From Flavobacterium sp. HJ-32-4 (GTDB lineage: Bacteria; Bacteroidota; Bacteroidia; Flavobacteriales; Flavobacteriaceae), in contig NZ_CP092832.1 in NCBI RefSeq assembly GCF_022532105.1, positions 2,447,001-2,511,000 on the forward strand: a stretch of DNA of 64,000 nucleotides, in the 5' to 3' direction. Below the pieces are notes generated by a model that ran no database searches, had not been told where the DNA came from, and saw nothing but the letters and a program-made list of their open reading frames with translations. Made by a program: the position numbers and the translations under genes. Below, piece by piece: positions 1 to 64,000 of the stretch (within the stretch, counting starts at the first letter, position 1; each line of letters starts with the position of its first letter).

Positions 1-1151
1 GGTGAATACCGCCAGATGTAGGAGGAAAAACGGGTGCCGCTGCCTTCATCACCTGTGGCCAGTTTGATCTCTGCGGCGTATTCATCCTTGATCAGCTCTG
101 GCTGTATCCGGACGCCGTATTTGAAAAAGAGGTTGTTCAGGTTCAGGTCGATAGGGAAGGCGAGGGCCGGACCTTTCGCCAGGCTATCCAGTTCCATATG
201 CACCGGATCGACCAGCCACAAGGTTCGGCCACCGTGCATCACATAATCGTCCAACACCTGTATTTCCTCATCCGTAAAGCGTTCTTTCGGCTTCGCGATG
301 ATGGCGAGGTCGTAGTTTTTCTTAAGGTAATCGGCACTCTCTTTCGGGCGTTTCGCCACCGAATCAAGGGTAAACGTTCCGATGTGGTATTGGTCGCGCA
401 CCTGCCGCAGGAAATCGGCCATCAGTATGTCGTCGATCTCGGCATTGCCTTTGATTACGGCAATTTTCTTCGCACTGCGCTCCGTCGCGGTCTGCAGGCC
501 ATTGGCAAAGGCATACTCCAGGTGCTGCACCGAGCTGTTGATATTTTCCTGTGTCGACGCGGTCATCATGTTCTTCAGCAGCGGTACCTTCACCCGGTGT
601 CCGCGGTAATTGAGGATCGCCCACGGGAAGAGTACGGCTTCCGTCTTCTTACCATGGTCCATGACCGAGACGCTGACCGGCTTCATACCCGAGCCGTAGA
701 ACGAATCGAACAATGCCTTATCGAGGTCGGTGATTTTATTGATCGATGCCCGCACCTGTTTGTCGATATCCGGCGTGACACCGCGGTTGCTCAGATGGAA
801 GATGTCGAAGATCAGGTCTTTTTTCGCCTCATCGTCCTGTCCATCCCCAATCGGGTTCACAAAGTCAACGCGGATGTTGCGGTTGCGCGCCTGGAATTCT
901 TCCAACAACTGTCGGGTTTCCGTCTCCAACCGCTGGAATTCACCCGGAGGCGTTCCGTTGAGGAAGACTTTAATCGTAAGCGGGTCGGTGATGTTCTCGG
1001 CGAGGTCGAGAGATACATTCGAAAGGGTGTACCGTTTGTCAGCCGTCAGGTCGAAACGCGCGAACACAAACTGTCCGATCACATTCACCAACACAATGCC
1101 CGCTACCAGCGAGCCCAATACCGTCAGGCGTTTTTTCTGTGTGGTCGTCAT
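1..1151 (-). CDS. gldG: GldG, gliding-motility ABC transporter auxiliary protein (3' end cut by window edge)
   Basis: The reading frame is open from an ATG at 1151 to the window edge, about 383 codons, so the C-terminus is missing. It starts MTTTQKKRLTVLG, has one membrane anchor at about residues 10-28, then a long soluble region typical of the GldG/ABC_transp_aux family. The start overlaps the gldF stop codon in a TAATG arrangement, which indicates translational coupling. GldG and the permease GldF, with the ATPase GldA encoded elsewhere, form the ABC transporter needed for gliding in Flavobacterium. The family assignment rests on the coupled gldF and the overall layout. The exact transported substrate of this system is not known. 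Confidence 0.9.
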   Translation of the reverse strand, partial: MTTTQKKRLTVLGSLVAGIVLVNVIGQFVFARFDLTADKRYTLSNVSLDLAENITDPLTIKVFLNGTPPGEFQRLETETRQLLEEFQARNRNIRVDFVNPIGDGQDDEAKKDLIFDIFHLSNRGVTPDIDKQVRASINKITDLDKALFDSFYGSGMKPVSVSVMDHGKKTEAVLFPWAILNYRGHRVKVPLLKNMMTASTQENINSSVQHLEYAFANGLQTATERSAKKIAVIKGNAEIDDILMADFLRQVRDQYHIGTFTLDSVAKRPKESADYLKKNYDLAIIAKPKERFTDEEIQVLDDYVMHGGRTLWLVDPVHMELDSLAKGPALAFPIDLNLNNLFFKYGVRIQPELIKDEYAAEIKLATGDEGSGTRFSSYIWRYS

Positions 1152-1855
1152 TAGGCGCGGACTTTAAGTTTATGGACGGTAAAAGCCAGGAACAACAGGC
1201 TGATACTCACGAAATACAGCACATCACGGGTATCGATCACGCCGCGGGCCATACTGCTGAAATGCGCCTGCATCCCCAAAAGGGCGCCCATGCTGCCGGG
1301 CAGGTTGGCGAAACCGAAGTAGAAGACAAAACACAGGAATACCGAGGCAATAAAGGCCACGACCTGATTATCGGTCAGCGACGAGGTAAAGATCCCGATG
1401 GCCGAATAACCCGCCACAAGGAACAGCAGTCCGAAATAAGAGCCGATGGTGCTGCCAAAATCGATGTTGCCCTCCGGAAGCGCGAGTCCGTATAATACAT
1501 ACACATACACCAGCGTCGGCAGCAAGGCGATAACAATCAACAGCAGTGATCCGAGGAATTTTCCCAATACTACCTGCCACACCGACAGCGGTTTGGTCAG
1601 CAACAGTTCAAGTGTGCCTTGACGTCGCTCATCGGAAAAACTCCGCATCGTAACGGCCGGAATCAGGAAGATGAGTACCCAGGGCGCAAAAGTGAAGAAC
1701 GGTCCAAGGTCGGCAAAACCGGAATTAAGGATGTTGAAATCGCCGTCAAAGACCCATAAAAACAGGCCGTTGAGCAACAGGAAAACGGCTACGACCAAGT
1801 ATCCGACGGGCGAGCCGAAAAAGGATTTGATCTCACGCAGGAAAAGTGCTTTCAT
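1151..1855 (-). CDS. gldF: GldF, gliding-motility ABC transporter permease
   Basis: A 234-residue ABC-2 type permease with six hydrophobic segments (about 15-38, 57-75, 100-125, 139-160, 168-185 and 210-228). The N-terminus MKALFLREIKSFFGSPVGYL and the SFSDERRQGTLELLLTKP loop after the second segment are characteristic of GldF and NosY-like permeases. Length is normal for the family. It sits in a leftward run, 6 bp downstream of a small secreted protein and overlapping gldG by one base. It should form the membrane channel part of the GldAFG transporter. Confidence 0.93.
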   Translation of the reverse strand: MKALFLREIKSFFGSPVGYLVVAVFLLLNGLFLWVFDGDFNILNSGFADLGPFFTFAPWVLIFLIPAVTMRSFSDERRQGTLELLLTKPLSVWQVVLGKFLGSLLLIVIALLPTLVYVYVLYGLALPEGNIDFGSTIGSYFGLLFLVAGYSAIGIFTSSLTDNQVVAFIASVFLCFVFYFGFANLPGSMGALLGMQAHFSSMARGVIDTRDVLYFVSISLLFLAFTVHKLKVRA

Positions 1856-1861
1856 GCAATA

Positions 1862-2488
1862 TTAGGGCTTACATTTTTCAGTTCTGAGCGGTTGCATCGG
1901 TGCAGGGTCGCCGGTTTCCATTTCCACCATCGCATCCCGGAAATACCAGCCGTCCGCATACTTCCCGAGGTAGCCGCGAATTTCGGCAAATATAGGTTGT
2001 TTCCGTCCCTTTTCCCATTCGAAACTGCTTTCGTGTATGCTGAAATGGGAAAGCAGTGTCCACCTTCCGCTACAAAGCGCCTGGATGCGGCAGGAGTTTA
2101 GGTTGGTGTCGTCGGTCCAGTCGACCACAAGGGCCAGTTCGTCGGTGCCATCAGCGTTGGTATCGCCCATGTTCAGCAGGCAATAAAGTCCCTCTGCCTG
2201 CTCAAATGACAACGTATCGCCTTTCCGCCCTTCGACATACAGACGCACAACGGCGTCCCGTGTTGACAGCAGCACCCTTCGTTTATCGAAATCGGTGGGA
2301 TAGGAAGTGATGCTTTTTTGGTCCCTGCGGCTGTACAGGTCCTGTACCACCTTCTCAGGCGTGCCGTCGCCGTCGATATCTGCGGACACTGACAGCGTTG
2401 GGACAGATGTCTGGGCGGCGCATAGTAAAAACGGACTTAGCAACGCCAGCAACGTGTGGTTACGCCAGTTGCATAAGACGGTCGACAC
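1862..2488 (-). CDS. exported protein with Asp-rich FG-GAP-like repeats, unknown function
   Basis: The frame is open further upstream to an ATG at 2542, but that would overlap the preceding monooxygenase gene by 83 bp. A GTG at 2488 gives a protein of 208 residues with an N-terminal hydrophobic export signal (LLALLSPFLLCAAQ). A TTG a few codons later is also possible. The mature part carries two Asp-rich motifs, DIDGDGTPEKV and DTNADGTDELA, which resemble the calcium-binding loops of FG-GAP/VCBS repeats. It lies between the monooxygenase and gldF in one leftward run. I do not recognise a specific family, and the start is uncertain. Confidence 0.65.
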   Translation of the reverse strand: MSTVLCNWRNHTLLALLSPFLLCAAQTSVPTLSVSADIDGDGTPEKVVQDLYSRRDQKSITSYPTDFDKRRVLLSTRDAVVRLYVEGRKGDTLSFEQAEGLYCLLNMGDTNADGTDELALVVDWTDDTNLNSCRIQALCSGRWTLLSHFSIHESSFEWEKGRKQPIFAEIRGYLGKYADGWYFRDAMVEMETGDPAPMQPLRTEKCKP

Positions 2489-2756
2489 TCCAGGCTTCTG
2501 GTTTGGCGTTAAACAATTTTTTGGTGTAATTCCACACATCATAGAAGAGTTCCGATTGGCGGTAGGCCTCGAGGTCGGCTTCCGTTTCCCAATAGCTGTA
2601 GGTAAAGAAAACAGACGGATCGTGGCGGTCGCGGTACAGTTCCAATAAACGGTTCCCGGGCGCGTTTCGTATCTTTTCCTTCATCAGGTCAAAATTCGCA
2701 AGGAAATCCGGCACTTTTTCCGGCTGGAACGACATTTTTACAATTCGTATGAACAT
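2460..2756 (-). CDS. antibiotic-biosynthesis-type (ABM) monooxygenase
   Basis: A 98-residue protein of the ABM ferredoxin-like fold: an N-terminal strand (MFIRIVKMSFQPE), a helix with FLANFDLMKEKIRNAPG, the central strand LLELYRDRHDPSVFFTYSYWE, and a helix ending in FYDVWNYTKKLF. Such proteins are small homodimeric, cofactor-free quinol or related monooxygenases. The substrate cannot be read from sequence. It starts 3 bp after the SAM hydroxide adenosyltransferase stop, so the two are probably co-transcribed, and its 3' end overlaps the likely start of the next gene. Confidence 0.8.
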   Translation of the reverse strand: MFIRIVKMSFQPEKVPDFLANFDLMKEKIRNAPGNRLLELYRDRHDPSVFFTYSYWETEADLEAYRQSELFYDVWNYTKKLFNAKPEAWSVDRLMQLA

Positions 2757-2759
2757 GGA

Positions 2760-3608
2760 TCAGTTGAATTCAATCAGGATGGGATCGCGGTAGCCAAGTC
2801 CGAGTAAACTCGACGCACTGCCCACCGTCGTGGTATTGCTGCGGAAAATGGCGATTTCGAGATGTCCCGCTTCGTTGAAAATCGCGAGTTTCTCGCCTTC
2901 GTAGTTTTTAAGGGGATATTTTCCCGAACTGGCGATATCGGAATACCGCGGCCAGATCGTCCGGATGTTGTTGCCACGCATGTGACGAAGGCGTTCGTTC
3001 AGGATGATGTCGTACGGACGTCCTTTCGCCGTATCCATAAACAATTGACGCGTGATATTGGTGACGGCATTCCCAAAGCGGTCGATATAGATTACGGCAC
3101 CCCGGATGGCATTGCCATCGTCAGCCACCGTTGGTTTCAGTTCGTTCAGGGCTTTCAAAGATTTTGTATCCTTTCCGATGACATTCAGCAATCCACCCTT
3201 CGACAAATGACTGGCAACCGTCACAAACACATCAAGATCGGTGGCATCGGCCGGCAAACGGTCGTGGATGTTGATGACCGCCACTTTGGAGGGAACGATG
3301 CGTTGGGCAAGGATACCGGGGAGTCCGTTATCGGCGCACACGAAAAAATGCCCGTCCCATTCCATGGCGATGTGGCGCGTTTCCTTGTTGAGTTCGTAAT
3401 CGACGGCGATAAGGTGCACCGTACCTTTTGGGAAAGAGGAGTAGGCCGCACCGACGATGTAGGCAGCTTCCGCGATGTTGAACGGATCGATGTCGTGGGA
3501 GAGATCGACAACCATGGCCCCGCCCGCTTCCGACAACAATTTACCCTTGAGTGCACCCGCGAAATGGTCTTTCGTTCCGAAGTCGGTGGTAAGGGTAATT
3601 ATCGACAT
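2760..3608 (-). CDS. S-adenosyl-L-methionine hydroxide adenosyltransferase (DUF62 family)
   Basis: 282 residues, normal for the SAM hydrolase/chlorinase/fluorinase superfamily. The N-terminal signature ITLTTDFG with Asp9, and DLSHDIDPFNIAEAAY, are family hallmarks. The C-terminal domain has the RFGNAVTNI motif seen in the hydrolase branch. The ordinary chromosomal members use a water-derived hydroxide to split SAM into adenosine and methionine; they are not halogenases. The gene is first in a leftward run ending in gldF-gldG and is divergent from phoH, a gene order familiar from flavobacterial genomes. Cytoplasmic. Confidence 0.9.
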   Translation of the reverse strand: MSIITLTTDFGTKDHFAGALKGKLLSEAGGAMVVDLSHDIDPFNIAEAAYIVGAAYSSFPKGTVHLIAVDYELNKETRHIAMEWDGHFFVCADNGLPGILAQRIVPSKVAVINIHDRLPADATDLDVFVTVASHLSKGGLLNVIGKDTKSLKALNELKPTVADDGNAIRGAVIYIDRFGNAVTNITRQLFMDTAKGRPYDIILNERLRHMRGNNIRTIWPRYSDIASSGKYPLKNYEGEKLAIFNEAGHLEIAIFRSNTTTVGSASSLLGLGYRDPILIEFN

Positions 3609-3651
3609 AAATTTGTTTATAACTAATGCGGAAACCCCGGCCTGAATTGAT

Positions 3652-3659
3652 TAAATTTG
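3652..3659 (+). promoter_or_regulatory. candidate -7 box for phoH
   Basis: TAAATTTG fits the Bacteroidota -7 consensus TAnnTTTG, 39 bp before the TTG start of phoH. No clear TTG -33 element is visible. Confidence 0.45.
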
Positions 3660-3663
3660 AATG

Positions 3664-3671
3664 CAAAGCTA
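3664..3671 (-). promoter_or_regulatory. candidate -7 box for the leftward gldFG run
   Basis: TAGCTTTG on the minus strand fits TAnnTTTG and lies 55 bp before the SAM hydroxide adenosyltransferase start. It is back to back with the phoH box in the 90-bp divergent gap. Confidence 0.45.
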
Positions 3672-3698
3672 CTAATTATCTAACTTAATACGGCGCCT

Positions 3699-4649
3699 TT
3701 GAACGAAAGAATCATCGAGCTGAACGACATTGCCCCAAAGGAATTCTGGGGTGCTCAGGATGCCCACCTGGAAACCATCAAGAAGTACTATCCCAAGCTC
3801 AAAATAGTGGCCCGCGGCACCACGCTGAAGGCCTTCGGTGAGAAAGAGGAACTCGACGAATTCGAGACCCGTTTCAACCGGTTGATGGCCCACTTTACCC
3901 GTTATAATAATATAGACGACAACGTCATCGACCGCGTGATCCAAAGCAACACGCAAGACGACCAACGCATGCCCGATTACGACAAAGTGCTGGTGCACGG
4001 CGTAGGCGGCAAGCTGATCAAGGCGATGACGCCCAACCAGCAGAAGATGGTCGACATGCTCGCTAAGAACGACATGCTGTTCGCGATCGGGCCTGCCGGA
4101 ACCGGAAAGACGTATACGGGAGTGGCATTGGCCGTGCGGGCGTTGAAGGAAAAGCAGGTCAAGCGGATCATCCTCACGCGTCCGGCAGTCGAAGCAGGGG
4201 AGAACCTCGGCTTTTTGCCCGGCGATATGAAAGAAAAGCTCGATCCGTATATGCAGCCGTTGTATGATGCGTTGCGCGATATGATCCCGGCGCAGACACT
4301 CGAAGACTATATACTGAAAGGCATCATCCAGATCGCACCGTTGGCGTTCATGCGGGGCCGTACGCTTGATAATGCGTTCGTCATCCTCGACGAAGCCCAG
4401 AACACCACACACAACCAGATGAAGATGTTTTTGACCCGTATGGGGAAGAACGCAAAGTTCATCGTAACCGGCGACCCAGGGCAGGTAGACTTGCCGCGGC
4501 GCACCATTTCCGGACTCAAGGAAGCGCTGCTTGTACTGAAAGACATCGATGGTATTGCGATGATCTACCTTGACGACAAGGACATCGTACGCCACCGCCT
4601 CGTGAAGAAAATCATCGACGCCTACAAGAGCATCGAGAACCATGACTGA
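3699..4649 (+). CDS. phoH: PhoH-like ATPase
   Basis: 316 residues. Walker A GPAGTGKT at residues 131-138 and Walker B VILDEAQ at 228-234, followed by the NTTHNQMKMFLTR and TGDPGQVDLP motifs of PhoH/YbeZ proteins. The N-terminal third (residues 1-110) is the KH-like region. The start is a TTG, chosen because the product then begins NERIIELNDIAPKEFWG, the usual N-terminus of flavobacterial homologues, and no ATG is available. PhoH proteins are cytoplasmic RNA-linked ATPases, often working with the YbeY endonuclease. The last 8 bp overlap the next gene (ATGACTGA). Confidence 0.93.
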   Translation: MNERIIELNDIAPKEFWGAQDAHLETIKKYYPKLKIVARGTTLKAFGEKEELDEFETRFNRLMAHFTRYNNIDDNVIDRVIQSNTQDDQRMPDYDKVLVHGVGGKLIKAMTPNQQKMVDMLAKNDMLFAIGPAGTGKTYTGVALAVRALKEKQVKRIILTRPAVEAGENLGFLPGDMKEKLDPYMQPLYDALRDMIPAQTLEDYILKGIIQIAPLAFMRGRTLDNAFVILDEAQNTTHNQMKMFLTRMGKNAKFIVTGDPGQVDLPRRTISGLKEALLVLKDIDGIAMIYLDDKDIVRHRLVKKIIDAYKSIENHD

Positions 4650-5277
4650 GGCATACATCACCGTGCGTAAGTGGAAATTGTGCCTGCTGGGCTGCGTGTT
4701 GGCTTTTTCCATCGCCAACGCCCAGGATCGTTTTGAAGACAAAGAGGTCGGTTTTTCGATGGAGCGCCCCGCCAACTGGGAAATGGGAAAACCGGGTGAA
4801 GCCCTCGCCAATGCGCGGAGTAAGTTGGCCATGAACCCGCTCGAACTTGAGAAGCTGGTCGAAGCCAACAAAGGCGTGGTTGAAGTCGTGACCTTCCTCA
4901 AGTACCCCATCGCGTCGCGCAACGGCATTATTCCGACGATAAAGGTCAATCTGCGAAACATGCCCGAAATGCCGACCTATCGGTTTAAGGAAAGCATCGC
5001 TGACAGTTTTCGTACCCTGAAAAGCACCTTCCCCGATTTCGCCTTCATAAAAGAGCCCGAAGCGATAGAAGTCGACGGTTTCTACACCGTCTACGCCGTC
5101 TGTTCCTACACCATGAAAACCCAACGCTGGAAAGAGAAAGTCAAAGTATGGGTGTATGCCCTCCAGCGTAAACATAATTTTGTGCAAGTCACTTTCATGG
5201 ACGGCGAAAAAGAAGACAATTCCGAAACGTTCGAACGATTGGTGAAGACCATTCGATTGGCGAGTAGTAAGCAGTAG
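4642..5277 (+). CDS. small exported protein, unknown function
   Basis: 211 residues with a signal peptide (about residues 9-27, KWKLCLLGCVLAFSIANAQ). The mature part is one compact domain with the motif FSMERPANWEMG near its start and a C-terminal strand FVQVTFMDGEKEDNSETFERLVKTI, a layout seen in PsbP-like and DUF1795-like proteins that bind nothing obvious. The ATG overlaps the phoH stop by 8 bp, so translation is probably coupled. Periplasmic or surface exposed. A specific role cannot be read. Confidence 0.75.
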   Translation: MTEAYITVRKWKLCLLGCVLAFSIANAQDRFEDKEVGFSMERPANWEMGKPGEALANARSKLAMNPLELEKLVEANKGVVEVVTFLKYPIASRNGIIPTIKVNLRNMPEMPTYRFKESIADSFRTLKSTFPDFAFIKEPEAIEVDGFYTVYAVCSYTMKTQRWKEKVKVWVYALQRKHNFVQVTFMDGEKEDNSETFERLVKTIRLASSKQ

Positions 5278-5830
5278 GCGGTGGGCAGTCGCAGTCGCGG
5301 TCGCAGAAGTTGGCAGTTGGCAGTGGACAGTATGCAGTGATACTTCCATGCGAGACATAGCACCATTACCCCGCACTCATTGTCATCCCGACGCAGGAGG
5401 CGTCCCATTCAGTTGGCAGTCGCAGTCTCAGTCTCAGAAGTTGGCAGTGGACAGTATGCAGTGATACTTCCATGCGAGACATAGCACCATTACCCCGCAC
5501 TCATTGTCATCCCGACGCAGGAGGCGTCCCATTCAGTTGGCAGTCGCAGTCTCAGTCTCAGTCTCAGAAGTTGGCAGTAGGCGGTGGACAGTGGGCAGTG
5601 GTACTTCCATGTGGGACATAGCACCATTACTAAGCACTTATTCTCCTCCCGACGAAGGAGGGATCCCATTCAGTAAGCAAGTTGGCAGTGGGCAGTAGGC
5701 AGTGTTACTTCCATGTGAGGCGTAGCACCATTACCACGCACTCATTGTCATCCGGACGCAGGAGGGTTCCCATTCAGTAGGCAGTGGGTAGTAGACAGTG
5801 CGCAGTCTCTTAACTCCTCAGTTACTCAGT
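5278..5830 (+). repeat. complex tandem repeat tract, four long copies
   Basis: Non-coding. Four diverged copies of a block beginning TACTTCCATG(C/T)G start at 5341, 5465, 5602 and 5706 (steps of 124, 137 and 104 bp). Each continues through a CACCATTAC stretch and ends in CATCCCGACGCAGGAGG...CCCATTCAG, which contains a short dyad. Between copies are runs of short units, GGCAGT/GGACAGT and CAGTCTCAGTCTCAG. The tract ends with CTCAGTTACTCAGTTACTC. The same three elements recur at 16.9-17.3, 17.6, 18.2-18.4 and, in part, 25.0 kb. No reading frame is conserved between copies. The remaining 5831-6064 holds an inverted repeat (listed) and the leader of the next gene. Confidence 0.9.
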
Positions 5831-5950
5831 TACTCAGTTCCTTAGTCCCTCAATCCGTCGCGTTAAACACCTCAACATTGCCACAACATCTACCATTTTA
5901 CAAGCTCCCTTCATTGTCATCATAACCAATTGGGAATGCTAACTATGCCC

Positions 5951-5976
5951 GTATTTCAAACGTTTTCGCGAAATAC
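5951..5976. promoter_or_regulatory. inverted repeat, operator candidate upstream of the glucan locus
   Basis: Arms GTATTTC (5951-5957) and GAAATAC (5970-5976) are perfect inverted copies around 12 bp that itself starts with the palindrome AAACGTTT. A second CGTTTTCG lies at about 6013-6020. Position about 90 bp before the first gene of the locus suits a regulator site. Inference only. Confidence 0.35.
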
Positions 5977-6064
5977 AATAGTGTATAGTTTTTATATAGT
6001 TAAACAAAAATCGTTTTCGTTAATTTGTGAGTAGTTTTATGAATTAACTTAAAAGAATAAAATC

Positions 6065-7942
6065 ATGAAAAAAATTACCTTTTTCCTATTATTAATGGCA
6101 ACCACACTCTCCGTTGCCCAATCCCTCGAGGGTACCTGGAAGATGGCACCTCAGGCCGGTGCATTGGGAGTAGGACCTGGTCTGGGTGATACCTCATGGT
6201 GGTCCAATTCCGCAGGGGATGTAACAACCAGGGCGTGTTATTTTGACGACGAGTATGTATTCGCTGCCAACGGAACCTTCACCAACGTAATGGGTTCACA
6301 AACCTGGACGGAAGGTTGGCAAGGTGGGGGAGATTCGTGTGGTACACCCGTAGCACCGCACAACGGGTCAAATCCCGCTACCTATGTCTACAATTCGGGT
6401 GCAGGTACCCTGACATTGAACGGAGTAGGTGCCTTTATCGGATTAGCGAAAGCATACAACGGTGGGGAACTCGCAAGTCCGGCCAATGCACCGGAATCCA
6501 TTGTATACACGGTTACTTCGTTGACGGCCACCACGATGACATTAGATATTTCAATCGGCGCCGGATGGTGGCGGTTTAACCTGCAAAAGCAAGTGGCGAC
6601 CTCTCCTATTGAAGGAACCTGGAAAGTCGCTGCACAAGCCGGCGCGCTGGGCGTAGGTCCTAATCAGGGCGATACTTCATGGTGGTCGAATTCGGCCGGT
6701 GATGTAAACACAAGAGCCTGTTTTTTCGATGACGAGTATATTTTCAACGCAGATGGTTCCTTTTCAAACGTATTGGGCGCCGAATCATGGATCGAAGGCT
6801 GGCAAGGCGGATCCGATGCCTGCGGTGCTCCTGTAGCGCCACACAATGGGTCAAACCCGGCTACATACGCGTACAATGCGTCCAACAATACCTTGACGTT
6901 AAACGGAGTGGGCGCCTATCTGGGCTTAGCCAAAGTATACAACGGTGGCGAATTGGGCAATCCAGCCAATGCACCCGCGTCAATTACCTACACGGTAACC
7001 TCGCTAACGGCTTCCACTATGACGCTCGACATCTCGATAGGAGCCGGATGGTGGCGCTTTATTTTATCCAAAGTAGGTGTACCTAGCTGTACGGACGGAA
7101 TTCAAAACGGTGATGAAACAGGCATCGATTGTGGTGGTTCTTGCCAAGCCTGTATCACAGCTCCTACTGTCGCTGCTCCGACCCCACCGGCACGACCGGC
7201 TGCCGACGTGATTTCTTTCTACAGTGATGCGTATCCTAATATCGCAACGAATGTTTTTGATGCCGGTTGGTGTGGTGGCGCTGCTACTACCGAAGTGCAG
7301 ATCGAAGGAAACAATACCCTAAGAAAAAATACGGGAATCCCATGTCACGGCATCGACTTTACTACTAACAGACAAAACCTGACCGACTTTACCCATCTCC
7401 ATTTTGATTTTTACATCACGGATGCGGATCTGGTCGGAGATGTATTCAATGTGAAACTGGTGAACTTCGATGGAACCAATGGTGAAACATCAGCCCTGGA
7501 AGTAAACATCAACGGTGGTACTACACCGCAATTAGTAGCCAACCAATGGGTGTCTGTGGACGTTCCGATTACCGCACTCGGAGGCGTTGTAGCCGGAAAC
7601 TTGGCCCGTAACGATGTGGCGCAAATTGGTATTACGACCGCTAACGTCAGTAACGTTTGGTACGATAACATCTACGTGCACAAAAACACCTTGGCTCTTG
7701 ATGAGACCAACAAATCGCTCTTTACGATTTATCCAAATCCAGCGCAGGATTACCTGACCATCACGGCGAACAGTGCCATCCAAAAAGTGAGGATCTACAA
7801 CTATTTGGGTCAGGAAGTATATGCTAAAGAGTGGAACAGTGGCGTGGCAACGGTCGATGTCAGTGCATTAAACAGTGGTGTTTACATTGTCAAAACTACC
7901 ATTAACGGTACGGAAGCGTCTTCTAAATTCATCAAAAGATAA
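6065..7942 (+). CDS. T9SS-secreted glucan-locus protein with duplicated domain and CBM-like module
   Basis: 625 residues. Signal peptide 1-19 ends SVAQ. Two near-identical domains of about 155 residues follow (about 20-178 and 180-338), each starting EGTWK and containing LGVGP, WWSNSAGDV, a TRAC(Y/F)FDDEY motif and ending GAGWWRF. Then comes a Cys-rich linker DGIQNGDETGIDCGGSC, a module of about 160 residues starting ISFYSDAYPN, which also occurs twice in the lipoprotein at 14218, and a C-terminal type A T9SS sorting domain (FTIYPNPAQDYL to KFIKR). It is likely a cell-surface glucan-binding protein. No catalytic motif is visible. A terminator follows at 7971. Confidence 0.85.
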   Translation: MKKITFFLLLMATTLSVAQSLEGTWKMAPQAGALGVGPGLGDTSWWSNSAGDVTTRACYFDDEYVFAANGTFTNVMGSQTWTEGWQGGGDSCGTPVAPHNGSNPATYVYNSGAGTLTLNGVGAFIGLAKAYNGGELASPANAPESIVYTVTSLTATTMTLDISIGAGWWRFNLQKQVATSPIEGTWKVAAQAGALGVGPNQGDTSWWSNSAGDVNTRACFFDDEYIFNADGSFSNVLGAESWIEGWQGGSDACGAPVAPHNGSNPATYAYNASNNTLTLNGVGAYLGLAKVYNGGELGNPANAPASITYTVTSLTASTMTLDISIGAGWWRFILSKVGVPSCTDGIQNGDETGIDCGGSCQACITAPTVAAPTPPARPAADVISFYSDAYPNIATNVFDAGWCGGAATTEVQIEGNNTLRKNTGIPCHGIDFTTNRQNLTDFTHLHFDFYITDADLVGDVFNVKLVNFDGTNGETSALEVNINGGTTPQLVANQWVSVDVPITALGGVVAGNLARNDVAQIGITTANVSNVWYDNIYVHKNTLALDETNKSLFTIYPNPAQDYLTITANSAIQKVRIYNYLGQEVYAKEWNSGVATVDVSALNSGVYIVKTTINGTEASSKFIKR

Positions 7943-7970
7943 GCGGACGCACTAGTTTCTCTTATAAACA

Positions 7971-8003
7971 AAACCTTGTTGTGTTTCATGACAAGGTTTT
8001 TTT
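7971..8003 (+). terminator. rho-independent terminator
   Basis: Stem AAACCTTGT (7971-7979) and ACAAGGTTT (7991-7999) with an 11-nt loop, followed by a T run to 8003. It closes the 6065 gene and so separates it from the regulator transcript. Confidence 0.85.
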
Positions 8004-8030
8004 ATATTCACATATTCTTAAAAACCACCC

Positions 8031-10835
8031 ATGAGAAACTATTTGGTTGTAGCTTTTAGCTTTTTCTTCCTTGTAACGATGGGGCAGGAGCTACCCCCCA
8101 TTTTTAGCTTTGCTAAGGAAGAGTACAAAGCGGGCAACCAAAACTGGATGATTTCGCAGGATAAAAACCACTTCATTTTTTTCGCGAATAACGAAGGGCT
8201 CCTCGAGTACAACGGCGCTAACTGGAACCTGTATAAATCGCCCAATGAAACGATCATTCGTTCGGTCAAGGTGATTGGGAATCGGATTTATACCGGCTGC
8301 TACATGGAGTTTGGCTACTGGGTCCGACAGAACAACGGAAAATTAAGGTACACGTCGCTCAGCACGAAAATCAAAAATAAATTACTGGACGACGAACAGT
8401 TTTGGAACATTATAAGTTACGGTCAATGGGTGATATTCCAGTCGCTGAACCGCATTTACATTTTCGACTCCAAAACAAACGCGTTCCGGATTTTAGCTCC
8501 CGAAACGAATATTTTAAAATCGTTTCAAACGTCGAACTCGATTTTCTATCAAACGATCGACTACGCACTTTATGAAATTGAGGATGGCAAAAGCAAACTG
8601 ATACGAAGTGGCGCCCAGTTGCAAAAAAATAAGATCATCAATATCTTTTCCCAGGATGATGGCTTGCTGATCCATACCCAGTTTAATGGCTTTTATAAAT
8701 TAGTGAACGGTAATTTGGTCAGGTTCGCTACCGAAGCCGACACCGAGATCGTTTCAGGAAGCATCTACAGTAGCCAGGTCTTGTCGGATGACAGTTTTGC
8801 GGTCGGAACCGTTTCTAAGGGGGTGTATGTGTTATCCAAAGAAGGTAAAGTAAAGTATCACATCGATCAAAGTAAAGGCTTGTGTAACAACACCGTTTTG
8901 TCAATATTTGAAGACTTTGATCACAATTTATGGACAGGGCTCGACAACGGAATTAACTGCATCAATCTCAATTCCCCGATCAAAAGTTACATCGACGATT
9001 CCGGCACCTTGGGAACCGTATATTGTGCCCTTTTACACCATGATACACTCTATATCGGCACCAATCAGGGACTGTTTTGTAAAGACTACAAAACCAACGC
9101 CTCCTTTCAATTCGTGTCGGGAACAAAAGGCCAGGTTTGGTCGCTTTTCGTATACGATAACACCTTATTTTGCGGCCACGACTCGGGCACTTTCATCATA
9201 GAAGGGGAGAACGCAACGCCCATTTTTTCGCAGTCAGGCACCTGGAAATTCCAGGTGTTGCCCGCTAACCCCAACATCATTCTACAGGGAAATTACCAGG
9301 GCATTTCAGTCTTGGAAAAGCGCAACAATCGCTGGGTCTTCAAACATAAGATCAAGGGATTCAATTACTCTACCAAGTATTTTGAAATTACCCCTTCCAA
9401 CGAGGTCTATGTAAGCCATGAGTATAAGGGTGTTTTCCGCTTCGATCTGACCAACGACCTGACGCAATGCCGCCATTTATTTACGTATTCGAATCCGCCA
9501 AAAGGGAAAAACGCCGGTTTAGCCACGTTTAATAATCATGTTTACTATGTCTATAAAGAGGGCGTTTTCAAACTCAATCAACAAACAAAGCAGTTTGAAA
9601 GAGACGCGTCGCTGAGTACGGTTTTCAACCACAACGAATATTCCTCAGGGCGTTTGATCAAAGACAATTCCAACAAATTATGGTTGTTTACGAAAAGCTA
9701 TATCAACTACTACACGGTAAACAAACTCAATTCAAGCCTTAAACGAAACAGTATCCCTATTCCCGTTACGTTGTCCACTTCGATGTTGGGCTATGAAAAT
9801 ATCACCCAGCTTTCGAACAGCGATTATTTGATCGGAACCACGGATGGGTTTTATGTTTTCAATGTCAATGAATTGAATCTCAAAAACCATAAAGTGTCCA
9901 TTACGGATATCGCGGTCAATGAACGTACGAAAGGCCAGAAAAGTCCTTCGATTACCCAGCGTGGCGATTTTGATGACAACGAAAACAACATCACCTTTAA
10001 CTATACCGTTCCCGAATACAACAAATATATCTTCACGGAATACCAATATTCGTTACAGGGCTTTCAGGAGGAATGGAGTGAATGGAGCTCGAAAACGACG
10101 GTGACTTTTAAAAACCTTCCTCCGGGTGATTATGTTTTCAAAGTCAGGGCCCGCACATCCAATTCCTCGTCAGACAACATTGAGGTGTATGAATTTTCGA
10201 TTCGTAAACCCTTTTATGCCACCAATCTGGCGATTGTACTCTATTTGATATCGTTTTGCTTTTTGCTTCATTATGTCAATACGCAATACAAAAACTACTA
10301 CAACCGTCAACGCGAAAAGTTGATAGAGGAGAACAACCGCCTGCTCGAAATTAAAGAACTCGAAAACGAGCAGCAATTGATGAAAATCAGAAACGAGCAA
10401 TTGGCCCAGGATGTGGATGCCAAAAACAAAGAGCTTGCCGTTTCGACCATGAGCCTGATCAAGAAAGACGAGCTATTGACGCTTATCAAAGAAGATTTAA
10501 AGAAAACATCGGAAGAAGACAACAGCAGAAGCATCAAATCGTTGATCTCAACCATCAATCGAAATATTTTCGAGGAAGATACGTGGAAGGTGTTCAAGGA
10601 GGCATTCGATGTAGTCGACAAAGACTTCCTAAAGAAAATCAAGCAAACCCATCCCTCCTTAACCCCGAACGATCTGCGTTTGTGTGCGTACCTCCGGCTG
10701 AACTTATCCTCAAAAGAAATTGCGCCGTTGTTGAATATTTCGGTACGAAGCATTGAGATAAAACGATATCGTTTGCGTAAAAAGATGAATTTACCGCACG
10801 AAAAGGGCTTGGTGGAGTATATTTTGTCGATCTGA
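8031..10835 (+). CDS. membrane-tethered propeller / Y_Y_Y / LuxR-type HTH transcriptional regulator
   Basis: 934 residues. Signal peptide 1-19, then about 650 residues of seven-stranded propeller-like repeats (LWTGLDNGINCINL and similar), a Y_Y_Y domain (about 665-735, YQYSLQGFQEEWSEW), one membrane segment (about 740-760, LAIVLYLISFCFLLHY), a coiled coil (about 765-810) and a C-terminal LuxR-type HTH (LSSKEIAPLLNISVRSIEIKRYRLRKKM). There is no histidine kinase or receiver domain, unlike hybrid two-component regulators of Bacteroides. The periplasmic part would sense glucan fragments and the tethered HTH would bind DNA directly. The flanking glucanase genes are its expected targets. Confidence 0.88.
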   Translation: MRNYLVVAFSFFFLVTMGQELPPIFSFAKEEYKAGNQNWMISQDKNHFIFFANNEGLLEYNGANWNLYKSPNETIIRSVKVIGNRIYTGCYMEFGYWVRQNNGKLRYTSLSTKIKNKLLDDEQFWNIISYGQWVIFQSLNRIYIFDSKTNAFRILAPETNILKSFQTSNSIFYQTIDYALYEIEDGKSKLIRSGAQLQKNKIINIFSQDDGLLIHTQFNGFYKLVNGNLVRFATEADTEIVSGSIYSSQVLSDDSFAVGTVSKGVYVLSKEGKVKYHIDQSKGLCNNTVLSIFEDFDHNLWTGLDNGINCINLNSPIKSYIDDSGTLGTVYCALLHHDTLYIGTNQGLFCKDYKTNASFQFVSGTKGQVWSLFVYDNTLFCGHDSGTFIIEGENATPIFSQSGTWKFQVLPANPNIILQGNYQGISVLEKRNNRWVFKHKIKGFNYSTKYFEITPSNEVYVSHEYKGVFRFDLTNDLTQCRHLFTYSNPPKGKNAGLATFNNHVYYVYKEGVFKLNQQTKQFERDASLSTVFNHNEYSSGRLIKDNSNKLWLFTKSYINYYTVNKLNSSLKRNSIPIPVTLSTSMLGYENITQLSNSDYLIGTTDGFYVFNVNELNLKNHKVSITDIAVNERTKGQKSPSITQRGDFDDNENNITFNYTVPEYNKYIFTEYQYSLQGFQEEWSEWSSKTTVTFKNLPPGDYVFKVRARTSNSSSDNIEVYEFSIRKPFYATNLAIVLYLISFCFLLHYVNTQYKNYYNRQREKLIEENNRLLEIKELENEQQLMKIRNEQLAQDVDAKNKELAVSTMSLIKKDELLTLIKEDLKKTSEEDNSRSIKSLISTINRNIFEEDTWKVFKEAFDVVDKDFLKKIKQTHPSLTPNDLRLCAYLRLNLSSKEIAPLLNISVRSIEIKRYRLRKKMNLPHEKGLVEYILSI

Positions 10836-10890
10836 ATCTGGCAAATAACCCCGATTTACCTATACAATACCTCAACATGGTGGATTGCGG

Positions 10891-10908
10891 CCGTGCGTTT
10901 TTGCACGG
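10891..10908 (+). other. GC-rich hairpin in the leader before the glycosidase operon
   Basis: CCGTGC and GCACGG flank a six-base loop GTTTTT. No T run follows, so it is not a standard terminator for the regulator gene. It could be an operator or an mRNA structure. Confidence 0.35.
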
Positions 10909-10995
10909 GTAGTTAGCCTCTGAAATAGCTATACAGCCCTTATTACGAGCTACTTTTCGACTTTTTATCATAAATTTAAGACCGTATATTTTTTG

Positions 10996-11027
10996 TTGAG
11001 GCGTAACGGCCCAATAAAATATATTTA
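10996..11027 (+). promoter_or_regulatory. candidate promoter of the glycosidase operon
   Basis: TTG (10996-10998), a gap of 21 bp and TATATTTA (11020-11027), one base off TAnnTTTG. It leaves a leader of about 55 nt before the ATG at 11087. Confidence 0.4.
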
Positions 11028-11086
11028 CTACTTACTTTTATAAAAACATTAACAAAACTGCCATTCATCTAAATCCGTTTTACCAA

Positions 11087-14000
11087 ATGAGAAAAATATT
11101 TTTTCTACTGTTTTTTGGAATCTCTCTTTTGCACGCGCAAACTGACAAAGTAAGCGTGGAAAAGAATAATTCTGAGATGAAACTCAAAGTCAATGGAAAG
11201 GATTTCATTATCAATGGAATGAATTGGGACTATTTTCCGGTTGGAACCAATTATTCCTACAGCTTGTGGAATCAGCCCGATGCATTTATTCAACAGGCAC
11301 TGGATGATGAAATGGGATTACTCAAAAATATGGGCGTCAATACCATCCGGGTCTATTCGGGTATGCCCAAAAAATGGATTGAGTATGTATATACCAACTA
11401 CGGTATCTATACCATGCTCAACCATCCCTTCGGTCGTTATGGTTTGACCATCGATGGTGTCTGGACACCCAACACCGAGTATTCGGATGCAAAAACCAAA
11501 GCGTTGTTGTTGCAGGAAGTCACGCAAATGGCAGCAGAATACAAAGACACCAAAGGATTGTTGCTGTTTTTGTTAGGAAACGAAAACAACTATGGTTTGT
11601 TCTGGGACGGTGCCGAAACAGAAGATATTCCGGTTGAGGATCGAAAGTCAACGGCCCGGGCGCACGCTATGTACAAACTGTTCAACGAGGCGGCCGTAAG
11701 TATGAAATCCATCGATACCTCGCATCCGATCGCGATTTGTAACGGAGATTTGCTTTTTCTCGATATCATCGCGAAGGAATGTAAAGACGTCGATGTTTTC
11801 GGAACCAACGTCTACCGCGGTGCCTCCTTCGGCGATTTATTTGAACGGGTGAAAAGGGAGTACGGCAAACCGGTGATGTTCACCGAATTTGGTGCCGATG
11901 CCTTCAACGTGCTGACCAATCAGGAAGACCAGAATGCACAGGCGTACTATCTGAAAGGCAACTGGAAAGAAATTTATGAAAATGCCGCTGGCATGGGAAA
12001 AGCAGGAAACTGTTTGGGCGGTTTTACGTTCCAGTTCAGTGATGGTTGGTGGAAATTTGGGCAAACCAAAAATCTGGATGTGCACGATACCAATGCGTCA
12101 TGGTCGAATGGCGGCTACATCCGCGATTACACCGAAGGCGAAAACAACATGAATGAAGAATGGTTTGGAATTTGTGCCAAAGGACCGGCGAACGAACAGG
12201 GGTTTTACCAATTGTATCCGCGTACGGCGTATTATGTACTTAAAGAAATCCACCAATTCAATCCGTATGCACAGGGCACTTCCCTGAACAGCACGTTCGA
12301 CAAAGCCCAGATCATGGACGCTTCGCTACGGGCGAGATCGGATAAGGCGGCGCTTGAGTCGACCAAAGGATCCAAAATCCACTTCAGCCGTTTGTCGGCC
12401 GAATTCACCACATTCAATACCGGTGGCGCATTGATCACGACACCGAGCGATCCAAAACCCAACAGTACCGAATATCCGAACCAACTGGGGTTTGATCATA
12501 TGCAATCGTATTTTATTGGAGTAGGCGCGAATCCGTCTTCCAATACGAACCTGAATGTAGAATTCAACATTTTAGGAAATGTAGCCCAGAATCCCATCGA
12601 CCAGATTTTTTACGAAAACCGGGGTCGTCCCGTCACGGTTGAAAGTCCAAACGGCGACATACAATTGCAGGATGTCAACCGGATACAGGTTTACCGGGCA
12701 AGCTATAGTTGGAACCAGAAATATTTCAACTTAACCGGTTTCTACCGCACAGGCCACTATCATTGGGGGTATGAAGGTGATTTCTTCGGCTTGTATCCGG
12801 AAGCCAACTACGGGAACCAAATCGATATTTACAACGGTATTGCACCTTCCGGATTTGAAGTGGAAGGCAAGAAATTCCTGAATGGATTGAAAGTCGCCTT
12901 CGGACCGCAATTATGGTGGGGCGCTAACCCAGCCCTGCTCGTGAAATACACGCGGAAAATCGGAAAATTCGATTTGACCACGGTGTTCCATGAAGACTTA
13001 CAACAACAGGGAGTGACCGAAAGTTCCTTCGCGATCCCGCAGCCCAAAACCAGAAGATGGACCCTCCACATGAACCGGAAATTCGGAAAATTCGGTGTGG
13101 ACCTTGGCGGAATCTGGGCCGGACAGCCTTTAAATGGCCGGGAATACCAGGTAGTTCGCGGGGAGGGAAGTAACCAGCAGGTGTCCCAAACCCAAATCGA
13201 ATGGAAAGATAACTGGGGCGGGAAAATGAAACTGACCTACACAGGCGGGAAGTTTAACTGGTACGGACAAGGTGCCGCCATGGGCCTGGTAGCCAATGGT
13301 GGAGCCGACCTGACGCAAACCTTCACGGGCTGGCGGTTGAAAGACAGTGGAAGTGGTAACCAATACAATTTCCTGACAGGTCTTACCTATACGGTAGGGA
13401 AATTACAGATTGCACCGAACTTCTTATGGCAGAAACCACTGGAAGGTCCTATTAGTGCGGATGCCCCCGCGCCCGGAAGACCGAGAAACATCCTGGAAGA
13501 TCCGTTTGTCGTGCGGGCAAACCGCGAACAGGTCGCCGGTGAAATTCTCTTCACTTTTGACCCGACACCGGGCACCTGGATGTACGATTGGGATAACGAC
13601 CGTTCGGAAGATGCGAAGTTTTCAACCAGTTTAGGTGTCGTGTACCGCCATTTGCCTACTACCCAGGATGCCGCTATCGGTATCTTAGGAAATGGCAGAA
13701 CCACATTTGCGTTCGACGGTGCTGCGCCGGCCACCGATCTATGGGAAGTCAACGCGCGCATCGTATCCAAATTAAGCCGCGACTTTGGCTTTATTACCAC
13801 GTTGTATGGAGGCGATGCCCAGGCCAACGGCAGTGATGCCCGCACCATCCACCGTTATGGAATGGATATGCGTGTTATCTATAAAAAAATCAAATTGAAC
13901 TCCTTTGTGCGTGTAAACGATTGGGGACCTTACGATTACCATCGCGACTTTAACCTTACCTTCCCACTGCAATTGATGGCCGACCTTTCACTTGACATCG

Positions 14001-14206
14001 GAAAACCGGATTGGTTCATCCTTCCCGGAACCCGCATCGGTATCCGTGGAACCTGGAGAAGCTTAGACCAGTATTCGCCAAGATACAACCCAACCCAGGT
14101 ATTGAATCCAGCGGGCGAATGGGTGCCGGACCCGACGGCGGTAGGATTTGATAACGGTAACGAGTGGGAGATCAGGACCTACATCCACATTAATGTTATA
14201 AATTAA
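11087..14206 (+). CDS. clan GH-A glycosidase fused to an outer-membrane beta-barrel
   Basis: 1039 residues. Signal peptide 1-18. Residues about 25-400 form a (beta/alpha)8 glycosidase domain of clan GH-A: FIINGMNWDYFPVG at the start, acid/base Glu166 in LLGNENN and nucleophile Glu267 in FTEFGADAF. Residues about 430-1039 have the alternating pattern of a transmembrane beta-barrel (repeated short strands such as KLTYTGGKFNWYGQGA, FGVDLGGIWAG and KIKLNSFVRVNDWG) and end with a terminal strand EIRTYIHINVIN. The catalytic half resembles endo-beta-1,3-glucanase type enzymes. With the GH16 two genes downstream, a laminarin-like substrate is likely. The barrel would anchor the enzyme in the outer membrane and might pass products inward. 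It opens a three-gene operon (gaps 11 and 12 bp). Confidence 0.85.
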   Translation: MRKIFFLLFFGISLLHAQTDKVSVEKNNSEMKLKVNGKDFIINGMNWDYFPVGTNYSYSLWNQPDAFIQQALDDEMGLLKNMGVNTIRVYSGMPKKWIEYVYTNYGIYTMLNHPFGRYGLTIDGVWTPNTEYSDAKTKALLLQEVTQMAAEYKDTKGLLLFLLGNENNYGLFWDGAETEDIPVEDRKSTARAHAMYKLFNEAAVSMKSIDTSHPIAICNGDLLFLDIIAKECKDVDVFGTNVYRGASFGDLFERVKREYGKPVMFTEFGADAFNVLTNQEDQNAQAYYLKGNWKEIYENAAGMGKAGNCLGGFTFQFSDGWWKFGQTKNLDVHDTNASWSNGGYIRDYTEGENNMNEEWFGICAKGPANEQGFYQLYPRTAYYVLKEIHQFNPYAQGTSLNSTFDKAQIMDASLRARSDKAALESTKGSKIHFSRLSAEFTTFNTGGALITTPSDPKPNSTEYPNQLGFDHMQSYFIGVGANPSSNTNLNVEFNILGNVAQNPIDQIFYENRGRPVTVESPNGDIQLQDVNRIQVYRASYSWNQKYFNLTGFYRTGHYHWGYEGDFFGLYPEANYGNQIDIYNGIAPSGFEVEGKKFLNGLKVAFGPQLWWGANPALLVKYTRKIGKFDLTTVFHEDLQQQGVTESSFAIPQPKTRRWTLHMNRKFGKFGVDLGGIWAGQPLNGREYQVVRGEGSNQQVSQTQIEWKDNWGGKMKLTYTGGKFNWYGQGAAMGLVANGGADLTQTFTGWRLKDSGSGNQYNFLTGLTYTVGKLQIAPNFLWQKPLEGPISADAPAPGRPRNILEDPFVVRANREQVAGEILFTFDPTPGTWMYDWDNDRSEDAKFSTSLGVVYRHLPTTQDAAIGILGNGRTTFAFDGAAPATDLWEVNARIVSKLSRDFGFITTLYGGDAQANGSDARTIHRYGMDMRVIYKKIKLNSFVRVNDWGPYDYHRDFNLTFPLQLMADLSLDIGKPDWFILPGTRIGIRGTWRSLDQYSPRYNPTQVLNPAGEWVPDPTAVGFDNGNEWEIRTYIHINVIN

Positions 14207-14217
14207 AAAAATAGACT

Positions 14218-16092
14218 ATGAAATCAATTTTTAATAATCAAACGCTAAAACGTGCTGCTTTTTGCCTGGCAGTAGTTTTTTTGTCGGCTTGTGAAAACGA
14301 TCCGGATGATTTTGAAGAAGCCAAGTATTCTTCTAATCCCGACGTGTTCATCGACACCTTTAGCGCCGGACTGAACTATGCTGCCTTCAGTAATAGCGTG
14401 GTGACGGCCTTTCAGGTAGACAGTGAGGTGACGCGTAACAATTCAGCCGCTTCGATGCGGATCGATGTCCCGAATGTCAACGACCCACTGGGTACCTACG
14501 CCGGCGGTGCCTTTTTTACCAGCGTCGGACGTGATCTGTCGGGTTACAATGCCCTGACGTTTTGGGCCAAGAGTTCGGTAGCCGCTACGTTGGATGTAGC
14601 CGGTTTTGGTATCGATTTGGGCGCCAACAAATACCAGGCGTCGGTTTCAGGATTGAGTTTGACGACCACCTGGAGAAAATACATCATCCCGATTCCGGAT
14701 GCGTCTAAATTGAAAGTGGAAAAAGGCATGTTCTATTATTCAGAAGGCCCGGAGAATGGCAATGGCTATTCGTTTTGGATCGATGACGTAAAGTTTGAAA
14801 ACCTGGGCACCATCGCGCACGGACAAGCGTCTATCGTAAATGGCCTGGATAAAGTGACGACGTCTTTCAACGGCGTTACGAACACGATTGACGGCATTCT
14901 TGCCACGTTTAACATGCCAAATGCCCTCAACCAAAACGTATCGATGTCGCCGTCTTATCTGGTTTTTTCTTCCTCTGACCCAGCGGTTGCCACCGTAAAT
15001 GAAGCCGGCCTGGTCACGACAGTGGGTTCCGGAAGCGCGGTTATTACGGCCACGCTCAACGGGCAGAACGCGTTGGGCTCTCTTACGATAAACTCACTTG
15101 GGGCTTTTACAAGCGCACCTACACCAACAGAAGCCGCCAATACTGTTATTTCGATTTTTTCCAATCATTACACCAACGTGCCGGTTGATTACTACAACGG
15201 CTATTGGGCACCCTATCAAACCACCCAATCGTCCGATTTTACGGTTAATGGCGATGATGTGTTGAACTATACCAACTTTAATTTCGTTGGCACCCAGTTT
15301 TCCAATCCCACTATCGATGCTACGATGATGTCGCACTTCCATACGGATATTTATATTCCGGGAACGCTGGCAGCGGGCGCCAATTTTAAAATCAGATTGG
15401 TCGATTTTGGAAATAATGGCGTTTTCGGTGGCGGCGATGATACGGGCCACACCATTACCTACACCAGCCCAACGCTGGTAGCGCAAAACTGGGTGAGCCT
15501 TGACATTCCTTTTACGAGCTTCACCGGATTGACCAGCCGGGCGCATTTGGCTCAGGTGATATTTGAAGGAACGAACATATCGAACTTCTATGCCGATAAC
15601 ATCTACCTGTTCAATAACGGAAGCGTCATTCCGGTCGTACCTACGGCGGCGGCACCAACACCTACCGTCGCTGCCACCAGTGTGACCTCCATCTTCAGCG
15701 ATGCGTATACCAATGTTGCCGGAACCAATTTCAATCCGAATTGGGGACAGGCAACGCAAGTAACCCAGGTGCCTATTGCCGGTAATAACACCTTGCGGTA
15801 TGGCGGCTTGAATTACCAGGGAATTGAGTTAGGAAGCGCACAAAATGTGACCAACCGAAACGTGTTGCACCTTGATTTTTACTCCGCCAATTCCACCAGC
15901 CTGAAAGTGTATTTGATTAGCCCGGGTCCGGTAGAAAAATCCGTTACGTTAACGGTTCCGACTGTCGGAGGATGGAACAGTATCGATATTCCACTCACCA
16001 GTTTTGCCCCCGTTAACCTGTCTAATGTGTTTCAGATGAAGTTCGACGGCAATGGAACCATTTACCTGGACAATATTTACTTCCGTAATTAA
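14218..16092 (+). CDS. glucan-binding-type lipoprotein with Ig-like domain and two CBM-like modules
   Basis: 624 residues. Lipobox LSAC with Cys25 marks a lipoprotein. A first beta-sandwich of carbohydrate-binding type (about 45-200, ending YSFWIDDVKFENLG) is followed by a bacterial Ig-like domain (about 205-297, SSDPAVATVNEAGLVTTVGSGSAVIT) and two modules starting VISIFSNHYTN (about 308) and VTSIFSDAYTN (about 488). The last two are homologous to the module in the T9SS protein at 6065. Each ends with a YxDNIY motif. There is no catalytic signature. It probably holds polysaccharide at the cell surface for the neighbouring enzymes, a role SusD-type proteins fill in other loci. Confidence 0.85.
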   Translation: MKSIFNNQTLKRAAFCLAVVFLSACENDPDDFEEAKYSSNPDVFIDTFSAGLNYAAFSNSVVTAFQVDSEVTRNNSAASMRIDVPNVNDPLGTYAGGAFFTSVGRDLSGYNALTFWAKSSVAATLDVAGFGIDLGANKYQASVSGLSLTTTWRKYIIPIPDASKLKVEKGMFYYSEGPENGNGYSFWIDDVKFENLGTIAHGQASIVNGLDKVTTSFNGVTNTIDGILATFNMPNALNQNVSMSPSYLVFSSSDPAVATVNEAGLVTTVGSGSAVITATLNGQNALGSLTINSLGAFTSAPTPTEAANTVISIFSNHYTNVPVDYYNGYWAPYQTTQSSDFTVNGDDVLNYTNFNFVGTQFSNPTIDATMMSHFHTDIYIPGTLAAGANFKIRLVDFGNNGVFGGGDDTGHTITYTSPTLVAQNWVSLDIPFTSFTGLTSRAHLAQVIFEGTNISNFYADNIYLFNNGSVIPVVPTAAAPTPTVAATSVTSIFSDAYTNVAGTNFNPNWGQATQVTQVPIAGNNTLRYGGLNYQGIELGSAQNVTNRNVLHLDFYSANSTSLKVYLISPGPVEKSVTLTVPTVGGWNSIDIPLTSFAPVNLSNVFQMKFDGNGTIYLDNIYFRN

Positions 16093-16104
16093 ACTACTAC
16101 ACCA

Positions 16105-16926
16105 ATGAAAAAGGGCATATATAGCAACCTATTTTTGGCGTCCATCGCTTTGATGTCGCTCACAGCCTGCGAGCCGGATAAAGAGCAGAAGACGGATGCG
16201 CGCAATTGGCAATTAACCTGGAGTGATGAATTTGACGGTGCTGCCGGTCAATCGCCTGATGCCAGTAAATGGGCGTATGACATCGGCACGGGCGCCAATG
16301 GCTGGGGCAATCAGGAGCTCCAATATTATACCGATCGCACCCAAAACGTCGCGATGGATGGTAACGGGAATTTGGTTATTACCGCGTTACGCGAAAGTTA
16401 TAACGGTTCACAATACACCTCGGCCCGCATCAAAACAAAAGGGCTGTTCTCGCAAGCCTATGGCCGCTACGAAGCACGGCTGAAAACGCCGTATGGACAG
16501 GGTCTATGGCCCGCATTTTGGCTACTCGGATCCAATATTGATGAAGTAAGTTGGCCGAATTGTGGCGAGATCGACGTTATGGAACTCCGCGGCCAATTGC
16601 CAAGTATTGTCAACGGAACCATCCATGGACCCGGCTATTCCGGTGCGAATGCCATCTCCGGCAGCTATGCCTTCGAGAACGACCGCTTTGATACCGGCTT
16701 CCACATTTTTGCCGTGGAGTGGGATGCCCAGAAAATCGACTTCTTCGTCGATGGCTTCTTGTACAAGCGTATCGAGAAAAACCAGGTTCCCGGCGATTGG
16801 GTATACGATCATCCGTTTTTCATGATCCTCAATGTGGCCGTCGGCGGAAATTATGTCGGTTTTCCAAACAACGGAACACCTTTCCCACAGACGATGACGA
16901 TTGACTATGTACGTGTTTATCAGTAG
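16105..16926 (+). CDS. GH16 laminarinase-type lipoprotein (endo-beta-1,3-glucanase)
   Basis: 273 residues. Lipobox LTAC with Cys22. The catalytic motif GEIDVMELRG carries nucleophile Glu155, Asp157 and acid/base Glu160; the extra residue (ExDxxE) is the beta-bulge form of laminarinases. WSDEFDG, WAYDIGTG and YGRYEARLKTPYGQGLWPAFWLLG are standard GH16 strands, and MTIDYVRVYQ is the usual C-terminus. Length is that of a single catalytic domain. It cleaves internal beta-1,3 (or mixed beta-1,3/1,4) glucan bonds, here at the cell surface. Last gene of the operon. No clear terminator follows, only the repeat tract. Confidence 0.93.
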   Translation: MKKGIYSNLFLASIALMSLTACEPDKEQKTDARNWQLTWSDEFDGAAGQSPDASKWAYDIGTGANGWGNQELQYYTDRTQNVAMDGNGNLVITALRESYNGSQYTSARIKTKGLFSQAYGRYEARLKTPYGQGLWPAFWLLGSNIDEVSWPNCGEIDVMELRGQLPSIVNGTIHGPGYSGANAISGSYAFENDRFDTGFHIFAVEWDAQKIDFFVDGFLYKRIEKNQVPGDWVYDHPFFMILNVAVGGNYVGFPNNGTPFPQTMTIDYVRVYQ

Positions 16927-17260
16927 TTAGTAGTCGGTAGTCAGTAGTCAGTGGTGGGCCGCGTTCCCACCTGCTAGTCCTTAAACCCAGACGCTTCCTT
17001 CCCTTCCATTTGAAAGGAGGGAAGCGTCATTCCGGGCGTAGCAAAGAAATCCCGTTTAGCGAGCAGTTGGTAGTAGTCAGTAAGCAGTAGGCGGTAGTCA
17101 GTAGTCAGTCTCAGTTACTCAGTTACTCAGTTACTCAGTTCCTCAGTTCCTCAGTTGCTTCGGCACTAGTTACTCCGCCGTTCCATCCTCCCGACGAAGG
17201 AGGGATCCCATTCAGTCGGCGGTCGCTGTCTCAACTGCTCAGTTCACTCTTCCTGCCGAA
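16927..17260 (+). repeat. mixed short-repeat tract (GTAGTCAGT, CTCAGTTACTCAGTT, CCTCCCGACGAAGGAGGG)
   Basis: Non-coding. It holds runs of GTAGTCAGTAGTCAGT, a hairpin-like CTTCCCTTCC...GGAGGGAAGCG (about 17000-17030), about seven heptamers CTCAGTT(A/C/G) around 17107-17160, and a CCTCCCGACGAAGGAGGG dyad followed by ATCCCATTCAGT near 17189-17217. The same elements in the same order occur at 5.3-5.8 and 18.2-18.4 kb. Confidence 0.85.
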
Positions 17261-17308
17261 ATTGGGATCAGTATCTCAAAACGCACATTTCACCTGCCAA
17301 AGCGTGTC

Positions 17309-17603
17309 GCAACACCTGGAGAAACGTAGTCCAACACGTAGAGGGACATGGTCAGACACGTTTGGAGGCGTATCCAGACACGTTGTGGTACGTGGTTAGA
17401 CACGTATAGAGACGTATCCTGATACGTAGTGAGACGTGGTCAGATACGTAGTGAGACGTGGTCAGATACGTAGTGGGACGTAGTCAGATACGTAGTAGGA
17501 CGTAGTCAGACACGTGGCGAGACGTGGTCAGACACGGTATAGGACGTGCTCAAACACGTAGGAAGACGTGGTGAAACACGGTAGAGAGCGTGGTCAGACA
17601 CGT
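17309..17603 (+). repeat. 22-bp tandem array in perfect register, 13 units plus a partial
   Basis: From 17309 to 17594 the sequence divides into 13 contiguous 22-bp units with no insertion or deletion, followed by CAGACACGT (17595-17603). The unit consensus is CAGACACGTAG joined to TGAGACGTGGT. Units differ by several substitutions, the middle ones (units 6-9) being most alike. Each consensus unit holds ACGT at positions 6-9 and 16-19, so ACGT recurs about every 11 bp; about 20 ACGT occur in 295 bp. The period is not a multiple of three and no frame stays open, so it is not coding. There are no spacers, so it is not a CRISPR array. Confidence 0.93.
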
Positions 17604-17690
17604 TAAAGTAGGCAGTGAGCAGTTGACAGTGAGCAGTAGGCAGTAAGCAGTAGTCCGTAGTCGGTAGTCAGTCTCAGTTACTCAGTTGCT
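17604..17690 (+). repeat. GGCAGT / GTAGTCAGT / CTCAGTTACT short repeats
   Basis: Directly follows the 22-bp array: AGGCAGTGAGCAGTTGACAGT type units, then GTAGTCGGTAGTCAGT, then CTCAGTTACTCAGTTGCTC. Downstream, 17706-17727 has CATTCGCTAATTCGCT, a unit also found at 32.3 and 32.6 kb. The rest up to 17777 is the leader of the next gene. Confidence 0.8.
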
Positions 17691-17777
17691 CCGCTGCCCA
17701 ATTCATCCATTCGCTAATTCGCTGTTCCCCAATTTCTTCCTACCTTCACATCATCTGAAAAATGGCGTAAACAACCC

Positions 17778-18194
17778 ATGCGACTCTTGTTTCTCTTATT
17801 GTGTACGACCCGTTTACTGTCACAGGATGTAGCCGGACAGTGGAAGGTCGTGTCCTACGAAGATGAGACTGCCTTTTTCGATATCGAAAATAGACAGGTA
17901 CAGTTTACCGATCCCGCCGGTGGTGACCCTATTGCATTTCAGAACAGGGTATTACGATGGGTTCCCCTTTCCTATAGCTTCGACCGTGAGGGCCGCGTCT
18001 TCATCGACTTTCCTGATGATCTTGAGGATGGTTCGGGTATCTATCGTGTCGAAAGGGGGGATATCCTGTTTTCGATCGGACCCTATTCCGACAAAGAAAC
18101 TGCCTCTTTCGCAATAGAAAATAACGTTATAGTTCTCAACCACAAAACACGAAACGGCTTCATCAAGTTTCGGCTGAAGCGTATGTCTCAGTAG
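17778..18194 (+). CDS. small exported lipocalin-like protein, unknown function
   Basis: 138 residues. Short signal peptide ([13 protein letters not shown]) followed by [14 protein letters not shown], the opening strand of lipocalin-like or META-type small beta-barrels, and a C-terminal strand [10 protein letters not shown]. The ATG lies in a repeat-rich 1.5-kb stretch and the gene is a single unit between two repeat tracts. Function not recognisable. The coherent signal peptide and folded-domain look favour a real gene. Confidence 0.6.
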
Positions 18195-18420
18195 GCAGTG
18201 GGCAGTGGGCAGTGGGCAGTGGGCAGTGGGCAGTGGGCAGTTGGCAGTTGGCAGTAAGCAGTAGTCGGTAGTCAGTAGTCAGTCTCAGTTACTCAGTTGC
18301 TCAGTTGCTCAGTTCCTCAGTTACTCCGCCCCATCTTGTCCTCCCGACGTAGGAGGGATCCCATCCAGTAGACAGTCTAAGGGACTCAGGGGCTCAGGGA
18401 CTTAGTTCCTCCAGACACTC
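18190..18420 (+). repeat. GGCAGTG heptamer run plus CTCAGTT and CCTCCCGACG elements; left flank of the cassette island
   Basis: About seven tandem GGCAGTG heptamers (18195-18240), then GTAGTCAGTAGTCAGT, then CTCAGTTACTCAGTTGCTCAGTT, then the CCTCCCGACGTAGGAGGG dyad with ATCCCATCCAGT. It repeats the order seen at 5.3-5.8 and 16.9-17.2 kb and lies directly beside the AT-rich accessory island. Confidence 0.9.
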
Positions 18421-18427
18421 CGTCCCT

Positions 18428-19129
18428 TTATCCCCACGAAGGAAATATCCAATTCTGCAGGGAATCCAGAATAGTATAAATGGAAAAAACACCGGCAACT
18501 ATAGCGACTGCGGCTGTAAGTTTTTGAGAAGTAAGATTAAAAGTTCGATTTGAAGTGTAAAAACTCCAATAAAAAGGAACCAGGAATGCCGCTATCATAC
18601 ATTTAACCAGCACTACATATAATGGGCTACTAATTAAATTCTCGACGAGACTGTAGGCAGTAAAATGACCTGCCAAAAGAACCGAGGAGATGGCCGCCAT
18701 TGAAATGAACGTTTGAGCCTTTCCTTGCCAGGATTCATTTTCAGCCTGGATCTGGCCGAAGAGATTCAATGACTCAAATGAAATAGTTAAGTCCGTTCTA
18801 CTGATTTGGTCTCTTTCGATTTGAAAATCTTCAAAAATCAGGTCAAAAAGATATTTATAGGTCCTGTTTATGAATAGAAACTGCCCGAACGCATATCCAA
18901 ACTCTATAAACAGGTAAATCAGAAATAGGGGAATGACAATTTGGACCAATTGGGTATCCGCTTTTACATATCCCTTCACTGTCTTTGCAATCAGAATATC
19001 GTAGTGGTATACGAAGCTTAATCCGATAACGATGCATACCAATTGCAGTACCAGATTCTTCAGAAGCTTTCTTTCAATCTTTTCTTTTCGTGCTGAAATT
19101 AGATCGAAGGCGTATTTGTTGTCAGTCAT
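18428..19129 (-). CDS. membrane protein of unknown function
   Basis: 233 residues with about five hydrophobic segments (roughly 24-46, 63-86, 139-160, 166-187 and 200-218) and a central soluble stretch of about 50 residues (KYLFDLIFEDFQIERDQISRT). No family recognised. Base composition is richer in AT than the flanking housekeeping genes, and the gene stands at the left edge of the accessory island. It may be one more cassette, but no palindromic element is visible directly beside it; 19130-19373 upstream shows nothing clear. Confidence 0.65.
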   Translation of the reverse strand: MTDNKYAFDLISARKEKIERKLLKNLVLQLVCIVIGLSFVYHYDILIAKTVKGYVKADTQLVQIVIPLFLIYLFIEFGYAFGQFLFINRTYKYLFDLIFEDFQIERDQISRTDLTISFESLNLFGQIQAENESWQGKAQTFISMAAISSVLLAGHFTAYSLVENLISSPLYVVLVKCMIAAFLVPFYWSFYTSNRTFNLTSQKLTAAVAIVAGVFSIYTILDSLQNWIFPSWG

Positions 19130-19373
19130 GGCTTTATGGGTAGTTTTCGGTTAAAGGCACCGTTATGTTCCAAATATATACAATACTTGCGTCCCGCAAA
19201 TATCTCCTTATCGATTTACTTTGAATTAACGGAAGATAAGCGGATGCGGAGTAGGGGGAATGGTCGCTTTTAGGGTGTGGTATGGGGTGCTATGAGACGT
19301 TCATGCTTTTCGCATTCTTGAAAGATCACCCGCCGCAGTCCGCAGTAGTTTGCTAAAGCATCATTGTCTCGTT

Positions 19374-19631
19374 CTACTTTAAACCCCAAATTTGATCTTC
19401 ATCATCACCAACATACTTTCCGACAGTGCAACTAGCAGCTTTGACATACCCATCGTTATTGTTATTGAAAATGTATGTATCGCCTATTTTTTGAATCTCG
19501 ATAGCACTAAATCTGTGCGGGATGGAGATAAAATCAACTGCAGTGAAAATTACATCAATAGTTGAATTGGGTTCCTCATATTTGACCTCATAGTCAACAT
19601 CAAAATATTGCTTTTCACTTCTGAGTTTCAA
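19374..19631 (-). CDS. small hypothetical protein, possibly frameshifted
   Basis: 85 codons from a TTG. No ATG is available in this frame after the preceding stop. In another frame, an ATG at 19656 reads MGIKPSKKFETQK and stops at 19615, overlapping the TTG start. A single-base shift would join this to SEKQYFDVDYEVKYEEPN and give a protein of about 93 residues. So the gene may be broken, or the TTG start may be real. No family recognised. Acidic and strand-rich. Confidence 0.4.
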   Translation of the reverse strand: MKLRSEKQYFDVDYEVKYEEPNSTIDVIFTAVDFISIPHRFSAIEIQKIGDTYIFNNNNDGYVKAASCTVGKYVGDDEDQIWGLK

Positions 19632-19687
19632 ACTTCTTGGATGGTTTTATACCCATTTGTGTTGGGTTGTTGTGGCGAATGACCCTT

Positions 19688-19811
19688 AACGGTTGGAGGC
19701 CTTTTGTCCGGACAGGTTTTACAGCTCAAAGCTTCCATTTATTAATTACGTTCATTATTACGTACTAAGCTCCAATTTTGCACGTCTGCCAGCCTGACGC
19801 AAACCCGCGTT
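19688..19811. repeat. possible degenerate attC-like element
   Basis: AAC (19688-19690) and GTT (19809-19811) are 124 bp apart, matching the spacing of the clearer elements, and the position just past the SDR stop codon fits. Sequence similarity to the others and the dyad are weak. Confidence 0.25.
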
Positions 19812-19844
19812 ACCTGCCGTTTTTTGTCGGTCAGTTTATTTTGT

Positions 19845-20687
19845 TCAATTGTTTGTAGGTTGTAATGCTCCATAAAAATAGGAAGCAGTCGCACCCCCGT
19901 CTATTAAAAAATCTGAACCTGTTATAAATGCTCCTTTTTCAGACAATAACAGTTCCGCTACATTCGCTACTTCATCCGCCATTCCGGGTCTTCCTGCCGG
20001 ACATTTTTCAAACATGTTCTTGTAGAAATCGCCTCTTGGACCGTTGATTTCATCTAATGCCAAGGGTGTGATGATTATGCCCGGTGAAATGGAGTTTACT
20101 CTTGCTCCTTTTTCGCCCCACTTCACCGCTTCTGCCATTACCCGTTTTACGTTGCAACGTTTAGCCATTTGGTAGGCGTGGAGTGTATCTTTGATGTTTT
20201 CTGGTTGTAATAGGTCTAACTGCAATAATTCTTCGGTTGGCGTAGTGGCTAATTGTCGGTCTTCGTCCGCCGTCAATGCAGGCATCCTGTGTCCGGATTG
20301 ACTGGAAATGGTTACGGCGGTTCCACCTTGTTTCATTACTTTTCCAAACTCTTCTAACAATACTGCCGTGCCGTAAAGGTCCACCGCCAAAATATGTTCT
20401 TTTGTAGATTGACTGGGCGACAAACCTGCAGCATTGATAAACATTGAAATTTCGCCTTCCTTTTGTGCTGCTTCAATTAGTTCCAGGATAGAAGTTCTTG
20501 ATGAGATATCTGTTTTAAAGGGAACTGCGTCAAAACCTGCTTCCGTCAAGGTCTTGCAAATGGTTTGTGCATTCTCAAATTTCCAGTCGGCCACAAAAAT
20601 CTTGTTCCCGTAAGCCATTCTTCTGACAATGGCCATTCCTAGTTGTCCCGCTCCTGTTAATACGATTATGTTTTTTGTTGTTGTCAT
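19845..20687 (-). CDS. SDR family oxidoreductase
   Basis: 280 residues. Nucleotide-binding motif TGAGQLGMA near the N-terminus, the NAAG motif (FINAAGLS), the active-site Ser in ISSQSGHR, the YxxxK pair in YQMAKRC and the PG motif in NSISPGIIITPL. The C-terminus has ITGSDFLIDGGA. A classical short-chain dehydrogenase/reductase using NAD(P). The substrate cannot be read. Within the accessory island it is the only recognisable metabolic enzyme, and an attC-like element lies 57 bp upstream of its start. Confidence 0.88.
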   Translation of the reverse strand: MTTTKNIIVLTGAGQLGMAIVRRMAYGNKIFVADWKFENAQTICKTLTEAGFDAVPFKTDISSRTSILELIEAAQKEGEISMFINAAGLSPSQSTKEHILAVDLYGTAVLLEEFGKVMKQGGTAVTISSQSGHRMPALTADEDRQLATTPTEELLQLDLLQPENIKDTLHAYQMAKRCNVKRVMAEAVKWGEKGARVNSISPGIIITPLALDEINGPRGDFYKNMFEKCPAGRPGMADEVANVAELLLSEKGAFITGSDFLIDGGATASYFYGALQPTNN

Positions 20688-20743
20688 TGTACATCTTCTG
20701 TTTTCAAAATTTTGTCGCCTTTCAAGTTGTTGCGAGTCTTCCT

Positions 20744-20881
20744 AACAGGGCTGGTACCGTTTTGCGGCTCACACGTAGTGGATCAGGATTATGAAACTGC
20801 GTATTCTCTGCTACGACTAAAGTAATGAAAAACGTAAACTCGAATTTTCCACTAAACCAGGCGATTACGGTAGCTGCTGTT
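20744..20881. repeat. attC-like palindromic element 1
   Basis: AAC (20744-20746) to GTT (20879-20881), 138 bp. The left arm TAACAGGGCTGGTACCGT matches the reverse complement of the right end, TAACAGCAGCTACCGT, apart from a few bulged bases, and a second pair, TAGTGGA, lies further in. It contains the block GTTTTGCGGCTCACACG shared with the other elements. The TAA stop of the neighbouring gene at 20880 lies inside the right GTTA end. Confidence 0.65.
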
Positions 20882-21344
20882 ATATGACGTTTTTATTTTG
20901 GCTTTCTATTTTTCCAGACCTCAATTCCTGTATAGTAAAATCAAAAGGATTATAGTGATCAATAACCCATTCGCAATTTCTATGAATAAAGGAGATATAG
21001 GGCGCCATTTCTTGATTCTGTGTAATAAAAAGTGTATCTCCTTCAATGGGATGGTATTCGAAATCAAAACAGTCGACGTTGTTTAGATTAAGTGCAATCC
21101 ACTCAGCATCCAAGCCATTTCCAATATCTTCAGTAGGCATCATATAGATACCCATTTCGACACCTGCTGTTGTACCGGTAATCCGGAAAAGTTTCCAAAT
21201 GTAAATCAGCGGAATTTTGTTGTTTCGTTCGTCTTCTATTTTTACAAGATCGTTGCCAACCCGACGATAAAACTCTTGCTTACGCATCTTAATCAGATCG
21301 TTATTGCAGGAACAAAGTATAAAGCCTTTAGTATAGTCACACAT
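20880..21344 (-). CDS. hypothetical cassette protein
   Basis: 154 residues, no signal peptide, no family recognised. It begins MCDYTKGFILCSCNND with three closely spaced Cys residues and has a conserved-looking core LIYIWKLFRITG. The overall look is that of a small cytoplasmic protein. It is flanked by attC-like elements on both sides, its stop codon being part of the downstream one and its ATG 17 bp from the upstream one. An immunity or defence role is a guess from context only. Confidence 0.7.
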   Translation of the reverse strand: MCDYTKGFILCSCNNDLIKMRKQEFYRRVGNDLVKIEDERNNKIPLIYIWKLFRITGTTAGVEMGIYMMPTEDIGNGLDAEWIALNLNNVDCFDFEYHPIEGDTLFITQNQEMAPYISFIHRNCEWVIDHYNPFDFTIQELRSGKIESQNKNVI

Positions 21345-21360
21345 GCGTTGTCATTTGGAT

Positions 21361-21486
21361 AACGTTTCGCGGCCTATTCGTCAGGTGACGGCAACTGAAA
21401 CCGGGTATTCTCCGCTACCGGCAACGAAGTTATGAAAAACAAAAATATCTCGATTCACCCAGCCTTCCAATTATGGTAGCGGTGTT
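21361..21486. repeat. attC-like palindromic element 2
   Basis: AAC (21361-21363) to GTT (21484-21486), 126 bp. It starts AACGTTTCGCGGCC, has GAAACCGGGTATTCTCCGCTA in the middle (21 bases, 21410s) and ends TATGGTAGCGGTGTTAGC. The ends pair imperfectly (TAAC, CGC, CCTAT against TAAC, CGC, CCATA). Confidence 0.65.
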
Positions 21487-21495
21487 AGCTGAAGT

Positions 21496-21858
21496 TCATT
21501 GATACGTCGAATGTTCCGTTTTTATTACTTCTTGCGTGACAACTTCAGTAACCGAGTACCCACCTTCAACATACGTCTCTTTCCGAGTAACTCGAAGTCC
21601 GTTTTCAAACACTGCAGTAATCGAATACGATCCTTCGCCAGGATTTCTAATCAGCAATGATTTTTGTGATGCGTTTTCGATACCGGTAAGTAATTCGTCT
21701 GAATACTGGTTCCTGACAATTAATTTCTCAATCTTGTAGCCACTCTGATTACTAATTGTAACGCAAACATACTCTCTACTAAACGACCCACACTTCTTTG
21801 AGCATGATAGAAGGAAGAAGTTAATTATAATCGCGATTACAATGGATATGGCTTTCAT
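21496..21858 (-). CDS. small lipoprotein, hypothetical cassette gene
   Basis: 120 residues. N-terminal hydrophobic stretch followed by LLSCSKKC, a good lipobox. The mature part is a single beta-rich domain (VCVTISNQSGYKIEKLIVRNQ) like small periplasmic Ig-type folds. No family recognised. The stop is 9 bp from the GTT end of element 2 and the start 33 bp from element 3. Confidence 0.7.
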   Translation of the reverse strand: MKAISIVIAIIINFFLLSCSKKCGSFSREYVCVTISNQSGYKIEKLIVRNQYSDELLTGIENASQKSLLIRNPGEGSYSITAVFENGLRVTRKETYVEGGYSVTEVVTQEVIKTEHSTYQ

Positions 21859-21890
21859 TTTTTGCGATCAGCTTTTGATTGAATTTCAGC

Positions 21891-22016
21891 TAAGGTTTTG
21901 CCGCTCACGCGCAGTGCGCCAGGTTTTGGAAACGAGTAATATGCCAGGAGGGAAGGTGGTAAAAGAGACGAAACGTTAAACTTAACGAGACAGACGCTTT
22001 GCGGGCAGCCGCTGTT
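21891..22016. repeat. attC-like palindromic element 3
   Basis: TAAG (21891-21894, AAG in place of AAC) to GTT (22014-22016). It starts AAGGTTTTGCCGCTCACGCGC, related to the left arm of the other elements, and ends GGGCAGCCGCTGTTGTAT. GCCGCT on the left pairs with AGCGGC read from the right end. Confidence 0.55.
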
Positions 22017-22026
22017 GTATGCGGGA

Positions 22027-23109
22027 TTAATTGCCTAAAATTTCTTTTCTAGATTTAAAGGTAATTGCTGGGATTTTCTCTAGTTTGTAAACATATTCAC
22101 AGTAGAAATCAGTATGGCTAGAATTTAGCATATCATCGATACTCAAATTTTTCACTAATTCGTAGTATTGAACTAAATTTTCCATTTTTGGAAAAAATAA
22201 TGCATTGTAAAATAATAAGAACAATTCTGAGCCGCTCATTTGTGCTTGAATGAAATCAGAATAGCGGCGGTATTTCTTCTTCACTTGTTCGTAGCCAATA
22301 TCGTTATTATTAATTCGGATTGAAATTTGGCTACCTGTAAAATAATCATGACTTAGCATTCCTAATTCTCTGTCTTCATTTTCTTTTACATAACGTAATA
22401 TATGATAGAGATTTCTAAAATAATGGCTAAGTTGGTTATGATACTCTTTAAACGTTTTGCTATACGCAATTTTCGTTATTCCAAATTCATCTTCTAAGTC
22501 CTCAAAGTCTTCGAAATCAAAATAAGATTGTAATTGGCTTTTATAAGTCTCAAAATCAGGCGAATCTTTCTTTGAATTATAGACTTCAATATTTTGCTTG
22601 AAATGATTGTAATTCTCAAATAATTTAGACTTGATAAAATCGAATACTTGATTTGATCGGTATAGATTTTCACCCATTCCTTCGCGTAAAGAGATTAGCT
22701 TCCTTTCAGTCAGTTCTACGCTCAACTTTATGTCGTTTTGAGTTTTAAGCAAGTTGAAAAATGTGTTTTCAAATTGTTGAATTGAAAAAACTTCACGAGT
22801 ATTTTTCAATTCCTGAATTTGTAGACCAAGTTCCTTACTTTGAAGTCGTAAAGCCAAGAAAAATAATATTACTCCGGCAAATGACCAAATAGTTCCGACT
22901 ACCCCACCAAAGAAATCACTGACCATACTTGTTTCAGCTGTTTCAATTTTTTCTCCAGGTGAAATTGTCCGTAACGAATCGGAAATGGTTATTAAGAATT
23001 TGTATGTAATAAAAATACCTAAAGTAATACTCGAAACCGCAGCCAGAAGCAGTACAGACCCTAAAAATCCGTATTTCCGGTAATAGGAAAGAAAATAGTA
23101 TTTTATCAT
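22027..23109 (-). CDS. AbiC-like phage abortive infection protein
   Basis: 360 residues. Two N-terminal membrane segments (about 14-36 and 65-88) followed by a coiled coil (about 92-115) and a helical soluble domain with FENTFFNLLKTQNDI, YFRNLYHILRYV and FYNALFF, the layout of the putative AbiC family (membrane-anchored abortive-infection proteins). AbiC-type proteins stop phage multiplication in lactococci, where the mechanism is poorly known. It is the longest gene of the island and strongly AT-rich. Elements 3 and 4 flank it. Upstream 23110-23263 shows no gene. Confidence 0.72.
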   Translation of the reverse strand: MIKYYFLSYYRKYGFLGSVLLLAAVSSITLGIFITYKFLITISDSLRTISPGEKIETAETSMVSDFFGGVVGTIWSFAGVILFFLALRLQSKELGLQIQELKNTREVFSIQQFENTFFNLLKTQNDIKLSVELTERKLISLREGMGENLYRSNQVFDFIKSKLFENYNHFKQNIEVYNSKKDSPDFETYKSQLQSYFDFEDFEDLEDEFGITKIAYSKTFKEYHNQLSHYFRNLYHILRYVKENEDRELGMLSHDYFTGSQISIRINNNDIGYEQVKKKYRRYSDFIQAQMSGSELFLLFYNALFFPKMENLVQYYELVKNLSIDDMLNSSHTDFYCEYVYKLEKIPAITFKSRKEILGN

Positions 23110-23263
23110 GTATCGTTGTCAAAAGCTTGCACGTAACGTTCCGTCGATATCCGACTGTGGCAGGCAAAGCGAATACAATTATTTTCTTACTAAGATAGAT
23201 GTTTTTCGTGTAGACCAAAACGCCAACTTCCATTTGCGCCTACTTTCTCGAAAAATTGGCTCT

Positions 23264-23390
23264 AACTTTTCGCGGCTGACTCGCAGTTCATAAGGTTCTG
23301 AAACCGGGTATTCACCGCTAGAAGTGAAGGTAACCAAAAAGACAAAACGTTCAACTTAACAAGGCTGGCGCTTTGGGTGTAGATGCTGTT
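23264..23390. repeat. attC-like palindromic element 4
   Basis: AAC (23264-23266) to GTT (23388-23390), 127 bp. It contains TTTTCGCGGCTGACTCGCAG, then GAAACCGGGTATTCACCGC, and ends GTAGATGCTGTTAGC. The middle half closely follows element 3 (CTTAAC...GACGCTTTGCGGG against CTTAAC...GGCGCTTTGGGTG), so elements look like mosaics. Confidence 0.65.
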
Positions 23391-23400
23391 AGCAGAAGTT

Positions 23401-24025
23401 TTAATTACGCGTTCGCCAATGTGGAACTGTATCGATTAATGTGCTTGTAGTATCAAGTTCAGTATAGTCATAAGTCATTGTATCAACCACTGTTTCATAA
23501 TTGCCGTAAGTGTTAAAGAGTATCTAACTTCTAACGGTTGGTCATTTTTAGGAAGCAAGGAAGGTGGCAATGGAAATCTTGGAAGCCTTCAATTCGCTTA
23601 CAAAAAATCAAACTACGATGATAAAGCGCAATCCTTCATTACTCTATTTTTAAATGCCAATGAAACGAAGCAAAGATTAAACATACAAGTTCACCAAGAA
23701 GCAAAATACTTGTTATACTTAAACCGGATAAAAGCGCTCGGGTGTAAATTAATAAAGACAAACTTCAGTACAGATAATATTGAAAAGATCTATCAAGGCC
23801 CAACGACAACGATAAAAGTTACAGTTCAAACTCACAAAGAAGAATATTCATACGCAATTAGAACTATTTACAATTTTATCTTAATGACCAATTTGGATTA
23901 TGCGCTTATTCTGCATTGGCGAAGCTCTTTTTTCGTAATGCTAAAACTTCGTCAAATGTTAGATTTTGAGAATTGCAAACTCCACAAAATAAGACTAATA
24001 ATATCGTTATAATCTTTCTACTCAT
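23401..24025. pseudogene. secreted-protein cassette gene broken by an internal inversion
   Basis: Three pieces. (1) Minus strand 24025-23906: MSRKIITILLVLFCGVCNSQ (signal peptide), NLTFDEVLALRKKSFANAE, then TAA. (2) Plus strand from about 23518 to about 23907, open frame: EYLTSNGWSFLGSKEGGNG, then SLQFAYKKSNYDDKAQSF and KALGCKLIKTNFSTDNIEKIYQG. (3) Minus strand about 23514-23401: NTYGNYETVVDTMTYDYTE to PHWRTRN and TAA. Flipping the middle piece joins FANAE to EYLTSNGW and gives one continuous secreted protein of about 200 residues. A clean flip leaves a one-base frame mismatch at one joint, so a small indel is also needed. No long inverted repeats flank the joints. Element 4 follows the final stop by 10 bp and element 5 precedes the start, so this was one cassette. 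Confidence 0.65.
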
Positions 24026-24049
24026 GTTGCTTGGTTAAAAACGTATACC

Positions 24050-24177
24050 AACGTTTCGCGGCTCAAACACGGTGTGTTGGTTTTTTGAACCGAGCATTCT
24101 CCGCTAGGGCCAAAGTAATTAAAAAAAAGTGAGATTGAACTTTCGACTAAACCAAGCAACTGCGTGGAGCAGCTGTT
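24050..24177. repeat. attC-like palindromic element 5
   Basis: AAC (24050-24052) to GTT (24175-24177), 128 bp. It starts CCAACGTTTCGCGGCTC, has GAACCGAGCATTCTCCGCTA in the middle and ends GAGCAGCTGTTAGCGG. Inner arms TGTTGGTTT and, from the other end, GCTTGGTTTAG also pair. The stop of the next cassette gene is 9 bp away. Confidence 0.65.
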
Positions 24178-24186
24178 AGCGGTCGG

Positions 24187-24759
24187 TTATTTTAGCAGGT
24201 TTTGGGTAACAATACCAGTCATGCTAATTAATTTTTTTGAAATCGTTTCGCTAACAACTCCGCTGGCTACCATGTCAACAGTTTTACCAGCTAAAAGTTG
24301 TTTCCAATTCTTTTTTCCTAAAAAATATAACTTTTTAAGTTCTTCAATTTCAGTATATAAATCTTCGTAAGTTAGTTCTTGACCTTTTTTCAGGTATTCT
24401 AGTTCTTTTAAAATTGCATCAAGCTTTTCAGATGAATCTTGTTTTTCGGATTCACTGAACTCCTCCGTATTTTTTTGGATACCATTTTCCTCTAATAAAT
24501 TATCCAGGAAATATAGAGTTTTGAGATGATTCTTTTCAGTATCACATATCGACTCAGATCGGCAAGACTCTTTGTGTGAGGCTAAATCTCGTTTAACGCC
24601 ATTTTTAACAATCGATAAAAAAGTCAATTTATCAGACTGATTTCTTAGGCTATAAAGTTCACTTTCGACGTCAGACACAAAACTTTTAGGATCATTTGCC
24701 ATATAATAAATTCTGTCGAAAAAATCCTCGGCCATTGAGTCTACAATATTCATATGCAA
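24187..24759 (-). CDS. hypothetical helical protein, cassette gene
   Basis: 190 residues, almost entirely helical by appearance. Residues about 20-100 contain an SDKLTFLSIVKNGVKRDL segment, about 108-150 is a charged coiled coil (SEKLDAILKELEYLKKGQEL, YTEIEELKKLYFLGKKNW), and the C-terminus is small-residue rich (KTVDMVASGVVSETISKKLI), possibly membrane-active. No family recognised. Start: MHMNIVDS has two candidate ATGs. It is the right-most gene of the array. Confidence 0.65.
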   Translation of the reverse strand: MHMNIVDSMAEDFFDRIYYMANDPKSFVSDVESELYSLRNQSDKLTFLSIVKNGVKRDLASHKESCRSESICDTEKNHLKTLYFLDNLLEENGIQKNTEEFSESEKQDSSEKLDAILKELEYLKKGQELTYEDLYTEIEELKKLYFLGKKNWKQLLAGKTVDMVASGVVSETISKKLISMTGIVTQNLLK

Positions 24760-25130
24760 TCATATTTGGATTTAACTTGCCACCAACTTGTTTATACCCC
24801 TGAATAATTATGCTATTACCCCCAATTCCGGTATGTAGGTAGAAACAAATCAGAGCAAAAGATAGCACATTTTTACAAATCATCAAACGGCCTCTTGCTA
24901 TTTGAATACTCTTTGCATGCATGCATGTTGATCTCCGTTGTCTTGTTGCTGTGCCCTAACAACCCAGTGGGCGTGAGCAGTAGGCAGTGGGCGATAGGCC
25001 GTCTAAGTCCCTCAATTACTGAGTTGCTCGGAGACTGACTCACTACACCCCTTCATTCCAAACGCACCTAAGAAAGCCTTGTTAAGGATTTAGTAATCCT
25101 TCCTCGTAGGTCTCTCGCTTCGCAACAGTT
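24760..25130. other. gene-free stretch; right flank of the cassette island
   Basis: The left part is AT-rich and shows no gene. GCATGCATGCATG lies at about 24915. At 24970-25035 comes a short tract of the GGCAGT and CTCAATTACTGAGTTGCTC repeat types, which mirrors the tract at 18.2-18.4 kb on the other side of the island. A stem AAGGATT (25084-25090) and AATCCTT (25095-25101) lies downstream of the next leftward gene but has no T run. Confidence 0.6.
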
Positions 25131-25934
25131 CTATAGTTTGGAAAGTAGTTGTGCTTTTTTATCTAGAAATTCCTCTTCGCTCAAAATTCCTTTCGCCTTG
25201 AGATCGGCGAGCTTTTCGATCTGCTCTAAGACGTTTGGTTCACTACGATTTGGAATTGTAGGTCTTGAAATAGTCTTTTGCCTAATAAACTCTGAAAATT
25301 CTTTTGCACCAACCATAAGATTGATTTTAGCCGTATTTCCAGAACAAATGATCTTTACGACACCCTTCATAAAACCTGTTTCTACTGAAACGGAAGAGAT
25401 TTTGTCATAAGGAAAATCCTCCATCTTAATCCCGAATCCGATTAAGGATTTATCTATGAAAATTGCTCTATAATTTGTGGCAATAAGTAAGCCGTGACCC
25501 GTTGAGCCTTTCCCTTCATCCAAAAAGCCTGCTGAAATTTTTTCAATTATTTCATCATCCATTAAAACAGAAGGCAATTCATTCACCTCGCGTTTGTTCG
25601 CCACGGATGGATTCAATTTAGAAATAGTATTTTTTATTTGCTGAAGTTTCTCCGCATCGGAATTCAATTTTGATTTGTATTCCTCCACCTTTTGCTCAAA
25701 GGCTATTTTCTTGTCAACTTTTGCCTGAAGTTTTTGAGCATTTCCCTTTTTTACAGCTTCACAAACTTCGTCATTTGAATAATGACCTACATTTTTGAAG
25801 ATGTGTCCTGCATCAGTAGCTAGACTCATATAGCAGGATGAGCAGACGATACCCAATTCTCTAGTTCTTCCCTTATTAAAGATAGGTGTATTTAAAAAGT
25901 TCAAAGGTTTGTAACACGCGATACAATTTGCCAT
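25131..25934 (-). CDS. zinc-ribbon, PH-like and SHOCT domain protein
   Basis: 267 residues. N-terminal CxxC pairs (Cys4/Cys7 and Cys30/Cys33) form a zinc ribbon; a coiled coil follows at about 65-110; then a bacterial PH-like domain (about 120-225, GLLIATNYRAIFIDKSLIGFG, YDKISSVSVETGFMKG) and a C-terminal SHOCT segment (LEQIEKLADLKAKGILSEEEF). SHOCT domains are oligomerisation motifs. The protein has no signal peptide and no known enzyme motif. Composition is AT-rich like the island, so it may belong to the same accessory region even though it lies beyond the repeat tract. Confidence 0.75.
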   Translation of the reverse strand: MANCIACYKPLNFLNTPIFNKGRTRELGIVCSSCYMSLATDAGHIFKNVGHYSNDEVCEAVKKGNAQKLQAKVDKKIAFEQKVEEYKSKLNSDAEKLQQIKNTISKLNPSVANKREVNELPSVLMDDEIIEKISAGFLDEGKGSTGHGLLIATNYRAIFIDKSLIGFGIKMEDFPYDKISSVSVETGFMKGVVKIICSGNTAKINLMVGAKEFSEFIRQKTISRPTIPNRSEPNVLEQIEKLADLKAKGILSEEEFLDKKAQLLSKL

Positions 25935-26052
25935 CTTCTTTTTTTTTAGATTTTACACAATAGTTGTCTAAGAATTACCGGCATAGAACGACCGCTTCAC
26001 AATATCTTAGATCTAATTAAGCCAAATTTAAGTGAGTCAATTCTTTGATGTT

Positions 26053-26066
26053 TACGGTTTACCGTA
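26053..26066. other. small palindrome in the 270-bp gap before purC
   Basis: TACGGT and ACCGTA around TT. The gap 25935-26204 otherwise shows only the heptamer run and promoter box listed next. Confidence 0.3.
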
Positions 26067-26143
26067 GTAGAAAAAATCTAAACCTAGCTCTCGAACATAC
26101 AAACTAACGTAGCATCGCATAGTGCGACTCGTGCGCTAATTAA

Positions 26144-26187
26144 CCCAAAACTCAAAACTCAAAACCCAAAACTTCCTCTTATCTTTG
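26144..26187 (+). promoter_or_regulatory. purC promoter box behind a CAAAACT heptamer run
   Basis: Four heptamers of the CAAAACT/CAAAACC type (about 26145-26173) lie just upstream of TATCTTTG (26180-26187), an exact TAnnTTTG box 17 bp before the purC ATG. The heptamers occupy the place where the -33 element should be. A related CTCAACACTCAAAACTC run occurs on the minus strand before uvrB (about 43593-43610). Confidence 0.5.
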
Positions 26188-26204
26188 CCCCAACAACAAC
26201 ACAC

Positions 26205-27155
26205 ATGAACACCATAACTGCTACTGATTTCCAGTTTCCGGGCCAGGTTTCCGTTTATAAAGGGAAGGTCCGCGATGTCTATTCGCTTGATAACGACCTG
26301 CTCGTAATGGTCGCCACCGACCGGCTGTCGGCCTTTGATGTCGTGATGCCGCGTGGCATTCCCTACAAAGGACAAATCCTCAACCAAATCGCCACCCGCT
26401 TCATGCAACTCACCGAGGATATCGTGCCCAACTGGCTCGTCGCAACGCCCGATCCGAACGTGGCCGTCGGACACCGCTGCACACCAGTCAAAGTTGAAAT
26501 GGTGATCCGGGGCTACCTGTCCGGACACGCTGCACGTGAATACGCTGCAGGGAAACGGATGCTATGTGGCGTGGCACTACCGGAAGGACTCAAAGAAAAC
26601 GACCGCTTCCCGGAACCGATCATCACGCCCACCACCAAAGCCGATAACGGCGAGCACGATATGGACATCTCGCGGGAGGATATACTCGCAAAAGGCATCG
26701 TCTCCAAAGAAGACTACGAAGTGTTGGAGACGTACACACGGGCGTTGTTCCAACGGGGAACGGAGATTGCGGCCACACGTGGACTCATTCTCGTCGATAC
26801 CAAATACGAATTCGGGAAAACCAGCGACGGCACCATTGTGCTGATCGATGAGATCCACACACCCGATTCATCGCGCTATTTTTATTCAGAAGGATACGCC
26901 GAACGGCAGGCGAGTGGTGAGGAACAACGGCAGTTGTCGAAAGAATTCGTACGCCGCTGGCTGATCGAGAACGGCTTTCAGGGAAAAGACGGACAAACCA
27001 TTCCGGAAATGACCGACGCGTATATTGAATCGGTATCCGAACGTTATATCGAACTCTATGAAAACATCCTCGGGGAACCGTTCGTAAAAGCCGATATCTC
27101 CGACATCAAAGGCCGTATTGATTCGAACGTACGCGGTTTTCTCGCGAAGTGCTGA
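26205..27155 (+). CDS. purC: phosphoribosylaminoimidazole-succinocarboxamide synthase
   Basis: 316 residues, the longer SAICAR synthetase form common in Bacteroidota. Motifs [27 protein letters not shown] (read as GKVRDVY and DRLSAFDV), [19 protein letters not shown], the ATP-site segment [11 protein letters not shown] and [13 protein letters not shown] are all present. It condenses CAIR with aspartate using ATP in purine synthesis. Cytoplasmic. It stands alone, convergent with the next gene. Confidence 0.97.
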
Positions 27156-27220
27156 ACCAATCGCATTTTAGCGTCCTGTAAAAAGGCAGTGATGGTGGAC
27201 GTCCTTCTGTCAACACCTGC

Positions 27221-28585
27221 TTAACCGTTTTGGCGTCGATACACCTTCCCCGGATATTTCGCTGCATAACTGTGCACCAATTGCATCACATAGGGGTTGC
27301 TGTGGTAGGGCGTCACATGGTCACGTACTTCCGACGGTTCCGTAAAACCCATGTCTGAGGATACATACCCCATACCATAAAACGTACCGTTCTCGACCCA
27401 GATGCAGCTTTTCTCATCCGCCGAACGGCCTTTGTCGACAATGGCAAAACTCGGTTGCTCGACCGAGAGTGAGTCCAGCGCTTCGTCTACACTGCGGTTG
27501 TGGGTTTCACGGTCGGGCATTGATTCCTTCGGGAACGTCACGGGTTCCTCCTGTCGTCCGAACGCGCAAAACCGCAGGTCGATGCCAAAGCGAACCGCCA
27601 GCTCCCGTAGCACGTGCACCGCTTCGAACTCGTTATAAAACACCTGCACGGGGCGCTGTTGGCGGCTGACTTTCCCGACACCCAGATAGCGGTAGCCGTT
27701 GCGCGCTTCATACACAAACAGGCCAAACTTCGGCTCAAACCGTTTCAGGGCCCGGTTATATGCCGGCCATAACTTCCGGATCTCGGCGCATTCAAGCAGC
27801 AACGCCATCAACTCGGTGCCACACACTTCAAACGAAATACTGTGGATATCCCGCAGGAAATGCTGCCGTTGCGGCGTCACACTATGTCCGGTAAAATGCG
27901 ACGCGACCCGCTTGCGGATATTGATCGCCTTCCCGACATACACTACCTTCTTCGCTTCGTTATGGAAGTAATACACACCCGGACGTTCGGGCAGTCGCTC
28001 AAAATCCTCCGGTGGCAGGTTGGGCGGCAGTCGCTGGTCCTGGGCCGTTTTCTTGATCATGGTGCTGATATGCCCTTCCGCATCCCATTCCAGCAGTCGG
28101 GTAAAAAGGATGGCGGTTGCATCGGCATCACCCCCCGCCCGGTGCCGGTTCTCTACCGGAATGTCGAGCGACTGGCAAAGTGCCCCAAGGGAATAGGAGC
28201 GGAGTCCGGGACGGATTTTCCGCGCGGCCCGCACCGTACACAACTTCCGCGCGTTCCATTGATAGCCCGCTTCCCCCAATTGGTGCCGCACGAACGAATA
28301 GTCGAAGTTGACGTTGTGGGCGACGAACACCCGGCCGTTCAGCAAACGCCACACCTCCTCGGCAATATCCCCAAAAACAGGCGCATGCCGCACCATGGCA
28401 TTGTCAATTCCCGTAAGGGCAAAAATGGGCACAGGAATTTCCTTCTCCGGATTCACCAACGTTTCCCACCGTTCCACGACCTTTTTGCCGTCATGGATGA
28501 GGATCGCGATTTCCGTAATGCGGCTGCCTCCGGCATTTCCTCCGGTGGTTTCGATATCGACGATGGCATATTCGGTTTTTTTCAT
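27221..28585 (-). CDS. DEDD exonuclease fused to GIY-YIG nuclease domain
   Basis: 454 residues. Residues 1-170 are a DnaQ-like 3'-5' exonuclease: VDIETTGG with Asp10 and Glu12, then VAHNVNFDYSFVRHQL and HRAGGDADATAILF. Residues about 195-275 are a UvrC/Cho-type GIY-YIG domain (ERPGVYYFHNEAKKVVYVGKA, IRKRVASHF). The remainder is uncharacterised. The same fusion is annotated widely as a DNA polymerase III epsilon-like/GIY-YIG protein and is a relative of Cho-type repair nucleases. Likely role: DNA repair incision plus trimming. Confidence 0.9.
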   Translation of the reverse strand: MKKTEYAIVDIETTGGNAGGSRITEIAILIHDGKKVVERWETLVNPEKEIPVPIFALTGIDNAMVRHAPVFGDIAEEVWRLLNGRVFVAHNVNFDYSFVRHQLGEAGYQWNARKLCTVRAARKIRPGLRSYSLGALCQSLDIPVENRHRAGGDADATAILFTRLLEWDAEGHISTMIKKTAQDQRLPPNLPPEDFERLPERPGVYYFHNEAKKVVYVGKAINIRKRVASHFTGHSVTPQRQHFLRDIHSISFEVCGTELMALLLECAEIRKLWPAYNRALKRFEPKFGLFVYEARNGYRYLGVGKVSRQQRPVQVFYNEFEAVHVLRELAVRFGIDLRFCAFGRQEEPVTFPKESMPDRETHNRSVDEALDSLSVEQPSFAIVDKGRSADEKSCIWVENGTFYGMGYVSSDMGFTEPSEVRDHVTPYHSNPYVMQLVHSYAAKYPGKVYRRQNG

Positions 28586-28672
28586 CAGTGAAAACGGGTC
28601 GGTTTGTTACTTTTAGGAACAACCGACTGTTTCCAATATAGAAATTATTCCGAAATGCGATAGCCGAAGCGG

Positions 28673-30382
28673 TTAATTTTTCGTTTCGATGACGACAAAC
28701 ACGGATGATCGTGCGGGAAGCACCACCGCCGTACCATCGCTCGTTTTGGCCGAGAACGGACGGACGGAAGCATAGTTCGTCGGGCCACCAGCTTCGAGTG
28801 TCGTGCCGCTTCCGTTGATCTGAACCTTCCGTGAAAATTCCCCGTTGTCGGTATCGCCTGTTAGGGTGTACCAATACATCCGGTTACCCGGTATAAAGTT
28901 CTTAAAGGCAAGCTTTACGGGTAGGGCGGTAGTTCCTTTATTGACGAAGGTTACACCGATCTTCCCATCCGAAAACGAGGAAGCATATACTTCGTAGTTG
29001 CCGTTGGCATCCTTCACGGCTTCAATCAGGCGATCACCCATGTTCTTCTGGAAAAAATACATATGATAGAACGCCGGGCGTGCCGTTCCTTTGGGGATAT
29101 TCGGCTCGTCGCCATTACTGAAAATACCGTGGTCGTTCCCGTTGTCCCAGCCGTTGAAGAAGTCCCAACGTGCCGCCAGCCCAATGTTGTTCTTAAGCGC
29201 TTCCCCTAACAGCAACACCGCGTGCAGTCCGTTGACGTGCGACACCTGCTGCTTGCTGCCCCGTGCGAAAATGTTCCATTCATCAAGTGCAAACGGTTTG
29301 ATCTGCCGCGTATGGCTCGTGAGTTGCCCTTTTAAGAACGCTACCATCGTGCCGACTTTAGCCGTCGGGGTGTCTAAAATCTGGGTGGCGTTCAGGTTCT
29401 CACTTGTGGTGAAGTAGTTGTGCACGACATAATAATCGGCTTCTTCGCCAATCGCGCCCAGTAGCTGGTCGTTCCAGAATTTATTGGTGTCGTTCATCCA
29501 GCTTTCGGCAGGCGCATCGAACAGTACCGCACCGATTTTGATTGAATGCCCCGAAGCTGCCGCCGCCGCGCGCATCGCCGCTGCAATGACCTTAAAGTGT
29601 GCGGCATAGAGCGCACCGTTGTGAAACTCGGGCTGTCCGTCCTGGTTGCGCGAGGTATCGATGCGGTATCCGGCCTCCCAGCTTCCGAAGTTCTCGTTGC
29701 CGATTTCCCAGTACTGCGTGCGACCGTTGTCATATGTTACCCAATCGGCGGCTAGTTGCGCTGCGTCCGCCACCGGGTCGGCACCCGTGCCATACCGGGC
29801 ATAACCGGCGTTGACGGTAATAATCCCTTTACTGTTGGTCTGGGTCAGCAATTGGTAGTAATTGTCAAGCGACATCGTCCAGTCGGCATTGTTTTGTCCG
29901 AACCAAAAACCGGCCGGCTCGTCCTGTCCCTCAGCATTTCGAAGGGTAGGAGGTACGTTTGGCGGGTTCGACGCCGCATTCCAGAAATACACATCGCTGA
30001 TGCTGCCGCCCGGAAAGCGTATGATGTTCGGCTTGAGTTTGTTGATATTGTCGATGAGCGCGTTATCGGTCACCATCTTTCCCGACCATAGGTTGGCATT
30101 GTTGCCGTAGATCGAGGCCGGAATCTTCGTCAGCACCTTGGCATAGTCGATGGTAACGGTAGCAGTTGTGGTGGTAGGCACATTACCTTCCGTAAACGCC
30201 ACAGGTGACGTATAGGTTTTGGGCGTCCAGGTATCAAGGAAAAAGCCGGTGGTCGCCGCAACCTCGGGATCAACCTGGGGCTCGAGTTCAACGTCGGTAC
30301 CGTTATCGGCTTCGCCTGATTTATCACAGGATACGAGCAGTAGGGAAGACGCGAGCAGCGCGTGCAAAACGAGTGTTTTCAT
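28673..30382 (-). CDS. GH51-like glycosidase lipoprotein (arabinofuranosidase-type fold)
   Basis: An upstream ATG at 30448 is in frame, but the ATG at 30382 gives a proper lipoprotein signal (LHALLASSLLLVSC, Cys19), so I chose it: 569 residues. The catalytic domain has RFPGGSISDVY, acid/base Glu230 in WEIGNENFG and nucleophile Glu368 in FALDEWN, the clan GH-A pattern of GH51 and GH39 type enzymes. A C-terminal beta-sandwich domain follows (about 430-569). The substrate is unclear: alpha-L-arabinofuranosidase is the default for this fold, but beta-glycan activities occur. It is a single gene, not in the glucan locus. Confidence 0.8.
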   Translation of the reverse strand: MKTLVLHALLASSLLLVSCDKSGEADNGTDVELEPQVDPEVAATTGFFLDTWTPKTYTSPVAFTEGNVPTTTTATVTIDYAKVLTKIPASIYGNNANLWSGKMVTDNALIDNINKLKPNIIRFPGGSISDVYFWNAASNPPNVPPTLRNAEGQDEPAGFWFGQNNADWTMSLDNYYQLLTQTNSKGIITVNAGYARYGTGADPVADAAQLAADWVTYDNGRTQYWEIGNENFGSWEAGYRIDTSRNQDGQPEFHNGALYAAHFKVIAAAMRAAAAASGHSIKIGAVLFDAPAESWMNDTNKFWNDQLLGAIGEEADYYVVHNYFTTSENLNATQILDTPTAKVGTMVAFLKGQLTSHTRQIKPFALDEWNIFARGSKQQVSHVNGLHAVLLLGEALKNNIGLAARWDFFNGWDNGNDHGIFSNGDEPNIPKGTARPAFYHMYFFQKNMGDRLIEAVKDANGNYEVYASSFSDGKIGVTFVNKGTTALPVKLAFKNFIPGNRMYWYTLTGDTDNGEFSRKVQINGSGTTLEAGGPTNYASVRPFSAKTSDGTAVVLPARSSVFVVIETKN

Positions 30383-30553
30383 AGGAGGTGCGGACATTAG
30401 GCCGGAATACTTGTTTTTGTTGGTATTCACAGAACCCATTCTCCGCAAATATATCGTTTGCGTACGCCCTTCGACGATACTATTTTGTCATTGAAGCATC
30501 GTAATTTGGCGACGCGGCGCAGGAACGTCAGAGGGAAAACGACACGGCGGTAC

Positions 30554-32194
30554 TTACATCTCGTTCCGTTCGTGTCCGGTCGATTGTTCGACGATTTCCC
30601 GTAACACGCTATCAAGTTGTTCCGCCGATACGCTGATATAATCGAGATACTCGTCTGCCGATCCTCCGGTCGCTTTTTGGTCGCGGTAGAGTTTGAGAAA
30701 GCCCAGCAGGTTGGCCAACGGTGCCCGTACCATGTGCGACTGCCGCCAGGCGATTTCGCGAAGGGCACGGTCCTGCGACTCGATTTTATGCATACGGTCG
30801 AGCGTTTCCGTCAGGTCGGTCATGGCACCTACTGCCCGGGTGACGCGTCCTTTTTGGTCGCGGATAAAGAAACCGCGGTGTTGCACGAAGGCGGTTTCAC
30901 CATCGGCCTTGAGGAAACGGAATTCGGCGTTGAACCGTTCGCGTGCTGGATCCCGGATGGCGTCTTTGAGGTCGAGCAGGATACGTTCGCGGTCGTCGGG
31001 ATGGATGTTCTCGGTCCAGAAATCGCGTTCCTCATCCAAATTGAATCCGAAAATCGTTTCGAATCCTTCGCCCCACAGTACCTTGCCCGTGGAAACATCC
31101 CAATCGATGATGGCCTCAACCGTAGCGCGCGCCAACAGTTTGAAGCGCTCGTTGCTTTCCCATACCTGCTGCTCCTGCAGTTTCCGCCGGGTAATATCAA
31201 GGGCGATGCCTTCGAGTCGCATCGGGTTGCCGTTTTCGTCGCGGGTGAGGTACAACCGTTCGAGTATCCATTTTGTTTCCCCTTCGCTGGTTATGATTCT
31301 TCTTTCATACTCGCGGAAACCGTCTTCTGCGAAATACTGCAATTCGAGATCGAAAACCTCGTCGGGGTGGAAGACCGAACGAAGGTTGTCAAGCGTAGGG
31401 CTAAACACCTCCGGGTCGCGACCCACGATGTGATACATCTCCTCCGACCATTCTATTTTGTTATGTACGAGATCGTTCGTCCAGTAACCGAGTCCGGCAA
31501 TGGCACCCGCCCGCTGCAAACGTTCATTCGAATCCGCCAGGCGTTGCTGCTGCGCCATTTCTGCGGTCACGTCGACAGCCGAGGCGAGCTGCACGCGGCG
31601 TCCGTTCCAGAGCACGAAAGACGTCTTGACCTTGACGTAGATAATCTCACCATTCTTCTTACGATGCCGTATGGGCCAGGGGAGTACCTTGCCGTGTTCC
31701 CCATCGGGTTCGGCCAGGTATTTCATCAGTATCGGAATGTCTTCCGGCGGACGGATGTCACGTAACGTCATTGCCATATAGTCTGCCTCTGAATACCCAT
31801 AAATGCGACAGGCCGCCTCGTTGACCAACAGGATGTCGAGGGTTTCAGGATCGAACAGCCATTTGGGTAGTGGACTGTGGTTGAACAACGACATGTATTC
31901 CTGCTTCGAGCGTCGGAGGCGTTCCTCTGCCTCGCGCTCGGTATCCAGGATTTGCTGGTAGTAGCGTGACACCATACGGGTATGACGGCGCACCAGTACA
32001 TACAACAACAAGGCGGTTACCAGTATGAAAACCAAGCCTTTCGTCGTCTGTAATTCTGAGAGTTTTTTTACATCCGGCACGAATAACTCCAGCACCCAAT
32101 CAGAGGTGAAGATGTACACGCCGCTTACCAACGCATACACCACCACAATACGAAACGCCGGACGCGCGCCCGTGTATAAAGACTGGATATTCAT
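30554..32194 (-). CDS. multi-PAS sensor protein with a DHp helix but no ATPase domain
   Basis: 546 residues from the ATG at 32194; a TTG three codons upstream is also possible. Two N-terminal membrane segments (about 14-33 and 51-68), then three PAS domains (about 100-215, 230-345, 355-475; S-box motifs and LEGIALDITRRK, VGAMTDLTETLDR). The end is a histidine-kinase-like dimerisation helix WRQSHMVRAPLANLLGF with its His about 60 residues before the C-terminus. The protein stops after the second helix (DSVLREIVEQS); no HATPase N, G1 or G2 box exists and none follows in the DNA. The sequence downstream shows no frameshift remnant, so the absence appears real. Possibly a phospho-acceptor or a signalling scaffold for another kinase. 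Confidence 0.85.
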   Translation of the reverse strand: MNIQSLYTGARPAFRIVVVYALVSGVYIFTSDWVLELFVPDVKKLSELQTTKGLVFILVTALLLYVLVRRHTRMVSRYYQQILDTEREAEERLRRSKQEYMSLFNHSPLPKWLFDPETLDILLVNEAACRIYGYSEADYMAMTLRDIRPPEDIPILMKYLAEPDGEHGKVLPWPIRHRKKNGEIIYVKVKTSFVLWNGRRVQLASAVDVTAEMAQQQRLADSNERLQRAGAIAGLGYWTNDLVHNKIEWSEEMYHIVGRDPEVFSPTLDNLRSVFHPDEVFDLELQYFAEDGFREYERRIITSEGETKWILERLYLTRDENGNPMRLEGIALDITRRKLQEQQVWESNERFKLLARATVEAIIDWDVSTGKVLWGEGFETIFGFNLDEERDFWTENIHPDDRERILLDLKDAIRDPARERFNAEFRFLKADGETAFVQHRGFFIRDQKGRVTRAVGAMTDLTETLDRMHKIESQDRALREIAWRQSHMVRAPLANLLGFLKLYRDQKATGGSADEYLDYISVSAEQLDSVLREIVEQSTGHERNEM

Positions 32195-32281
32195 AACCTG
32201 CAAATGAGTAACCGTATTTACTTACTAAATTACGAATTTTTTAACTAATAGCGATGGAATTTGGTGTTCGAATGGAGAAAG

Positions 32282-32659
32282 TAATTAGCGAATGTGATAA
32301 TTAGCGAATTAGCGAATGGGGTAACGGCTGGCTTGAAATGAAAGGCTCTATTTGGAGAAATGAAGATCATGTGGTAGCGTATGGTCTCTACGGGCCGTGG
32401 CAAGACTCAGGCAGATTGGTAATGAATACCAAAACGACGAAGACGCAAAGTGACAGCAACTGGATTCGCAACTGTCGTACCCTTCCAATAGTGACTCGTT
32501 CCAACTGCGCTTCCTTCTCTTAGCTGATTTCCTAATGATCTCATTTTCTAATCGACGCCCGTATTAATTTGTGTATTGGCTTATTGTCTATCGTTAGCAG
32601 GCAACCCATTCGCTAATTGGCTCATTCGCTAATTCGCTAATTATCACATTCGCTAATTA
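32282..32659. repeat. 37-bp perfect inverted repeats flanking 304 bp, upstream of the S8 protease
   Basis: Left copy 32282-32318 and right copy 32623-32659 are exact reverse complements over 37 bp. The right copy reads CATTCGCTAATTCGCTAATT then ATCACATTCGCTAATTA and ends 14 bp before the protease ATG. Each is built of CATTCGCTAATT units, also present at 17706. The spacer has one 61-codon frame (32338-32523) without recognisable features. The rest of the gap 32195-32673 shows nothing else, apart from a weak TACCTTTA box at 32662-32669. Confidence 0.9.
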
Positions 32660-32673
32660 ATTACCTTTACCCC

Positions 32674-34278
32674 ATGAAAAAGAAGCTGCTACTCATCGCC
32701 TTTTTCCAGGTATGGCTGACCTTCGCGCAGGAAGATGCCTGGGTGTATTTCGCCGATAAACCCGATGTCGCGTCTTATCTTGCGAATCCGTTATCGATGT
32801 TGTCACAGCGCGCACTTGACCGTCGCGCGGCACAGGGAATTCCCGTCGATATAGCCGATGTGCCGCTTCATGCACCTTACGTAGAAGCCGTTGCTGGAAC
32901 GCCGGGCATCGCGATAAAGTCGGCGTCGAAATGGTTCAATTGCCTTCACGTGCGCGGAAGCGAAGCCAGCATCAATTCCCTGACGTCACTTTCGTTCGTT
33001 GACCATATCGTATTTGCAAATGCCGCCCTGAACCCGGCGCCGCGACGCCCACAGGCCCGTTTGTCGCGTGTTTCCAAATGGGCCGACATACAGGTCAATT
33101 ATCCGTATGGAAGTTCAGAAAACCAGGTGCAACAGTTGAACGGGCACCAGTTACACCAATTGGATTTTACCGGTTCAGGGAAGTATATCGCCGTACTCGA
33201 CGCGGGTTTCCCCGGAGTCGACACGGCCTCACCGTTTCAACGGCTGCGTGACAACAACGGCATTCTCGGCGGCTACGATTTCGTAAACGACGACACCGAT
33301 TTCTATTCGGGCGGCAACCACGGCACGACGGTCTTGTCTACCATGGCTGGCTATGTACCCAATGCCCTCGTCGGAACGGCTCCCGATGCCTCCTATTACC
33401 TATTTATTACGGAAGATGTGGCATCCGAGAATCCCGTTGAGGAATCATATTGGGTGGAGGCAGCGGAGCGGGCCGACAGCCTCGGTGTCGACGTGATCAA
33501 TACGTCATTGGGTTATTTTGGCTACGACAATACCAATTATAGCCATACCTATGCCGATATGAACGGCACGACTACGTTCATTTCAAAGGGAGTGAACATG
33601 GCGTTCAGCCGCGGTATGATCGTCGTGGTGTCAGCCGGAAACAGCGGAAACAGCGTTGAACCGCACATCGGCGCGCCGGCAGACGCCGTATCGGCTTTGA
33701 CGATTGGTGCCGTAGACGCTTCGGGCCAGTACGCCAGTTTCAGTTCGATCGGTCCTTCCTATGACGGACGTGTAAAACCGGATGTCGTAGCACAAGGCGC
33801 CTCTGTGTTCGTTGCTCAGCCTACCGGCGCCGTGACGATTTCAAATGGCACGTCGTTTTCCGGACCGATTACCGCCGGACTCGTCGCCTGTTTGTGGCAG
33901 GCGCTACCCGAGAAAACCAATCAGGAAATCATCGACCTGGTGCGCCAATCGGCCAGTTTGTATGACAACCCGACCACGCAGTTGGGCTACGGCATACCCG
34001 ATTTCAACCTGGCGTTGGCGATGTCGGTCGAGGGGTATACGTCTATGCCGTATGCGGTCTTCCCCAATCCGTTTAGCCAATCGCTTACGGTGACGCTACC
34101 GAAAGTTGTGACCGGTGCTACACTCGAAGTAACAGACACTACCGGGAAACGCGTGCTGGAAGCACCGCTCAACGCCCTGAGCCAAACCTTTGAACTTTCC
34201 GGCCTGGCATCAGGCTTTTACTTCTATAAAGTCCAATCGGGTGCGATGGCCCGAACCGGAAAACTCGTAAAACGTTGA
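32674..34278 (+). CDS. T9SS-secreted subtilisin-family (S8) serine protease
   Basis: 534 residues. Signal peptide 1-19. Catalytic triad: Asp176 in YIAVLDAGFPG, His216 in GGNHGTTVLSTMAG and Ser394 in NGTSFSGPI. The oxyanion region VVVSAGNSGN is present. The C-terminus (about 455-534, YAVFPNPFSQSL to GKLVKR) is a type A T9SS sorting domain, so it is exported by the same machinery as the 6065 protein. Family: the Bacteroidota S8 group that cuts extracellular proteins. The ATG lies just after a long inverted repeat, and the next gene begins 1 bp after its stop. Confidence 0.95.
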   Translation: MKKKLLLIAFFQVWLTFAQEDAWVYFADKPDVASYLANPLSMLSQRALDRRAAQGIPVDIADVPLHAPYVEAVAGTPGIAIKSASKWFNCLHVRGSEASINSLTSLSFVDHIVFANAALNPAPRRPQARLSRVSKWADIQVNYPYGSSENQVQQLNGHQLHQLDFTGSGKYIAVLDAGFPGVDTASPFQRLRDNNGILGGYDFVNDDTDFYSGGNHGTTVLSTMAGYVPNALVGTAPDASYYLFITEDVASENPVEESYWVEAAERADSLGVDVINTSLGYFGYDNTNYSHTYADMNGTTTFISKGVNMAFSRGMIVVVSAGNSGNSVEPHIGAPADAVSALTIGAVDASGQYASFSSIGPSYDGRVKPDVVAQGASVFVAQPTGAVTISNGTSFSGPITAGLVACLWQALPEKTNQEIIDLVRQSASLYDNPTTQLGYGIPDFNLALAMSVEGYTSMPYAVFPNPFSQSLTVTLPKVVTGATLEVTDTTGKRVLEAPLNALSQTFELSGLASGFYFYKVQSGAMARTGKLVKR

Positions 34279-34279
34279 T

Positions 34280-35233
34280 ATGAATCGCATTACCCAATTA
34301 TTTGGCATACAATACCCCATCATACAGGGTGGCATGATCTGGAACAGTGGCTGGCGCCTCGCGAGTGCCGTGAGCAACGCGGGTGGACTCGGACTCATCG
34401 GTGCCGGGTCGATGTATCCGGAGGTGCTACGGGAACATATCCATAAATGTAAGGCCGCAACTGACAAACCGTTCGGGGTCAACGTGCCGATGTTGTATCC
34501 GAACCTTGAGGAAATCCTGCAGATTATTGTCGAGGAAGGTGTTCGGATCGTCTTTACGTCGGCTGGAAACCCGAAGACGTATACGGCTTTCCTGAAGGAA
34601 AAAGGCATCACGGTGGTGCACGTCGTAAGCAGCAGCAAATTTGCGTTGAAGGCACAGGAAGCCGGCGTGGATGCTATTGTAGCGGAAGGTTTCGAGGCAG
34701 GCGGGCATAACGGGCGGGAGGAAAGTACCACACTTACGTTGATCCCGCAGGTGCGCCGCCACGTTTCCATTCCGCTGATTGCCGCCGGCGGTATCGCAAC
34801 CGGACGCGCGATGCTGGCCGCGATGGTACTGGGTGCGGATGGCGTGCAGATGGGCTCGCGTTTCGCTGCCTCTGAAGAAAGTTCCGCCCATGACAACTTT
34901 AAGCAATTGGTCGCCGGACTGGAAGAGGGTGGCACGCAACTTACGTTAAAGGAACTCGCACCGGTGCGATTAGTCAAAAATAAATTTTACGACGACCTTC
35001 ATGCGCTGTATGCCACGGGGCCTACGGTGGAAGAACTGAAAAACCTATTGGGCCGCGCGCGCGCCAAACGCGGTATGTTCGAAGGGGATTTGGTAGAAGG
35101 GGAACTTGAGATCGGACAGGTTTCAGGTCTTATAGACAAGGTATTACCTGTCGAAACGATTTTCGAGGAAGTCCTCGCGGAGTTTGAGCAGGCCCGACGT
35201 GAAGTCGCCGGACGCGATTTAATGTTCCCGTAA
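34280..35233 (+). CDS. nitronate monooxygenase / NPD-type FMN oxidoreductase
   Basis: 317 residues, TIM-barrel FMN protein. Signature motifs: YPIIQGGMIW near the N-terminus, GGLGLIGAGSM, HVVSSSKFALKAQEAGVDAIV, EGFEAGGHNG and the phosphate loop IAAGGIATGRAMLAAMVLGADGVQMGSRF (read in parts). Family members oxidise alkyl nitronates or act as enoyl reductases of the FabK kind. The EAGGHNG motif is shared by both branches, so exact activity is not fixed. It starts 1 bp after the protease stop, so it is probably co-transcribed. Confidence 0.88.
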   Translation: MNRITQLFGIQYPIIQGGMIWNSGWRLASAVSNAGGLGLIGAGSMYPEVLREHIHKCKAATDKPFGVNVPMLYPNLEEILQIIVEEGVRIVFTSAGNPKTYTAFLKEKGITVVHVVSSSKFALKAQEAGVDAIVAEGFEAGGHNGREESTTLTLIPQVRRHVSIPLIAAGGIATGRAMLAAMVLGADGVQMGSRFAASEESSAHDNFKQLVAGLEEGGTQLTLKELAPVRLVKNKFYDDLHALYATGPTVEELKNLLGRARAKRGMFEGDLVEGELEIGQVSGLIDKVLPVETIFEEVLAEFEQARREVAGRDLMFP

Positions 35234-35277
35234 CGTTTTGCTGCGCGCGAAAGCGTACCTTTCAGGAAAACCACGCG

Positions 35278-35436
35278 ATGAACCTAGCTGTTATTATCGT
35301 CGTCGGGTTAGCTGCCATAGGGTTGGTCGTATGGATGATACGGCGAAATGCCGCTGATCGCAAAATATATGAGCGCTCAGAAAACGCCGTACCGACCCTG
35401 TCTGAGACCGAACCTGACGAGGAGTCCGAAACCTGA
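35278..35436 (+). CDS. small single-span membrane protein
   Basis: 52 residues: N-terminal membrane span LAVIIVVGLAAIGLVVWMI, a basic RRNAADRK stop-transfer and an acidic tail SETEPDEES. It lies 44 bp after the nitronate monooxygenase and 3 bp from the lysA stop on the other strand. Small proteins of this plan are common in flavobacteria; function unknown. The clear span and charge pattern favour a real gene over chance. Confidence 0.6.
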   Translation: MNLAVIIVVGLAAIGLVVWMIRRNAADRKIYERSENAVPTLSETEPDEESET

Positions 35437-35439
35437 CGT

Positions 35440-36645
35440 TTACAATTCTACAAGTACTTGATGACGCAGCAGGTCGTCGAAGTTTTCGCGTTCGCGGATG
35501 AGTGCTGCCTGTCCGTTTCGCCACAATACTTCGGCCGGACGGTAGCGGGAATTGTAATTGGATGACATTGAGAAGCAATAGGCGCCTGCATTGCGGAAAC
35601 ATAGGATGTCACCTTCTTTTATTTCCTGGATGCGACGGTTGTTCGCGAAGGTATCCGTCTCACAGATATACCCCACAACCGTATAAAAACGTTCTTTTCC
35701 TTTTGGGTTGGATACGTTTTCGATTTGGTGTTTCGAGCCGTAGAACATCGGACGGATCAGGTGGTTGAACCCGGTGTCGACGCCGGCAAACACCGTGGAT
35801 GTCGTTTGCTTGACCACATTGACTTTGGTAAGGAAGAAACCGGCTTCGCTCACCAGGAATTTTCCCGGTTCGAAGCAGAGGGTGAGGTCGCGACCGTATT
35901 CTTTCTCGAACGCGAGGAAACGTTTGGTCAGTTTTTTGCCGAGTTCCTCGATGTTGGTCGAAATATCATCTTTAGCATACGGTACTTTGAACCCGCTGCC
36001 AAAATCGATAAAATCCAACTCATGGAAATGACGGGCCGCGTCAAATAGTATTTCAGAAGCATATAGGAACACCTCAATATCCAGGATGTCGGACCCGGTG
36101 TGCATGTGGATGCCGTTGATGTGCATACCGGTGTTTTCCACAATTCGCAGCACGTGGGGCATCTGGTGGATAGAAATCCCGAATTTGCTGTCTATATGGC
36201 CGACGGAAATGTTGGAGTTACCGCCCGCCATTACGTGCGGATTGATCCGGATGCAGACCGGGATGGTGGGGTGTTTGGCACCAAAATGCTCGAGGATAGA
36301 CAGGTTGTCGATGTTCACCTGCACACCCAGCATGGCCACCTCTTCGATTTCTTCAAACGACACGCCGTTGGGTGTATACATGATGGCTTCGGGTGGAAAT
36401 CCGGCGTGGAGTCCCAGTTGTACTTCCTGTAGCGAAACCGTGTCGAGTCCGCCGCCGAGTTTCTTAAACAATGCCAATACACTTATATTGGACAACGCCT
36501 TTACCGCATAGTGGATACGCAGCCGCGGTACTTTCGCAAAGGCGTTCGCCAGGCGGTGGTACTGCGATTCGATTTTATCGGCGTCGTATACGTAAAGGGG
36601 ACTGCCGTAGGTTTCGGCAAGCTGTAGTAAAAAGTTTGGCTGCAT
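35440..36645 (-). CDS. lysA: diaminopimelate decarboxylase
   Basis: 401 residues, fold-type III PLP enzyme. PLP-binding Lys49 in HYAVKAL, the HIGS-type motif as HMHTGSDI, the glycine-rich phosphate site DFGSGFKVPY, EPGKFLV, and the C-terminal CETDTFANNR and NAGAYCFSMSSNYNSR. It decarboxylates meso-diaminopimelate to lysine, the last step of lysine synthesis. Length typical for Bacteroidota. A TAnnTTTG box and a long palindrome lie upstream (listed). Confidence 0.97.
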   Translation of the reverse strand: MQPNFLLQLAETYGSPLYVYDADKIESQYHRLANAFAKVPRLRIHYAVKALSNISVLALFKKLGGGLDTVSLQEVQLGLHAGFPPEAIMYTPNGVSFEEIEEVAMLGVQVNIDNLSILEHFGAKHPTIPVCIRINPHVMAGGNSNISVGHIDSKFGISIHQMPHVLRIVENTGMHINGIHMHTGSDILDIEVFLYASEILFDAARHFHELDFIDFGSGFKVPYAKDDISTNIEELGKKLTKRFLAFEKEYGRDLTLCFEPGKFLVSEAGFFLTKVNVVKQTTSTVFAGVDTGFNHLIRPMFYGSKHQIENVSNPKGKERFYTVVGYICETDTFANNRRIQEIKEGDILCFRNAGAYCFSMSSNYNSRYRPAEVLWRNGQAALIRERENFDDLLRHQVLVEL

Positions 36646-36666
36646 CGTTCCGTTTCGTTAGGACCG

Positions 36667-36674
36667 CAAAGGTA
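36667..36674 (-). promoter_or_regulatory. lysA -7 box
   Basis: TACCTTTG on the minus strand, 21 bp before the lysA ATG, fits TAnnTTTG exactly. Confidence 0.55.
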
Positions 36675-36718
36675 ACGCAGTGGGAACGAGGCAGCCAAGA
36701 GCTGGATAAAAAATCACA

Positions 36719-36741
36719 AAATATAACAAATTGTTATATTT
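36719..36741. promoter_or_regulatory. 23-bp perfect AT-rich palindrome upstream of lysA
   Basis: AAATATAACAA and TTGTTATATTT around a single A. It lies 45 bp upstream of the lysA -7 box and 3 bp past the end of the next lipoprotein gene. It could be an operator or a terminator stem for that gene; no loop and no GC content argue for the former. Confidence 0.5.
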
Positions 36742-36744
36742 CGA

Positions 36745-37176
36745 TCATTGTGCGGGTTGGGCCATCCGTTGGAAAGAGAAGGTGTAACCGTCGGCATAGG
36801 TATTACTGACGGTGAGCCCATTTGTGGTGAACGTATAACAGCCATAGTCAACGCCATCGACTTTCAGGACGGTTTCGCACAGGTCGGACATTTCAGATGC
36901 TTCGACGCTGTAGGTATAGATACCCGTGTCAGGCCCGTCATACGCCATCGGGTCGACGTTATTATTGACGATGGTAACGGTGTTGTTCGACGGATTGAAC
37001 GACCAGGTAATGAGTCCGGGATCGTATTCATACGAACCGCCCGCGATCGAACCCGACGCCTGGGTGAGTTGGTAGATACCGGTGAAGTCGGCCTCTGGAT
37101 TCGCACTGTCGTCGTCGGAGCACGAGAACAGCAGGGCGCCGCAGGCAAGTGGCAGGAGAAACAGTAACTTTTTCAT
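36745..37176 (-). CDS. small lipoprotein, unknown function
   Basis: 143 residues. Lipobox LLFSCSDDD with Cys19, then FTGIYQLTQASGSIAGG, a lipocalin-like opening strand, and a C-terminal YTFSFQRM strand. Beta-rich single domain. Two Cys residues (in SDLCETVLK and DYGCYTF) may form a disulphide. No family assigned. It is a single leftward gene between sucC and lysA. Confidence 0.75.
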   Translation of the reverse strand: MKKLLFLLPLACGALLFSCSDDDSANPEADFTGIYQLTQASGSIAGGSYEYDPGLITWSFNPSNNTVTIVNNNVDPMAYDGPDTGIYTYSVEASEMSDLCETVLKVDGVDYGCYTFTTNGLTVSNTYADGYTFSFQRMAQPAQ

Positions 37177-37504
37177 AGTGTTTTATTGGTTAGTCCGGTG
37201 TTCCGGAGTTGGTTTCAACCAAAAGATGCAAACGTTGAAAAAGGTTGCGTCGAAGAACAAAGCCCCAGCCCCGATGGCAGCGGAAAGCCCACAGCCGGGG
37301 CGACCTGCTTTTTTCGGACGGCCCGCAGCGACCAACGGAAGCTCGTGGGGCGCCGGTAAAAAAGCGGTCGCGGCGGCGCGGACTTGCAGCGGACAGCGGG
37401 AATTGCTGCCGAATTAAAAAAATCGTGAAAAAGGCGCGGGAAAACTGCGGAAAATGTGCGGCCCATTCCGTATTTTTGTGCCACTTTACACAAAATCCTA
37501 ACAG
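37177..37504. other. GC-rich leader between the lipoprotein and sucC
   Basis: 328 bp without a convincing gene; open frames in it are antisense or out-of-frame extensions of sucC. It contains CCCCAGCCCCG (37260s) and, about 40 bp on, CCGGGGC, which could pair, and the sucC -7 box at its right end. Confidence 0.5.
37471..37478 (+). promoter_or_regulatory. sucC -7 box
   Basis: TATTTTTG, an exact TAnnTTTG match 26 bp before the sucC ATG. No -33 TTG is visible. Confidence 0.5.
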
Positions 37505-38698
37505 ATGAACATACACGAATACCAAGGTAAGGAGATCCTCGCGGGCTACGGCGTGCGCGTGCAGCGCGGGATCGTGGCGAACAATCCTGCGGAAGCCGTT
37601 GCGGCCGCGAAGCAACTCACGGCAGAGACCGGCACCGGCTGGCATGTGGTGAAGGCGCAGATCCATGCCGGAGGGCGTGGCAAAGGCGGTGGCGTGAAGC
37701 TGGCGAAGAACCTTCAGCAAGTGGAGGAACTGGCCGAGCAGATCATCGGCATGAACCTGGTGACGCCGCAAACACCGCCGGAAGGCAAGAAAGTGCATAA
37801 AGTGCTGATTGCCGAGGATGTGTATTACCCTGGTGAGAGTGAGACATCGGAATTCTATATGTCGGTATTGCTCAACCGTGCGAAAGGACGGAACATGATC
37901 ATGTATTCGACCGAAGGCGGTATGGATATCGAAGAAGTAGCGGAGCACCATCCGGACAAGATCTTCACTGTGGAAATCGACCCGGCCGTGGGGCTGCAGG
38001 CGTTCCAGGCGCGGAAGATTGCGTTTGACCTCGGACTTTCGGGCAATGCCTTCAAGGAAATGGTGAAGTTCGTGGATGCATTGTACAATGCCTACATCGG
38101 CAGCGACGCCTCGATGTTTGAAATCAACCCGGTGTTGAAGACATCCGATAATAAAATCCTTGCAGTTGATGCGAAAGTAAACATCGACGATAATGCGTTG
38201 TACCGTCAGGCGAAAATCGCTGAGATGCGCGACGTGCGTGAGGAGAACCCGATTGAAGTGGAGGCGAAGGAAGTAGGCCTGAACTATGTAGACCTCGACG
38301 GTACGGTAGGATGTATGGTAAACGGCGCCGGACTTGCGATGGCGACGATGGACCTTATCAAATATGCGGGCTTTGAGCCGGCGAACTTCCTTGACGTGGG
38401 CGGAACTGCGGATGCGAAACGTGTGGAAACGGCCTTCCGTATCATTTTGCGTGATCCGAACGTAAAGGCGATCCTGATCAACATCTTTGGTGGTATCGTT
38501 CGTTGTGACCGTGTGGCGCAGGGTGTAATCGATGCGTATAAGAACATGGGCGACACCATTAAAGTGCCGATCATTGTACGTCTTCAGGGAACGAATGCCG
38601 AATTAGCGAAAGAAATGATCGACAATTCGGGTATGCCGATTTTGTCGGCGGTTCAGTTCCAGGAAGCAGCGGACCAGGTAAAAGCGGCGTTGAGTTAA
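37505..38698 (+). CDS. sucC: succinyl-CoA synthetase (ADP-forming), beta subunit
   Basis: 397 residues, normal length. N-terminal ATP-grasp (MNIHEYQGKEILAGYGV, KAQIHAGGRGKGGGVKLAK) and C-terminal CoA-ligase domain (LDVGGTADAKRVETAF, ILINIFGGIVRCD). It makes succinate and ATP (or GTP) from succinyl-CoA in the TCA cycle with SucD, whose gene is not adjacent here. A strong terminator follows 24 bp after the stop. Confidence 0.98.
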   Translation: MNIHEYQGKEILAGYGVRVQRGIVANNPAEAVAAAKQLTAETGTGWHVVKAQIHAGGRGKGGGVKLAKNLQQVEELAEQIIGMNLVTPQTPPEGKKVHKVLIAEDVYYPGESETSEFYMSVLLNRAKGRNMIMYSTEGGMDIEEVAEHHPDKIFTVEIDPAVGLQAFQARKIAFDLGLSGNAFKEMVKFVDALYNAYIGSDASMFEINPVLKTSDNKILAVDAKVNIDDNALYRQAKIAEMRDVREENPIEVEAKEVGLNYVDLDGTVGCMVNGAGLAMATMDLIKYAGFEPANFLDVGGTADAKRVETAFRIILRDPNVKAILINIFGGIVRCDRVAQGVIDAYKNMGDTIKVPIIVRLQGTNAELAKEMIDNSGMPILSAVQFQEAADQVKAALS

Positions 38699-38722
38699 TC
38701 GACGGCGTTATATATAAAGAAG

Positions 38723-38749
38723 AATCCCGGTGAAAACCGGGATTTTTTT
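38723..38749 (+). terminator. rho-independent terminator of sucC
   Basis: Stem AATCCCGG (38723-38730) and CCGGGATT (38737-38744), loop TGAAAA, then T run to 38749. Confidence 0.93.
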
Positions 38750-39122
38750 ATTCTGCCTGTACGATATGACCGTGGACGATGCGCCAGGCACGACCATCGA
38801 AACGCCAGACGCGGGTGGTGCGCATGCGCGAACCGAATTCGATGTCGCGGTAGACGCCTTTTCGTTCTTCGAGTGTATTGACGATTACCACCGATGTGTA
38901 GTCGGTTACGTGTTGCTGGAGGACCTTAATGGTATGGACGCGCATAACGCCGACATGGGACATTGGGATGTTGTCGACGCCTAAGAAAAATTCGCCGTAT
39001 GCACTTACTACGGTAATGTTGGGGGCTACCATATTCCGAATCGCGTCGGCATCACCTGCTATGAACGCGCATAGCAGTCGCTCTTCGGCTTCCTTTACGA
39101 GGTGGACGTGTGTTTTTGGCAT
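38748..39122 (-). CDS. SnoaL/NTF2-like small protein
   Basis: 124 residues of the NTF2-like cone fold: an N-terminal helix AEERLLCAFIAGDADAIRNM, then strands NITVVSAYGEFF, MRTTRVWRFDGRAWRIVHGH. Family DUF4440/SnoaL_3. These act as small isomerase-type enzymes or binding proteins; the role here is unknown. Single gene, convergent with sucC and sharing its terminator region. The gap 39123-39331 upstream shows nothing. Confidence 0.75.
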   Translation of the reverse strand: MPKTHVHLVKEAEERLLCAFIAGDADAIRNMVAPNITVVSAYGEFFLGVDNIPMSHVGVMRVHTIKVLQQHVTDYTSVVIVNTLEERKGVYRDIEFGSRMRTTRVWRFDGRAWRIVHGHIVQAE

Positions 39123-39331
39123 GCATTCTTTGGCTCCGCTTTGTAAGCCAGTTTCATTATCATTATCAACCCGCCAAAGCGATCGGGCAGCCCTTTCCGC
39201 CTTCTATCGGTGGCCGGAAACGGGGATGTTACTTGTGTAACAATCGAAAAGCGAAATACCCTACCTCCTTAATCTAAAAAAAGTTTCGTTATACGAACAA
39301 TTCACAAATGATGAGGCAATTAGCGGGCATT

Positions 39332-39733
39332 TTACGTATTCTTCGGCGTTTTCTTGCCGTTTTTGAAACGTACATTTTCTACTACCGGGGTCTTCTTCGC
39401 ATTCCGGGGTTTGGACGCCGGTTTTTTGGAGGCGGGTGCTTTTGGTGTGGGAGTAGTGGGTTTTTTAGCCTTCGGTGCCGTTGCGGCCAGCACGGTTTTG
39501 GGATCTTTCGGCGCCTCGCGTGGACCCCGCAGATGGAGGACGAGTCCGTTGAGGAAGTTACGCAACACCTGGTCGCCGCAGGAAACGTATTTCGGGTGAT
39601 CGGCGTTGCGGAAGAAATTCCCGACTTCTCCTTTTGAAATCCGGAAGTCTACCAGTTCGAGTATCTCGACGATCTGGTCGTCGCGCAGCTGCAGGGCTAC
39701 CCGCAGTTTTTTCAATATATCGTTGTTATCCAT
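39332..39733 (-). CDS. DUF1456 (YehS-like) protein with Lys/Pro/Ala-rich tail
   Basis: 133 residues. Residues 1-75 form one DUF1456 repeat (NNDILKKLRVALQLRDDQI and ISKGEVGNFFRNADHPKY); the normal family protein has two such repeats in about 150 residues. Here the second half is a low-complexity basic tail (KAKKPTTPTPKAPASKKPAS), as in flavobacterial members. Role unknown. 8 bp upstream of it (on the minus strand) is the esterase gene end. Confidence 0.85.
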   Translation of the reverse strand: MDNNDILKKLRVALQLRDDQIVEILELVDFRISKGEVGNFFRNADHPKYVSCGDQVLRNFLNGLVLHLRGPREAPKDPKTVLAATAPKAKKPTTPTPKAPASKKPASKPRNAKKTPVVENVRFKNGKKTPKNT

Positions 39734-39741
39734 AGTCGTAT

Positions 39742-40545
39742 TTAATAGAGCCAGAGAATCGCGTTGCGAAATCCCTCGCGCCAGAGTTTTTCGTTGTGTT
39801 TGCCGCCTTTTACGACGACTTTATTGGTGAGTTTTTCGCAGTAACAGCGTTTGGTGTCGAGTAGGCGCACCATACGGTCGACGTCGGGGACCATTTCCTC
39901 GCTTTCGCTGTCGCCGCACAGGAAGTAGACCTTCATTCGGATCTTTTCCTGTTTTTCCGCCAGGTCATAGATGGCGTTGCTGAACCAGAAAGACGGTGAA
40001 AAGGCCAATACCTTGCCGAAAATGTCAGGATGTCGCAGCCCGGCGTAGAACGAGACGAGTCCGCCCAACGAGCTGCCCCCGATTGCCGTATTTTTTCGTG
40101 TCGTTTTCGTGCGGTACACCCGATCGATGTGTGGCTTCAGCGTCTGCACGATGAAATCGATATAGGCATCCGCGCCGCCGCCGCCGTATTTTTCGTGGGG
40201 GTAGGGCGTGAGTTCCGACAGTCGTTTCTCGCCGCCGTTTTCGATACCGACCACGATGATGTTGGCGTTCAGGCTGTCCAGCGTTTCGTCGACTTCCCAT
40301 TCGCCGGCAAACGACGTTTTGGTGTCAAACAGGTTCTGGGCGTCATGGAGGTATAAGACGGGATAGCGTTTCTTTTTATCAGAGGTGTAGGATTTCGGCA
40401 GGTAGAGCCAGATTTTACGCGGGCCGCCGAGTTGTGGGGCATCAATCGTAAAGGTTGAGACCCGGGGCGAGGCCGTGCTTCCCTGGGCGTGTACGCGAAC
40501 CATCACAAACACCAAAAGCGCGGTGAAGAGCAGAATGCGGATCAT
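39742..40545 (-). CDS. exported alpha/beta hydrolase, esterase D / enterochelin-esterase type
   Basis: 267 residues. Signal peptide 1-20 (LLFTALLVFVMVRVHAQ). IWLYLPKSYTSDKKKRYPVLYLHDAQNLF is the family opening; nucleophile Ser in IGGSSLGGLVS; acid in CGDSESEEMV region; His in VKGGKHNEKLW. Family members hydrolyse esters in siderophores or polysaccharide side chains. Substrate unknown. It precedes the DUF1456 gene by 8 bp and is divergent from the next gene. Confidence 0.85.
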   Translation of the reverse strand: MIRILLFTALLVFVMVRVHAQGSTASPRVSTFTIDAPQLGGPRKIWLYLPKSYTSDKKKRYPVLYLHDAQNLFDTKTSFAGEWEVDETLDSLNANIIVVGIENGGEKRLSELTPYPHEKYGGGGADAYIDFIVQTLKPHIDRVYRTKTTRKNTAIGGSSLGGLVSFYAGLRHPDIFGKVLAFSPSFWFSNAIYDLAEKQEKIRMKVYFLCGDSESEEMVPDVDRMVRLLDTKRCYCEKLTNKVVVKGGKHNEKLWREGFRNAILWLY

Positions 40546-40586
40546 GGAAGGTGATTTGTGTATTTTTGCTAAAAGTACGTAAATCG

Positions 40587-40988
40587 ATGGAGAACTACGA
40601 AGAAAGAATCAGCCTGTTGCACGATATGATTGCCTTTTCGGTCGTCGACGGCATGTTACATAAAAAGGAGTACGATTTCCTTTGGATGATCGCAAACGAC
40701 CTGGGAATTGACAAGTCTACGTTTGATGGGATGTTCCACCGGGAAGAATACCCGACCGTGATACGTTCGGAGTTCGAGCGCATCAAGCAGTTTTACCGGT
40801 TGGCGTTGCTGATGCATATCGACGGTATCCTGCATGAAAAGGAAGAAACGACCCTTGCGCAGGCATGTATCAACATGGGGCTTAATCCCGCGGCGACGCG
40901 ACGCATCCTGCACCTTATGAAGCAATCACCGGATCGGGTGGTAGACGCGGACACCCTGTTTGCTGCTTTTCGCGCACAACAAAACTAA
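40587..40988 (+). CDS. TerB-like helical protein
   Basis: 133 residues from the ATG at 40587; an in-frame ATG at 40551 adds twelve residues that overlap the divergent promoter region and is less likely. All-helical with SLLHDMIAFSVVDGMLHKKEYDFLWMIANDLG and, 70 residues on, ALLMHIDGILHEKEETTLAQ, the paired DG..H..E pattern of TerB-fold proteins that bind metal at the cytoplasmic membrane. Function uncharacterised; tellurite resistance should not be inferred. Confidence 0.75.
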   Translation: MENYEERISLLHDMIAFSVVDGMLHKKEYDFLWMIANDLGIDKSTFDGMFHREEYPTVIRSEFERIKQFYRLALLMHIDGILHEKEETTLAQACINMGLNPAATRRILHLMKQSPDRVVDADTLFAAFRAQQN

Positions 40989-41002
40989 CAATACGCCATT
41001 TT

Positions 41003-41016
41003 GACACAATTTTGTC
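41003..41016. promoter_or_regulatory. imperfect dyad before hsp20
   Basis: GACA (41003-41006) and TGTC (41013-41016) around CAATTT, 12 of 14 positions symmetric. A heat-shock regulator site is possible but unproven. Confidence 0.25.
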
Positions 41017-41091
41017 GTTAAACGCATGTAAATCGGACTTTATGTCTGGTTTCGTAGGGATGGAATATCGTTTGTAAAGAGAACGGCAACA

Positions 41092-41544
41092 ATGTCAAAC
41101 TTAAATAACAACGATATGAATATGGTTAAGCGCACAAACGGTACCTGGTTTCCTTCTTTTTTGGATGACGTATTGCGTCCGGATTTTCTGGGGGGCGTAC
41201 AAAGTTTCCATCCGTTAACTCCGGCGGTCAATATCCGCGAAACCGACACAGCCTTTTTCATTGAGGTCGCCGTACCCGGCAAAAAGAAAGAGGATATCAA
41301 ACTGGAAGTCGACAAGAACATCCTGACGATTTCGTCCGAAGAGCAAACCCAGCATGAAGAGATCAACGAACGCTATACGCGCCGTGAGTTTGCGTATGGC
41401 AGTTTCCGTCGTTCGTTCACCCTGCCTAAGACGGTGAGCGACGACCAGATAGAGGCGTCATATGAAGCGGGTGTCCTGAAGCTGACCCTGCCGAAACGCC
41501 TCGAAGCGTTGCCGAAGCCGAAGCGTACTATTGAGATCGGCTAA
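41092..41544 (+). CDS. small heat-shock protein Hsp20 (alpha-crystallin type)
   Basis: 150 residues. Alpha-crystallin domain about 45-135: VNIRETDTAFFIEVAVPGKKKEDIKLEVDKNILTI (in parts), RREFAYGSFRRSFTLP, and the AxxxxGVLxLxLPK signature as ASYEAGVLKLTLPK. It is an ATP-independent holdase. Start: ATGs at 41092 and 41116 are both possible; the second gives the usual MNMVKRTNG N-terminus. A bidirectional terminator follows. Confidence 0.95.
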   Translation: MSNLNNNDMNMVKRTNGTWFPSFLDDVLRPDFLGGVQSFHPLTPAVNIRETDTAFFIEVAVPGKKKEDIKLEVDKNILTISSEEQTQHEEINERYTRREFAYGSFRRSFTLPKTVSDDQIEASYEAGVLKLTLPKRLEALPKPKRTIEIG

Positions 41545-41570
41545 TACAATAGGTTTCTTATAATTCGTGA

Positions 41571-41596
41571 AAAAGCTCCCGATTGGGAGCTTTTTT
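41571..41596. terminator. bidirectional terminator between hsp20 and uvrB
   Basis: Stem AAAAGCTCCC (41571-41580) and GGGAGCTTTT (41585-41594) with loop GATT; T runs on both strands. It ends hsp20 (+) and uvrB (-). Confidence 0.93.
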
Positions 41597-41597
41597 G

Positions 41598-43589
41598 CTA
41601 TTCCTCCAGTTGTCCCTGCAGCTTTTTGATTTCATCACGAAGGCGGGCGGCCTGCATGAAGTCGAGGTCTTTCGCCGCTTTTTCCATCGCTTTCCGTTTG
41701 TCGCGGATGAGCTTTTCGACATCGCCCTTCGAACGGTAGATATCGACGGGTTCTGCGGCCGCTTTCTCCGGCGACAGTTCTGCATCGACCAGGCTGTAGC
41801 GCGTGAAGACATTATCAAGTTTCTTATTGAGCGCGGTTGGGGTAATGTTGTGCGTAGCGTTGTAGTTGAGCTGCTTCGTCCGGCGGTAGTTGGTTTCGTC
41901 GATCGTCCGTTGCATGCTGTCGGTGATTTTGTCGGCATACATGATGGCCTTGCCGTTCAGGTTACGGGCTGCCCGTCCGATGGTCTGGGTAAGCGAACGG
42001 TTGTTGCGAAGGAAGCCTTCTTTGTCGGCATCGAGAATGGCGACCAATGACACCTCCGGAAGGTCGAGTCCTTCCCGCAAAAGGTTCACGCCAATCAGTA
42101 CGTCGAATATTCCTTTTCGTAAATCCTGCATGATTTCGATACGCTCGAGTGTATCCACTTCTGAGTGGATGTAGCGGCAACGGATGCCTACTTTCGTCAG
42201 GTATTTGGCGAGTTCTTCGGCCATCCGTTTGGTAAGCGTCGTCACGAGGGTGCGTTCGTCGATCTCGGCCCGTTGTTGGATTTCATCGATCAGGTCGTCG
42301 ATCTGGTTGAGGCTCGGGCGCACTTCAATGACTGGGTCGATGAGTCCGGTTGGGCGGATGATCTGTTCCACATAAATCCCTTCCGATTTCTGCAATTCGT
42401 ATTCCGCCGGGGTAGCCGAGACATATATCACCTGGTTCTGCAGTGCTTCGAACTCCTCGAATTTCAACGGACGGTTGTCCATCGCCGCCGGCAAGCGGAA
42501 TCCATATTCCACCAAATTTTCCTTCCTGCTACGATCGCCGCCGAACATGGCGTGCACCTGTGACACCGTGACGTGGCTTTCGTCGACGACCATCAGGAAG
42601 TCTTTCGGGAAATAGTCGAGGAGGCAAAAGGGCCGTGTTCCCGGAAGGCGTCCGTCGAGGTAACGCGAGTAATTTTCGATGCCGGAGCAATAGCCCAGTT
42701 CCCGGATCATTTCAAGGTCAAATGTCGTCCGTTCCTCCAATCGTTTGGCTTCGAGGTGTTTTCCGATGGATTTGAAGTAGTCGACCTGTTTTACCATATC
42801 CTGCTGGATGTCCCATATCGCCCGCTGCAACACATCCGGTGACGTCACAAACATATTGGCCGGGTAGATGTTGAGTTTGTCGAATTTCTCGATGACGAGG
42901 GAGGTCTTTGGGTCAAACGCTTCGATTTCCTCAATCTCATCCCCAAAAAAGTGGATGCGATAGGGTTCGTCGGCATAGCCCGGAAAGATCTCGACCGTGT
43001 CGCCCTTGATGCGGAAACGACCGGGCGTGAAATCCGCATCTGTTCGGGAATACAGGGCCTGGACGAGTCGGTGGAGTAAATTGGTCCGCGACACCATCTG
43101 GCCACTATGTACCGAGATGACATTTTTCTGGAACTCCACCGGGTTGCCGATACCATACAGGCACGACACCGATGCCACGACCAACACGTCCCGTCGGCCG
43201 GATAGGAGGGAAGAGGTGGTGCTGAGTCGCATCTTCTCCAACTCCTCGTTAATGGAAAGGTCTTTTTCAATATACACACCCGTGACCGGCATATACGCTT
43301 CCGGTTGGTAGTAGTCGTAGTAGGAAACAAAATACTCAATGGCGTTGTTCGGGAAAAACTGCTTGAACTCCGAATACAATTGCGCAGCGAGTGTTTTGTT
43401 ATGGGCCAATACGAGCGTGGGGCGCTGGACTTCCTGCACCACATTGGCAATCGTAAACGTTTTTCCGGAACCCGTTACGCCCAATAAGGTCTGGTATTTT
43501 TCGCCTTCGCGGATACCACGCGCCAATGAGGCAATTGCCTGCGGTTGGTCGCCCATGGGCTGGAAATCGGAAACCACTTGAAATCGCAT
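41598..43589 (-). CDS. uvrB: excinuclease ABC subunit B
   Basis: 663 residues, normal. Walker A GVTGSGKT at 37-44; beta-hairpin YDYYQPEAYMP; helicase motifs DESHVTV and INLLREGLDLPEVSLVAI; QTIGRAARN; C-terminal UVR motif (EKAAKDLDFMQAARLRDEI) that binds UvrC. It verifies DNA damage in nucleotide-excision repair. A CTCAA heptamer run lies just upstream. Confidence 0.98.
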   Translation of the reverse strand: MRFQVVSDFQPMGDQPQAIASLARGIREGEKYQTLLGVTGSGKTFTIANVVQEVQRPTLVLAHNKTLAAQLYSEFKQFFPNNAIEYFVSYYDYYQPEAYMPVTGVYIEKDLSINEELEKMRLSTTSSLLSGRRDVLVVASVSCLYGIGNPVEFQKNVISVHSGQMVSRTNLLHRLVQALYSRTDADFTPGRFRIKGDTVEIFPGYADEPYRIHFFGDEIEEIEAFDPKTSLVIEKFDKLNIYPANMFVTSPDVLQRAIWDIQQDMVKQVDYFKSIGKHLEAKRLEERTTFDLEMIRELGYCSGIENYSRYLDGRLPGTRPFCLLDYFPKDFLMVVDESHVTVSQVHAMFGGDRSRKENLVEYGFRLPAAMDNRPLKFEEFEALQNQVIYVSATPAEYELQKSEGIYVEQIIRPTGLIDPVIEVRPSLNQIDDLIDEIQQRAEIDERTLVTTLTKRMAEELAKYLTKVGIRCRYIHSEVDTLERIEIMQDLRKGIFDVLIGVNLLREGLDLPEVSLVAILDADKEGFLRNNRSLTQTIGRAARNLNGKAIMYADKITDSMQRTIDETNYRRTKQLNYNATHNITPTALNKKLDNVFTRYSLVDAELSPEKAAAEPVDIYRSKGDVEKLIRDKRKAMEKAAKDLDFMQAARLRDEIKKLQGQLEE

Positions 43590-43633
43590 AGAAGGAGTTT
43601 TGAGTGTTGAGTTTGTAATTTTCTTAATTTGGC

Positions 43634-44230
43634 TTATTGGTCAAATAGTTTCTTCATCTCGGCGTATTGCAGCAGTAGGATGGTTTTGGCATCGCGGATG
43701 TCGCCGTTCTCCACCATCTCCATCGCGCGTTGGAAGGGCAGCTCGAGTACTTCGATATTCTCGTGTTCGGATTCGAGCCCACCACCGTCCCCTTTTTTCA
43801 TTTCCGGCAGGTATTCACCAATGAATAAATGGAGGATTTCGGTCACCGATCCGGGCGACATGTAAGTTTCATAGACCTTTCGTACTTCACGGACTTCATA
43901 GCCGGTTTCCTCGATCGCTTCCCGTCGGATGCATTCGGCCGGATCGTCTTCTTCCAACAGGCCGGCGCAGGCTTCGATCATCATGCCCGTGGGGTTGCCG
44001 TTCAGGTAGGTCGGCATACGGAATTGGCGGGTGAGGATGATGGTACGGTTGGCAACATTATACAAAAGGATGGCGGCTCCGTTGCCACGGTCATACGCCT
44101 CACGGTACTGTCGTTCGATCGTCCCGTCGGGCTTTTCGTAATCGAACGTGATGCGTTCAAGGCGGTAATGGTTGTCGGACAGAAGCTTTTTTTCGACGAT
44201 GTCGATCTTGGGCGTGTGCATGTGGGACAT
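43634..44230 (-). CDS. NUDIX hydrolase, NudK/ADP-ribose pyrophosphatase type
   Basis: 198 residues. Nudix box variant GLLEEDDPAECIRREAIEETGYE with the REAIEETG core, preceded by RQFRMPTYLNG and NPTGMMIEACAG, the layout of the NudK (GDP-mannose hydrolase) branch. It cuts nucleoside diphosphate sugars to NMP and sugar phosphate, needing Mg2+. 45 bp upstream of uvrB on the same strand. Confidence 0.88.
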   Translation of the reverse strand: MSHMHTPKIDIVEKKLLSDNHYRLERITFDYEKPDGTIERQYREAYDRGNGAAILLYNVANRTIILTRQFRMPTYLNGNPTGMMIEACAGLLEEDDPAECIRREAIEETGYEVREVRKVYETYMSPGSVTEILHLFIGEYLPEMKKGDGGGLESEHENIEVLELPFQRAMEMVENGDIRDAKTILLLQYAEMKKLFDQ

Positions 44231-44312
44231 TTGTAGTTTAAAGATAGGTTTTTATGCGGTTAGCAAATCCTTTAGGCGAAAAATAACGTAATTTTAGATC
44301 AATTCGTACCCA

Positions 44313-45176
44313 ATGGAAAAGAAACGCAGGTTCCGGAAGCGCTATGTGGCGGCCGTCGTGTTTTTAGTGTATGTCGTCATGTGCCAGTCGTGTATGACGA
44401 TGAAATATTCCCACAAAGAAACAGCGGCCTATTTTGCCAAAAGTCACGTGGCGTATCATGATAGCACGCTGGTGTTCGGGGATCGCAACATCCACTACAT
44501 TGAAACAGGAGACAAGACAAAACCTACGTTGTATTTCATCCATGGTTCACCGGGGAGTTGGACGGCCTTTGAAACCTACCTGACCGATTCGCTGCTGCTT
44601 TCGAAATACCGGATGGTCTCCTTTGACCGACCGGGTTTTGGGGATAGTAACTATGGCGACGTCGAAAACCTGCCGACCCAGGCCGCGCGTCTGTCAAACG
44701 CTATCGCCGTACTTGACAACGGCCAACCCTGTGTGTTGATTGGCCATTCGATGGGCGGGCCGGTGGTGTTGAAGATCGCGTCGTTGCATCCGGACCGGTA
44801 TGAAAACGTGGTCGTGCTGTCGGGTTCGGTGGATCCGCAGGCCGAGAATCCGGAAAAATGGCGCCCGGTTATTGCCACGGCCCCCTTGCGGTATTTGATT
44901 CCCGGCGCGATGCGTATGTCAAACGATGAACTTTGGTTGTTAAAGACGGATCTGTATGGGTTACAAGCCAACCTGAAAAAAATCACCTCGCGGGTGTTGA
45001 TTGTCCACGGCACGAAAGATCCGCTGGTGCCGTATGAGAACGTGGCGTTTATGAGGAGGGAACTGGAGAATGCTAAAACGCTGAACGTCATCACCATCCC
45101 GAATGCCAACCACTTCATTCCGTGGGAACACTTTGATGAAATCCGGGACGCTTTGTTTAAACTTCCCCTTCACTAA
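44313..45176 (+). CDS. alpha/beta hydrolase with N-terminal membrane or lipid anchor
   Basis: 287 residues. N-terminal hydrophobic segment after a very basic start (KKRRFRKRYVAAVVFLVYVVMCQSC); CQSC could be a lipobox. The core has LYFIHGSPGSW (oxyanion), nucleophile Ser in LIGHSMGGPV, Asp in GTKDPLVPYE and His in ANHFIPWEH. Classic alpha/beta hydrolase with an unknown ester or epoxide substrate. Single gene. Confidence 0.88.
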   Translation: MEKKRRFRKRYVAAVVFLVYVVMCQSCMTMKYSHKETAAYFAKSHVAYHDSTLVFGDRNIHYIETGDKTKPTLYFIHGSPGSWTAFETYLTDSLLLSKYRMVSFDRPGFGDSNYGDVENLPTQAARLSNAIAVLDNGQPCVLIGHSMGGPVVLKIASLHPDRYENVVVLSGSVDPQAENPEKWRPVIATAPLRYLIPGAMRMSNDELWLLKTDLYGLQANLKKITSRVLIVHGTKDPLVPYENVAFMRRELENAKTLNVITIPNANHFIPWEHFDEIRDALFKLPLH

Positions 45177-45189
45177 TCCTATACGACCA

Positions 45190-45225
45190 GCAAAAAGGCA
45201 AAAACCTTCCTACAACGTTTTGCCT
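45190..45225 (-). terminator. terminator of the thiN gene
   Basis: AGGCAAAA (45196-45203) and TTTTGCCT (45218-45225), 14-nt loop; on the minus strand a run of T follows the stem. Confidence 0.7.
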
Positions 45226-45237
45226 GGAGATACGAAA

Positions 45238-45900
45238 TCAGTCGTAACATTCCATGAGCAATAAGTCGCCTTCGACGTGGTCGATCGCCACAATGCCATC
45301 CTGTGCCACACGGTTGCTGCTGCCGGTACGGTAGCCAATCGACAGGCTGTCGTTTTGTAGCGACCATACAAGGTTATCGGTAGTAATCCCCGTTACTGTC
45401 CCAATCGGAATCAACGACAGGTTGGTGCCTTCCGGATACCATTTTCGGTAGCTTCTCGGCAGCATGAACACCTTCGAATGGTCATCCAATATGGTAATAT
45501 GCAGCCTGTTTCGGTATTGGATGATACTCGTAAGGTTGGTGATGGTATGATCGGCGCGCTTCCCTGTGGCCCAAACGACATTTGCCGCTGGAATGCCCCG
45601 GTCGATCAAATAGTCGAACGCTTTTTCAAGATCGGTTTTGTCCTGGTTGGGAGCGTAGACGATGTCCAAAGGATACTGTTGCTCGCGATACACTTCCGGA
45701 TCAAAACCACGGTCAAAATCCCCTAGTAACACATCGATTTTGATTCCTAAAGGCAGCACCCGTTCGATAGCGGAATCCAACACGATGACCAACGGTTGCC
45801 ACTCCAGTAACTGGCCGAGTAATTCGTCGCTACACGGTGCGCCGTTGGCGATGATCAGTGCCGGTTCCTGGTCGTCACGTACGATGTGGTGGGAAGACAT
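45238..45900 (-). CDS. thiN: thiamine pyrophosphokinase
   Basis: 220 residues. ALIIANGAPC, VLLGDFDRGF (metal-site Asp residues) and QDKTDLEKAFDYLI are TPK family signatures, and the C-terminal half has the beta-sandwich thiamine-binding domain (GTNLSLIPIGTVTGITTDNL). It transfers pyrophosphate from ATP to thiamine to form thiamine diphosphate. Cytoplasmic. Single gene with its own terminator. Confidence 0.9.
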   Translation of the reverse strand: MSSHHIVRDDQEPALIIANGAPCSDELLGQLLEWQPLVIVLDSAIERVLPLGIKIDVLLGDFDRGFDPEVYREQQYPLDIVYAPNQDKTDLEKAFDYLIDRGIPAANVVWATGKRADHTITNLTSIIQYRNRLHITILDDHSKVFMLPRSYRKWYPEGTNLSLIPIGTVTGITTDNLVWSLQNDSLSIGYRTGSSNRVAQDGIVAIDHVEGDLLLMECYD

Positions 45901-45933
45901 GCGGCAAAGTTACGCGATCCGGACCGGTTTTCG

Positions 45934-46746
45934 CTACTGGACGGTATAACTTGCCGAGTCGACCTCCGACACCCTGAAATACCCCAGGGCATATTTTGCA
46001 GGTTCGGTCGTATTGACCAGGTTACCCCGTACGGTTGCAGGAGGCGTTCCAAAAGGCCCTTGGTTGTTGCCCGCCACCGTAACCAGTTTTTGGATGTATT
46101 CCTGGCAACGGCGCGATACGCCGGCCAGTCGAAAGTTGACGACATCGCCTGCTTTCAGGTCTTCGTCACTAAAGAACTCAAAGGTGCGGTTCCCCTGGAA
46201 GAACTCATCCGAATACGAATAAAAATCTGGGTAGGGAATGACTTCCGTATCAAAACGGGCAACGTAGTAATTCAGCGCGTTGGGATCGTCCTGGTAGAAA
46301 AACCGGACTTCAATTTCGTCGCCGAGAAATCCTCCGTCGTTTTCCTGTTCGACCTCACCGATGTCAGGTACAGGGAAGAGTGTTTCGGTAGCGGTATAGG
46401 TATTGCCACCGCTTGTTACCGATAGGGTATACGTCTCGTTCAATACCGGCACGAAGTTGCGGCATACGTAGTCGCCCGGGTTTTCTTCGGTAAAACTGAA
46501 TGTAGCACCGCTGCCTGCCGTAACTTCAACTATTGCGTCGGATACGGTCGGAACTGTTTCGTCGTAATAGCCTGCTGTAGTGGTAAGGCGGATATGTTGT
46601 TCGCTGCCCTCGGTGCCTTTCTGCCACTCGAGTGCGGCATCTATGACAAGACGTGGTGCGGCGGTGTCGAGATCGACATCAATTACTTTCTCACAGGATG
46701 AAAACGTCAGTGCGGCCAATGCCAGGCAAAAGAAAAGTCGTTTCAT
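45934..46746 (-). CDS. DUF4249 lipoprotein, partner of the adjacent TonB receptor
   Basis: 270 residues. Lipobox FSSCEK with Cys18; then VIDVDLDTAAPRLVIDAAL, EQHIRLTTTAGYYDE and NETYTLSVTSGGNTYTATE, the DUF4249 pattern. Such proteins are nearly always encoded directly after a TonB-dependent receptor with a carboxypeptidase-like N-domain, here 5 bp after it. They probably sit on top of the receptor as SusD does for SusC. Ligand unknown. Confidence 0.88.
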   Translation of the reverse strand: MKRLFFCLALAALTFSSCEKVIDVDLDTAAPRLVIDAALEWQKGTEGSEQHIRLTTTAGYYDETVPTVSDAIVEVTAGSGATFSFTEENPGDYVCRNFVPVLNETYTLSVTSGGNTYTATETLFPVPDIGEVEQENDGGFLGDEIEVRFFYQDDPNALNYYVARFDTEVIPYPDFYSYSDEFFQGNRTFEFFSDEDLKAGDVVNFRLAGVSRRCQEYIQKLVTVAGNNQGPFGTPPATVRGNLVNTTEPAKYALGYFRVSEVDSASYTVQ

Positions 46747-46751
46747 ACAGA

Positions 46752-49127
46752 TTAGAATTTGAAATTAAAGGTAACACTGGGAACAATCCCGAATATTGAC
46801 AGGCGTACGGCTTCGTTTCGGCCCGTGTCTTCATTTTGCCGGAACGAGATCGAGGCTGCGTTCATGCGGTTATAGAGGTTGTAAATACCAAACACCCACT
46901 CCCGATCGTACCGCTGTCCGGGGCGTTTGCGAGGTACATACGTAGCGGCCACATCAAGGTGGTGGTAGGCCGGAAGGCGGTTTTCGTTCCGCAGTCCGTA
47001 GCTCGGCACGATGATGCCCTGGTACTCGTACTGCCCGTTCGGAAAGGTTACAGGTTGCCCCGACTGCAAGGTGAAATTGGCGGAAAACTGCCAGCGTTCG
47101 TTCCATTTGTAGGAGCTGGTGATGGCAAGGTTATGCAGTTTATCATAGGGAGTCTTATACCATTCTCCGTTGTTGATACCCGGTTCGTTGCTGTCGCGGC
47201 CCGGTGTGCGTTGTTCCGAACGCGAAAGGGTATAGGCGATCCAGCCGTTCAGGCGGCCGCTGTTCTTGCGCAGCATCACTTCCCAACCATAGGCACGCGC
47301 GCGGCCCGGCAGCACGACCTGTTCAATGGCCTCGTTGGCGATCAGGTCGGCACCGTCGATATAGTCGACGCGGTTTTGTAGTGTTTTATAGAAGACTTCG
47401 GTTTCGAGTGAATAATCACTTTCGATGAAGTTCCGGAAGTAGCCCATCGACCACTGGTCCTGTAACTGCGGTTTCAGGTATTGGTCGCTCGGTGCCCATA
47501 CGTCCAGCGGAGTAGGCGACTGGCTGTTCGAGATCAGGTGCAGGTATTGTGCCATACGGATGTATCCTGCCTTGATCGACGTATTGTCATTGAGTTGGTA
47601 AGACAGGGCAAAGCGTGGCTCGGCATTCGAAAAAGAACTGATGCGATCGCCGGTTCCGTAATACCGCACCCCAATCGGATCGGCTTTCTCATAAATCCCC
47701 AACTCCGGATTGTACACAACGGCGCGGTTATCGGCATATTGGTTTAGGTTCTGGGCTCCCATGCGATAGAAGAAGCTCCACCGCAGGCCGTAATCCACCG
47801 ACAGACGGTCGGTCAACTGTTGCTCGGCTTCCAGATAGAGTGCCGGCTCTACAGCATATTTGTGTTCGAGCGCCCGTGGATTGATGCCCGAGTCGGCTCC
47901 CGAAGGCGAAATTTCCCCCGGATTAAAATCGTGGTAAATGGCGTTCAATCCGTACGACAATTTCGTTTTCTCGTTCAGGTAATATTTAAAGTCGTACTTT
48001 ATGTTGTAGTTGCGAATACCTGAATCCCATTGGAATCCGATAAAGTTCAATGTCAAACCGTAATAGTAGTCACTGTAGATAAGGGAGAGGTTAGAGAACA
48101 ACCGGTCCGAGAAAAGGTGGTTCCAGCGAAGGTTCAATACTGCATTGCCATACAGGTTGTTGAAGTTGTCACTGATATCAAAGGCATCGCGTCCGAAATA
48201 GCCTGACAGGAACAGATTGTTCTGGCTGTTAAGACGGTAGCTGAGTTTGGTATTCAGGTCATAAAAATAGGCTGAATTGGCATTTCCGGTTGCTTTCAGG
48301 AACAGGTGGGCATAGGAAGCACGGCCAGCCGCCAGAAACGAACCCCGTCCTTTTTCAATAGGACCCTCCGCCAATAAACGACTTGAGATGAGTCCGATGC
48401 CACCATTGGCATGGAATTCATTTTGATTTCCCTCCTTTTGATAGATATCCAATACCGATGAAACCCGCCCGCCATAACGCGCCGGGATGCCGCCTTTATA
48501 GAGTTTCAGGTCTTTGATGGCGTCTGTATTGAAAACGGAGAAAAAGCCAAAGAGGTGGGAGGTGTTGTAAATCGTCGCTTCATCCAGCAACACCAGGTTT
48601 TGGTCAGCGGCGCCCCCGCGTACGTTGAACCCTGATGCCCCCTCGCCGGCATTGGTAACGCCCGGCAATTGAAGGATGGATTTCAGGATGTCAGTTTCAC
48701 CCAACACCACCGGCATCCGCTTGATTTGCTGTACGCTTAGTTTGTTGACGCCAATTTCAGGCCGCCGCACATCCGTACGTGTACTGTTGGAATTGATGGT
48801 AACCTCCTCCAATTCCTGTTGTTCGGACGTGACATCAATGTCTAGTTTTACATCCGAGGTCAACTCCACGGTCTTTTCGATACTCGGATAGCCGAGATAG
48901 CTTATGACCAGATGGTACGTACCCGCCGGTAGGGTCAGCGAGTAAAAACCGTACTCATTGGTGGTAATGCCCGACTTCGTCTCTGAGACGTACAGACTCG
49001 CACCAATGAGTGTTTCTTTTGAAGAGGCATCTTTGACGGTACCCGAAAGGGTATACTTTTGCTGTGCAAAGGCGGAGAGCGATACCAAGAGGAACAGCCA
49101 TCCGCAACTACTTTTAAATAAGCGCAT
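46752..49127 (-). CDS. TonB-dependent receptor with carboxypeptidase-like regulatory domain
   Basis: An ATG at 49154 is in frame, but the ATG at 49127 gives a standard signal peptide (RLFKSSCGWLFLLVSLSAFA), hence 791 residues. N-terminal CarboxypepD_reg-like domain (about 22-100, YTLSGTVKDASSKETLIGAS), plug domain (VLGETDILKSILQLPGV, GFNVRGGAADQNLVLLDEA) and a 22-strand barrel ending in VRLSIFGIVPSVTFNFKF. TonB-linked outer-membrane uptake of an unknown ligand, in an operon with the DUF4249 lipoprotein. Confidence 0.95.
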   Translation of the reverse strand: MRLFKSSCGWLFLLVSLSAFAQQKYTLSGTVKDASSKETLIGASLYVSETKSGITTNEYGFYSLTLPAGTYHLVISYLGYPSIEKTVELTSDVKLDIDVTSEQQELEEVTINSNSTRTDVRRPEIGVNKLSVQQIKRMPVVLGETDILKSILQLPGVTNAGEGASGFNVRGGAADQNLVLLDEATIYNTSHLFGFFSVFNTDAIKDLKLYKGGIPARYGGRVSSVLDIYQKEGNQNEFHANGGIGLISSRLLAEGPIEKGRGSFLAAGRASYAHLFLKATGNANSAYFYDLNTKLSYRLNSQNNLFLSGYFGRDAFDISDNFNNLYGNAVLNLRWNHLFSDRLFSNLSLIYSDYYYGLTLNFIGFQWDSGIRNYNIKYDFKYYLNEKTKLSYGLNAIYHDFNPGEISPSGADSGINPRALEHKYAVEPALYLEAEQQLTDRLSVDYGLRWSFFYRMGAQNLNQYADNRAVVYNPELGIYEKADPIGVRYYGTGDRISSFSNAEPRFALSYQLNDNTSIKAGYIRMAQYLHLISNSQSPTPLDVWAPSDQYLKPQLQDQWSMGYFRNFIESDYSLETEVFYKTLQNRVDYIDGADLIANEAIEQVVLPGRARAYGWEVMLRKNSGRLNGWIAYTLSRSEQRTPGRDSNEPGINNGEWYKTPYDKLHNLAITSSYKWNERWQFSANFTLQSGQPVTFPNGQYEYQGIIVPSYGLRNENRLPAYHHLDVAATYVPRKRPGQRYDREWVFGIYNLYNRMNAASISFRQNEDTGRNEAVRLSIFGIVPSVTFNFKF

Positions 49128-49151
49128 GAGGTAGGGTAGTAAATCGATGCG

Positions 49152-49159
49152 CAAAGGTA
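49152..49159 (-). promoter_or_regulatory. -7 box of the TonB receptor operon
   Basis: TACCTTTG on the minus strand, 24 bp before the ATG at 49127; exact TAnnTTTG match. Confidence 0.55.
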
Positions 49160-49203
49160 GTACGTCCCCTTACTGCTTTTTTTTTCGCGATGTTAATTTT
49201 ATG

Positions 49204-51468
<2,265 letters not shown>

Positions 51469-51471
51469 TTA

Positions 51472-51479
51472 CAAATATA
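51472..51479 (-). promoter_or_regulatory. icd -7 box
   Basis: TATATTTG on the minus strand, 45 bp before the icd ATG; exact TAnnTTTG match. Confidence 0.5.
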
Positions 51480-51615
51480 AGGGAAAGCGCTGTCGGACGG
51501 CTACCGGAAAAGGCGAAAACGATATAATTGACAATATGGCAAAAAGAACGGTAGAATTTTGGCGAAATGAAAAAATCCGGATCGAAGCCCTTATCCGGAA
51601 TCTTTGAAATTAACG

Positions 51616-51623
51616 TACTTTTG
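51616..51623 (+). promoter_or_regulatory. -7 box of the RNA methyltransferase gene
   Basis: TACTTTTG, exact TAnnTTTG match 15 bp before the chosen ATG at 51639; this also argues against the in-frame ATG at 51567. Confidence 0.5.
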
Positions 51624-51638
51624 CGGCAAATTCTCCCG

Positions 51639-52811
51639 ATGGAAGACAATTTCACGATGATTGCCAAAACCTTCTTCGGCTTCGAAGAAATACTGGCGAA
51701 GGAACTGCGCAACCTCGGCGCCCAGCAGGTCGAGATCGGTACCCGCATGGTGCGGTTTGTGGGCGATAAAGGCTTTATGTATAAGGCCAACCTATCGTTG
51801 CGTACGGCCTTAAAAATATTGAAACCCATTGCGGGTTTTCGCGCGTTCAACGACTTGCAATTATATAAAGGAATACAGTCGATCGACTGGAGCGAATTGC
51901 TGGGTGCGGAAGAAACCTTCGTCATCGACGCCACGGTGCACTCGGACCGTTTCCGTCATTCGCAGTTTGTTGCACAGAAATGCAAGGATGCCATCGTCGA
52001 CCAGTTTCGTGAAAAGACCGGACAACGGCCCTCTATCGATAAAGAATTTCCCCACCTGCGGATCAATGTGCACATCGACCGGGAACAGTGTTCGGTAGCG
52101 CTCGACACTTCCGGCGCATCGCTCCACCATCGGGGTTACCGAACGGCTACGAATATCGCACCCATCAATGAAGTGTTGGCCGCCGGAATGCTTTTGCTGG
52201 CAGGTTGGGACGGGCAGGGTGACTTCCTCGACCCGATGTGCGGAAGTGGTACCATCCTGGCGGAAGCCGCGATGATCGCCTGTAACATTCCTGCCAACAT
52301 CAACCGTAAGGAGTTTGCGTTTGAGAAATGGAAGGACTGGGACAGCGTGCTCTTCGAAACCATTGTGTCGTCTTTATTGAAGAAGACACGCGAATTCCAT
52401 TATACGATCAACGGCTACGATAAGGCACCCAGCGCCGTCCTGAAAGCCAAGGATAATTTGAAGAATGCCAACCTCGACGATTATGTCACGGTAACTGAGC
52501 GGAATTTCTTCGACAGCGAAAAAGAGGTGCGGGGTCCGCTTTTGATGGTGTTCAATCCGCCGTATGGCGAGCGACTCGATATTGATATCGAACGCTTTTA
52601 TCGGGAGTTGGGCGACACGCTGAAACAAAGCTATCCGAATACCCACGCCTGGTTTATAACGGCGAATGCGGAGGCGTTGCGTTTCATCGGACTCAAGCCT
52701 TCCCGTAAAATCAAACTGTTCAATGGCGGTCTCGAATCGCGTTTCGTCAAGTTCGAAATGTATGAGGGCAGCAAGAAAGGAAAGTATCTAAGTCAACCTG
52801 ATAATGAGTAA
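51639..52811 (+). CDS. THUMP-domain class I SAM-dependent RNA methyltransferase (RlmL/TrmG type)
   Basis: 390 residues from 51639. N-terminal THUMP domain (about 1-150, MIAKTFFGFEEILAKELRNLG), then a Rossmann methyltransferase: the DPMCGSGTILAEAAMIA loop and the catalytic NPPYGERL motif. Close relatives methylate the N2 of a guanine in 23S rRNA (RlmL N-terminal half, m2G2445). An in-frame upstream ATG at 51567 would add 24 residues that precede the promoter box and lack homology. The stop overlaps the next gene by 8 bp (ATGAGTAA). Confidence 0.9.
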   Translation: MEDNFTMIAKTFFGFEEILAKELRNLGAQQVEIGTRMVRFVGDKGFMYKANLSLRTALKILKPIAGFRAFNDLQLYKGIQSIDWSELLGAEETFVIDATVHSDRFRHSQFVAQKCKDAIVDQFREKTGQRPSIDKEFPHLRINVHIDREQCSVALDTSGASLHHRGYRTATNIAPINEVLAAGMLLLAGWDGQGDFLDPMCGSGTILAEAAMIACNIPANINRKEFAFEKWKDWDSVLFETIVSSLLKKTREFHYTINGYDKAPSAVLKAKDNLKNANLDDYVTVTERNFFDSEKEVRGPLLMVFNPPYGERLDIDIERFYRELGDTLKQSYPNTHAWFITANAEALRFIGLKPSRKIKLFNGGLESRFVKFEMYEGSKKGKYLSQPDNE

Positions 52812-53037
52812 CAAAACGAAAGCATTGGTTTATAATTTTCTGGGATACGCGGCTTTTTTTATCCCTGTGTATTTTCTGGTACAACACTTTACCCACTTGA
52901 CCGATTGGTGGAGGCCACTGACAGCCTTTATGGTAGCGACGCTCCTCGCCCCTAAATTCCAGGCCGTACGGACGGCTGAGGGCGAAAAGCTGTTCATGAA
53001 GTGGATCTTTTCCAAAGGTGTCAAGAAAATCGGATAA
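52804..53037 (+). CDS. small membrane protein, translationally coupled
   Basis: 77 residues with two hydrophobic segments (about 8-27 and 36-53; AFFIPVYFLVQHF and WWRPLTAFMVATLLAP) and a short basic C-terminus. The start overlaps the methyltransferase stop. Common small flavobacterial protein; no function recognised. Confidence 0.75.
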   Translation: MSNKTKALVYNFLGYAAFFIPVYFLVQHFTHLTDWWRPLTAFMVATLLAPKFQAVRTAEGEKLFMKWIFSKGVKKIG

Positions 53038-53083
53038 ATGTCTGCATTGGTCGCGAGTCCTTCCACATCCCATTTTGAATCCC

Positions 53084-53091
53084 TATTTTTG
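53084..53091 (+). promoter_or_regulatory. tpx -7 box
   Basis: TATTTTTG, exact TAnnTTTG match, 14 bp before the tpx ATG. Confidence 0.45.
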
Positions 53092-53105
53092 TCAAAACAC
53101 TTGAT

Positions 53106-53603
53106 ATGTCTACAGTAACATTGGGCGGCAATGCCGTCATGACCAGCGGGCAACTGCCACAGAACGGCACTGCGGCCCCTGATTTTAAATTGGTAAAGAA
53201 CGATCTTTCTGTCGCCAAACTGGCTGATTTCAAAGGCAGTAAGCTCGTATTGAATATCTTCCCGAGTGTCGATACCGGCACCTGTGCCGCTTCCGTTCGC
53301 AAATTCAACGAAAAGGCGTCGTCACTTGAGAACACGAAAGTGCTTTGCATTTCGAAAGACCTGCCGTTCGCACAAAAGCGTTTTTGTGCAGCAGAAGGAC
53401 TCGACAACGTCATCAACCTGTCGGACTTCCGTGACGGTAGTTTCGGAAAAACCTATGGCGTCGATTTTACCACTGGTCCATTGGAAGGATTGTTGTCACG
53501 CTGCGTAGTTGTTATCGACGAAAACGGAATCGTGCAATACGCTGAACAGGTGGCCGAAACGGCGGATGAGCCGAACTATGAGGCAGCCCTCGCGGCACTG
53601 TAA
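53106..53603 (+). CDS. tpx: thiol peroxidase (Tpx, atypical 2-Cys peroxiredoxin)
   Basis: 165 residues. Peroxidatic Cys60 in [18 protein letters not shown] and resolving Cys94 in QKRFCAAEG, at the positions expected for Tpx; it begins with the typical VTLGGNAV strand. It reduces organic peroxides, using thioredoxin, and is cytoplasmic or periplasmic. It leads into dgkA after 4 bp. Confidence 0.97.
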
Positions 53604-53607
53604 CACG

Positions 53608-53982
53608 ATGAAGCAGGATCATTCTTTCGTCACCGGACGGGTGAAAAGTGTTCGGTATGCGCTGGTCGGCGCGTGGAAACTCCTCACCACCGAACACAGT
53701 ATCATGGTGCAGGCGAGCCTCGGTGTTGTCCTTACGATTGCCGGCTTTTTCTTCCATATCAAAAAAGAGGAATGGTTGGCCCAAACCTTTGCGATCGGGT
53801 TGGTGTTGGCGGTTGAGGGAGTGAACACGGCGGTTGAAAAGATAGCCGATTTTATCCACCCGGATTACCATGCCAAGATTGGGTTTATTAAGGATATTGG
53901 GGCCGGGGCCGTTTTTTTTGCCGCTATGGCCGCCCTCGCGGTTTGCGGTATTATCTACGTTCCCTACCTGATGGCACCCTGA
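53608..53982 (+). CDS. dgkA: diacylglycerol kinase family membrane protein
   Basis: 124 residues from the ATG at 53608, 4 bp after the tpx stop. Three membrane helices (about 35-52, 60-78 and 99-121) and the DgkA signature VLAVEGVNTAVEKIADFIHPDYH (in parts: EGVNTAVEKIAD). It phosphorylates diacylglycerol or undecaprenol; Gram-positive members favour undecaprenol. A longer frame upstream in the same phase overlaps tpx and is rejected. Confidence 0.9.
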   Translation: MKQDHSFVTGRVKSVRYALVGAWKLLTTEHSIMVQASLGVVLTIAGFFFHIKKEEWLAQTFAIGLVLAVEGVNTAVEKIADFIHPDYHAKIGFIKDIGAGAVFFAAMAALAVCGIIYVPYLMAP

Positions 53983-54024
53983 CGGACGGAATTTTAGTAT
54001 TTTTACGCTCCATATAACATTCCC

Positions 54025-56523
54025 ATGGCAAAACAGCAAAAGGAAAAAGTCCGTAACGACGCTGCCGAAACTACACCCAAAACGTGGTTTCCCCGGCAGT
54101 ACCAGGTCGTGTTGGGCGTATTGCTCGTGTTGTTTTCACTCGCCCTGCTGTTGGCGTTCGTATCGTTTTTCATTTACGGACAGGAAGACCAAAGCGCCGT
54201 TTCCCAACTGACGGATCGCACCGCGGTCACAGGGAATTGGTTGGGTAAATTCGGAGCCTATCTGGCCGACATCTTCGTATACAAAGGATTCGGCGTCGGA
54301 TCATTTCTGTTTGTACGTCTTTTTTTCCTGACAGGTGCGTATCTCGTACTTGACCTTAAGGTATCCAAATTACGCAACACCTGGTTCTGGGATTTGTATG
54401 CTGTCGCCGTTATTGCGGTGATGATGGGTTTCTTCGCCGCCTTCCTGCCCGAGCTCGGCGGTGTGGTGGGATATGAAATGAACCTGTTCCTCCAGGATTA
54501 TATCGGCAAAACCGGAACAGCGTTCGTGCTGATTTTTGCCTTTGTCATTTACCTGATTTTCAAGATTCGTATATCGCCTGATTCTATCAAGGCCTTGTTC
54601 GAGCGTACGCGTTCGGAAATCAAGGAAGACATCGCATCGGTGCAGTCACCGGTTGCCGACGGTGCGACGGCGTATAATCTTGAAGAGTTTGCGGTCGATG
54701 AGCAAGATGAACACCATCCGGGTCCGGAACTCGCCACTGCTTTTCCGATAGAGGAGGAGGAGGATATTCCGGAGCCGGAGTTGATTACCAAACCGGTCTC
54801 CCAATTCGAAATCGACCGCGAAGCGCTTAAGCCCACTATTGGTTCGGCTTCGGAATTGTCGATCGACCTGACACCGAAAGTCGTGCCGCCGCCGGTTAAG
54901 CCTATTATGGATGTTCCCGCTCCTGAAGAAGAATTCGTGATTGAGAAGATAGAGGAGGAGGACATCATTGAAGAAAACCTCGCGTCGAAGTTGGTCGAGG
55001 ATTTTGGGTTGTTCGATCCTACGCTTGAATTGTCGAACTACAAATTTCCGACCATCGATCTGTTGAAAGAGTATTCGACCAGCGGCATTACCATCAACCA
55101 GGAAGAACTCGAAGAGAACAAAAACCGTATTGTCGAGACGCTCGGACACTATAAAATCGACATTGCACAGATCAAGGCAACGGTCGGGCCGTCGGTGACG
55201 TTATACGAAATCATACCCGAAGCCGGTATCCGGATTTCGAAAATCAAAAGTCTGGAAGACGACATCGCTCTTTCGCTTTCGGCATTGGGCATCCGGATTA
55301 TCGCACCAATTCCGGGAAAAGGAACGATTGGTATTGAGGTGCCGAACCAAAAACCGACGATGGTATCGATGCGGAGCGTCATCAGTTCCGCTAAATTCCA
55401 GGAAGCCGAAATGGAACTTCCGATTGCACTTGGGAAAACCATTTCCAACGAAACCTTCGTGGTAGACCTGGCGAAGATGCCGCACTTGCTGATGGCTGGT
55501 GCGACCGGGCAGGGAAAATCGGTGGGATTGAACGCCGTATTGACGTCACTCCTATATAAGAAGCATCCGGCGGAAGTGAAATTCGTGTTGGTCGATCCGA
55601 AGAAAGTAGAATTGACGCTTTTCAACAAGATCGAACGCCACTATCTCGCTAAGTTACCGGATACGGAAGATGCGATCATCACCGACAATAATAAGGTCAT
55701 CAACACCCTGAACTCGTTGTGTGTGGAAATGGACGACCGCTACTCGCTGTTGAAGGATGCGATGGTGCGGAATATCAAGGAATACAACGAAAAGTTCAAG
55801 TCGCGTCGCCTGAATCCTGAGAACGGGCACCGCTTCCTACCGTATATTGTATTGGTTGTCGACGAGTTTGCCGATCTCATCATGACGGCCGGTAAGGAAG
55901 TCGAGACACCGATTGCGCGATTGGCCCAATTGGCGCGTGCCATCGGTATCCACCTGATCATCGCCACACAACGTCCGTCGGTGAATGTCATCACGGGTAT
56001 CATCAAGGCGAACTTCCCGGCGCGTATTGCCTTCCGGGTGACGTCGAAGATCGATTCGCGTACCATCCTTGACAGCCAGGGTGCCGACCAGCTCATTGGA
56101 CGCGGTGACCTACTGTATTCCAATGGAAATGACGTAATACGGGTGCAATGTGCGTTCGTTGATACGCCGGAAGTAGAGAAGATTACCGAGTTCATCGGAT
56201 CGCAGAAAGCCTATCCAAATGCGTATTTATTGCCGGAATTTACCGGAGATGACGATACTGGCATCAAAATTGATATGGACATCTCTGAGCGTGATCCGTT
56301 GTTCCGGGAAGCTGCCGAAGTCATTGTGGCGGCGCAACAGGGTTCTGCCTCACTTCTGCAACGGAAACTCAAATTGGGTTACAACCGCGCGGGTCGTCTC
56401 ATTGATCAGATGGAAGCGGCTGGAATCGTCGGACCGTTCGAAGGAAGTAAGGCACGTAATGTCATGATCCCGGACCTGCAGGCGCTCGAGCAGTTTTTTA
56501 ACAATGAGCAAAATGATTTTTAA
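54025..56523 (+). CDS. ftsK: FtsK/SpoIIIE-type DNA translocase
   Basis: 832 residues. Four N-terminal membrane segments (about 29-52, 80-105, 115-140 and 160-180), an acidic linker (about 200-330), a beta/alpha domain and the motor: Walker A GATGQGKS at 492-499 and Walker B YIVLVVDEFADLI. The C-terminal gamma wing helix (LQRKLKLGYNRAGRLIDQME) reads KOPS-like sequences. It pumps chromosome DNA at the septum and activates XerCD at dif. It leads a tightly spaced run with lolA. Confidence 0.96.
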   Translation: MAKQQKEKVRNDAAETTPKTWFPRQYQVVLGVLLVLFSLALLLAFVSFFIYGQEDQSAVSQLTDRTAVTGNWLGKFGAYLADIFVYKGFGVGSFLFVRLFFLTGAYLVLDLKVSKLRNTWFWDLYAVAVIAVMMGFFAAFLPELGGVVGYEMNLFLQDYIGKTGTAFVLIFAFVIYLIFKIRISPDSIKALFERTRSEIKEDIASVQSPVADGATAYNLEEFAVDEQDEHHPGPELATAFPIEEEEDIPEPELITKPVSQFEIDREALKPTIGSASELSIDLTPKVVPPPVKPIMDVPAPEEEFVIEKIEEEDIIEENLASKLVEDFGLFDPTLELSNYKFPTIDLLKEYSTSGITINQEELEENKNRIVETLGHYKIDIAQIKATVGPSVTLYEIIPEAGIRISKIKSLEDDIALSLSALGIRIIAPIPGKGTIGIEVPNQKPTMVSMRSVISSAKFQEAEMELPIALGKTISNETFVVDLAKMPHLLMAGATGQGKSVGLNAVLTSLLYKKHPAEVKFVLVDPKKVELTLFNKIERHYLAKLPDTEDAIITDNNKVINTLNSLCVEMDDRYSLLKDAMVRNIKEYNEKFKSRRLNPENGHRFLPYIVLVVDEFADLIMTAGKEVETPIARLAQLARAIGIHLIIATQRPSVNVITGIIKANFPARIAFRVTSKIDSRTILDSQGADQLIGRGDLLYSNGNDVIRVQCAFVDTPEVEKITEFIGSQKAYPNAYLLPEFTGDDDTGIKIDMDISERDPLFREAAEVIVAAQQGSASLLQRKLKLGYNRAGRLIDQMEAAGIVGPFEGSKARNVMIPDLQALEQFFNNEQNDF

Positions 56524-56524
56524 A

Positions 56525-57163
56525 ATGAAAAAATTCCTTCCGTTCTTCGTCTTATTGGTTGCTGTCTTTTCCGCCTCGGCGCAAGACAAGAAAGCAAAAG
56601 ACCTGCTGGATGAAGTGACGGCCAAAGTAAAATCGTATGACAATATCGTCATCGATTTCAAGTATTCGCTTTCCAATACACGTGAGAACATCAACCAGGA
56701 AAGCAAAGGGAATGTGATTCTTAAAGGAAATCTCTACGTACTCAACCTGATGGGTACCACCAAACTCTTCGACGGAAAGAAAATCTATACCATCAATCCG
56801 GAAGACGAGGAAATCACGATATCAAAGTTTGACGAAAAAGATGCCAACGCCATCACACCGTCAAAAATGTTGACCTTTTTCAATAGTGGCTATAAATACT
56901 ATTGGGATATCGAGCAAAACATCAAAGGACGTAAAATACAGTATATCAAGCTGGTTCCGGTTGGAAAAGACCAACGCAAAGAAATCCTTCTCGGGATTGA
57001 CGTCCAGACCAAAAACATCTACAACCTGATCGAAACCGGTAAAAACGGTACCCGCACGACACTTACCGTTAATTCTTTTAAAACCAACCAGCCATTATCG
57101 AAAAATCAGTTTACCTTTGTCGAGAGTAAATATCCCAATTACTACATCAACAAGCTAGACTGA
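56525..57163 (+). CDS. lolA: LolA-like outer-membrane lipoprotein carrier protein
   Basis: 212 residues from the ATG at 56525, directly after the ftsK TAA; an in-frame ATG at 56504 overlaps ftsK and is less likely. Signal peptide 1-19 (FLPFFVLLVAVFSASAQ), then KAKDLLDEVTAKVKSYDNIVIDFKY, the LolA opening, and a C-terminal strand. It is the periplasmic chaperone that carries lipoproteins from LolCDE to the outer membrane. Confidence 0.9.
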   Translation: MKKFLPFFVLLVAVFSASAQDKKAKDLLDEVTAKVKSYDNIVIDFKYSLSNTRENINQESKGNVILKGNLYVLNLMGTTKLFDGKKIYTINPEDEEITISKFDEKDANAITPSKMLTFFNSGYKYYWDIEQNIKGRKIQYIKLVPVGKDQRKEILLGIDVQTKNIYNLIETGKNGTRTTLTVNSFKTNQPLSKNQFTFVESKYPNYYINKLD

Positions 57164-57169
57164 CGCTAG

Positions 57170-59185
57170 GTGAAAATTCTCGACCAGTACATACTGAAGC
57201 AGTTCGTAAAAACGTTTCTGTCTGTATTCGTCATCCTCTTTTTCATTTTTATTCTCCAGACCGTTTGGCTGTTCATTGCCGAACTCGCCGGTAAGGATCT
57301 CGATTTCTCTACGATTGCCAAATTCCTGCTTTTCGCGATGCCGAACATCGTGCCGTTGGTATTGCCGTTGTCGGTGCTACTGGCGTCCATCATGACGTTC
57401 GGGGATCTTTCCGAGAACTACGAGTTTGCGGCCATGAAATCATCGGGTGTGTCGTTGCAACGCGCCATGCGAAGCCTCATCCTGTTCATCCTGGCGCTGG
57501 CCGTGTGTGCGTTCATCTTCGCCAACAACATCATTCCGTATTCCCAATACCGCTTCCAGAACATCAAAGCCAATATCGGACGCGAGAAGCCGGCCATGGC
57601 GATTGCAGAAGGACAGTTCAACGATGTGGGCAGTTTCAACATCAAGGTCGACAAGAAAACCGGTCCGAACGGAAACAAGCTCGAAGGTGTCACCATCCAT
57701 AAGAAAAGCATCGGAAGAGGTGCCACGGCGGTCATCAAAGCCAAGACAGGCGATCTTCGCAGCAGTGCCGATTCGAATATCCTCCAACTTGTCCTGCACG
57801 ATGGCTACCAATATGAGGATGTGTATCCCAACAAAATCAACGAGCAGCGGAAAATGCCGTTCGCGAAAACCGCCTTCCGACAGTACATCATTAATATGGA
57901 CCTGTCGAAACTCAACGAAAACGACGTCGACAAAGAGCATATTTCCAATGCCAGTGTCATGCTCGACCTTGGGGAATTGCGCTATACGCTCGATTCACTG
58001 GATACGGCCTATGACAAAGAGCGTCGTTCGTATGCCGATAACGTCATCGTGCGGACGGGCTATAACACCGTTTCCTCTTTCCCCACCACATCCGATACGA
58101 CAAAAGTAGCGCCCGTCAAAGGTTCGGCCGCGTCCAAAGATGACCTGCTGGGACCGTATACCAAAGAAGAGCGGGCCCGTATTTTGGATATCGCGAGGGG
58201 AAATATCGAGAACACGAGCTTCATCATCGATCGCGCGAAGACCGAGTTTGAAGAGCGCGATAAGAACATCAACACGTATTGGCTTTCGGTGTACGATAAA
58301 TTCGTCATCGCCTATAGCTGTCTCCTGATGTTTTTCATCGGTGCGCCGTTGGGTGCGATTATCCGAAAAGGCGGACTCGGATTACCTATCGTTTTCGCCA
58401 TCCTCATTTTCATTACGTTCCACTTCATCAATACGTTTGGCAAGAAAATCGCGCAGGAGAATGGTATTCCTGCTTTTGCCGGCGCCTGGATGTCGTCTTT
58501 TGTATTGACGCCACTTGCCCTCTTCCTTACCAAACGGGCCACGGATGACCGGGGAGTGGAATTTGACTTCGATTTCATTACGATTCCTTTCCGGAAGTTG
58601 TTTGCCCATAATGCCATACGTCCGAGTTTTCTGGTATCGGATCGCGTCATCAACCTCGATGCCATTGAAACGGTGGAAGATGGTGAATGGGAGGCATTGC
58701 AACAATGGGATGATGAAGCGCTTGTGCAGCAGGTATACGACGCAAAACGAAATGGTCTTGCCGAGACAACACGTATCAATACCCTGAAAATACTTGCGTC
58801 ACGTGGGATTACACAAGCTAGTTTGTACCGCAGTAAACGTCTTTTTGACGAAAAGTATGAGTTATTGCAGGATGATGTCGCCACCTATCGCTTCCGCGCG
58901 AAAGTGACACTCATGATCTACCTGATGGCTGTGACGCTAGCCCTCGTTTTCAACAATAACCGTTCGAAGGCCGGACTCGCCATAGCCGCTTTCGTGATGC
59001 TGATTTTCTTTTTCGTCACGCTTTATAAAGCACTCAATGACCTGAAAGACGTTGCCAAAGCGCTGAAAACCAAAATCGGTGTGCCGTTTATCATTTGCCT
59101 GGTATTGGGATTCCCGTTTTACCCGGTATTCCACCTCCTGAATAGTCGGGCCCTTCGCCTGAAACTTTCTGAACACAACCTGTAG
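57170..59185 (+). CDS. LptF/LptG family LPS-export permease
   Basis: 671 residues, longer than the E. coli proteins (about 360) because of a large periplasmic insert, as in other Bacteroidota. GTG start at 57170, 6 bp after the lolA stop. Three N-terminal membrane segments (about 15-37, 55-76 and 101-120), the periplasmic jellyroll (about 130-400) and at least four later segments, the last of them (about 575-660) an additional C-terminal extension. LptF and LptG pull LPS out of the inner membrane with LptB. Whether it acts as F or G cannot be told. Confidence 0.9.
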   Translation: MKILDQYILKQFVKTFLSVFVILFFIFILQTVWLFIAELAGKDLDFSTIAKFLLFAMPNIVPLVLPLSVLLASIMTFGDLSENYEFAAMKSSGVSLQRAMRSLILFILALAVCAFIFANNIIPYSQYRFQNIKANIGREKPAMAIAEGQFNDVGSFNIKVDKKTGPNGNKLEGVTIHKKSIGRGATAVIKAKTGDLRSSADSNILQLVLHDGYQYEDVYPNKINEQRKMPFAKTAFRQYIINMDLSKLNENDVDKEHISNASVMLDLGELRYTLDSLDTAYDKERRSYADNVIVRTGYNTVSSFPTTSDTTKVAPVKGSAASKDDLLGPYTKEERARILDIARGNIENTSFIIDRAKTEFEERDKNINTYWLSVYDKFVIAYSCLLMFFIGAPLGAIIRKGGLGLPIVFAILIFITFHFINTFGKKIAQENGIPAFAGAWMSSFVLTPLALFLTKRATDDRGVEFDFDFITIPFRKLFAHNAIRPSFLVSDRVINLDAIETVEDGEWEALQQWDDEALVQQVYDAKRNGLAETTRINTLKILASRGITQASLYRSKRLFDEKYELLQDDVATYRFRAKVTLMIYLMAVTLALVFNNNRSKAGLAIAAFVMLIFFFVTLYKALNDLKDVAKALKTKIGVPFIICLVLGFPFYPVFHLLNSRALRLKLSEHNL

Positions 59186-59187
59186 CC

Positions 59188-60318
59188 ATGTCAACACCCA
59201 TCCGACTTAATACGATTGAAGAAGCCATAGAAGACATCCGCCAGGGTAAAGTCATCATCGTGGTCGACGACGAAGACCGTGAAAACGAAGGCGATTTTCT
59301 GGCAGCAGCAGAAAAAGCCACTCCGGAAATGATCAATTTTATGGCGATGCACGGGCGTGGACTCATCTGTGCGCCGCTGACCGAAAAGCGTTGTGCCGAG
59401 TTGGAACTCAATTCGATGGTGGCCAATAACACCGACCATATGGAAACTGCGTTCACGGTATCGGTTGACCTGAAAGGCCATGGCGTCACGACCGGGATTT
59501 CCGCTTCGGATCGCGCCAAGACTGTCCTCGCCTTAATTGATGAGGAAACCAAACCGTATCATCTGGCACGACCGGGTCACATTTTCCCTTTGATTGCGAA
59601 GCAGGGCGGGGTGTTACGCCGTACCGGACATACGGAAGCGGCCATCGATTTTGCCCGTTTGGCCGGATTCAAACCGGCGGGCGTCATCTGCGAGATCATG
59701 AACGAAGACGGCACAATGTCGCGTTTACCCCAGTTGATGGAAGTCGCCCGTAAACACGACCTGAAAATCGTGTCGATTGAGGATTTGGTAGCGTATCGCA
59801 TGCAGCACGACAGCCTGATTGTCAAGAAAGAAGATTTCGATGTGGAAACCCGTTTCGGTACCTTCCGCCTGCGGGCCTACGTGCAGACGACCAATAAAAT
59901 GGTGCATATTGCCTTGACGAAAGGGTCCTGGAACCAGGGCGACCCAGTGTTGACGCGCATCAACTCCACGCACGTAAACAGTGATATTCTGGGAACGCTC
60001 ACGAACAATCCCGACCGAAAGCTGGAACATATGTTTCAACGGATCAATGAAGAGGGAAGGGGTGCCATCCTGTTTATCAACCAGGAAGTGCAGCCGGTAG
60101 AATTGCTGAACCGCATCATAGAACTGAAATCACTGCAGGAACAAGGCAACCTCCGTGCGCCTGACATCAAGATGGACGTCAAGGATTTTGGTATCGGTGC
60201 CCAGATACTGCACGACATCGACATCTGCAAAATCCGTCTCGTATCCAATTCCGAGCAAACGAAACGCGTCGGTATGATTGGCTACGGACTGGAGATCGTG
60301 GAGTACGTTTCGTACTAA
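59188..60318 (+). CDS. ribBA: RibBA, DHBP synthase with a GTP cyclohydrolase II-like domain lacking its zinc cysteines
   Basis: 376 residues. Residues 1-205 are a complete RibB domain: DDEDRENEGDFLAAAEKATPE, RPGHIFPL, RTGHTEAAIDFARLAG and the C-terminal catalytic segments. Residues 210-376 have the GCHII fold, ending in FGIGAQILHDIDICKIRLVSN. The zinc site of active GCHII (Cys in HSEC and in RCDCG) reads NSTH and LTNNPD here, so no zinc cysteine remains. The same loss is familiar from other flavobacterial homologues. RibB activity (ribulose 5-P to DHBP) is safe; GCHII activity is doubtful. The stop overlaps the convergent GH125 stop by 4 bp. Confidence 0.92.
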   Translation: MSTPIRLNTIEEAIEDIRQGKVIIVVDDEDRENEGDFLAAAEKATPEMINFMAMHGRGLICAPLTEKRCAELELNSMVANNTDHMETAFTVSVDLKGHGVTTGISASDRAKTVLALIDEETKPYHLARPGHIFPLIAKQGGVLRRTGHTEAAIDFARLAGFKPAGVICEIMNEDGTMSRLPQLMEVARKHDLKIVSIEDLVAYRMQHDSLIVKKEDFDVETRFGTFRLRAYVQTTNKMVHIALTKGSWNQGDPVLTRINSTHVNSDILGTLTNNPDRKLEHMFQRINEEGRGAILFINQEVQPVELLNRIIELKSLQEQGNLRAPDIKMDVKDFGIGAQILHDIDICKIRLVSNSEQTKRVGMIGYGLEIVEYVSY

Positions 60319-61727
60319 CTCCTCAGTACGAGTGCGGGTTTTTCCTGCGCCAGTTTCCACAATAACTCCCCGAATAACGTATTCGCCCACGCGAACCAGG
60401 GTCGCGAAAACTGCTTTGGATTGTCTTTATGGAAGGATTCATGCATAAAGCCCGTATCTGCGTGCGTTGTTTTGAGCGTCTGGAGACACATCCGGATTTC
60501 AGCTTCATCCGATGACGTCAGCGCCTGCATGGTAAGGCTTATGGGCCAGATTTGGTTCTCCGGTGTGTGCGGCGCCCCGATTCCCTTACCGTATTTCCCG
60601 TCATAATAATACGGATTGGCGTCACTTAGCACCATACGCCGCGTGTTCTGGTAAATCGGGTCATCGGGCGGGCAACTTCCGAAATAGGGCATTGAAAGTA
60701 AACTAGGTGCATTGGCGTCATCCATAAATAAATGATTCCCAAAGCCGTCTACCTCGTAGGCATACACCTTCCCGAACCGAGGGTGGTCGACAATGGCGTA
60801 TTCCCTGAGTGCTTTTTCCACTTCATTGGCTAGTGTACGGGTATCAGCGGCCAGCGTCACATCCGCGAAAGCGTCGGCCATTTCGGCCATTTGCCGCAGG
60901 GATACTACGGCAAAAAAGTTGGACGGGACCAAAAACGGAAACACCGTGGCATCGTCCGACGGACGGAACATCGATGCGATGAGTCCGACCGGCTTTATCG
61001 GAAAACCATAACCATCCAACGGAGGGGTGTCGATACTGCGCGACGTCACCCGCATAAACTGGTACGGTCCTTTGTTTTCTTTCCGTTGCTGCTCGCGAAA
61101 CGTCCGTATCACAAGTTGCATGGCTTTTTTCCAGGATGCATCGAAGGGTGTCGTATCCCCCGTATCCTTCCAATAATGATACGCGAGGCGAATCGGGTAG
61201 CACAGTGAATCGATTTCCCATTTGCGTTCATGCAGTTCGGGTTTCATGGCGGTGATGTCGTTCGCCCAGTCGCTTCCGGTCGCGCCTTTGTTGAAGGCAT
61301 TGGCATAGGGATCGATGAGGATACAGTCGGTTTGGCGGTTTATGACGCCGGCCAACAGGCGTTTCAGTTTCGGGTCTTTCTTCGCCAACGGAAGATAGGG
61401 AAGGATCTGCGCCGTGCTGTCGCGGAGCCACATCGCGGGGATGTCGCCGGTGATGACAAACGTATCGGGCCGGGTACCGTCGGTAAAATCGACGGTGGTA
61501 TCGAGTGTGTTGGGAAAGCAATTATAGAACAGCCAGCCCATTTCGGCATCGGCAAAACGGGGACGGAGTGATTGTAGTAGGTTTTCAACTGCGTCGCTCC
61601 GGAATTTGCGTTGGGTAACCGGCGTCCGAACTTCCGGAAGGGCAGAGAGGAAGGACGGCAGGTTACGCGCCATGAGTGGTGTCAGCGATGCGAGGGCGGT
61701 GGTTTTCAGGAAATCTTTGCGGTTCAT
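60315..61727 (-). CDS. GH125 exo-alpha-1,6-mannosidase family protein
   Basis: 470 residues from the ATG at 61727, chosen because the next residues NRKDFLKTTALASLTPLM form an export signal; an in-frame ATG at 61814 adds 29 residues over the neighbouring promoter region. Conserved GH125/DUF1237 motifs: TFVITGDIPAMWLRDSTAQI, the (alpha/alpha)6 pattern and EVDGFGNHLFMDDANAPSLLS. Members remove alpha-1,6 mannose from mannans or glycoproteins, with Asp and Glu catalysts. Single gene, no mannan locus nearby. Confidence 0.9.
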   Translation of the reverse strand: MNRKDFLKTTALASLTPLMARNLPSFLSALPEVRTPVTQRKFRSDAVENLLQSLRPRFADAEMGWLFYNCFPNTLDTTVDFTDGTRPDTFVITGDIPAMWLRDSTAQILPYLPLAKKDPKLKRLLAGVINRQTDCILIDPYANAFNKGATGSDWANDITAMKPELHERKWEIDSLCYPIRLAYHYWKDTGDTTPFDASWKKAMQLVIRTFREQQRKENKGPYQFMRVTSRSIDTPPLDGYGFPIKPVGLIASMFRPSDDATVFPFLVPSNFFAVVSLRQMAEMADAFADVTLAADTRTLANEVEKALREYAIVDHPRFGKVYAYEVDGFGNHLFMDDANAPSLLSMPYFGSCPPDDPIYQNTRRMVLSDANPYYYDGKYGKGIGAPHTPENQIWPISLTMQALTSSDEAEIRMCLQTLKTTHADTGFMHESFHKDNPKQFSRPWFAWANTLFGELLWKLAQEKPALVLRS

Positions 61728-61761
61728 GTGGGTGGTGGTCGGTATGTCACCAAGATACGAA

Positions 61762-62742
61762 TTACCGACTAAAAATGCGGCATCCTGATTGCCAGGCACT
61801 ACGGATTTTTCCAAAAAAAATGTTTGGAAAACCGAAATGCGTTGCTATATTTGCAACCGCATTACGGGAAGCCGTTTTGTTTGGAGGAATGGCAGAGTGG
61901 TCGATCGCGGCGGTCTTGAAAACCGTTGACTGTAACAGGTCCGGGGGTTCGAATCCCTCTTCCTCCGCAAGCTTACCAAAAGCAAAAACAAAACCCTTTG
62001 AATTTCGGTTCAAAGGGTTTTTTTCATATTCCTGAGTATAGGTAGGTTTAACGCGCCTCTTTTGCTTAATCATTTCTATACCCACCAGCACAAGCCACAA
62101 AATCCAAAGCGTACTTCCTACAAAACCGGCGAGTGGAACCTCCCGAAACCCTGGTATAATCGTCGCGAAGAGCTCCGTCTGAGCCAAAACGTAGATGCCA
62201 GACGAGACATAACCCAGTCCGATAGTAGCTTTTGAAACGCATTTCAGTTTTGCGAAGGCATACGTGATCATAACGGTCCACGTGATGGTGAAAAGTTGCC
62301 CGATGTGTTCTCCCAGAATCACGCCGCCATATTGGTGCACGATCTGAAAGGCGACGATACTTGCCTCTTTCGTTGTTGCATTTCCGGTGACGAAGTTCCG
62401 GGCCAACAGCGGCACCACAAACGTCCAACGCAGCAGGCCAATCATCTGAACCAGAAGTCCGACCACACCCAGCGTCGTCGCCCAACGGATAAAGTGAAAC
62501 GTTCCTTCCAGTTTCTGTCCCAGTAACACACAGGCAATCACAAGAGGTATTCCCAGCATGGCAAAAGCCCACCACGTCAGGATCAACGGGTTTCCGCCTT
62601 GGTAAAAAGAGGTCAGGATGACACCCGGATCCTGTCGTAAAATGGCAGGATAGTCAAAGATTAGTGTCAAAAGCGTATAAGGAATCATAACACCCATCGC
62701 ACCTGCGATCAGTAAAAGACCGAGTTTCCGCTCTGTTTCCAT
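61762..62742 (-). CDS. DUF4386 membrane protein whose frame runs through the tRNA-Ser gene
   Basis: 326 codons. The first about 222 (to about 62076) are a normal DUF4386 protein: six membrane helices starting GLLLIAGAMGVMIPYTLL and ending LWILWLVLVGIEMIKQK. Normal family size is about 220-240 residues. The frame then continues with no stop through the tRNA-Ser terminator hairpin and the antisense of tRNA-Ser (the EEEGFEPPDLLQSTVF and KTAAIDHSAIPP stretch is the well-known tRNA-Ser antisense translation) and stops at 61762. The tail is either a lost stop codon or never translated past the terminator. It is the last gene of a leftward run of three. Confidence 0.72.
   Translation of the reverse strand: METERKLGLLLIAGAMGVMIPYTLLTLIFDYPAILRQDPGVILTSFYQGGNPLILTWWAFAMLGIPLVIACVLLGQKLEGTFHFIRWATTLGVVGLLVQMIGLLRWTFVVPLLARNFVTGNATTKEASIVAFQIVHQYGGVILGEHIGQLFTITWTVMITYAFAKLKCVSKATIGLGYVSSGIYVLAQTELFATIIPGFREVPLAGFVGSTLWILWLVLVGIEMIKQKRRVKPTYTQEYEKNPLNRNSKGFVFAFGKLAEEEGFEPPDLLQSTVFKTAAIDHSAIPPNKTASRNAVANIATHFGFPNIFFGKIRSAWQSGCRIFSR
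61823..61853 (+). promoter_or_regulatory. tRNA-Ser promoter
   Basis: TTTG (61823-61826), 19 bp, TATATTTG (61846-61853): the full Bacteroidota form TTG...TAnnTTTG, 30 bp before the tRNA. It is the best-formed promoter in the window and a useful reference for the others. Confidence 0.8.
61883..61967 (+). tRNA. tRNA-Ser (UGA)
   Basis: Acceptor stem GGAGGAA (61883-61889) and TTCCTCC (61960-61966), discriminator G at 61967. Anticodon loop CTTGAAA gives UGA. A long variable arm (TTGACTGTAACAGGTC region) and T arm GGGGGTTCGAATCCCTC are normal for tRNA-Ser. The CCA end is not encoded as CCA. Confidence 0.97.
61991..62024. terminator. terminator after tRNA-Ser, overlapping the DUF4386 frame
   Basis: AAACCCTTTGAA (61991-62002) and TTCAAAGGGTTT (62009-62020), loop TTTCGG, T run to 62024. 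The stem is A-rich at its base, so it also works on the minus strand, where it would stop the DUF4386 transcript. Confidence 0.9.
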
Positions 62743-62746
62743 TTTG

Positions 62747-63202
62747 TCAGAATGAGAAAGAATAGCCGATGCTGGGGGTCGGATTCACTTTAACGTCATG
62801 GCCTTTAGCCGCCAGCGCAATGACTCCCAACCGCAGCTGCATACCCTTAAAGGCGTACCACCTGAAACCGGCCTCAAGGGCTACGGCATTGTCATCCTTG
62901 TACGATCGCGTCAGGCCCCGTAGGTAGGAGGCACCCGCATAAAATGACGACGGGAGTTGCTGTTTGTCTACCGGCAGAAACCAATACGTCACCCCGGCCT
63001 TCAAGAACTCGGTCGTGACACCACTTTCAAAATTAGTAGGATAGTAGCCTGCGTGAACCGACACGTTTCGGTGTTGGTATTCCAGACCGATTGACGGATT
63101 TCGGAACGCATTGATACTTAAGGTGTGTTTAGGAAACGTGTCCTGCGAAAAGGCGAAACCAGCTTGTAAAAGCAGGAAAGCCCACATACTTTTTGTTTGC
63201 AT
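62747..63202 (-). CDS. small outer-membrane beta-barrel-like exported protein
   Basis: 151 residues. Signal peptide 1-19 (MWAFLLLQAGFAFSQ), then alternating strands SINAFRNPSIGLEYQHRNVSVHAGYY, FLKAGVTYWFL, SFYAGASYLRGL and a C-terminal SIGYSFSF, a typical small outer-membrane barrel end. Start: the ATG at 63202 is followed by a basic MQTK. It is 4 bp upstream of the DUF4386 gene and is probably co-transcribed with it. Function unknown. Confidence 0.75.
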   Translation of the reverse strand: MQTKSMWAFLLLQAGFAFSQDTFPKHTLSINAFRNPSIGLEYQHRNVSVHAGYYPTNFESGVTTEFLKAGVTYWFLPVDKQQLPSSFYAGASYLRGLTRSYKDDNAVALEAGFRWYAFKGMQLRLGVIALAAKGHDVKVNPTPSIGYSFSF

Positions 63203-63281
63203 ACGATTGAGTTTTATTACGATACAAAGGTCAATCGATGCAAAAAGGATCTACTGGACAAATGTCCTAAAGTGCTTTACC

Positions 63282-63896
63282 CTAACTTTTTCTTCTGAGC
63301 CGGCTAAGATGCCGTGGGGTGATGCCCAACATAGAAGCGATGTATTGCAACGGCACCTGCTGGAGTAGTTCAGGCTCATCTTTCAACAGTTTCTCGTAGC
63401 GCTCGTCGGCAGACAGGGTGATAAGGTCGAATTTGGCTTTGTCGATACAACAGATCTGCCATTCAAGGAGTTTTACGTAAAAATCTTTGAACCCGGTCAT
63501 TTGATTTTGTAGTGCCTCCACTTCCTTTTTCTCTATGACCCAAAGTGTCGAGGGGGTCAGCGCCCGTATATTCTCTCGCGCCGGGGTGCCGGTCAGGTAG
63601 GGTAGCAGTGACGCCACGAAAGTAGAAGGCAGCGAAATATACGTAGTGCGTTCTTCCCCTTTCTCGGATATGGAATAGTATTGGAATTGCCCGGTTTCGA
63701 CAAATCCCAACTGCGAGGAATTTTTGCCTTCCTCTACAAAATACTGTCCTTTATCAAAAGATCGTTTGGTGAAGCACTGTGCGATTTGTTCGCTGTCAGT
63801 TTGGTCGAATCCGACCTGGGAAAAGTAGGCCTTTAGCGTTTCCTGGTCTGAATTCACCTGCTGCTGTGCTTCCGATGTCGTATCCATATCGTCCAA
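63282..63896 (-). CDS. Crp/Fnr-family transcriptional regulator
   Basis: 204 residues. Cyclic-nucleotide-binding-like domain about 25-125 (KRSFDKGQYFVEEGKNSSQLGFVETGQFQYY in parts), a dimerisation helix and a compact C-terminal HTH (QVPLQYIASMLGITPRHLSRLRRK). The HTH is of the shorter Crp_2 kind common in Bacteroidota. Ligand unknown. It heads the leftward run Crp - barrel protein - DUF4386 and may control it. Confidence 0.88.
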   Translation of the reverse strand: MDDMDTTSEAQQQVNSDQETLKAYFSQVGFDQTDSEQIAQCFTKRSFDKGQYFVEEGKNSSQLGFVETGQFQYYSISEKGEERTTYISLPSTFVASLLPYLTGTPARENIRALTPSTLWVIEKKEVEALQNQMTGFKDFYVKLLEWQICCIDKAKFDLITLSADERYEKLLKDEPELLQQVPLQYIASMLGITPRHLSRLRRKS

Positions 63897-64000
63897 ACTG
63901 TTTTTGCTGTTACTTCTGATAAATGTAGGGAAACGATCCGGACTTTACAGGATACATGAATAACCCTTCCTACCGTCCGTAGCACTATTTCTTCCCATTC

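Follow-up and report, generated by a model that had tools for sequence, protein, structure and literature searches.

Five related elements alternate with leftward-reading genes in a 64,000-nucleotide stretch of the Flavobacterium sp. HJ-32-4 genome (hereafter the window), and an earlier, sequence-only reading took them for a CALIN-type array, i.e. a cluster of integron attC sites lacking an integrase. In a passage of PMC9668308, a CALIN is defined by at least two attC sites less than 4 kb apart and no integrase. The five elements lie within 3.4 kb and the recombinase of the system to which we assign them is absent from the genome; they would fit this definition if they were counted as attC sites. 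What kind of sites are these, then, and which enzyme would have moved them? We conclude that the region is very probably a decayed cassette array of a Bacteroidota integron-like system, whose recombinase, found in relatives, lacks the IntI-specific insert. The array is CALIN-like in kind, and we do not claim it for the IntI integrons.

Elements and genes of the window

The bounds of elements E1 to E5 (Table 1) come from a model of their sequences for which the same five elements served as seeds, and this model returns all five, all on the minus strand. The common left arm, middle and GCTGTTAGC-type end reported earlier are visible in them, while the start previously given for E1 (20744) takes in an extra dyad and has to be moved to the position in the table. 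Searching the 3.53 Mb genome with this model yielded 22 further copies, all at E <= 0.0045, so that the five window elements are more than a chance resemblance. The 27 copies form scattered clusters; in 19 of them the start is -3 to 17 nt past the stop codon of an ORF on the same strand, and five overlap an ORF of at least 80 aa. A BLAST search with E5 in 40 relatives matched the window's own genome only, and Rfam held no relevant match for the elements at E <= 10.

Elements had also been described as sitting between one gene's stop and the next gene's start, at distances that hold in part. A same-strand ORF stops -3 to 9 nt ahead of E1, E2, E3 and E5; from E1, E2 and E3 it is 68, 16 and 33 nt, respectively, to the following start, and the next ORF beyond E5 is on the other strand. 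E4 has its next start 154 nt on, but the closest ORF upstream of it is 318 nt away and on the opposite strand. The AT-richness noted for the cassette genes is borne out (37.5% GC versus 49.1% for the whole window). Two ORFs of the window have counterparts among the cassettes of other arrays: the 85-aa ORF shares 68% identity with two cassette proteins of the array in genome G134 and 59% with one in G088, and the plus-strand frame between E4 and E5 is probably a cassette gene that has been truncated and inverted. With PADLOC, five window proteins yielded two weak matches, and a plasmid search with the 190-aa protein gave no match.

Table 1. Elements, cassettes and genes in the window (shuffles: share of shuffled sequences whose arms pair as well)
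Feature	Position	Strand	Remarks
85-aa ORF	19374..19631	-	no element found 3' of the ORF
Short-chain dehydrogenase gene	19845..20687	-	next after E1; no element found 3' of the gene
Element E1	20755..20883	-	3' of the 154-aa ORF, overlaps its stop codon; shuffles 11%
Cassette gene, 154 aa	20880..21344	-	no Pfam match
Element E2	21360..21488	-	3' of the small lipoprotein-like gene; inner arms decayed (shuffles 65%), R arm kept
Best preserved cassette	21360..21890	-	gene 21496-21858 and element E2
Cassette gene, 120 aa	21496..21858	-	lipoprotein-like N-terminus (by eye)
Element E3	21891..22018	-	3' of the AbiC-like gene; weak pairing (shuffles 15%)
Cassette gene, 360 aa	22027..23109	-	putative phage abortive infection protein (putAbiC, PF16872)
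Element E4	23263..23392	-	arm pairing lost (shuffles 92%)
Open frame in the E5-E4 cassette	23527..24012	+ (opposite strand)	34% identity, E 1e-18, to a cassette of the G088 array
Element E5	24049..24179	-	3' of the 190-aa ORF; only window element with clear arm pairing (shuffles 1%)
Cassette gene, 190 aa	24187..24759	-	no family above cut-off

Cassettes and sites in related genomes

Elements of other genomes are imperfect palindromes, with pairing equalled by at most 1% of shuffles in 79 of 82 cases, against one of five in the window. When arms were swapped among 88 elements from 30 genomes, own arms paired at -18.6 kcal/mol versus -11.0 kcal/mol for arms from foreign genomes. RNAalifold predicted no pairs for 28 matches from the window's genome and, for the 88 elements, seven pairs with RNA parameters and none with DNA parameters; we think that the underlying alignment, made on sequence only, shifts the right arm, and arm-swap tests were used instead.

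The layout in these genomes is that of an attC-type hairpin (R''/R', L''/L', unpaired central spacer, extrahelical bases and a variable terminal part), and sequence conservation is poor, as in attC. Pairing of the R arm extends over about 12 nt; its letters are specific to each cassette, and position 8 carries a fixed mismatch. This mismatch is present in 373 of 376 cassettes, positions beyond 8 being paired, and one arm carries A and the other C in 357 of the 376. It recurs in 71 of 71 cassettes from 14 loci, of which 12 come from outside the genus; these are 14 of 21 loci with a chain of 3 or more, some links in the other seven looking doubtful. Of 78 elements, 55 have an unpaired base after position 11 of the 3' arm; extra bases occur on the 3' arm in 66 of the 78 and on the 5' arm in 28, where they lie mostly near the loop.

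In 307 of 326 cassettes from six genomes, the cassette opens with the reverse complement of the bases that precede AAC in its own element, a relation found for 28 cassettes with the next element and for 31 with a random one. This own-element signature indicates that gene and element form the moving unit, joined inside GTT. Moreover, among 309 pairs of repeated cassettes covering at least 85% of both members, 297 have different neighbours on both sides. The cassette unit of the relatives thus spans GTT to GTT and recurs full-length in different surroundings, and signature and repeated-cassette boundaries together identify a cassette array with a GTT crossover, as in integrons. The arrays run on one strand, and one genome carries 254 elements over 177 kb.

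Decay of the window copies

Folded singly, E1 to E5 do not outdo shuffled versions on either strand (z -1.0 to +1.1), and the same is true of four of the five in the arm-pairing test. The imperfect dyad ends seen earlier are therefore weak in the window, surviving in the arms of E5, and the specific pairing proposed for E1 is equalled on the plus strand by 31 of 200 shuffles, and in the arm test by 5%. These folds had suggested repeats conserved in sequence without structure, an interpretation overturned by the elements of the relatives. The own-element signature is kept in one of four testable window cassettes and missing from three, and by eye the E5 cassette does not match it. In the E2 cassette, the first 12 bases agree at 11 positions with the reverse complement of those before the TAAC of E2, the sole difference being the position-8 mismatch; the adjoining end of E3 reads CTT in place of GTT. 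A chain detector, which cannot tell strand, reached 2 in the window and 3 in the reversed control, i.e. nothing beyond chance. As the window copies are mostly decayed, "CALIN" describes how the region looks and not a proven mobilisable array. Rearrangement has probably ceased here, and the genes left, among them the AbiC-like one, may still work.

A recombinase without the IntI-specific insert

A tyrosine recombinase lies at the upstream end of the array, on the same strand, in all seven array genomes checked besides the window's. It is present in 10 of the 11 genomes of the genus with at least five elements, the exception being the window's own, in which no ortholog was found. With element model R1, tuned as it is to the window, and no more than 17 candidates scored per genome, 55 of the 199 genomes of the genus carry the recombinase but no element reaching E 1e-3, and 19 have one or more elements but no recombinase. 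The family occurs in 128 of 395 sampled Bacteroidota genomes, a count of recombinases and not of arrays. The chain detector reached 3 or more in nine of 80 loci (reversed controls: 2 of 160, from one locus) and, in a second set, in 12 of 30 (reversed controls: 1 of 60), where 14 of 20 loci from one batch gave no chain of three; six IntI loci gave none either. A search run without a control placed a candidate attI 63-123 bp past the recombinase stop in 18 of 27 loci, 15 of which show, by eye, a TATAA/TATAT-type end before GTT; in the other nine loci a site was missing, implausible or farther away.

We labelled 16 recombinases as array type, one of which (L131) has no array that we found. The K-box to HxLRH distance is 64-66 aa in the 12 that were measured versus 106-107 aa in five of seven IntI, and by eye the other four lack the insert (I2) that is visible in all seven IntI. 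The four array recombinases scanned with TIGR02249 all score below cut-off (182-222 versus 265 bits); this model and IntI4 (2a3v) were matched in two stretches, one on either side of the insert, and identity to IntI1 is about 30%. The best solved relatives of the G088 recombinase are the XerC-like 4a8e and XerA 5hxy. In the tree, the seven IntI form a clade (100/100) that contains no array recombinase, sequences labelled XerC/XerD form a separate, fully supported clade, and the backbone around the IntI clade is without resolution, the bootstrap not having settled.

Array recombinases are presumably catalytically active, and their position and co-occurrence with the elements lead us to propose that they act on these sites. 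Such an enzyme would put circular cassettes, each of one gene and one 60-160-nt element, into an attI-like site that lies immediately 3' of the recombinase gene. It would recognise the element as a folded single strand (or cruciform) and cut inside GTT/AAC, with the fixed mismatches and unpaired bases marking strand and arm. On this reading, the window's genome has lost the recombinase and its elements have drifted.

Alternative explanations

Gene-element order, GTT/AAC ends, hairpin sites and a single orientation are also what an ordinary IntI integron would leave behind if its intI had been lost or lay elsewhere. We regard this as very unlikely, because the recombinase found next to intact arrays has no IntI insert and is not part of the IntI clade, and because the R arm of the sites is longer and mismatched. 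The genome of the window has four PF00589 matches, of which the two measured lack the insert; another is a short fragment judged by eye, and C1:634372 lies outside the classification. The integrase fragment at C1:2699362 is, by eye, of another type. The gene-element-gene array without its integrase, as first described, stands; its reading as a CALIN-type array falls short in that the recombinase of the system has no IntI insert. Dispersed intergenic repeats of REP or MITE kind, settling at gene ends and never serving in recombination, would account for the scatter of the 27 copies and the poor folding in the window. This is scarcely credible in view of the own-element signature, the boundaries of repeated cassettes and the one-strand arrays beside a recombinase, and it is contradicted for the relatives.

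Two further possibilities accept the same cassette system. The sites might be used as double-stranded DNA in a Xer-like manner, the palindrome merely setting half-site polarity: the recombinase resembles Xer/XerA and lacks the insert that a portion of PMC7790495 credits with single-strand use, and the A and C at position 8 might mark a duplex. In a site used as duplex, letters and not pairing would be conserved, so arms that are free in sequence yet complementary, per cassette and per genome, count against this idea, which we find rather unlikely. It is somewhat less likely still that the window array remains alive, mobilised by a plasmid-borne enzyme. A related recombinase does occur on a Chryseobacterium plasmid, and some structure survives in E5 and in the E2 cassette, but shuffles equal the pairing of four of the five elements, and the enzyme is absent from the genome. 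The decayed array of an insert-less system remains our preferred reading.

A broader proposal, which strikes us as possible though somewhat short of probable, is that insert-less recombinases run Bacteroidota integrons of up to hundreds of cassettes phylum-wide, reading the hairpin via fixed mismatches in both arms; I2 would then be dispensable for folded-DNA capture, and IntI a derived lineage of the same large clade. In sections of PMC7790495, I2 is deemed indispensable to cassette capture and said to occur in no other protein, and a lack of intermediates is spoken of; one survey, by its account in part of PMC2426708, picked IntI by the I2 domain or the intI patch. Bacteroidetes are named among integron-carrying phyla in excerpts of PMC8618304 and PMC9668308, and the relevant portion of PMC9024848 has IntegronFinder 2.0 reporting one complete integron in Bacteroidetes proper, in Salinibacter. 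Our literature search, covering top-ranked published papers, found no description of this system. If the proposal is true, the integron is older and wider than is visible to surveys selecting recombinases by the insert, and the insert-less enzymes are the intermediates said to be lacking. The spread of the family through the phylum and the array of 254 elements would allow the origin of integrons to be tested on living intermediates, and they give access to a large, hitherto hidden pool of cassette genes.

Comparison with known systems

Xer recombinases act on the dif site. The array recombinases share with XerA, XerC and XerD the catalytic family and the absence of an insert, but unlike in Xer an array of cassettes follows their gene. 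With IntI (TIGR02249, IntI4 and IntI1) they share the matches flanking the insert, while scoring below cut-off, having the shorter K-box to HxLRH distance and carrying an extra N-terminal part. In most integrons the integrase gene reads the opposite way to the array, whereas here it reads in the array's direction.

The R boxes of attC are 7 nt long, with the consensus RYYYAAC/GTTRRRY, and the central spacer has 5 nt in most attC versus 1 nt here. Compared with attC as described in part of PMC2727003, our sites have R arms of about 12 nt with the position-8 mismatch, and their commonest unpaired L-stem base is on the L' arm, whereas attC extrahelical bases are on the R''-L'' arm. As in integrons, whether sedentary chromosomal (super)integrons or CALINs, cassettes of a gene and a hairpin site follow one another in one orientation with a GTT/AAC crossover region, a candidate attI-like site lies near the recombinase gene and sites are similar within a genome; as in superintegrons, there may be hundreds of cassettes (one case here), many of their genes being of unknown function.

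Elements and arrays in the genus

All five window elements were found at the places that the sequence-only reading had assigned them, with the motifs it described, and its claim of AT-richness holds as well (GC 37.5% in the cassette stretch vs 49.1% in the window). On the minus strand, each opens with TAAC (or CAAC) and closes at about CGTT; four of the five begin -3 to 9 nt past a same-strand stop. A sequence-only profile built from the five (R1) detects 27 copies, these included, in the 3.53-Mb genome carrying the window (all E <= 0.0045), where they form scattered clusters and 19 of them begin -3 to 17 nt past a same-strand ORF. Two loci of this genome (L046 and L047) hold near-identical element sets some 18 kb from each other, which suggests a duplicated block.

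With no more than 17 candidates scored in each, 81 of the 199 genus genomes have R1 matches at E <= 1e-3, and some genomes carry long arrays on one strand. The array of genome G088 comprises 254 matches (two of them truncated at the borders of the retrieved sequence pieces) and spans 5.1% of the chromosome; the superintegron of Vibrio cholerae contains some 180 cassettes. In all seven array genomes checked besides the window's, a tyrosine recombinase (347-580 aa) sits at the array's upstream end in the same orientation. It lies 0.5-2.2 kb ahead of the first R1 match in six of them; in the seventh, G163, the first match is about 10 kb past the recombinase, but a cassette chain begins close to the gene. 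Ten of the 11 genus genomes with at least five R1 matches have the recombinase, the exception being the window's own genome, where no ortholog was detected and the two best matches (34 and 29% identity) are read as XerC and XerD. Place and co-occurrence tie the proposed action of the recombinase to these sites. Many elements are probably missed by R1, a profile made from decayed copies: of the 199 genomes, 55 encode the recombinase but give no R1 match, and 19 show the reverse.

In the G134 array, the longest ORF is on the array strand in 46 of 53 cassettes and on the opposite strand in none, the other seven having no ORF of 60 aa, and the median distance from stop to element is 10 nt. Five of the ten cassette proteins scanned (45 listed) lack a Pfam match at E <= 0.001. 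The first cassette begins 63-123 bp past the recombinase stop in 18 of 27 loci (a count without a control), and in 15 of these 18 a TATAA/TATAT-type end, often after an inverted repeat, directly precedes GTT when judged by eye, forming a candidate attI (integrase-adjacent site). The nine other loci have no candidate, an implausible one, or one farther off.

Coordinates of the features, with the share of shuffles pairing as well as the arms of each window element
Feature	Sequence	Positions	Strand	Shuffles as good
E1	window	20755-20883	minus	11%
E2	window	21360-21488	minus	65%
E3	window	21891-22018	minus	15%
E4	window	23263-23392	minus	92%
E5	window	24049-24179	minus	1%
Gene of signature-keeping cassette	window	21496-21858
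Frame related to a G088 cassette	window	23527-24012
Flanking repeats, one side	window	17080-18310
Flanking repeats, other side	window	24973-25029
57-nt unit, reference	window	17080-17136
57-nt unit, 95% copy	window	18254-18310
57-nt unit, 75% copy	window	24973-25029
22-bp tandem array	window	17303-17610
L046	own-genome contig C1	2896000-2915000
L047	own-genome contig C1	2915001-2934000
Long array	G088	3,075,978-3,253,171	plus
580-aa recombinase	L109 (G097)	313-2055

Probable cassette movement and the predicted fold of the element

Across six arrays, 309 cassette pairs have alignments covering 85% or more of each member, and the neighbours differ on both sides in 297 of them; the 15 pairs listed all come from G088. 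In six pairs inspected, the 60 bases at each cassette end are identical, the own elements are 63-100% identical (ungapped), and identity falls to 20-38% directly past the own element. Two cassette pairs were found between genomes, one 80% identical over 760 bases, boundary to boundary, and the other 67% identical.

Circularization by joining inside GTT would unite the first bases of a cassette with those before the AAC of its own element as an arm pair, which the array arrangement would then split. Four bases at the cassette start (past GTT and one base) were compared with the four bases preceding an element, reverse-complemented, with gaps above 1300 nt (G088) or 1500 nt (other genomes) excluded. 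This signature is present for the own element in 307 of 326 cassettes from six genomes (G088 174/192, G134 53/53, G148 25/25, G097 15/16, G163 37/37, G178 3/3), for the next element in 28 and for a random one in 31. Among 376 of 387 cassettes, selected for at least five of six matches, positions 9-12, which played no part in this choice, mostly pair too, while position 8 is paired in just three and has A opposite C in 357. Fourteen loci, 12 of them from outside the genus (Rufibacter, Seonamhaeicola, Algibacter and Winogradskyella among the genera), were picked by exact pairing at positions 1-6; in their 71 cassettes position 8 never pairs, and positions 9, 10 and 11 pair in 64, 67 and 61. The position-8 mismatch, kept across many unrelated arm sequences, points to the folded form of the element as what would be recognized.

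Pairing is also kept across genomes while element sequence varies. For 88 elements from 30 genomes, the two own arms bind each other at a mean of -18.6 kcal/mol; swapping in arms from elsewhere in the same genome weakens this to -13.1, and arms from other genomes to -11.0. The share of foreign 3' arms that bind equally well is below 5% for 59 of the 88. Outside the window's genome, 79 of 82 elements are equalled by no more than one of 100 shuffles. The 78 of these that a script could align (four dropped) show, in the inner stem, an unpaired base past position 11 in the 3' arm (55 elements), an A/C mismatch at position 14 (75) and extra 5'-arm bases, mostly close to the loop (28). Length from TAAC to GTT ranges from 59-60 nt in Rufibacter to 159-160 in F. 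enshiense.

The window array

Among the window elements, only E5 pairs its arms clearly, and one of four testable cassettes keeps the own-element signature, with 11 of 12 letters agreeing and position 8 as the lone difference. Cassette proteins of G134 share 68% identity with an 85-aa ORF of the window, and a second frame there has a relative among the G088 cassettes. A Pfam scan of nine proteins matched a 360-aa protein to putAbiC and a 280-aa one to short-chain dehydrogenases; none of the five remaining ORFs in 19374-24759 reaches the curated cut-off. Weak pairing, a single kept signature and cassette-related ORFs fit an array without its enzyme, now drifting.

The array is flanked on both sides by short, imperfectly repeated units of the GGCAGT, GTCAGTA and CTCAGTTA types. 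The 22-bp tandem unit is reported as ten overlapping registers.

The recombinase and known integrons

Four array recombinases scanned contain PF00589 and a SAM-like core-binding domain, and match TIGR02249 (integron integrase) in two stretches, at 182-222 bits vs a cut-off of 265. From the K-box to HxLRH, 12 of 16 recombinases labelled array type have 64-66 aa; the script motif failed for the other four, whose printed stretch shows no insert. IntI has 106-107 aa in five of seven proteins, and a plain insert in all seven. IntI is a single clade (100/100) in a tree of 63 proteins selected from the retrieved sequences; rows labelled XerC/XerD form another, and the array recombinases make up several lineages inside a group that also contains IntI. 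As the backbone is unresolved and the bootstrap had not settled, the tree does not decide whether IntI descends from array lineages. An insert-less recombinase from an Undinarchaeales MAG (L163) is sister to IntI there (97/90).

The family (E <= 1e-50) occurs in 128 of 395 sampled genomes of the phylum and 83 of 170 genera, arrays not being present in all. One of the 16, on a Chryseobacterium oryzae plasmid (L131, NZ_CP094530.1), is 62.5% identical to that of G134 and lies near a DNA methyltransferase and an IS91-family transposase; at this locus neither an array nor an attI was found, its cassette chain being no better than the control. The 580-aa recombinase of G097 has a longer N-terminal part that by eye looks like repeated small domains, and other genomes hold open frames of about 590-600 aa. 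G154, G060 and G189 each have several relatives of 312-328 aa whose scores are lower and almost the same; these may be recombinases borne by insertion sequences.

In passages of one paper, the I2 domain, the IntI-specific insert, is described as necessary for cassette capture, present in no other protein and lacking intermediates (PMC7790495); a passage of another reports one complete integron in Bacteroidetes (PMC9024848). The literature searched, which leaves out preprints and most subscription papers, yielded no account of this insert-less system among the top listings. Some of these proteins are named 'site-specific tyrosine recombinase/integron integrase' by NCBI. Judged by insert and by tree, the array recombinase is not IntI; by function, as predicted from the sequences, the system works like an integron.
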